64,000 nt of DNA from Bolinopsis microptera (taxonomy: Eukaryota; Ctenophora; Tentaculata; Lobata; Bolinopsidae). A model generated the notes under the pieces. The model searched no databases. It saw nothing but the letters and a program-made list of their open reading frames with translations, and had not been told where the DNA came from. The first letter of the stretch is position 1. Each line of letters starts with the position of its first letter. This document shows positions 1 through 64,000 of this stretch, one piece after another. The position numbers and the translations under genes are program-made. The stretch lies in contig NC_087076.1 in NCBI RefSeq assembly GCF_026151205.1, positions 6,004,902-6,068,901 of the forward strand. The letters run 5' to 3'.

Positions 1-2000
1 GTACTAACCCCATCAAGAGCACGTGCAGCTACAATATCTTGTACTGAAGTACTAACCCCATCAAGAGCACGTGCAGCTACAATATCTTGTACTGAAGTAC
101 TAACCCCATCAAGAGCACGTGCAGCTACAATATCTTGTACTGAAGTACTAACCCCATCAAGAGCACGTGCAGCTACAATATCTTGTACTGAAGTACTAAC
201 CCCATCAAGAGCACGTGCAGACAATATCTTGTACTGAAGTACTAACCCCATCAAGAGCACGTGCAGACAATATCTTGTACTGAAGTACTAACCCCATCAA
301 GAGCACGTGCAGACAATATCTTGTACTGAAGTACTAACCCCATCAAGAGCACGTGCAGACAATATCTTGTACTGAAGTACTAACCCCATCAAGAGCACGT
401 GCAGACAATATCTTGTACTGAAGTACTAACCCCATCAAGAGCACGTGCAGACAATATCTTGTACTGAAGTACTAACCCCATCAAGAGCACGTGCAGACAA
501 TATCTTGTACTGAAGTACTAACCCCATCAAGAGCACGTGCAGACAATATCTTGTACTGAAGTACTAACCCCATCAAGAGCACGTGCAGACAATATCTTGT
601 ACTGAAGTACTAACCCCATCAAGAGCACGTGCAGACAATATCTTGTACTGAAGTACTAACCCCATCAAGAGCACGTGCAGACAATATCTTGTACTGAAGT
701 ACTAACCCCATCAAGAGCACGTGCAGACAATATCTTGTACTGAAGTACTAACCCCATCAAGAGCACGTGCAGACAATATCTTGTACTGAAGTACTAACCC
801 CATCAAGAGCACGTGCAGACAATATCTTGTACTGAAGTACTAACCCCATCAAGAGCACGTGCAGACAATATCTTGTACTGAAGTACTAACCCCATCAAGA
901 GCACGTGCAGACAATATCTTGTACTGAAGTACTAACCCCATCAAGAGCACGTGCAGACAATATCTTGTACTGAAGTACTAACCCCATCAAGAGCACGTGC
1001 AGACAATATCTTGTACTGAAGTACTAACCCCATCAAGAGCACGTGCAGACAATATCTTGTACTGAAGTACTAACCCCATCAAGAGCACGTGCAGACAATA
1101 TCTTGTACTGAAGTACTAACCCCATCAAGAGCACGTGCAGACAATATCTTGTACTGAAGTACTAACCCCATCAAGAGCACGTGCAGACAATATCTTGTAC
1201 TGAAGTACTAACCCCATCAAGAGCACGTGCAGACAATATCTTGTACTGAAGTACTAACCCCATCAAGAGCACGTGCAGACAATATCTTGTACTGAAGTAC
1301 TAACCCCATCAAGAGCACGTGCAGACAATATCTTGTACTGAAGTACTAACCCCATCAAGAGCACGTGCAGACAATATCTTGTACTGAAGTACTAACCCCA
1401 TCAAGAGCACGTGCAGACAATATCTTGTACTGAAGTACTAACCCCATCAAGAGCACGTGCAGACAATATCTTGTACTGAAGTACTAACCCCATCAAGAGC
1501 ACGTGCAGACAATATCTTGTACTGAAGTACTAACCCCATCAAGAGCACGTGCAGACAATATCTTGTACTGAAGTACTAACCCCATCAAGAGCACGTGCAG
1601 ACAATATCTTGTACTGAAGTACTAACCCCATCAAGAGCACGTGCAGACAATATCTTGTACTGAAGTACTAACCCCATCAAGAGCACGTGCAGACAATATC
1701 TTGTACTGAAGTACTAACCCCATCAAGAGCACGTGCAGCTACAATATCTTGTACTGAAGTACTAACCCCATCAAGAGCACGTGCAGACAATATCTTGTAC
1801 TGAAGTACTAACCCCATCAAGAGCACGTGCAGACAATATCTTGTACTGAAGTACTAACCCCATCAAGAGCACGTGCAGACAATATCTTGTACTGAAGTAC
1901 TAACCCCATCAAGAGCACGTGCAGACAATATCTTGTACTGAAGTACTAACCCCATCAAGAGCACGTGCAGACAATATCTTGTACTGAAGTACTAACCCCC
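1..2000. repeat. 46/48-bp satellite array, about 43 copies, truncated by the window edge
   Basis: Head-to-tail repeats with near-perfect identity. The main unit is 46 bp. The first four copies and one copy near 1738 are 48 bp, because they keep a CT after GTGCAG. Each unit holds an E-box CACGTG. Read on the minus strand the 48-bp unit is 16 open codons (core SVQDIVAARALDGVST), while the 46-bp unit breaks that frame and meets a stop. The array ends at about 1998 in unique sequence. No gene is seen inside it. Confidence 0.97.
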
Positions 2001-4680
2001 ATCATTCATTCTTAACTAACACTGGTGACTTGGTGAGTTGCGATCATTTTACCGAACAACGAGTGCGGTCATCTTTAAACTACACTATTAATAAATGAAC
2101 CATGATTTGATCCCAAACGAGTTATCTAAATTATGTTGACTGTGAAATTATATACAAGAATTATTTGTCAAACACTATTAAAATTGTTAACCCAAATCCC
2201 TATTTAAAAAAAGTTGAATGCACAAAACATTAAGCTTGTCAAGTTCCGTTCTAGATATTCACAATAATATCAATAATAATATCACGGGTGAGACGCGTCC
2301 CTCACACCATTCAGCACCTCCCGAACAAGTATCCATGGTACCCTGTATTTCCTGTATTTCCTGCAGTTACTGGTTGTATTTAGCTAGTCGCTTGCTACAT
2401 ACATATTGCAATTTGTCTCAATTGTAATCTCTGGTACCTACATCCGGTAAAACAAAGGAAACTTGTTGTTTTCTATGAACCAGCAAACTGTTAGGATCGG
2501 ATGCAGTGGTGGCACAATAAATTTTATTAAACGAACCATGATTAGCAATACATCTTAGCCATGTTTTTGTTTTACTGAACTCGGCCCGGTTACCATGGTA
2601 ACTAGTAGTGTTACCATGGTAACTCGGCCCGGTTACCAAAAATTGTGAAAAATGACTGTTTATAGTGCGATTATGTTCAGGAAACGGCTAAAGTTTCGAT
2701 TCCACACCCACTGTACTTATAATGTTATATTATATGTTGCCTCTGACGTTGAGTGAGAGGGTGTGATTTAAGATTTGTAAACCTCCGACCTCAGTCTATG
2801 ACTATGAGAGTGATTTAAAACGCGGAATTGAATGCGGGTAAGAAATAAGCGACTTGCGGTTATTTTAAATAAGGAGTATCTTGGAGTTCCCAAATTTGAT
2901 CCAGTCAATCCAATTTGGTACCTGAAATAGCTTTACAGTTGGGTATATGTGACTCTAATTCAAAGCCTGGCCAATTTTAATTTTTCTTCCGATATCCTCC
3001 AACAAATATGTGGGTATTAGAAGGATGTAAATGAGTTTAGTTCTGAGAACTGAAGCTCAAAAAACTAATACAGATACCGAGAAACACTAATTTAAAGGCT
3101 CCTAAACGTCCCATATACAGTTTAAGCCCCAAACTTCTACAGGAAGTAGAAAGAGAATTTTCGTCGCTCAAATTTTGGGAACTAATGAAGCATACCAATT
3201 AGTGCATATCAAACGTATGGTTCATTTCTCTCGGTTTAAACTTGTTTGATCTTTTTTTGTTTCCTCTTCATTCGAATATATTTCTAAACTCCCCAAACCG
3301 TGTCTCTTGCGTCATTTGAATCAAGGATCACAGCATAGCTGGCAGTCATCCAATAAACTAATAAATAACAGTCACATGACAAGAATAAAATCGTTTTTGT
3401 TGAAAAACACTGAATCGAACAATTACTTTTACTCGCGTTCTAACAAGAATGATTGTACCTGTAGTAGGTCGTATTTACTATTTAGTTTACCAATACAATT
3501 TCGATTAAAGCTTTAAAAGTATGTTTAGCGTTATACTAATTTTCAGATAAGGTTATCTATAAAAGTATGTACAATGCGAGATGTATGGCATATGTAATAT
3601 TATATGTTGCATTATGCATAGTCTTTGATAAATCAATCATGTATTATCCAATTCATCGTGAACTTTGTTTACTTTTATTTATCTATTTGTTGATTAGCTA
3701 TTTTTTGAAGCATTTTACATATTTAGATTTTAGATTAAAACATAGATTAGATTTGAGTATTAAACTACTAAAGTAAGACATTGTGCACAATGCACCTGCA
3801 CCTAACTAAAGCTTGCCTGGTGTGTGATTCAATACAACACCTGCATAGTGTCTACATTTTACATATCATGTCACTTTAATTTCCGCTGCCTAATATCTAC
3901 ATCCTTAGTAATAGTAAACAAGTGACGTTTGTAAAACTATTTCAATAAACTGCTCACAAATACTAAACTAATAGTAGTTGTAGTAGTAGTAAGTAGTAAG
4001 TAGCGATTAGTCAGTGACCTTCTTTCATTCCTTGATATCGAACATATGCTATCAGTCTAAATCATGGAATAGTAAAACTTGAGATTGCACAGTGATACAG
4101 CATTTATCGCCGTTTTCGTATGTGATTTAGTGTCAGATCAGCCATAGTAAGTAGAGATCATTTATAGTTTATAGTAAGTAGATATACGCGTAATTCGAAG
4201 GATATTATTCTAACGAGTGATGTGAATTTGACGGACCCGTCCGAACTGGGTCCGGGACCCGTCCGAACTGGGTCCCGACTCTAAGTCCGAACTATTATTC
4301 AGTGTATCCAATGATACTTTAAATTGAGTTTAAACGATGTGATGCTCCTCGGCTCCCTTTGTACAGTTATTATTGTGACTACAATAGTGGATAGTTTACA
4401 CGACTGCTTAAACCCGCGTTGTTGAGCTTGGAGTATTTGTTGTTATAGCTGAGGGTTTGTAACTCGTATCTAAATTAAGGTGTTCGACCTTTATTACATT
4501 TAAGAATCTCTATTTGTAATTGTAGCTGTTTGTTGTCCTGACACGTTATTAGGTTATTGCAGCCAACTAAATTCTGGGGAGCCAGACGGAAAGGGTTTTA
4601 TTGATTCACAAGTTGGGAATAATTTCGAATTGAGGAATTGCGCTCAGTTTTCTTTTGTAAGAAAATCTTTATACCTTATC

Positions 4681-4860
4681 CGTACCGGACGTTATTTGAC
4701 CGGACATTGCGTGAACGGACATCATTTTGAACGGAAATTAAAATATGATCGCTCGAATGCATGATCACAACCATTCAAAATTCTTTCATCTTTTTATGCA
4801 TTTTTTTCCAATTTTAGCAGATAATTTTTTAATCGATTTTAATACAGTAAGCTAGAAAAG
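4681..4860 (+). repeat. Dispersed repeat A, copy 1 (related copy at 12857-13040)
   Basis: Starts near TATTTGACCGGACATT, continues through AACGGACAT, GAACGG and ATTAAAAT, then a GCTCGAA(T/G)GCAT motif, a TTTCATCTTTTT tract and TTTTAGCAGATAATTT. The same series of motifs in the same order and orientation occurs at 12857-13040. Probably a non-autonomous mobile element or solo fragment; no terminal repeats or target duplications could be defined. Confidence 0.7.
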
Positions 4861-5373
4861 CAGTCATTAAGCAACAAATACAAATTTTTAATAATTTAGT
4901 TCGATGATAGAGATTGATTTCTGTTTAAATAAAGTCCGGCAAGGTAATTGAAATTTTAGGCTACGAGTTTTATGATTTTTATTAATTTTTAGCCAAGAAG
5001 TTTCTTGACCAGTTTTTTAATTTTGAACTTCATTTCGCTGACGAAACGTAGAGTTGACTTTTTGGGCTCTAGAAGTAGAAAATACCACAGTATAAATACC
5101 AATACCATACTAATGTTGTAGCTGCGTTCATCATAATATAATCCATGCTCTCATTAACTCTCAACTCTCTAAATTGATCAAACCGCAGAGATTATGTTGA
5201 GGAATAATTTTAGACTTTTGGAATCACAAATTCTAGGAGGCTACAAATTTCATAATTTCTCAGAATTGACTATTCTCTTGCTGTGTGATTATTTGGTTTG
5301 TAGGTAAGTATGTAAAGTGTAAACTTTCCGATAATATTCTAGATATCCCAGCAGTATAGAATTTAGATTAATT

Positions 5374-5434
5374 TACTGGGCGGCGCTCAGCCTGTCATTC
5401 CACCAAATCTTTAGTTATGAACATAATAGCCTGG
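5374..5434 (+). repeat. Dispersed repeat B, copy 1 (related copy at 59502-59594)
   Basis: The stretch GGGCGGCGCTCAGCCTGTCATTCC, then CCAAAT, then ATGA(A/C)CATAATAGCCTG recurs at 59502-59594 with one longer spacer. Same orientation in both places. Family unknown. Confidence 0.65.
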
Positions 5435-5680
5435 GGTCCCCAGGTGAAGATTATTTAATTATACATAGTTTTGATCAAATAATTTAGGCATTGTACACCG
5501 GTACGCAGTACATTAATTCACTTCTTCTTAAAAATGCAAAAACTCATTCTATCTAACATCATAATTTAAATAAATCTTAAAGCCTGCATCAATATTTTCC
5601 AAAACACTAACTTTTCAGTTTTACTTATTAGTACTTCTTACTCCTTGGTTTGAGAACGTTGGTCTCAAACTGTCCACGGT

Positions 5681-6136
5681 AGTTACCAGGAGGACTGTAG
5701 TTGCAGCACACCCGCGTATCATGACGTCACACCACGTGTCATGACGTCACACCACGGTAGTTAGGTACCAGGAGGACTGTAGTTGCAGCACACCCACGTG
5801 TCATGACGTCACACCACGTGTCATGACGTCACACCACGTGTCATGACGTCACACCACGGTAGTTACCAGGAGGACTGTAGTTGCAGCACACCCACGTGTT
5901 ATGACGTCACACCACGTGTCATGACGTCACACCACGGTAGTTAGGTACCAGGAGGACTGTAGTTGCAGCACACCCACGTGTCATGACGTCACACCACGTG
6001 TCATGACGTCACATCACGGTAGTTAGGTACCAGGAGGACTGTAGTTGCAGCACACCCACGTGTCATGACGTCACACCACGTGTCATGACGTCACACCACG
6101 GTAGTTACCAGGAGGACTGTAGTTGCAGCACACCCA
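5681..6136. repeat. Compound minisatellite built from the CAP gene's last exon and CRE-bearing spacers
   Basis: On the minus strand each unit contains an exon-derived piece (GGGTGTGCTGCAACTACAG then TCCTCCTGGTA), followed by one to three 25-bp subunits with TGACGTCA and CACGTG. Five or six higher-order units are present. The highest-coordinate copy is the genuine coding end of the CAP gene (6083-6196), so the exon itself seeded the array. Confidence 0.9.
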
Positions 6137-6794
6137 TGTAGATTTATCTTTAGTTGCAATCCCACATCCAAGCTTGGTAGTGCCCTTCCAGACCACCTTA
6201 ACAAGAACAAATAGTTAAATATTCAGGCCTTGTTATCAGGTAGTTATAATATAAAGTAGTTTTACGGATTGGGGTACTGAATGTTAAATTACCAAAGAAA
6301 GATCTGATAAACTGTTTCATTGTGGAAGCAAGCCGTAACTATTACCACTAACTATACTTGGTAGCAGCCCAAATTATCAAAATTGTGATCTTTGAGACTT
6401 TTTTGTCATTTAAAACATTCAAATGCACCTGTGTAAAGTGTCCAGTATTAAAGGAGAATCCCGGATTTTTGAAATCATAGTGCTGTATCTCGTCGTACCA
6501 AGATTTAACAGCTGTCTCTCCCTCTCCACCAGAAGAGGACCCCCAGGACTTGTAAATGTTCTCTCCATAACCGCTGCCCTGACTGTGTTCAAACTTGTTG
6601 TGATCCCTGAGGTATTTGCACCAATCCCCAGCGTTCTTTGCCACCAAGTTGTTCCACTTAAGTGCTTTTACTCTGTGCCTTTTACGGTAAACGTTGTGTG
6701 CTTTTAAAGCACCCCTCTTAAAACTATTGAAACACCCCAGAGCTTCAAGTTGACATACCACGAGACACGATAAGATGACTGACATCAATTTCAT
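6083..6794 (-). CDS. Secreted CAP-superfamily (SCP/TAPS, GLIPR/PR-1-like) protein, two exons
   Basis: Exon 1 6794-6429 (ATG at 6794) and exon 2 6196-6083; the 232-bp intron starts GTGCAT, ends AAG and is phase 0. The product is about 159 residues. Residues 1-20 form a signal peptide. The CAP domain follows, with an early helix containing AHNVYRKRH, the HSQGSGYGENIY core (His and Glu of the CAP site), the second-His motif TGHFTQ|VVWK across the splice and a C-terminal WVCCNYSPPGNY. This is the usual length for a minimal single-domain CAP protein; the function of most invertebrate CAP proteins is unknown. The stop codon TGA lies within the first TGACGTCA-type repeat, so the last codons (RGVTS) are minisatellite-derived. 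Intron 1 also contains a decayed echo of the exon 2 start (IIWAATK), so the unspliced frame stays open for another 26 codons. Confidence 0.88.
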
Positions 6795-6800
6795 CTTCAA

Positions 6801-8120
6801 AATCTAATTTGAAAGGATTTTTCCTTAACAGAAAAAAATAATAAATAAATCGAGAAAAAAAAGCTATGTGGAAAAAAGTGACGAACCTACTAACCTAGCT
6901 TGGAGGACACTGTTCTATGAGTACAAGACTTAAACAATAACTTAATCTACATTCGTTAGACCGATTGATGGCTCCTTTTCTTAATAGAATATTAACAATA
7001 TCGTCATAATCATAAGTATTATTACAGGAAATTACGATACATTGTATTGAATTACAAATATTAATACAATAATTCTAGGTATAGTAATCCAGCGATAAAA
7101 CGGATCTTTCCAACTTTAAGTTTCAGGTGTGAGACAGAGTCAACATATAAGTGCGGTGGGTACAGGGTTCGGAATTGCACTATTCACCAATCACTGCACT
7201 TTCGTGCACCATCGGCCGTTATTTGTTTTATAAGATTTGTGTACGTCAATTTGGTATAGGCATCGCTATGTACAATGGGATGAGATCGACATGCCAATAA
7301 CAATGATTACTGGTTAGGGTCACACGTTTTTCATGAACATAAAGTTCATTATTATTATAACCAGATAGCAACTTTCATTGATAATGCATCGACTTTTCAT
7401 ACTATCTATATTTGATAAAAAACAAAAGAGGGTTAATCTTGGCAAATGAACAACTTATTAAGCCGGATCACAATCCTTCAACAGATTGAAATTGAGTCAC
7501 TTTATTTTAGGCTCGTTAGTGGCTTATACATAAAATGTGTTAGAATGTTATAAATGTAAAGTTGTTAAGTTCTAAAGTTATAATATTGAATACTATATTT
7601 CAATTATGCTCATGATGAGCTCAACTAACAATACGGCAAGAATCAGTTTGGTGCGTCCAACTTCAATTCAGGGCCAATGAGAAACTCATAATAAATACAA
7701 TCACATAAACATTAACTTTAAGCTCAATCGCACGGTAATTAAACTCAGGTATGACCTCAGAGATGGACAGTTCGCCTCTCCTACCCAATGTTGCGGTCCA
7801 GGCTCGGAATGGATACGGTGGAGTCAACTTAAGTACGCCCTCCAAACGCAAGGACCAATCTAACGGTGTGGTCAGCTTATCTAACAGCAGCTCGGTACGA
7901 GCGAGTGGGTGAAGAATATTGTAACTTTTCAGTATTTTCTTATTATCATAATAATATAATATCAGTCAACATTTATCTTAAATGTCATAAATGTTGTTAA
8001 TAACACGGAATACACAGTTTTAAAAAAATAATCCTTTCCAATCTTTTGAAACACCCTGTATCACAATCAGTTAAATCCTTATTAATTGTATTCTAATTAA
8101 TTATATCCCGAACAGTTCAG
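6801..8120. other. Intergenic region between CAP gene and zinc-transporter gene
   Basis: AT-rich sequence with no convincing coding exon. The missing first exon of the zinc transporter, which should end two bases into a codon, is probably here or further upstream, but I could not pick one. It also serves as the shared upstream region of the two divergently oriented genes. Confidence 0.5.
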
Positions 8121-20269
<12,149 letters not shown>

Positions 20270-22182
20270 GGAACCAGGGTTGCTACTTGCAGAGACCAGT
20301 GCAACTATCCGTTATCTACTCTTATAGCATAGTATCTGCATGATAAACTGCATGATAAACTGCATTTCATACTGCATGATGTAGTTATGTTTGTGTCCAA
20401 ACAAGGAAGAAGACTTTAATATGAAGATAATTTGAAGATAATGTGTTTTATCGTCCTAAATCTTTCCTCGCAAAGAAAAATCTGGAATTTTTCACGGAAA
20501 TCTTTCAAAATTGATCACAATTATAAATTTTAATTACATGATTGCTATTAATATTAGATTATAATATCACTAGATCTGCGAGGCGGACTATTTACATTTG
20601 TTTTGACACGTGACAGTTATTCCATGGGTTTTGATTGGTCAATATTTGATGTTGAACAGTTTTACACGGGTTTGTGAAAACAATGGTTCTTCTCCTCCAC
20701 ACACTTGTATACTGATCCAGGTACTTATTCAACGTATTGAGAAATTACTAGCACAATCACCATAATCAGAGTTAGTTGATATGCAAATAGATTATAACAA
20801 TTTTTTGGGCAGCAATGGCTAAGTTTTATTGTTAAACATGCGATTAGAATTAGAATTGATTGATTTTAGAATCATTCGTGATTACTGAATATGATCAGAT
20901 ATTTAGCTTTTATATTTTAAGTCTTTTGAATTTTGTATGCCTTTTATTTTATACATATTTTTTATTTTTTATACTTATGTTAATATACTTAAAAAAGTGC
21001 ATTTTAAATCAACGAAAAACGATCGTAATTTCATTGCATTTATAATATCCAATGACCAATGCACATATTAGCAACCACATTTTTTTTAAATTTTTGACAG
21101 TTTGTAATGTTCGTATTATATTCTGTTATATTACCCAGCAGGTCAGTTATAATAAATAAAGACCATAGCTTAACGTTTCTTGATAACAAAAGTAACTATA
21201 ATTGTAAGTTACTGTTAGCTTACTCTATCTTTAGTGGTTATATCACTACCACTAATGGTTATTAATATCCCACCGTACGGGAGAACTGGTGCCACTCCCC
21301 AGGTATAGTAGTTATCTAGGCGTGATCTAGGTGTACCTATCATAATTCCTAAGTCCTGCACTATACTGGACAGACTGGTGATCGTAGTTGTCTTACTCAT
21401 TACATGTCAGAATAGTGACATATAGTAAAGGCATTACAGGAATTAAACAGGAATTAAACATGAATTAAACAGAAATTAAACCTGAATTTATCTGAGATTA
21501 CACTAACAAACTTGTTTAGACTATAAAAGAGAGTGAGACATGTAAATATCACCCATTGTACGTATCATCTGTCAGTGTTAAGGTAGAGAGTGGGGAAATT
21601 AATGGTACGTGACACCTTTAACAGTTAATGCACGTGTTCTTCAATCATGATGTTCTCAAGTACATGCAGCACTTTTCAGGCTTATAAATAATCATTAGGT
21701 TTACCTAAAATACCACGGATATGGCATCCCAAGTATGTTACCATGATGGTCAAGTGATCGATTATGATTAGAAATATTTGCTCAGAAGATGTGCACTTTC
21801 TTCTGATTTATTCTAATTTCCTGTTCGTTTAGCTTTTGTGCCATTCGCTTGTTTTCAGTTTATTCTTGGCTTCTCATAACAGTGCGACAATGTTACTAGC
21901 TTATATTATCTTATTGTAAAGTAGAGCTATTATCTGCATTATAGCGTTCCGTGAGACCTTTGTATTGGAAATTAGCCATCTAAGTAGTGGTTTTTGCTTG
22001 TAGCTTCCTATTCAAACATTTGTTTGCTTTTTTAGTTTGTTAGCTAACATGTAGCATTAAATGGCAGAATTCATGCAAAAGTTTGGAAACTTGTGATTGA
22101 AGATTACCACAAAACTGATTATCATTTGATTTTGGGACAAAATCAAATAGATCTTAAACTTACTAAATCGAGACAAACTAGG
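20270..22182. other. Intergenic region between zinc transporter and GPCR
   Basis: AT-rich. The zinc-transporter 3' UTR presumably lies at the left end. A 61-codon minus-strand frame at 21215-21400 is open, but it lacks conserved features or splice context. Nothing else supported. Confidence 0.55.
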
Positions 22183-23313
22183 ATGACATTAATGGGTGAC
22201 ACAACAACAGACCCTGCTCCAGAATACGCCCATAACCCTCAAAACATATTCCTACTAGACGTCTTCCTTGGTATCGTGTGTGTTGTGTTCATCTCCGTGG
22301 GGATACCCGGCAACCTGATCCTCTTCAGACACTTCCTAAAACAGAAGAAGGATCTCCGAACAATCCTCTACCTGCTGATCTCATTTAACGACCTCCTCAC
22401 CACAACAACAGCGTTCCCCTCCGCAGTCAGCTTCATCGACCACAGGGAAGCCCACCTGTTTGGAATCACCATGTTCTGTCAGAGCTGGGGCCTAGTCTGG
22501 ACTATCATCCCCTTTATATCAGTGTTCTTAGTGTCAGTCCTGAGTATTACTAGGACCATAGTGCTGATAAACCCTCTGGTGGTGATAAACAGGAAGTTTG
22601 TGTTGGGTATGATAGGGGTCTACTACTTTTACATAGTCCTCAGAGTCCTGGTGCCTCTACTAGCAGGAGAGATCCACTTCATCTACTCTAGAGCTGACCT
22701 TTACTGCTGGGATGGGGGAACGGAGTCTGAGTCTAACTGGTACTTCTACTACGATATAGCAACTGGGGTTCTGCAGCTAGCAGCTCCTATCATTCCTATA
22801 TTTATCAGCTGTCTTGTCTCCACCATCACTCTCCTCAGATCCAACAGCAGGGTCCTGGGGGAAACGTTCGGGTTCTCCAAATCCAGCCTAAAGAAACGCC
22901 CAACATCCCCTAAACTATACGCTACAGTAACCATTATCCTGGTGACAACCATGTACATCATCTTCAACATTCCCATCTTCGCAGCGTGGTGTAAGTACCT
23001 GGCGGACGGACTGACAGTAGATGAGACTGACTTGTTTGCTTTTTGGTATCTGTGGAGTAGTACTTACATTCTGTGCACAGCCGGAAATGCAGCTGTTAAC
23101 CCACTGTTGCTGTACTGGAGAAACAGAAAGTTCAGGGACTTTGTGACTGTGCGTACTTTGAGCAAGACCGGGATTAAGCAGGGATTCTGTACACAACCCT
23201 CCACTGGGAGGGGGGTGTCATATTTTAGAGGTCCAGCGATTGAAGTTCAGGAGTGTGATGTTAACAGTAATAAAACGGATTTCAACAGCAATCAAGTAAA
23301 TTGTACAGTGTAG
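22183..23313 (+). CDS. Rhodopsin-like (class A) G-protein-coupled receptor, intronless
   Basis: The first ATG of the open frame is 22183, giving 376 residues; the frame is open upstream to 22093 without an ATG. Seven hydrophobic segments are visible. TM1 has VGIPGNLILF (the GxxGN motif). TM2 has LISFNDLLTT, with Asp where the sodium-site Asp 2.50 is expected. The Cys before TM3 is in MFCQSWGLVW. The TM3 end is SITRTIVLINP, which replaces DRY. TM6 follows KLYATVTIILVTTMYIIFNIP. TM7 has NAAVNPLLLYW (NPxxY-like). An extracellular loop 2 Cys (DLYCWDGG) can pair with the TM3 Cys. The C tail is short, Asn/Ser-rich, without an obvious lipidation site. The ligand cannot be told; it is one of the large invertebrate orphan receptor sets, possibly chemosensory or peptide. 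GC content is higher than its surroundings, consistent with a real conserved gene. Confidence 0.9.
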   Translation: MTLMGDTTTDPAPEYAHNPQNIFLLDVFLGIVCVVFISVGIPGNLILFRHFLKQKKDLRTILYLLISFNDLLTTTTAFPSAVSFIDHREAHLFGITMFCQSWGLVWTIIPFISVFLVSVLSITRTIVLINPLVVINRKFVLGMIGVYYFYIVLRVLVPLLAGEIHFIYSRADLYCWDGGTESESNWYFYYDIATGVLQLAAPIIPIFISCLVSTITLLRSNSRVLGETFGFSKSSLKKRPTSPKLYATVTIILVTTMYIIFNIPIFAAWCKYLADGLTVDETDLFAFWYLWSSTYILCTAGNAAVNPLLLYWRNRKFRDFVTVRTLSKTGIKQGFCTQPSTGRGVSYFRGPAIEVQECDVNSNKTDFNSNQVNCTV

Positions 23314-23929
23314 ACAGTAATGAAACACTAAAGATACCTTTCAATCAAGTAAATTGTAGAGTGTAGACAGTAATGAAACACTAAAGATACCTTTCAATTG
23401 TTTTTAAATTTTGTGATCCCTGTCGTTTTGCCTGATTATCAAACGGTTTAAACACTCAACAGTAATGAAACGGATCCGTTGTGAATTGTGATTATGAATT
23501 GAGTAATTTTACTTCATACTTTTATACACCATCTTACACTGTTCTGGCATACATTAAATTTACATTTTCCGAACTAAATATATCTTATTTTTTCACATTT
23601 TACTACAAAACTTACAATTTTTCAGTAATATTATCAAAAAACAAAATTTCGTTCAGGTTTCGTTCAGTGAAATGAAAATTAATGAAGAGTTTATCAGCAT
23701 CAGTACAGAGTAAATAGTTTTAGAGGAAGCACTGTTCATGTCGATCAGGAAATCGTACTCTAATGAAGAATCCTGAAAATTGACGCGTTATAAACATGTG
23801 CATATTCACAAGTGTTAAAACAAAATACTCAATAAATCACAATGAAGCATATTATATAAAGATATAAACTTCTTGCCTATGTTTGGTTTTGGATATATTT
23901 CTTAAAAGTTTTGAAAAGAAGGTTGACAG
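23314..23929. other. Intergenic/3' region of the GPCR
   Basis: A short duplicated block just after the stop codon: TCAAGTAAATTGTA(C/G)AGTGTAGACAGTAATGAAAC occurs at about 23294-23330 and again at 23343-23379. Otherwise AT-rich with no gene. Confidence 0.6.
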
Positions 23930-26900
23930 CTAACCTTTGGGATGACTACTCTTATTTTCCTGCTTTTGTACAAAGTAGGACCCTGGAGACCGTCCCCCTC
24001 GAGATGGATCACTGATTCGGATCCTAGAACCTGAAGTATCGTAAGATCAATGTGATAATTCGTCATTAATATTCATCTATTTTGTTTTACTAGTAGCTTT
24101 ATTAATAAATTACGTAGCTTTCTTTTAGTTTTATAGAATACTAGGATGCAATGGTATATACAAGGGTATAAAAGTGGTCCCCCAAGGAATGACTATATAA
24201 AAGTGGTCCCCCAGGAATGACTATATAAAGGTGGTCCCCCAGGAATGACTATATAAAAGTGGTCCCCCAGGAATGACTATATAAAAGTGGTCCCCCAAGG
24301 AATGACTATATAAAAGTGGTCCCCCAGGAATGACTATATAAAAGTGGTCCCCCAGGAATGACTATATAAAAGTGGTCCCCCAGGAATGACTATATAAAAG
24401 TGGTCCCCCCAGGAATGACTATATAAAAGTGGTCCCCCAGGAATGACTATATAAAAGTGGTCCCCCAGGAATGACTATATAAAAGTGGTCCCCCAGGAAT
24501 GACTATATAAAAGTGGTCCCCCAGGAATGACTATATAAAAGTGGTCCCCCAGGAATGACTATATAAAAGTGGTCCCCCAGGAATGACTATATAAAAGTGG
24601 TCCCCCAGGAATGACTATATAAAAGTGGTCCCCCAGGAATGACTATATAAAAGTGGTCCCCCAGGAATGACTATATAAAAGTGGTCCCTCAGGAATGACT
24701 AACGTGTTCCGCTGCTCGTAGTCCAAGACGGTTCTTATTAGTTATTAACTTCAGTTGTCTGTAATCATCACCAATACCATGGTATCCTGTAAATGGAAGG
24801 TATTGTTGAACAGTAAAAGGTATCGAATTGATGTCAGGCTTACTTACTGAATCAGATTAAGTAACTAAACCTTAAGTTTTATATTTTTATGATTTTCTGA
24901 TTATCAAAAAATTTTATTTGGGAATAGAATTTTTTGTCCAATTTAATAGTACCGAAAACGTTTTACTTTCACAAAATCACATGATTAATTACTCACCGAC
25001 GTAAGAAAAGTTGTGGCAAACTTGTGTAAGTTTATCATGTGATAAAAACACTACTTGATCGTCAGGGTATCCTTTAATCGATGAGAAATACCCTGCACCG
25101 TAGTTGTGGAAGTACCGATTATACTCTGAAAACAAAGTTTGTGAAATGAATTGTCAAGGGTAATTGAAAGTTAAAATTTGAAAATTTGAAGTTGATAGTT
25201 GATAGTTGATGGTTGATAGTTGATAGTTGATAGTTGATGGTTGATAGTTGATAGTTGATAGTTGATCATTGACAGTTGATAATTAATAGTTAATAGTTGA
25301 TAGTTGAAAGTTGAAAGAACTGACGAGTTCTGCAGTGGGGAGGTTGATGATCCGGTTGAAAGTTATTGATGTTCTGGTGAATGCTCATGTCCCCTCCCTC
25401 CTCCGGGTACAGCAAGTCAAAGGTTAGTCTCAAGTAACGGCCCACCTGCTGACCACATGATGCAGCCGTACAAAAGTACCTGCAGGAAAGCTGATTAGGG
25501 TGAAAGAGTGGACCACATGATGCAGCCGTACAAAAGTACCTGCAGGAAAGCTGATTAGGGTGAAAGAGTGGACCACATGATGCAGCCGTACAAAAGTACC
25601 TGCAGGAAAGCTGATTAGGGTGAAAGAGTGGACCACATGATGCAGCCGTACAAAAGTACCTGCAGGAAAGTGGATTAGGGTGAAAGAGTGGACCACATGA
25701 TGCAGCCGTACAAAAGTACTTGCAGGAAAGTGGATTAGGGTGAAAGAGTGGACCACATGATGCAGCCGTACAAAAGTACCTGCAGGAAAGTGGATTAGGG
25801 TGAAAGAGTGGACCACATGATGCAGCCGTACAAAAGTACCTGTAGGAAAGTGGATTAGGGTGAAAGAGTGGATCACATGATGCAGCCGTACAAAAGTACC
25901 TGCAGGAAAGTGGATTAGGGTGAAAGAGTGGACCACATGATGCAGCCGTACAAAAGTACCTGCAGGAAAGTGGATTAGGGTGAAAGAGTGGATCACATGA
26001 TGCAGCCGTACAAAAGTACCTGCAGGAAAGCTAATTAGGGTGAAAGAGTGGACCACATGATGCAGCCGTACAAAAGTACCTGCAGGAAAGTGGATTAGGG
26101 TGAAAGAGTGGACCACATGATGCAGCCGTACAAAAGTACCTGCAGGAAAGTGGATTAGGGTGAAAGAGTGGATCACATGATGCAGCCTTACAAAAGTACC
26201 TGCAGGAAAGTGGATTAGGGTGAAAGAGTGGATCACATGATGCAGCCGTACAAAAGTACCTGCAGGAAAGTTGATTAGGGTGAAAGAGTGGATTCCCAAT
26301 ATCTGCCCTTGATTTGGAGATAATCCTTGCTTTCTAACAAGCAATGGAAGTTAATATTTTAATATACTAAAGATCGTAAATATTTTGCCGTGATCTCAAA
26401 AAACCGACCCTTAATTCCTTAACCAAACTAAACGATCGAAGTACAACAACGACCTAGCATAATGTAGTACCAGTTAGAAATGCGGTAGCTGAGTCCTACT
26501 GTCTCGTTGAAGACTGGAGTCTGGACAGTGGACTTGTCACAGTCAGGGTAGCAGAGCATCTTGGAGTAATCAACACCACTGACCTGGAGTCTTAGTGATA
26601 ATGGTAATAAGATGGGGTATAATTATAACTGTGCACTATTATATCTGGGACATTACTGTGTTTATCAACAAAGGCTTGGGATGTTGTGAAGATGTAACGT
26701 TGCCTGTTGGGCCCCCCCCCCCCCGCTGTGAAGATGTAACGTTGCCTGTTGGCGCCCCCCCCCCCACCCCATCCCCGCTGTGAAGATGTAACTGTTGGCG
26801 TCCCCACCCCGCCCCCCCCCCCCATCCCCGCTGTGAAGATGTAACGTTGCCTGTTGGCGCCCCCCCCCCCCCATCCCCGCTGTGAAGATGTAACGTACAA

Positions 26901-27859
26901 CTAGTAAAATTGGTTCTCAAGGTTAACCTATCAAATTAGTGACAAGCTGTATTAGTATTATGAAACATGATTATTCGTACCCTATAGACATGAGTTCTTC
27001 TTGTAATTGTTGTGTTCAGAAACTCAATTGGCTTACACACTGTCTTCGTACTGCGAGTTAAGGTTCTCGGGTGATAAACGAAACATTCGCAGCAATGGTT
27101 ATTTTGTTAATAACTCAACTGATAAATCAATAAAGTCCAGTCAAAATGGCATGATTTATCCCTCATGACTAACGAAAAGTTTCACAAGACCTGTTAGTAT
27201 CAACACGAGTTGGTTCAGGTAGGGTGAAGCGTGACTGAAGGCTGAGGTAATCGTTCTGAAGAGAGGTGGTGAGGGCGGGGGCGACGTCGCCTCTGAAGAT
27301 GGTGGACGTACAGTCGTCCCTCAGCTGTCCCACTCCATAGCTCCTTATCACGTGGCCACTGTGACCTAACTCTTCTATCTGTGACAACCCTATCTGGGTG
27401 TGGAGTGTAGGTCATGACTTATGTTAGGTTTATTGGTCTAATTCCACGGCTCTAGTGTAATTATCAGTCGCGCAAAGTTACAATTTAAGTTACAGAATGC
27501 AAACGTAATGTTGAAACGTCATGTTGAAACTGACAAAGGAAATCCCTTGTCACTCAGAGACACTACACATAATTGCAGCAGTCTCTGCGCTTTAAACAAC
27601 ATTTAGAGACACTACACATAATTGCAGCAGTCTCTGCACTATAAACCATATTCTCACAACTCACCCCGAACCTCTCTACCCGGCGGACAGTTCCAACTTT
27701 ATTCCTGTGTCTGTAAGTAAGGGAGACGGGAGCAAGCAAGGAGTCAGGAACACTAACGTCCTGATTTAAGGAAGTGTAGCTCCGGACAGTGCCTGGGACA
27801 CCGACCACAGTGTTCAGCAGATAGACAAGCAGATAAACAAGCAACACAGTATAACACAT
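23930..27859 (-). CDS. Secreted protein of unknown function, six exons
   Basis: Exons (high to low): 27859-27665, 27393-27191, 26590-26471, 25479-25325, 25125-24997, 24030-23930. Every junction has GT-AG borders and all phases agree, giving 300 residues. Residues 1-20 are a signal peptide (MCYTVLLVYLLVYLLNTVVG). No other membrane segment is visible. The mature protein has about eight cysteines (LRDDC, MLCYPDC, WYFCTAASCG, PPHC, QVCHNF) and a conserved-looking aromatic core (GLSYRISNWYF, GRYLRLTFDLLYPEEGG, YNRYFHNYGAGYF). I do not recognise the family. The acceptor of exon 4 lies in a 14-copy 60-bp array, intron 5 holds a 28-bp TATA-bearing array and intron 2 a poly-C array. Exon 3 could alternatively extend to a donor at 26453, but that breaks the next frame. 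Assignment rests on splice consistency, not homology. Confidence 0.7.
24166..24706. repeat. 28-bp minisatellite with TATATAAAAG in every unit
   Basis: About 19 copies of GACTATATAAAAGTGGTCCC plus CCAGGAAT, nearly identical, in intron 5 of the secreted-protein gene. Each copy offers a perfect TATA-box-like sequence on the plus strand. Confidence 0.96.
25191..25318. repeat. Heptamer repeat (GATAGTT)n
   Basis: About 17 imperfect copies of GATAGTT/GATGGTT/AATAGTT in intron 4 of the secreted-protein gene, ending next to the exon 4 donor. Confidence 0.9.
25445..26292 (-). repeat. 60-bp minisatellite spanning the exon 4 acceptor of the secreted-protein gene
   Basis: Fourteen copies. Read on the minus strand each has CTAATCCACTTTCCTGCAG (acceptor) then GTACTTTTGTACGGCTGCAT and nine more exon bases. 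The lowest-coordinate copy continues into the real exon. The period is 20 codons, so the array is open in two frames on the minus strand. In the host gene's frame the first nine copies next to the exon are open and the next (near 26030) has a stop. Confidence 0.96.
26689..26897. repeat. G/C-homopolymer minisatellite, about four 45-bp copies
   Basis: Units of GCTGTGAAGATGTAACGTTG plus CCTGTTGG and a 9-14-base C run, in intron 2 of the secreted-protein gene. The C tracts differ in length. Confidence 0.92.
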
Positions 27860-47097
<19,238 letters not shown>

Positions 47098-48540
47098 TCT
47101 TCTTCAGCAGCTTAAACACACATCCTATACTACCTATTGGGGTCCTTAGATTAGGTTTTAATGATGCCCCTGCTACTATATTTAAATTGTAAATTTATTT
47201 ACGATTTATAAATCTGAAAGTTAACTGACATTTGGAAAAAACTGCTTCTGTTTTTTGTAACAAAGATGATTAATTTCTTATCCAGTTATCCAGTAGAGTG
47301 ACATGAAATTTGAAATAGAAACCCTATTTATATCCTGTTCTTACTGTTAGAGCAGTTTTCAAACAAACGATTGTAACAAATAAAAGAGTCAACTCAACTC
47401 AATTTATAATTCCAACTAACGGTAAGCAACAAGATCTCAAATATTTAAACTTATAATAGTGTAGGTTTGGTTGAAGGTTCGTTTTCACTCCATGGTGTAA
47501 TTTGCTACCATTGTTTGTTTGAATCCCGAAGGTGCCGGCAGTTCTAATGACTGATTTTCAAAATATATAATTTAAAATTACCTGATAATATGATAGAAAA
47601 ACCTTGTTAAATCTAGTAGATAGATTTAAGAAGTAAATCCCTAGACATATTGAAAGACATATAATTATTGATATATTTGACCTTCTCTGACATGATCTTT
47701 CGTCAAGTGCCATGCTTTCATAAGGTGCCATGCTTTGAACCTCGGCCGGCCTAATCTGATCAGGTTTTCTACTAGTAAGATGACATTAATCTTCTGGCTA
47801 AAAGAAAATGTAGAAACGAAAAAGTATGATTCAGCTCATTGTCCCTCTGAACAATACACAGATAGTTTCAGGAACAGGATATGCAGCCCAGAATCGAACA
47901 TAACGCGTTAAGGCATAATGAGAGTCATTTTATCTTTCTTTTAAAGATATGATGATGATCATTACTTTGCTTAACCAAAACTTGAACGGAAACGAAGCTG
48001 TGTTGACATATACCCCAAAATATTACAGAATTGATGTGCAATTAATCTAATCATTATTTAAAAGTTTTGCGACTGAACGAAGACAAACCGATAATGATTT
48101 ATTCTACAGGCGGAGTAAATTCTACACACGATTGTGTGTGGGGCAAATTAAAACGCTCCAAGGCCTGTATGATTACATGCTAAATGTCTTGACCCCCTGT
48201 GGCTCAAATATTGGCATTACGTGTATTTTAGTTAGGCTGGGCATTCACTAATGCGCACTTCTATTTGCTTTTTATGCTTGTCATTGGTGTGGGTGCCTTT
48301 TATCTGTATAGTTTCATTCTGTCTCGTCATTCTGTCTCGTCATTCTGTCTCGTCATTCTGTCTCGTCATTCTGTCTTGTCATTCTGTCTCGTCATTATGT
48401 TTTGATTTGATTTGATTTGTCTCTGGCGAGAGTCTATGAGGGTCCCCTAAACACCCTGAGTTTCCTCAACGCACCAGCTTAAAAGGCTGTTATATGATAC
48501 TGTTTGGGGTTGCCACCTTAACTCTCCATATAAATGAAAA
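47098..48540. other. Upstream region of the SLC12A8-like gene
   Basis: AT-rich; the promoter of the minus-strand transporter should lie in its left part, but no core element stands out. At 48317-48397 there is a 13-bp repeat (CATTCTGTCTCGT, about six copies). Nothing else supported. Confidence 0.55.
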
Positions 48541-50290
48541 AGCATTCGTCTTTTTTCTAACTTCCCCGACGTTTTAAAGACTGGTAGAATAACTCCTGTA
48601 TTTAAGAAGGGAAACCCTGAAGAGATAGAAAACTACCGCCCAATCTCTACTCTCTCTATATTTGGTAAAATCTTTGAAAAGATCATTTACTCAAGAATAT
48701 ATTCGTTTGCTAGCTCACAGGGTATAATATCTAAAACACAATTTGGCTTCAGGCAGTCACACTCTACTTCACATGCAGTTAATCACTCAGTAAACCTTAT
48801 AACTGAATCTCTAAAACTTAAGCATCATGTCTTAGGCATATTCATAGACCTTAGCAAAGCTTTTGATACAATAGATCATGGTACATTACTTGTCAAATTA
48901 CAGGGCTATGGGATACGTGGGGTGGCAAATGATCTTATAAAAAGTTACTTAACAAATAGATCACAATATACTGAAGTTGTTGGTGAGAAATCTGACGCCT
49001 TGAAAATACAGTTTGGAGTCCCTCAGGGTTCGATTCTTGGACCTCTCTTATTTCTCCTATATATTAATGATATCGCCAACAGCTCCAGTTTGGGATCATT
49101 TGTCACCTTCGCTGATGACACCAATATATTTGTGACTGGGAAATCCAAAAAGGAGGCATATATGCGTGGTAATTCTCTTTTAGCTAGTTTATATTCCTAC
49201 ATGCGAGCAAACAAACTCCATGTCAACTTGTCTAAATGCTGTTTCATTCACTTTAAACCAGCATCGTCCTCCCAGACTGACAATAATTCTGAATATACTC
49301 TAACCATTGATAACTTTCCAATAAAACAAGTTGCATCTGCTAAGTTTCTGGGAGTCGTCATCGATGAACAGCTAACCTGGGAAGAACATATAAAATCACT
49401 TAGGCGTTCTCTCAGCCATGCAACATCAACTCTCTGCCGCCTACGCTGCTCCCTCCCAGATTTCTTACACCGCCAGTTGTATTACACTCTATTTGAATCA
49501 CACCTCTCCTATTGTATCACGGTTTGGGGTGGGGCAGCCAAAACTCGTATAAGTTCTGTATTCAAAGCACAAAAATATTGTCTCAGGGTACTGTTTGGCG
49601 ACAGGGAGGCATACCTAGATAAATTTAAGACCTGTGCTCGTGCTCGACCGTTTGGCAACCAAAATCTGAACAAAAAATTTTTCTTGAAAGAGCACACGAA
49701 ACCTTTGTTCAAGGAACACGGAATACTTGCCGTCCAAAACCTGTACACTTACCATTGTTTCCTTGAGCTCTATAAAATCATGAAATTCCGTGCTCCGATT
49801 TCCCTCCATGAAAATTTCACCTGCTCAAGTAGGAAACCCACCCTTATACTAAGCCAAGCAGACCCCCCTGACAACTTCAATAGCAGAACGACTCGTATTT
49901 GGAACGTAATTGTGCCTAAGCTTGGTATACGTGACTACTGTCTAAGTGTGGCCTGCCTGAAGTCTAGGATGAAGCAATCACTGCTCGTCAACCAGCATAA
50001 CCATGCTGATCTTGATTGGACAAACAAAGATTTCGAATGCTCTACTCTAAATTTTGACATTAAGTCTACCCTAGGGTCCACACATCCAAAATGATTATCT
50101 TGAAATTGAAAATTAGCTGGGTGTGCATTTTCCTTTGTCTTACTAACGTGTGTGAGCGCAGTGTAGTGAGAAAGTGTTTTTAACAGATTTATTATTAGAC
50201 TTAGGATTATGATTTTTAATATATTACATTGATATAAGATTTATTTTTGATAGGTACTTAATAAAGTTGATGAATTTCCCTCCCTATTAA
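48541..50290 (+). mobile_element. 5'-truncated CR1/L2-like LINE (reverse transcriptase 3' half)
   Basis: An open frame runs from 48541 to the stop at 50092-50094, about 517 codons with no disruption; the first in-frame ATG is 48922. The first residues FPDVLKTGRITPVFKK enter the reverse transcriptase mid-domain, so the element lost its 5' end, ORF1, endonuclease and RT fingers, as is normal for LINE insertions. Visible motifs: ENYRPISTLS, FGFRQSHST, FIDLSKAFDT, FGVPQGSILGPLLFLLYIND, TFADDTNIF (catalytic Asp pair) and AKFLGVVIDEQLTW. The conserved C-terminal region has FGDREAYLDKFKTCARARPFG. A roughly 190-bp 3' tail with AATAAA near 50261 follows. It is a different, related family from the intact LINE downstream: the RT is clearly similar but many positions differ. 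Confidence 0.9.
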
Positions 50291-51515
50291 AATTTTAAAC
50301 CCATTTAGTGAAAATTGATAAACGAAGATCTAGATATTGATACATATTATAACCAACATATCTAGTTTCCAAAAATCTACCGAGCTAGTGTTCTGGTGTG
50401 CACAAAAGCCCCTAAGCCCGTGCATTCCTTGCCCCCGCTAGCTGCCAGTCCTTGACAAACTTCCAATAGCAAAGATCAACTAGTCATTCACAAATTGAGC
50501 ACTATACAATTTTAATTGTTTTAAATATTTGACTTTGTAAAATGAGCTAAAACATTGATTTATTAGTTTCATTGATTTATTAGTTTCATTGATTTATTAG
50601 TTTCATTGAACTTCCGCAGTGGTTACACAGACAGATACTAGATGCCTAGAATCTATGAAAAAAGTAAATACATTGCTTATTTCATACCTTACTCATTTCA
50701 TACGAATATTTGAAAGAACCTTTCACATAAAATATAACATGTATTGGCTATGCCCCGCTTACTAGTTTAGCTCTTTCTAGTCCCCTGCTACACGGCATGT
50801 AAACAGGGATTGGCTAGTTAGAGGCGGTCCGTGTAGGCCTTACACTGTGCTTTCAGCAATACTCATAAGTATTTCCGTGGCTGTGGTTGCAATGCGCCTA
50901 GTCTACTGGAATGATTCTTCGGAATTTCGCTGGATTGTACAACTTTCGTCTTGGTAGATTCCAAACACAAGGAAATTTTCCTTCTGGTTGGTAATATACT
51001 CAATGATGGAAGTATAGTGTATTGGCTATGCCCCGCTTACTAGTTTAGCTCTTTCTAGTCCCCTGCTACACGGCATGTAAACAGGGATTGGCTAGTTAGA
51101 GGCGGTCCGTGTAGGCCTTACACTGTGCTTTCAGCAATACTCATAAGCCGTATAATCTCGCTCGGGTGTAACTGTATAACCAGAAACCAAACAATGTATA
51201 GTTATCTCAAGTAAATTGTGTCTGAGATACAACAAATTCAATAGCCTTCTGCTACAGCCCGTAGTATATATATAGTTTTAAACTAATTACAACATTACCA
51301 ATCTATTACATTTATTGAGTGTTCAGGAATGGTATGTTACAACTCCCCCGAAGGGGCGTACTAAGCTAAGGGTCATCTACACTCTATTAGGGTCATCTAC
51401 ACTTTACTAGGGTCATCAACTCTGAAGTCCTAATCCCCTCCAAAACAAAACACTTAACGGGAGCCGACCCCAAGTCGGATCTATTTGGTCAGTATTACTT
51501 ATATTCGATTTGAGA
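50291..51515. other. Flank and probable 5' UTR of the intact LINE, with a 129-bp direct repeat
   Basis: An 18-bp TTGATTTATTAGTTTCA repeat lies at 50556-50608. Identical 129-bp copies lie at 50741-50869 and 51019-51147 (period 278 bp). From about 51340 a CCCCGAAGGGG hairpin and GGGTCATCTACACT repeats lead to ORF1. The start of the LINE was not located. Confidence 0.6.
50741..51147. repeat. 129-bp direct repeat pair upstream of the LINE ORF1
   Basis: Copies at 50741-50869 and 51019-51147 appear identical base for base; the 149-bp spacer is not repeated. Both lie 370-780 bp before ORF1. Likely either promoter-type 5' monomers of the LINE or a recent local duplication. Confidence 0.85.
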
Positions 51516-53681
51516 ATGGCATCAAATACTAGGAAGACTTCAGGTACTCCTAAAACATCTAATAGCTTGTCTCGCAACCTTTTAGTCGACTCTACAGTGG
51601 ACAATGAAGATCAGGAAAACAGGAAACATAGGGACAAGAAGAAATGTCCATGTCAACGCTCTTTTAACGGTAAAGTTTACCTCATTGACTGTTCTAAGTG
51701 TCATCAAGAGTGGCATGTGGACTGCTTGTCTATGAAAGGTATAGCGAGGTCAGCTATCAACTCCATGGTAGAATGGCTGTGCCCATACTGCTTCGTGGCA
51801 CCAGTATCAACACTGAAAAAACAAAGAGTTGAATTTTGTTACAGCTGCAGGAACACAAGGTCTTTGCAACAGGCCAACTCAGATTTTGAAGCATCTACAG
51901 CTGTTAAGAATCTTGAAACTGTCAGTGCACTCGTGGCATCAGCAAGCTCAGCAGGCTCAGCTCTTGAAAAATTTGACTTCGAACAGTTCTCTAAGAACCT
52001 TGACACTCTCTCCCAGTTCGACGTTCACCTTCAACACCTGCTTCTTAAAGAGAACTCCCTTAATGGGCTAAATGATGAAATAAAGCTTCATGATAAATCA
52101 TTAGAATCAATCAATACTAATATTGCCGAACTTCAGAAGGACCTCAAACTTCTGTCATCCAGACCATCTACAGAACCCTCCTCACCCTCAGCTTCATCTG
52201 AGCAGTTTCTGAAGGACATCTCTGAACAGCTCACTGTACTCTGTGCCAATGAGCACACTGCAGCTGCAGGCATAAGTGATTTGAAACAATCCTTAGACTC
52301 ATTACAGCCATTGCATAATCCTGGCCCCTGCATTCCTCCTACCTCATTGCATCCAGGACCTCCTACTCAGCACCTTCGTTCTCCAGTCCCTACAGTCCCT
52401 GTGCAGCTACCCAATCATGAGCAGAAACCTGTGGAAATGTTCAAAGATGACTACATTGATCAGAAAACAGCAAATGACTTAGGAGAACTTTTTGTTAAGG
52501 ACAGTGGTCACTTCAAAGTTGAGAACGACCGCTCCTGCCTAACATATGGGGAAAGGTATGATTACCCAGGTTCCAAGTCATCTGAAAAGCCACAGGCAAT
52601 ACCATCGGTTCTCAAGGAACTCATTGACAAAATCAATAATGAGTTCTGCCAGGGTGATCTACCTCAGATCAACAGCTGCTTAGTAAATCGGTTTGAAGGA
52701 ACAGACAGCAAGCTACCTAGACACTCTGATGATGAGCCAACCATCCATCCAGAGTCTCAAATATTCACTGTTTCGCTTGGTTCTGCATGTCAGGTTTCTT
52801 TCTCTGACTCTCACACAGGCACTGATAAGCACAAGCAGCAATGTGACCCACGTTCCTTGTATGTTATGACACGTCGTAGCCAAGCACTGTTCAACCATCG
52901 TATTGATGCAGGTGATATAGAAGGGCTACGTTACAGCATCACACTTAGATCCGTGAATTCGTTGAACAGAAATGCCACATGCATCATCGGGGATTCAAAC
53001 ACTGGAGGCTTGAAATTTGGTACTGATCCTGCTAAGTCATTCGGCAAGTGGTTACCTGGCAAACGCATCTTCGCTCCGGTCATTGATAGTATAGATCCTT
53101 ATGTCACGTTGGGGTATAGAAACTGTGTAATATTGTGCGGGGTCAACGACCTCAAAAACGAAGAGGTCAAGAACCAACATGACATTGAAATTATTTATAA
53201 TGCATTAGCTTCAAAGATTGCACAGATACAATCTGTCAATCCGTGTATACATGTTTTTGTTTGTCCAGCAATTCCCTCTAAACGTGCTGACTTAAATAGA
53301 AAACTTATATATTTTAACAGTTTGATTCGACGTAGGCTGCTCCCGTCCAATTTTGGTGTCAGTTATGTGGATGGATTTGATGAGTTCTGTGATAGAGATG
53401 GTCTACTTGACCGCTCTCTCTCTCGCGACCTCAACAAACACCAAAAACCAGACTTCCTTCACCTCAACTGGAGGGGACTAGCAAAGTTAGGTCAATTTAT
53501 TCGTAACACTGTTCTTCTCAGGATTAACGGTGGTATCGACAAAAGGAAGAGGAGGTCCACAAAGGTAGACAGTAGATCCTTCAGGGATGTGACTGCTGGA
53601 AGAGAAACTGGTCCTGTTGTTCCTGCTGCTGCTAGTCAGGGTCACGTGGATGGCTACCAACCACATGACTCCCCTCATTAA
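51516..53681 (+). CDS. LINE ORF1: PHD finger, coiled coil, AlkB-like dioxygenase and SGNH esterase
   Basis: 721 residues from ATG 51516 (the frame is open two codons further back). Residues about 45-97: a C4HC3 PHD finger (CPC, CSKCHQEWHVDC, CPYC). About 130-225: heptad-like helix, probably a trimerising coiled coil, then a Ser/Pro-rich linker. About 345-480: an AlkB-family 2OG-Fe(II) dioxygenase. It has a YGERYDYPGS substrate-lid motif, PRHSDDE with the iron ligands His403 and Asp405, FTVSLGSACQVSF, distal His461, and RYSITLR (Arg472 and Arg478, the 2-oxoglutarate clamp). About 485-665: SGNH hydrolase with GDSN (nucleophile Ser494), LCGVND and a terminal DFLHLN (Asp-His). PHD and esterase are known in CR1-like ORF1 proteins and the whole should act in the retrotransposon RNP; the AlkB part could reverse alkyl or methyl damage on template RNA or cDNA (inference). 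All key residues are kept. Confidence 0.9.
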   Translation: MASNTRKTSGTPKTSNSLSRNLLVDSTVDNEDQENRKHRDKKKCPCQRSFNGKVYLIDCSKCHQEWHVDCLSMKGIARSAINSMVEWLCPYCFVAPVSTLKKQRVEFCYSCRNTRSLQQANSDFEASTAVKNLETVSALVASASSAGSALEKFDFEQFSKNLDTLSQFDVHLQHLLLKENSLNGLNDEIKLHDKSLESINTNIAELQKDLKLLSSRPSTEPSSPSASSEQFLKDISEQLTVLCANEHTAAAGISDLKQSLDSLQPLHNPGPCIPPTSLHPGPPTQHLRSPVPTVPVQLPNHEQKPVEMFKDDYIDQKTANDLGELFVKDSGHFKVENDRSCLTYGERYDYPGSKSSEKPQAIPSVLKELIDKINNEFCQGDLPQINSCLVNRFEGTDSKLPRHSDDEPTIHPESQIFTVSLGSACQVSFSDSHTGTDKHKQQCDPRSLYVMTRRSQALFNHRIDAGDIEGLRYSITLRSVNSLNRNATCIIGDSNTGGLKFGTDPAKSFGKWLPGKRIFAPVIDSIDPYVTLGYRNCVILCGVNDLKNEEVKNQHDIEIIYNALASKIAQIQSVNPCIHVFVCPAIPSKRADLNRKLIYFNSLIRRRLLPSNFGVSYVDGFDEFCDRDGLLDRSLSRDLNKHQKPDFLHLNWRGLAKLGQFIRNTVLLRINGGIDKRKRRSTKVDSRSFRDVTAGRETGPVVPAAASQGHVDGYQPHDSPH

Positions 53682-56600
53682 GGAGGTATGTCTTGTCTGT
53701 TCTAAGAACATAGTCATCGGCCAAACAATAGTTGAATGTTTCCACTGTGACTGCATAATGCACCATAAATGCTATCGCAAATCCAATACAAATAGCCAAT
53801 CTAATGAGTTTTACTGTACTCGTTGTATCCATTTAGACAAGGTTAAATATAACCCATTTAAACTACTCACTGACAATGACGACGACGACAACAACCTAGA
53901 CGAATACACAACCAAAATCTCGAATACTTTAAATAATTGTAACTCATACACTGCATCTGACCTTACCAATATTCTCTGCAACCAAGTAAAGAAACAATCA
54001 TCTATTCTCTTTCAAAATATTGATGGAAATAAATCAAATTTTGACAACCTTGCCATTGAAACCTGTAGGTACAAAACAAAATTCTCCGTAATAGCCCTAG
54101 CTGAAACCAACACTGGGAAAGAATTAAGCAATCTATTTCAGCTCGACGGTTATAATAGTTACTATCAGGACACAGCACCTAACAAACAAAAGGGCACTGG
54201 AGTAGCCCTTTATGTTGACGATAGATTAAATGCTACAGTAATTGAAAATATATCACAAGTCACAGAACATTTAGAAATACTTGTCTTATCATTAAGTAAC
54301 GAAGATCAACCTGTTAATGTAGGTGTTTTGTATCGTCCACCAAGTGGCTGTATTTCCCAAGCTCTAGTTGAACTTTCTAACCTTCTTGATCACATGCCGA
54401 AGTTCAGTTATCTAGCTGGAGACTTTAATATCGATCTTCATGATAAAGATAACAAAAATGTACAAAAATATGAAGAAATATTGTTCAGTAAAGGATTTTG
54501 TCCGTTAATATCTATTGCTACTCACGAAAAACCAGGCTGTAAAGCATCTTGCATAGACAACATAATTACCAACGACATTGAGAATGTTATTACTTCAGGC
54601 ACCCTAAAAGAACGAATAACTCACCACTCGCCTATTTTTAACACATTTAACTGGAATGTTGAAGTCAACTCTGGAAAAACTCCTATTAAACAGTATTACG
54701 ATTTCTGTCAATCAAATGTTAACGGCTTCCTAGTGGATCTTGAAGATGAGCTTAAGACTAAAATAATCCATAACTTTACTGAATTCCATGACACTTACAA
54801 AAACTGCATCGAAAAATCGTTTAAACTAGAAACCCCAAAAACCTCTAAGAGAACTGTTAAGGTTAACCCTTGGATAACTCCCGGTCTCATTTGCTCAATT
54901 AATAATCAGCATAAACTGTACGAAAATTGGGTTGAGATAAGAAATAGAAAATGTAAACTCGGTGAAACTGATAACAAGGGCGGGATTTGCCAGTGCCCCG
55001 AATGCTCACTAAAACGTAGTCGCTACCTTATCTACAAAGAATACAGAAAAGTCCTAAAGAAAACACGTCAAACTGTGAAAACAGATTACTTCTCTGGTAA
55101 ATTTGCAGAAAATAGCGGGAATAGTAAAAAGACCTGGGAACTAATAAATAGTATAAGAGGAAAACGGCGGCGTGAAATAAAGCCGCTGTTCACCATAGAC
55201 AACGTTAAGATAACAAACAGGAGGATCATAGCAAACGAATTCAATAAGTATTTCGTATCATTGGCCTCTGACCTCAATACTGCTTACAATGAACTTGGTC
55301 AAATGAACATAAACAATCTACCTAGTTTCTATGACTATTTACCGCTCTCAAACACCTCCAGCATTTACATGCATGACTGCACAACAGACGAGGTTAGCAA
55401 AATCATATCTGAACTTAAGAACGGTAAGGCAAGTGATATACCAATTCATGTTGTAAAACAGTCTTCAAAAATAGTGACTCCTCTACTTACTGTACTGTAC
55501 AATGAATGTATGAAAGATGGCATATTCCCAGATGACCTTAAGATTGGAAGGATTAGTCCAATTTACAAGAAAGATAACCAGGAACTCCTTGAAAATTATA
55601 GACCTGTGTCGACACTTGCAGTATTTGGTAAAATATTTGAAAAAATTATATTCAACAGATTATATAGCTTCTTTCATTCACAGAATTCCTTGTATGAAAA
55701 CCAGTACGGATTCCGTAAAAATCATTCGACTAGTTATGCTTTAAATTACTCAGTTAACCACATAGAATCACGTCTCAAGAAAAAACAACACGTACTTGGA
55801 ATATTTATTGATCTTAGCAAAGCTTTTGATACAATCTCACATGAAAAGTTACTGCATAAGTTAGAAAATTATGGGATCCGTGGAAATGCAAACAACCTTA
55901 TAGCAAGTTACCTGTCGAATAGATACCAGTATGTCTCAGTATTAGGTGAAGACTCTGAGAAACTGCCCGTTGTCTACGGAGTGCCCCAAGGGTCCTGTTT
56001 AGGTCCCTTGCTGTTTATCATCTATATAAATGACATCCGAAACTCATCAATTTTAGGAACGTTTATACTATTTGCCGATGACACTAACATATTTATTGAA
56101 GAAACATGTGTCAGAAGACTGTACGAAAAGGGAAATGAAGTTTTAGCATCTGTTTATAAGTATATGAAACTAAACTTATTACATATTAACATTAAGAAAT
56201 GCTGTTTTATCCACTTTAGACCGTCACGTGCCAAAGAGGAAGTAGAAAATGACGAGAACATATTAACTTTGAACAATGTTGTCATTAAAAAAGTCCGAGA
56301 AGCTAAATTTCTAGGTGTCATTATCGATGATCAACTTAATTGGAAAACTCACACACGGTCACTTAACTCAAAACTTAAATGTGAAGTAGGTAAGTTATGC
56401 AGAATACGACACATTGTCCCTAAACAGTATTATAAGGATTTATATCATACTTTATTCGAATCACATTTGGGATTTGGAATATCTGTATGGGGTGGTATTA
56501 GCAACAACCGACTCGAACCTCTCTTTAAAACACAGAAAAAGTGTATAAGAATTCTATTTGGGGATAAAGAAGCTTACTTAGAAAAATTTAGAACTTGTGC

Positions 56601-57018
56601 CCGGACACGACCATTTGGTGAGCAAAAACTAGGTGTGGATTTTTACAAAAAAGAACACTCTAAGCCCTTGTTTAAGAATCAGAAATTGTTAACTGTTCAC
56701 AACCTGTATAAGTACACTTGTCTCTTAGAACTATTCAAAATTAATAAGTTAGAGGAACCATTATCACTGTACTCATCATTCAACAGGTCACCACGACGAG
56801 AGAATTATTTCATCACATCACAACCATCCTCACAGTTCATCTACCAATCATCCTACATGTGGAACAGCTGTCGACAAACATCAAGTAAGATAAGTTTTAA
56901 TACTCCGACAAACGGGTTTAAGAATACATTGAAAATTGCTTTACAAGAATTGCAATTCAAGCATGATACACTTGATTGGTGTGAGCTTAATTTTGCCACA
57001 AATGAGCTCAAGTTTTGA
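53650..57018 (+). CDS. LINE ORF2: PHD-like finger, APE endonuclease and reverse transcriptase
   Basis: 1122 residues from ATG 53650; this overlaps ORF1 by 32 nt in the +1 frame, with another ATG at 53665. N-terminal finger: CLVC, CFHCDCIMHHKC, CTRC. An apurinic-type endonuclease follows at about 120-330: LFQNIDGN, ALAETN (catalytic Glu), GVLYRPPSG, AGDFNIDL, CIDNII and THHSPIF, the last standing in for the SDH motif. A CxCPEC finger-like element lies near 443. The RT at about 590-830 has ENYRPVST, FIDLSKAFDT, GVPQGSCLGPLLFIIYIND and LFADDTNIF (FADD from residue 808). A thumb, AKFLGVIIDDQLNW, and a C-terminal GDKEAYLEKFRTCARTRPFG complete it. No RNase H domain. Full length and uninterrupted, so recently active or nearly so. 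Clade CR1/L2-like by ORF1 type and APE-RT order. Overlapping start suggests reinitiation or ribosomal coupling for ORF2 synthesis. Confidence 0.93.
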   Translation: MATNHMTPLIKEVCLVCSKNIVIGQTIVECFHCDCIMHHKCYRKSNTNSQSNEFYCTRCIHLDKVKYNPFKLLTDNDDDDNNLDEYTTKISNTLNNCNSYTASDLTNILCNQVKKQSSILFQNIDGNKSNFDNLAIETCRYKTKFSVIALAETNTGKELSNLFQLDGYNSYYQDTAPNKQKGTGVALYVDDRLNATVIENISQVTEHLEILVLSLSNEDQPVNVGVLYRPPSGCISQALVELSNLLDHMPKFSYLAGDFNIDLHDKDNKNVQKYEEILFSKGFCPLISIATHEKPGCKASCIDNIITNDIENVITSGTLKERITHHSPIFNTFNWNVEVNSGKTPIKQYYDFCQSNVNGFLVDLEDELKTKIIHNFTEFHDTYKNCIEKSFKLETPKTSKRTVKVNPWITPGLICSINNQHKLYENWVEIRNRKCKLGETDNKGGICQCPECSLKRSRYLIYKEYRKVLKKTRQTVKTDYFSGKFAENSGNSKKTWELINSIRGKRRREIKPLFTIDNVKITNRRIIANEFNKYFVSLASDLNTAYNELGQMNINNLPSFYDYLPLSNTSSIYMHDCTTDEVSKIISELKNGKASDIPIHVVKQSSKIVTPLLTVLYNECMKDGIFPDDLKIGRISPIYKKDNQELLENYRPVSTLAVFGKIFEKIIFNRLYSFFHSQNSLYENQYGFRKNHSTSYALNYSVNHIESRLKKKQHVLGIFIDLSKAFDTISHEKLLHKLENYGIRGNANNLIASYLSNRYQYVSVLGEDSEKLPVVYGVPQGSCLGPLLFIIYINDIRNSSILGTFILFADDTNIFIEETCVRRLYEKGNEVLASVYKYMKLNLLHINIKKCCFIHFRPSRAKEEVENDENILTLNNVVIKKVREAKFLGVIIDDQLNWKTHTRSLNSKLKCEVGKLCRIRHIVPKQYYKDLYHTLFESHLGFGISVWGGISNNRLEPLFKTQKKCIRILFGDKEAYLEKFRTCARTRPFGEQKLGVDFYKKEHSKPLFKNQKLLTVHNLYKYTCLLELFKINKLEEPLSLYSSFNRSPRRENYFITSQPSSQFIYQSSYMWNSCRQTSSKISFNTPTNGFKNTLKIALQELQFKHDTLDWCELNFATNELKF

Positions 57019-58647
57019 TTAATGTGATTTACTAAAATAACCACTTATATTTCCTCATACATGCAACCACTGCACTCCAACTAAACACATTATTTACCAC
57101 AGTCCACACACCATACTCCACAGATGATATATATATATATATACACACAAACACACTAGTACCGAACAATTGCACTGCAAAACATGCTCACGATACACTC
57201 AAAATTGGAAATATTCAACGGCTCGTATATGAAACTTAGCGACTTACACTCAGTGTACACCCAGTATTAACCAGTATTACACACTAGTAAATTCTACGTA
57301 ACGCGCGAAAACAATAATTCTGTAGGGTTTCCATTGTCACATCTCACGTCGACGGGATTAAACGCGCGCGCGCGTAACAACTTATCTTACTGCTAACTCA
57401 GCGACTAAACACACAACGACTCTGACAATTGACAGACGATTAAACAATTGTGAGTTATGACGGACTTAACTGTATGGGTCAACTACTGAAACTGTATTGT
57501 TTACTATCTTAATCATTATACTGGACATGAGATGACGAAGTATCTTAAGCAGCACTTTATACCCCCCACTTAGAACTTGATTAGTCACGAACAATAGAAT
57601 CATCAAAAACCAATACAATAAAACATCTTGATCAATAAATGCCTAGCAGCACCAGACAGCAGCCGTGTACCTTTTTCGACTCCGTGGAGTTCCTGATGGA
57701 CTTTTGTTTACTTTTGTTAATAATCGGATCAACCTTTCTTTCTCGAAACATGTATCCTATTGTATTTCATTATTGTATTAAAATGTAAAGATATACTAGA
57801 TATTACAACGAAATAGCGGTATACCAAATTGGCCCTTGATATTAACTATAACCGTGTTGATGGTTTTAAATTTTGTATGTTGTAAGTATTATATTTTAGT
57901 TTGTGAAGCGTTTACTCCTCCCCCTCAGCAAGACAGTTAGATTGTAGATTAATGATAATAATTGTCAAATGACGTTATATATTATATAACAGTTATAAAT
58001 GTTCAATAGTTGTAGAGCGATTTCAAGAGTAGTGGTCCACAGGGGCCCGAAAAAGCCGTACAGGCACTTGGGTCCTTATCCTTGTCACTAATCTCAATTG
58101 GATTCGGTTTACACAAAACATGAACATTTAGACGTACACATTGACACGATATTTATTAGAAAGCAAAAAGTATAAAATAATACGTGCGTGCGCGGCTTGA
58201 GCCGCGCCGCATAAGAACGGATGCGTGCAGGGGCTGGAGTACGCTTGTATGTAGATTAATGAAATGTTGCATTGTAAATATTGAGAATTGACGATATATT
58301 ATGATCTAATAGTAAATTTTACAAAGCTGGCTTTGGATTTAGGTAAGATTATAATTCATTCAAAAAAACCACGGATAGTTTAAATTTATTTCTATTTGTC
58401 GTATAATCATAAACAATTTAATCCTGTTTTCAAGAATGCGCGGCTTTGGCGGCCAGTTATTGACTTATACATTAAATTGGATTTTAAATAGAAATGTGAA
58501 TATATTAAATTTAAAACTTTCAAAACGGAGGCTTATAAATATTATTATATTATGATTGTAAAATAAAGGATAAAATTTTAAATTTGTTTCACTAAAAAAT
58601 TTGTTTCACTATGGAGCATTGAGGAGAGGAATTTTTTGTTTTTGCTG

Positions 58648-58690
58648 TCTATTACCAAAACGTGCGCCGAATTGGACTCGTCACCGGTCT
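58648..58690 (+). repeat. Dispersed repeat C, copy 2
   Basis: About 80% similar to 44121-44166 over 42 bases, centred on GCGCCGA(A/G)TTGGACT(C/T)GTC. Confidence 0.6.
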
Positions 58691-59264
58691 TGAAAGTAAA
58701 GTACAAAGTAAAGTAAAATTTATGACATCACATCATCACACATGTCTACAAAATATCATCGCACTATGTGAAAAAATATATACAATATAATAAATATTTC
58801 CCAGCCAACATTAATTATTTATCAAATACAATATTTGAAAACAATTTTATCAACAACATTATCCTATTTTAAAAACTTTCCAGTGGAATAAAGATTTATA
58901 AAACGCTTCTTTGTCACATAAGGATGGAACCAAAGATAATTGTTATGTTTCTCTTTATTACTGACATAACTGGCTCCTTCAATTCCTACTAAAACTTCAT
59001 CAGAAACAAATATTTGAAACAAATATTTTACGATCAATATCACTCGTTAATTATGGTTTTGATGATTTGAACAAATATTTTACAAATATTGCCCATGCAT
59101 ATTAATGCCATTAATATTTTTGCAAACGATCTTACAAAAACAAAAAAATCGCCGGATGGCCGTGGCCGGGCGCGCACCATTGCACATTGCAAACGCGACA
59201 CAAAGGTTGTGGTTAAAGCAAAACATATGCACGATTAAATTATTTTTTAAATGAATCATACTTT

Positions 59265-59323
59265 CAAATTTAATATTCCTATAATTAATTATAGGAATAT
59301 TAAATTTGTCGTCAATTGACGAC
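59265..59323. repeat. 44-bp perfect palindrome followed by a 16-bp palindrome
   Basis: 59265-59308 is its own reverse complement (left arm CAAATTTAATATTCCTATAA then TT, no spacer). It shares its last G with 59308-59323, GTCGTCAATTGACGAC, also perfect. Cruciform-prone; could be a minimal inverted-repeat element or a replication/foldback scar. Confidence 0.95.
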
Positions 59324-59501
59324 ATGATTTTTTAAATTCGTAGCATATAGCCTTGCTTACATGCAATTTTGTTACTCAATACATATTTTATTATGTGCGG
59401 CGCGGTTAAAATATAAATTGTCCGACATTATAATTGTGTGCGCGTCGTTAATTGTGTGCGCGTGCATTTTATTTTGAAATATTTTATATTTTAGCTTTGA
59501 T

Positions 59502-59594
59502 TTATTGGGCGGCGCGGCGCTCAAACTTAGTTAGCCTGGCCTGTCATTCCGCCAAATTTCTATTTATATGTTTATGACCATAATAGCCTGAAGC
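59502..59594 (+). repeat. Dispersed repeat B, copy 2
   Basis: Matches 5374-5434: GGGCGGCGCGGCGCTCA, then GCCTGTCATTCCGCCAAAT and ATGACCATAATAGCCTG, with an extra 13 bases in the middle. Confidence 0.65.
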
Positions 59595-60939
59595 AATTTT
59601 TGGACAAATTCTTTTTTAAATCGTAATCGTGTAAAAACAAATTATCAAATCTATACAATTAAATATAAATACAGTCACAGTTATACTACAAAATTTAAAT
59701 AAATTTAAAACTGTGAGTGCGCCGCGCATAATTTGTATTTTAATTTAATTGTTTAATATGAGAAGAAAAAAACAATTTTTTAAAGAAAAGATTTTTGATT
59801 ATTTATTACCAATTTATTCATACACAATCAATCAATAAATATACATCCGAATAAATAATTTCCAACTAAATTTTGGCGCTAGATGCTAACATCAAAAAGT
59901 ACTATTAAATTATAAATATGCTTGAATATGCTAGCATCTAACTGGTATATATTACCCGCCGTTAAAGTCGACCTGAACACAACGTTACTCTCAAGTCTCA
60001 ATAATCTCATTAGTACAGTTGGCGAAAGGACCCAGAAGCCGTTAAGCATTCATTATATAATTATTAAATATGCTTGCTATACAATTTTAGATATCACATG
60101 TACCTAATACCAAATATATGTAAAAACAATAGGCAAGAGGTCCTAAACCAATACAAGCATGATACCAGACTGAGACCAACATTGAGCACATTGTCATCGA
60201 AAGCTGCAAGTTTATTATCGTGTGATTCAACTTTAACCCGTTATTATGCAGTCACCTTCAAAAGATCAGCGAAACAAGAAATTTCAATGAAACAAGAAAT
60301 TTAATTTCTGCACATTTTACAGAATCAACTAATTTATAACAATAAAAGTGTAATGCTCATTTTCTGTGTGTCGATGGATCATGTGAGAAGAGAGCACTGT
60401 CATATTTTTATTTCTTCTTCGTAGGGGCTGTGGTCATGTTCAAGGTCACTATAAGATAGAGTATTGGAGCCCTGTGCTTACCCTGGTAAAGTTTGTAATT
60501 GTGGAAAATAAAAGTTATAATTTTACTTCTTGCCACATTTGGTGCAGCGTTTCTACGTTTTTATAAAGCATAAAGCTGATGATCCTTGGGAGCGAAGAGA
60601 TGACGACTTTATCTGTCACATTAAGATAAATGTAGATTCCCCGTTGGAGAGATCACCTTTGGGCACTGACCAACGCGGTGATTCATTGTCTCCTCTTCCC
60701 TGAGACAGTGTGGACAAGTTGAAGGGATAGTTGCCGGCTTGAACTTATTTAGGTTTATAATTTACTATTTCGGTAAGGAATTGTGTCGCTTTTCTATGTC
60801 AAACAGTATATATATACATTCAATTAAATCAAGTGATGCAATTGGCAGAGCACAATCAAATTTTAAGTGTTGCAATTGGCAGAGCACAATTCATTGCTAC
60901 TAATAATTTTTTCAAAAACATTTTAACAAAACACATGAT

Positions 60940-63474
60940 CTACTCCATTATAGGGGCAGGGATGAGGTTGTATGAAACTTCTGATAGCTGAATCTCACGT
61001 TTGGTGTCCACCTTCTTTCCTCGGTACCCTCGTAGAGCAATAAGAGTTGTTCTCAACATTGCAAATCTTATCCTAGTTCTCACGTGTCTTACTACATCGC
61101 AGTACCTTTCCTTCCTTTTTCTTGCAATGAGGTCTGCTACTCTGTTGACGAACTGCTTACACTCTTTAGACATTCCTCCAGATGTGAGGAATACAGCCGG
61201 GGTGAAGGTAGCCTTCTCCACATTCAACACTCTCCAAGTACTCGTCCTTCTTCTCTTTCTCGTTCTCTTCGTATACTTCTTGAAGAGTTTTTGTCCTGTT
61301 TGATAAGCAATTGGGGTGTGAAACCCTTATGTCAAGAAAGGTCTTATCAAATGGAGTCCAAACTCATCTAGCAGATACATCAAGCCGAGCTTGGTCACCT
61401 GTTATAGTCTTGGGGTTGAGGCAGTCACCCTCATTCACCTTCTGTAGCTGGGGTTCAACTTTTACATCATGACATACCTCACGAAGTAGATTTGCCATTG
61501 TGTCTCTGATGTTGTTAGGGGTCATTATCACGTAGCCCCCTAGCTTACAGGTGAGAAGGTGGTCAAGATCACTTGTTTTCCCACATCCACAGGTGATGGG
61601 AGTGTTTGGTATCCACCAACTGTAGCGTAAGCAGACACTGTCTCGAAACTCCTCTTTGTTCAGAGTGTAGCCATACTGCTGAAGTGGCAATGTGTTAAGC
61701 CAACTGGACGCTACCTTTTCTCTTGCTGTTAGTAGTGCTCTCTTAGAGGAGGTGCCACATCTTTCAGCTATAGCGTTAAACTTGGCTTGGAGCTCGGAAT
61801 TCTTCAAATTTTTTATCATTTCTTTCCCTGACTTGGTGAGGTTACTGGATGCAGTGTAAACTTCCTGTTGGTCCACTATTGCCTTTGTAAGCTTGGTGGT
61901 GAGTAGCTTGGAAGCTGTGTACTCAGACTGGCATTCCTCGTGGGGTTTACCAATGCCCAATCCTCCCAATCTTATTGGTAGACTTAACACGTCCCTCTCT
62001 AAGTCTGAAATCTCCCTGCCCAGCATCTTTGGCAGAAGCTTTTGTCTTATTTCATGTTCTAGCGGCTCCATGGCTTCAGAGATATGAGGAACAGTCCTTT
62101 GAACAAACTTCCATCGGTGTTGTATGCCAGAGATTTAGGCTGAATAGGCTGCTTGAGGCTCAGATTCTGCAATATCAGCTAGCATCTTGATGTCTTCGCA
62201 CCACCCTAGGACCTCATCGGCAATGTACTGATCTTTGACACCTGTATTGCCAAGTACTGCACCAAGATGCCTTGTGCCTGATGTTATTTGCATATTGAAC
62301 TCTCCAAACAATGCCTTGGCCTGGTCGATCATCTGAGGGTCCTTCACTACTAGAATGCTTTTAGATGGGTTAGGAAAATAACCATACTTAGGTCCAACTT
62401 GGAGCAACTCCTTCCACCACTTATACACTGCCTCCAATCATCAGCAAACCACACCTGTTTGATGATGTTTCTCAGGCGGTCGATAAGTGGCTTGGTGCTA
62501 AGAGCATATCCACCAGTGGCAATATTGTCTCCTTGAGTGAAACCTTCGCAGCTCTTGATGATCACTCCCTTGCTGTTTGCCACATAAAGGTCTGTTGGTT
62601 ATCTGTAGGTGTTCTCAAAATATTTAGCAAGTGGTGGGCAAACATACTGCATGTTGTTGGTAGCAGCAGTCCTATTGAGAGCGTTGAATGCGTTGGAAGC
62701 ATCCACTAACAAAATGGCTTCCGTGTCCTCATCATCGTGCACCTCTGCCATAGCATGTATTGCTGCCTCGATCCCCCCTTCATGGCCTGCACATGTTTGA
62801 AGTGGTCCAGCATTCTTCTGAACATCTTTTTTTAATACCATCATCACACACTTCCCAAATAATCCGTCTCAGGATCTCACCAATACCAATTGGTCTTAGG
62901 CCTGGACATTTATCTAAGGGGACAAGCCTACCAGCTGTGAGCACTGCTATTGATTTGAAATCTACATCTTCAGTACATACACGCCTGGCTAATCTGGCAA
63001 TTGCTTCAGCGACAAGCTCTTGGGATTTACTAAATGCACTACAACACAGGATGTGCTGCCAGCACTCTGAATCTACTAGTGTTGGTCCACCTGATCCTGA
63101 TGTCAGCTTAGCAGCCTTTTTCACTAACATTGAATCGATGGCTTCAAAGATAACTTCTTCGACTGCCACTTTGTTACCTGTGATCAAAATTTCATCTGTC
63201 GCTTTTCTATTGCTAAGTTTTGGGATTGAACGGGCGAACTTGTCTCTCCACACTCGTTTTAAATGTTCTTCATCTTTCCCTCATTTTCCGATGACTTATT
63301 CTTCGCAGTACAGTGCTCCTTTCCATAGTACTGTTGAGTGTTGGTATTAGAAGTAGTATTTGGGCGGGGTCCAAGTTGTCGGAACGTTTTTTGGCAAGAG
63401 AGTCTGCATAGAATAATGTTCACATCAATATCATATATTTTATAGTTCATGTTTGCTCTTATCAGAGCCCTCAC
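60940..63474 (-). mobile_element. Degraded reverse-transcriptase element, unusual non-LTR-like lineage
   Basis: Several minus-strand open segments follow one another in the order of a single polyprotein. N-terminal part: LRPIGIGEILRRI. RT palm: LLVDASNAFNALNR, GFTQGDNIATGGYALS and WFADD. Thumb: SGTRHLGAVLGN. Downstream: a CxCG...HLLTCKLGG zinc-binding motif, a RLDVSAR/FLDIRV nuclease-like segment, and a final TFTPAVFLTSGGMSKEC block. I associate this gene type with reverse transcriptases abundant in cnidarian genomes, with a restriction-like nuclease at the C-terminus; I cannot place it in a named clade. It is broken in several places (roughly four to six) and looks moderately old. No terminal repeats bounding it were found; the inverted repeat at 63482-63997 lies outside. 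Confidence 0.75.
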
Positions 63475-64000
63475 AATTGCATTTTGATAAATTTGGTACC
63501 AAAGATTGTTTTAAAATGTGAATAGAATAATTCCATCGTACAGCACTGTTAGCTGACAATGCTTCACAGCGCTTGGTTGCCACATGTGCTTTTTTGCTCA
63601 AAATTTGCCGTTTTTATAGTTTTTGGCCTATAACTTCCACAGTTTCAGTTATTTCGAAATAATCTTTATGGGGTCGTAATCAGGTAAGTGAGACAAAACC
63701 TTTGGTACTAATATTTTAAGATTTAAAGAAATATAATTTTTCAAAATTTTTGAAAATATTTTCCTTCAAATATTGTTATTTTTGTACCAAAAGTTGAGTG
63801 TGACCAAGCTGATTACGATCATGTAAAAATGATTTCACAACATTCGATATTCAAAAAGTTAAGCGAAAAATTATCCATTTTTCATCAATTTTACACACTT
63901 GTAATGACTAGAGGGCACATGTACAACTTGACCTGATTGTGCTGCACAGTGTATTGTTCACACTTAAAGCTAACTTTTGGTACCAAATTCATCAAAACTG
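63475..64000. other. Geneless right edge of the window with inverted repeat ends
   Basis: A 22-bp inverted repeat (TTTTGATAAATTTGGTACCAAA at 63482-63503; its reverse complement with one mismatch at 63976-63997) bounds about 516 bp of AT-rich DNA without coding capacity. GGTAC(C/T)-AAA motifs recur inside. Possible MITE, but no target duplication can be assessed so close to the edge. Confidence 0.6.

Follow-up and report, generated by a model that had tools for sequence, protein, structure and literature searches.

In most animals no transposable elements are commoner than LINEs, the ORF1 proteins of which are described in one survey as their less understood part (PMC4120745). The locus described here raises the question of whether such a protein may carry a nucleic-acid demethylase as a fixed component and, if so, what the enzyme would do for the element. 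The window, a stretch of 64,000 nucleotides from the ctenophore Bolinopsis microptera (contig NC_087076.1, positions 6,004,902 to 6,068,901 of the forward strand; positions below are counted from its first letter), holds an open reading frame in which a sequence-only reading had recognised an AlkB-type 2OG-Fe(II) dioxygenase between a PHD finger and an SGNH esterase, in what it took to be ORF1 of a LINE.

The element and its copies

The element extends over approximately 7.35 kb of the + strand (51264..58611), on which all its features given below also lie, with boundaries set by copies in its own genome. Its 5' boundary, at 51264-51276, is where homology starts in the longest of these copies and is approximate, as other copies start later; the 3' boundary falls at 58610/58611 in four of five copies compared and at 58596 in the fifth, and variable 5' ends combined with a common 3' end are as expected of a LINE. 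Three imperfect 20-nt tandem units occupy part of the 5' UTR (51369..51428). ORF1 (51516..53681) runs for 721 aa without an internal stop, exactly as had been read, and is overlapped by ORF2, the frame of which is open from 53593 and the first ATG of which (53650) lies 32 nt inside ORF1. From that ATG, ORF2 (53650..57018) encodes the pairing of endonuclease and reverse transcriptase typical of LINEs, with an APE-type endonuclease domain at 54082..54576 (Exo_endo_phos 3.1e-4, under cut-off) and a reverse transcriptase domain at 55567..56325 (RVT_1 2.2e-37), as well as a weak PHD/RING-like zinc finger at its N-terminus (53680..53829), for which each Pfam match is under cut-off (Prok-RING_1 0.0022, C1_1 0.019, PHD_2 0.053). 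The 3' tail (58580..58611) consists of two units with 15 identical nt at a spacing of 17 nt, lacks poly(A), and has its like in other copies. Seven more copies in the same genome, at 96-98% protein identity, are free of stops, six of them beginning at residue 1 or 4, and in all four other LINE families examined the same ORF1 domains adjoin ORF2 sequence. The window element is a young, multicopy, APE-type LINE of B. microptera; its further assignment rests on an ORF1 with PHD and esterase and on a tandem tail lacking poly(A), which suggest the CR1/L2 lineage of the Jockey superfamily.

An exact direct repeat of 130 bp (50740/51018) was considered as a 5' UTR repeat and rejected, as copies match from 51264 or later only and the repeat therefore falls outside the element. 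At one locus (L012), a single 130-bp unit lies about 360 nt upstream of that locus's own match start, as in the window, and is absent from the other loci examined; thus, some copies may have a longer 5' end. An Rfam scan of the window returned nothing at gathering thresholds, and the sole match near the 5' end was sub-threshold (13.7 bits), so that no known ribozyme was found there.

Domains of the ORF1 protein

The AlkB domain spans residues 299-482 (52410..52961), and the signature that had been noticed at about residues 345-480 was located where claimed, with YGERYDYPGS at 344-353, PRHSDDE at 401-407, FTVSLGS at 417-423, and RYSITLR at 472-478. Its HxDxE motif (52722..52736) contains the iron ligands H403 and D405 together with E407, the counterpart of ALKBH2 Glu175, while H461 (52896..52898) is the distal iron ligand and R472xSxTxR478 (52929..52949) contributes the 2OG-binding and second arginines. 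The match to AlkB is not a chance one. Of the checks proposed with the sequence-only reading, the profile search returned Pfam 2OG-FeII_Oxy_2 (PF13532) at 9.2e-15 and 55.8 bits, above the curated cut-off of 31.2, and the same profile is matched by 50/51 members of the ORF1 alignment at E<=0.01. Profile comparison placed ALKBH2 at 1e-18 against ALKBH5 at 2e-4, with FTO absent at E<=1; a single-sequence search against PDB sequences reached 0.034 at best. The structural check was likewise favourable, as ALKBH2 and ALKBH3 are the top fold matches of the AF2 model (Foldseek, VIA-align), although margins by fold between ALKBH3, ALKBH6, and ALKBH5 are small; viral AlkB models are also among the matches. 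Block pLDDT in this model is mostly above 90 across AlkB and SGNH, and is 92-98 over residues 301-480 except for values of 84 and 65 in the lid (341-360), and the predicted structure is a DSBH fold bearing a nucleotide-recognition lid, as in AlkB proteins.

The PHD C4HC3 motif and the GDSN, GVND, and DxxH esterase motifs that had been read in the same frame were found as well, with their residues conserved. The PHD finger comprises residues 44-92 (51645..51791; PF00628 E 0.001, under cut-off), and its eight ligands (C44, C46, C59, C62, H67, C70, C89, and C92) each occupy a column conserved at >=90% among 51 sequences, as does a second cysteine pair, C108/C111 (51837..51848), which possibly binds zinc. 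Long helices predicted at moderate pLDDT over residues 109-262 (51840..52301; helices 109-145, 155-175, 179-214, 227-244, and 246-262) probably form a coiled coil. The SGNH/GDSL esterase follows AlkB at residues 486-672 (52971..53531), with catalytic residues in GDSN (S494) and GVND (N544) and at D646/H649, which conforms to a Type IV (esterase) ORF1; its Lipase_GDSL_2 match (4.6e-6) is under that profile's own cut-off. As the Pfam scores of both domains are under their cut-offs, the PHD and SGNH calls rest also on the conserved residues and, for SGNH, on fold. The esterase residues are retained at S494 in 175/175, N544 in 167/167, H649 in 149/149, and D646 in 146/149 rows, and the domain order of ORF1 is the same in all 175 rows.

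Conservation and selection

Absence of the domain from other family copies had been named in advance as the mark of a chance insertion. Instead, AlkB is present in all 116 of the ORF1 homologues listed, in a search whose full-ORF1 query included AlkB and which scored only 7985 candidates, and 56 of the 70 places matched in the host genome cover residues 299-482. The ten listed homologues for which a species name is given are all from ctenophores (one from Bolinopsis, nine from Mnemiopsis). All five Fe/2OG residues (H, D, H, R, R) are intact in 169/173 rows, with a change among them in the other four; singly, H403 and D405 are each kept in 173/173, H461 in 173/175, R472 in 175/175, and R478 in 173/175 rows, and a further alignment retains the Fe and 2OG residues throughout its rows (33/33). 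Base-recognition positions are similarly constant (E407 in 170/174, Y348 in 157/159, Y350 in 157/158 rows), while the counterpart of ALKBH2 Arg110, in a pairing made here, alternates between R (101 rows) and H (57 rows) across 158. Mean identity between members is 0.468 for AlkB, close to PHD (0.485) and SGNH (0.487), and 0.273 for the coiled coil. Between two families of the genome, AlkB has a dN of 0.156 and a dS of 1.24; its pN/pS is 0.23 (0.17-0.32), and 0.18 (0.10-0.32) for L038/L040, whereas values for the other 13 family pairs (0.41-0.58) are uninformative because dS is saturated. The AlkB domain is under purifying selection, and this LINE ORF1 protein has a fixed AlkB domain linked to EN-RT. 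A LINE ORF1 combining PHD, AlkB, and SGNH, as originally read, is thus upheld by profile, fold, copy number, and conservation.

AlkB in other elements and its origins

At least 151 further AlkB matches occur in the B. microptera genome, and two other LINE-like types and one Helitron-like frame carry the domain, one locus of each having been extended. The Helitron-like frame has the order SGNH-AlkB-DUF6570-Helitron_like_N, with Helitron_like_N at 1.6e-22 and DUF6570 at 2.9e-14 (L063/L072); the match lies in a stop-free frame continuing L063, the one locus of seven in its cluster that was extended, and the stretch examined ends before the helicase part. The same genome has host ALKBH-like genes, one ALKBH2-like (L042) and two ALKBH3-like (L043 and L044), which a quick tree, made without bootstrap, separates from the LINE AlkBs by branches of SH-aLRT 84 and 94. 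In this tree the ORF1 AlkB groups with neither ALKBH2 nor ALKBH3 of the same host, contrary to what orthology with either would predict; nor does the tree, the branch supports of which are modest, favour a recent capture of ALKBH2/3 from this host. Fragments and near-copies had been removed by hand or by identity filter. In the LINE-only tree, 39/40 LINE rows fall together (SH-aLRT 88), the long-branch row P0279 standing apart; with other elements included, LINE (P0279 among them), 644-646-type, and Helitron-type AlkBs group (84). A single origin for all element AlkBs is unlikely because the 777-aa type falls outside this group, and AlkB was likely captured at least twice. AlkB-SGNH segments also look to have been swapped between LINE families. 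Among 21 pattern matches in a viral sequence collection there were no relatives, and 35 in bacterial and archaeal contigs included two bacterial loci, with SGNH only. It is possible, though doubtful, that AlkB, usually joined to SGNH, is a recurrent counter-host module that was captured at least twice, that one ctenophore has in a Helitron as well as in three architectures of LINE ORF1, and that has passed from one LINE family to another by segment swapping and also between elements of class I and class II; by demethylating the nucleic acid of its element, such a module would oppose a methylation-based system of host control or damage so far undescribed in ctenophores.

A model for AlkB function

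ALKBH2 and ALKBH3 are m1A/m3C enzymes, and methyl lesions or marks on the Watson-Crick face block reverse transcriptase. It is somewhat probable that the ORF1 AlkB is a functional ALKBH2/3-type oxidative Fe(II)/2OG demethylase with a preference for m1A/m3C in single-stranded RNA or DNA of the element itself, and the kept catalytic residues suggest that such elements repair their nucleic acid or strip it of marks. This model proposes that ORF1p would multimerise via the coiled coil on element RNA, and that AlkB would free both the template RNA and the DNA left single-stranded at the target site of methyl lesions or marks on the Watson-Crick face. Anchoring of the complex to chromatin may fall to the PHD finger, and anchoring to lipid membranes to the esterase, a role already suggested for that of ZfL2-1. 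ALKBH2 binds the amino group of m1A/m3C by hydrogen bonds from Glu175 and Tyr122 and stacks Phe124 against the base, and its E175A mutant lacks activity (PMC12295762). Close to their active sites, FTO and, from another position, ALKBH5 are also reported to have an acidic residue (PMC3985658), so that the residues by themselves would permit m6A. However, m6A looks the less likely of the proposed substrates, as similarity by profile is to ALKBH2/3 and not closest to ALKBH5 or FTO, although an m6A substrate is compatible with the data.

The main rival, which we regard as rather unlikely, is that AlkB does not repair damage but works against host surveillance, by erasing regulatory marks written by the host, m6A/m1A on element mRNA or 6mA on element DNA. 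The abundance of AlkB in this genome, across several element types with a Helitron-like one among them, is what would be expected of a counter-defence common to LINEs and DNA transposons, and the ORF1 PHD could serve to read chromatin. There are also precedents, in the AlkB of an orchid Ty3/Gypsy element, a demethylase in vitro with a proposed epitranscriptomic role (PMC9289625), and in TET/JBP carried by fungal DNA transposons (PMC12730594). However, the profile comparison, in which ALKBH2/3 far outscore ALKBH5 and FTO is absent at E<=1, argues against it. The Helitron-like element needs no RNA template, and the grouping of its AlkB with those of LINEs counts against template-RNA repair alone, which would fall short as an account unless the mRNA or single-stranded DNA of that element is a substrate.

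An idle or repurposed AlkB, serving as a single-strand nucleic-acid binding module in place of RRM/CCHC or acting on protein, is improbable. Other ORF1 types use RRM/CCHC, according to the survey cited above (PMC4120745). Pfam reports neither in this ORF1 at E<=1, so that RNA binding must have another source, but mere binding would not demand the near-constant Fe and 2OG residues. That a host ALKBH fragment was inserted by chance, or a frame misread, has next to no probability: host ALKBH-like genes do exist, and no other support was found, but element AlkBs stand apart from them in the tree, and the same architecture recurs in many genome copies, distinct families, and database proteins. Chance insertion, a pseudogene, and a misread frame are ruled out by these copies and families and by the conserved residues. 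For the demethylase proposed from the letters, the support is inferential and comes from the retained Fe, 2OG, and base-recognition residues and from purifying selection.

If a demethylase is indeed fixed in ORF1 and again in a Helitron-like element, methylated bases would matter to element replication, and removal of this natural demethylase should reveal which mark or lesion limits retrotransposition.

Comparison with known systems

The suggestion that the architecture was undescribed held with one qualification. No AlkB-bearing LINE or Helitron was found among the titles and abstract openings listed in searches of open-access literature, but AlkB in an orchid Ty3/Gypsy retrotransposon had already been published. 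Neither AlkB nor dioxygenase is mentioned in the survey of ORF1 proteins (PMC4120745, main text), and the esterase paper (PMC3905857) does not mention AlkB. With CR1/L2-type ORF1 proteins (Type III/IV; ZfL2-1 esterase) the present element shares PHD, coiled coil, SGNH with S/N/D/H, and EN plus RT in ORF2; it differs from them in the AlkB domain set between coiled coil and esterase. Esterase ORF1s are placed in two vertebrate groups only by the survey (PMC4120745), element esterases of chordates, cnidarians, and sponges are listed in PMC3905857, and the present ones are in a ctenophore. ALKBH3/ALKBH2 have approximately 18-24% identity to the ORF1 AlkB, and element rows read RxSx(T/S)xR versus RxNxTxR in the three host ALKBH-like genes. 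Viral AlkB of plant RNA viruses, e.g., Flexiviridae, also resides in an RNA replicon and has a proposed role in RNA protection (PMC544882), but both host and polyprotein differ. The orchid element likewise encodes a 2-ODD/AlkB domain (pfam13532), but is a plant LTR element with a separate extra ORF and a reported m6A demethylase (PMC9289625), and by description the ctenophore case is set apart as that of an animal non-LTR element, in whose ORF1 an AlkB resembling ALKBH2/3 by profile is fused to PHD and SGNH. Fungal DNA transposons similarly carry a 2OG nucleic-acid dioxygenase, but of the TET/JBP and not the AlkB family (PMC12730594). The ctenophore LINE thus adds an animal non-LTR case to the element-borne 2OG dioxygenases of plant LTR elements and fungal DNA transposons.

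ORF1 domains and conserved residues

The sequence-only reading had placed an AlkB-type 2OG-Fe(II) dioxygenase in a LINE ORF1 (our bounds of the element, 51264..58611 (+)), and Pfam upholds this, with 2OG-FeII_Oxy_2 matching residues 337-478 above the cut-off (E 9.2e-15). Translation likewise gives the uninterrupted frame described there (51516-53681, forward strand; 721 aa; P0001), with every motif that it named at the position it gave. The PHD match at residues 44-92 (E 0.001) and the Lipase_GDSL_2 match at residues 535-654 (E 4.6e-6) both fall below the Pfam cut-off. ORF2 overlaps ORF1, possibly with a coupled stop/start between the two, and in Pfam carries RVT_1 (E 2.2e-37), a weak zinc finger and a below-cut-off Exo_endo_phos match (3.1e-4). 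The frames overlap at 53650-53681; in L011, from the 84% family, ORF1 stops earlier, after DGYQP.

The whole ORF1 as query gave 116 proteins; counting the query itself, AlkB is present in 117/117, SGNH in 115/117 and PHD in 83/117, many of the PHD-less homologues being shorter sequences. Divergent members used as queries yielded 42 more proteins, and an AlkB-domain search the best 120 of 201. The conservation set comprised 279 proteins, of which 104 without SGNH (including free AlkBs and fragments) were set aside and 175 have both domains, always in the order AlkB then SGNH (175/175). Of the rows for these AlkB + SGNH proteins, 173 cover the five positions H403, D405, H461, R472 and R478, and 169 retain every one of them, the departures being P0124, P0156, P0271 and P0273; E407 is retained in 170/174, Y348 in 157/159 and Y350 in 157/158; the esterase residues S494 (175/175), N544 (167/167) and H649 (149/149) are kept throughout. 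The pairing of ORF1 residues with ALKBH2 positions is our own reading of an ALKBH2 alignment. As excerpts of the source describe it, the ALKBH2 counterparts Glu175 and Tyr122 form hydrogen bonds to the m1A/m3C amino group, Phe124 stacks on the base, and the E175A mutant is inactive (PMC12295762). P0279 (626 aa), with AlkB and SGNH, is highly diverged; its linker is long, no PHD was found in it, and it forms a long branch whose position in the trees is unsure.

Copies, selection and apparent segment exchange

In the genome of the host, the ctenophore Bolinopsis microptera (264.65 Mb, 232 contigs; window at C5:6004902-6068901), 70 places match P0001, as counted from the listing. Twenty-three, the window copy included, cover at least 600 of the 721 residues without a stop; 16 more have a single TGA only, which in L011, the sole one checked, is ORF1's own terminal stop; 3 further long matches contain stops of other kinds, and 28 cover the protein in part, some as pieces of a single copy. 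Apart from the window copy, seven are stop-free at 96-98% protein identity, and L004 is 99.5% identical to the window in DNA over 3857 nt. The 3' end lies at 58610/58611 in four of five copies and at 58596 in the remaining one, and carries a short tandem tail. The 5' ends vary, the longest lying near 51264-51276; a shared 3' end, a tandem tail and variable 5' ends are LINE behaviour. This end pattern and the near-identical stop-free copies speak for recent activity of the element. In all four further families fetched (L038-L041), a PHD-AlkB-SGNH ORF1 is paired with ORF2 sequence, the ORF2 frame being 1122 aa in L039, 1121 aa in L041, still open in L040 where the fetched stretch ends, and split over two frames in L038. 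Further, AlkB is fused to EN and/or RT in three Mnemiopsis gene models (P0063, P0066 and P0082).

As judged from substitution ratios, purifying selection acts on the AlkB domain, with pN/pS of 0.23 (0.17-0.32) and 0.18 (0.10-0.32) in the 2 of 15 family pairs with unsaturated dS; the values of 0.41-0.58 in the other 13 are uninformative because dS is saturated. Between the window family and L011, dN and dS are 0.156 and 1.24 in AlkB and 0.067 and 0.63 in SGNH, whereas dS is only 0.08 in PHD and 0.03 in the C-terminus. Identity in 150-bp bins (the first, ahead of the L011 match start, set aside) is 93-99% outside residues ~210-610 and 72-85% inside. It appears that the distal coiled coil, AlkB and most of SGNH were exchanged as one block between two families that are nearly identical elsewhere. 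Over residues ~210-610 the window ORF1 looks mosaic against L017 too. The L038/L040 pair differs in pattern (dS 0.16 in PHD, 0.30 in AlkB, saturated in SGNH), and P0003 combines an N-terminus like that of P0021 with a remainder like that of P0001. Such mosaic ORF1s apparently reflect swapping of AlkB-SGNH or N-terminal segments between LINE families.

Around the element, a related LINE fragment lies directly upstream (48538-50609; ORF2 part 52% identical), whose 3' tail may be the 17-nt tandem repeat that occupies 50553-50609; L039 has a comparable RT frame on the opposite strand beside its element. A 130-bp exact direct repeat (50740-50869 and 51018-51147) also lies upstream, its unit recurring among fetched loci in L012 only, ~360 nt upstream of the element match. 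Open frames at 60940-62134 (-) may derive from pieces of a different mobile element. At 11445-12834, 13986-15304, 34932-35589 and 43427-44191 lie long simple or tandem repeats that stay in frame and are open in several frames; they comprise ten-letter protein units, PEPEPE and short-period runs.

Other AlkB-bearing elements

A profile search, with 150 of 587 candidates scored, found PF13532 at a minimum of 151 places in the genome; the window locus is absent among the matches listed, and P0001-type copies are therefore additional to these. Thirty fetched AlkB loci include three clusters (13, 7 and 6 loci), the remaining four being L055 (PHD-AlkB-SGNH, 586 aa) and the host genes L042 (ALKBH2-like, 4e-60), L043 and L044 (ALKBH3-like, 2.5e-39 and 1.6e-27). 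Type (i) comprises 13 loci (L045, L047-L054, L057, L059, L064 and L066), eight having an ORF of 644-646 aa, in which AlkB is followed by SGNH (detected in 11/13) and PHD was not found (n=13). One extended locus has a 499-aa open frame downstream with below-cut-off matches to Exo_endo_phos_2 (0.0029) and, in part, RVT_1 (0.018), which suggests that type (i) is LINE-like.

In the 7 loci of type (ii), AlkB lies in frames of 719-3388 aa; in 5 of these frames SGNH was detected before AlkB. One locus was extended (L063 and L072; G000:C10:16874382 onward), and there a 3388-aa frame reads SGNH, Pro-rich, AlkB, DUF6570 and Helitron_like_N, continuing stop-free into the last two (2.9e-14 and 1.6e-22), and its sequence marks it as a Helitron-like element bearing both SGNH and AlkB. 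The 6 type (iii) loci (L058, L061, L062 and L067-L069) have a 591-884-aa frame with AlkB toward the N-terminus and a coiled coil; SGNH was not found by profile (n=6). An SGNH-like C-terminus was read by eye in L058, as was the endonuclease-like frame that follows in L058/L074, the one locus extended.

The H, D, E, H, R and R residues are kept in 33/33 alignment rows (30 element or element-like, 3 host). In the tree, the AlkBs of the LINEs and of types (i) and (ii) form one group (SH-aLRT 84), separate from host ALKBH2/3, and a branch with SH-aLRT 94 puts type (iii) on the side of the host and free AlkBs; this separation makes at least two captures of AlkB by elements likely, with modest support from a quick tree method. 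Another tree covered 40 LINE rows with 66 free AlkBs, and in it 39 of the LINE rows group together (SH-aLRT 88).

Proposed function and known precedents

The AlkB domain, its predicted fold, its catalytic residues and its linkage in the element are established. A model may be proposed by which the domain would use Fe(II) and 2OG to demethylate, by oxidation, m1A/m3C-type bases in the element's own single-stranded nucleic acid. Reverse transcriptases are blocked by m1A and m3C, and template repair would thus be a plain benefit for a LINE. The Helitron-like element makes more likely a substrate that both kinds of element share, which could be mRNA, single-stranded DNA or host marks.

The domains named in the excerpted text of a LINE ORF1 survey are PHD, RRM, CCHC and esterase, with AlkB not among them (PMC4120745). 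Partial texts of other sources describe AlkB domains of plant RNA viruses (PMC544882), TET/JBP carried by DNA transposons of fungi (PMC12730594) and, already published, an orchid LTR retrotransposon AlkB with demethylase activity in vitro (PMC9289625).
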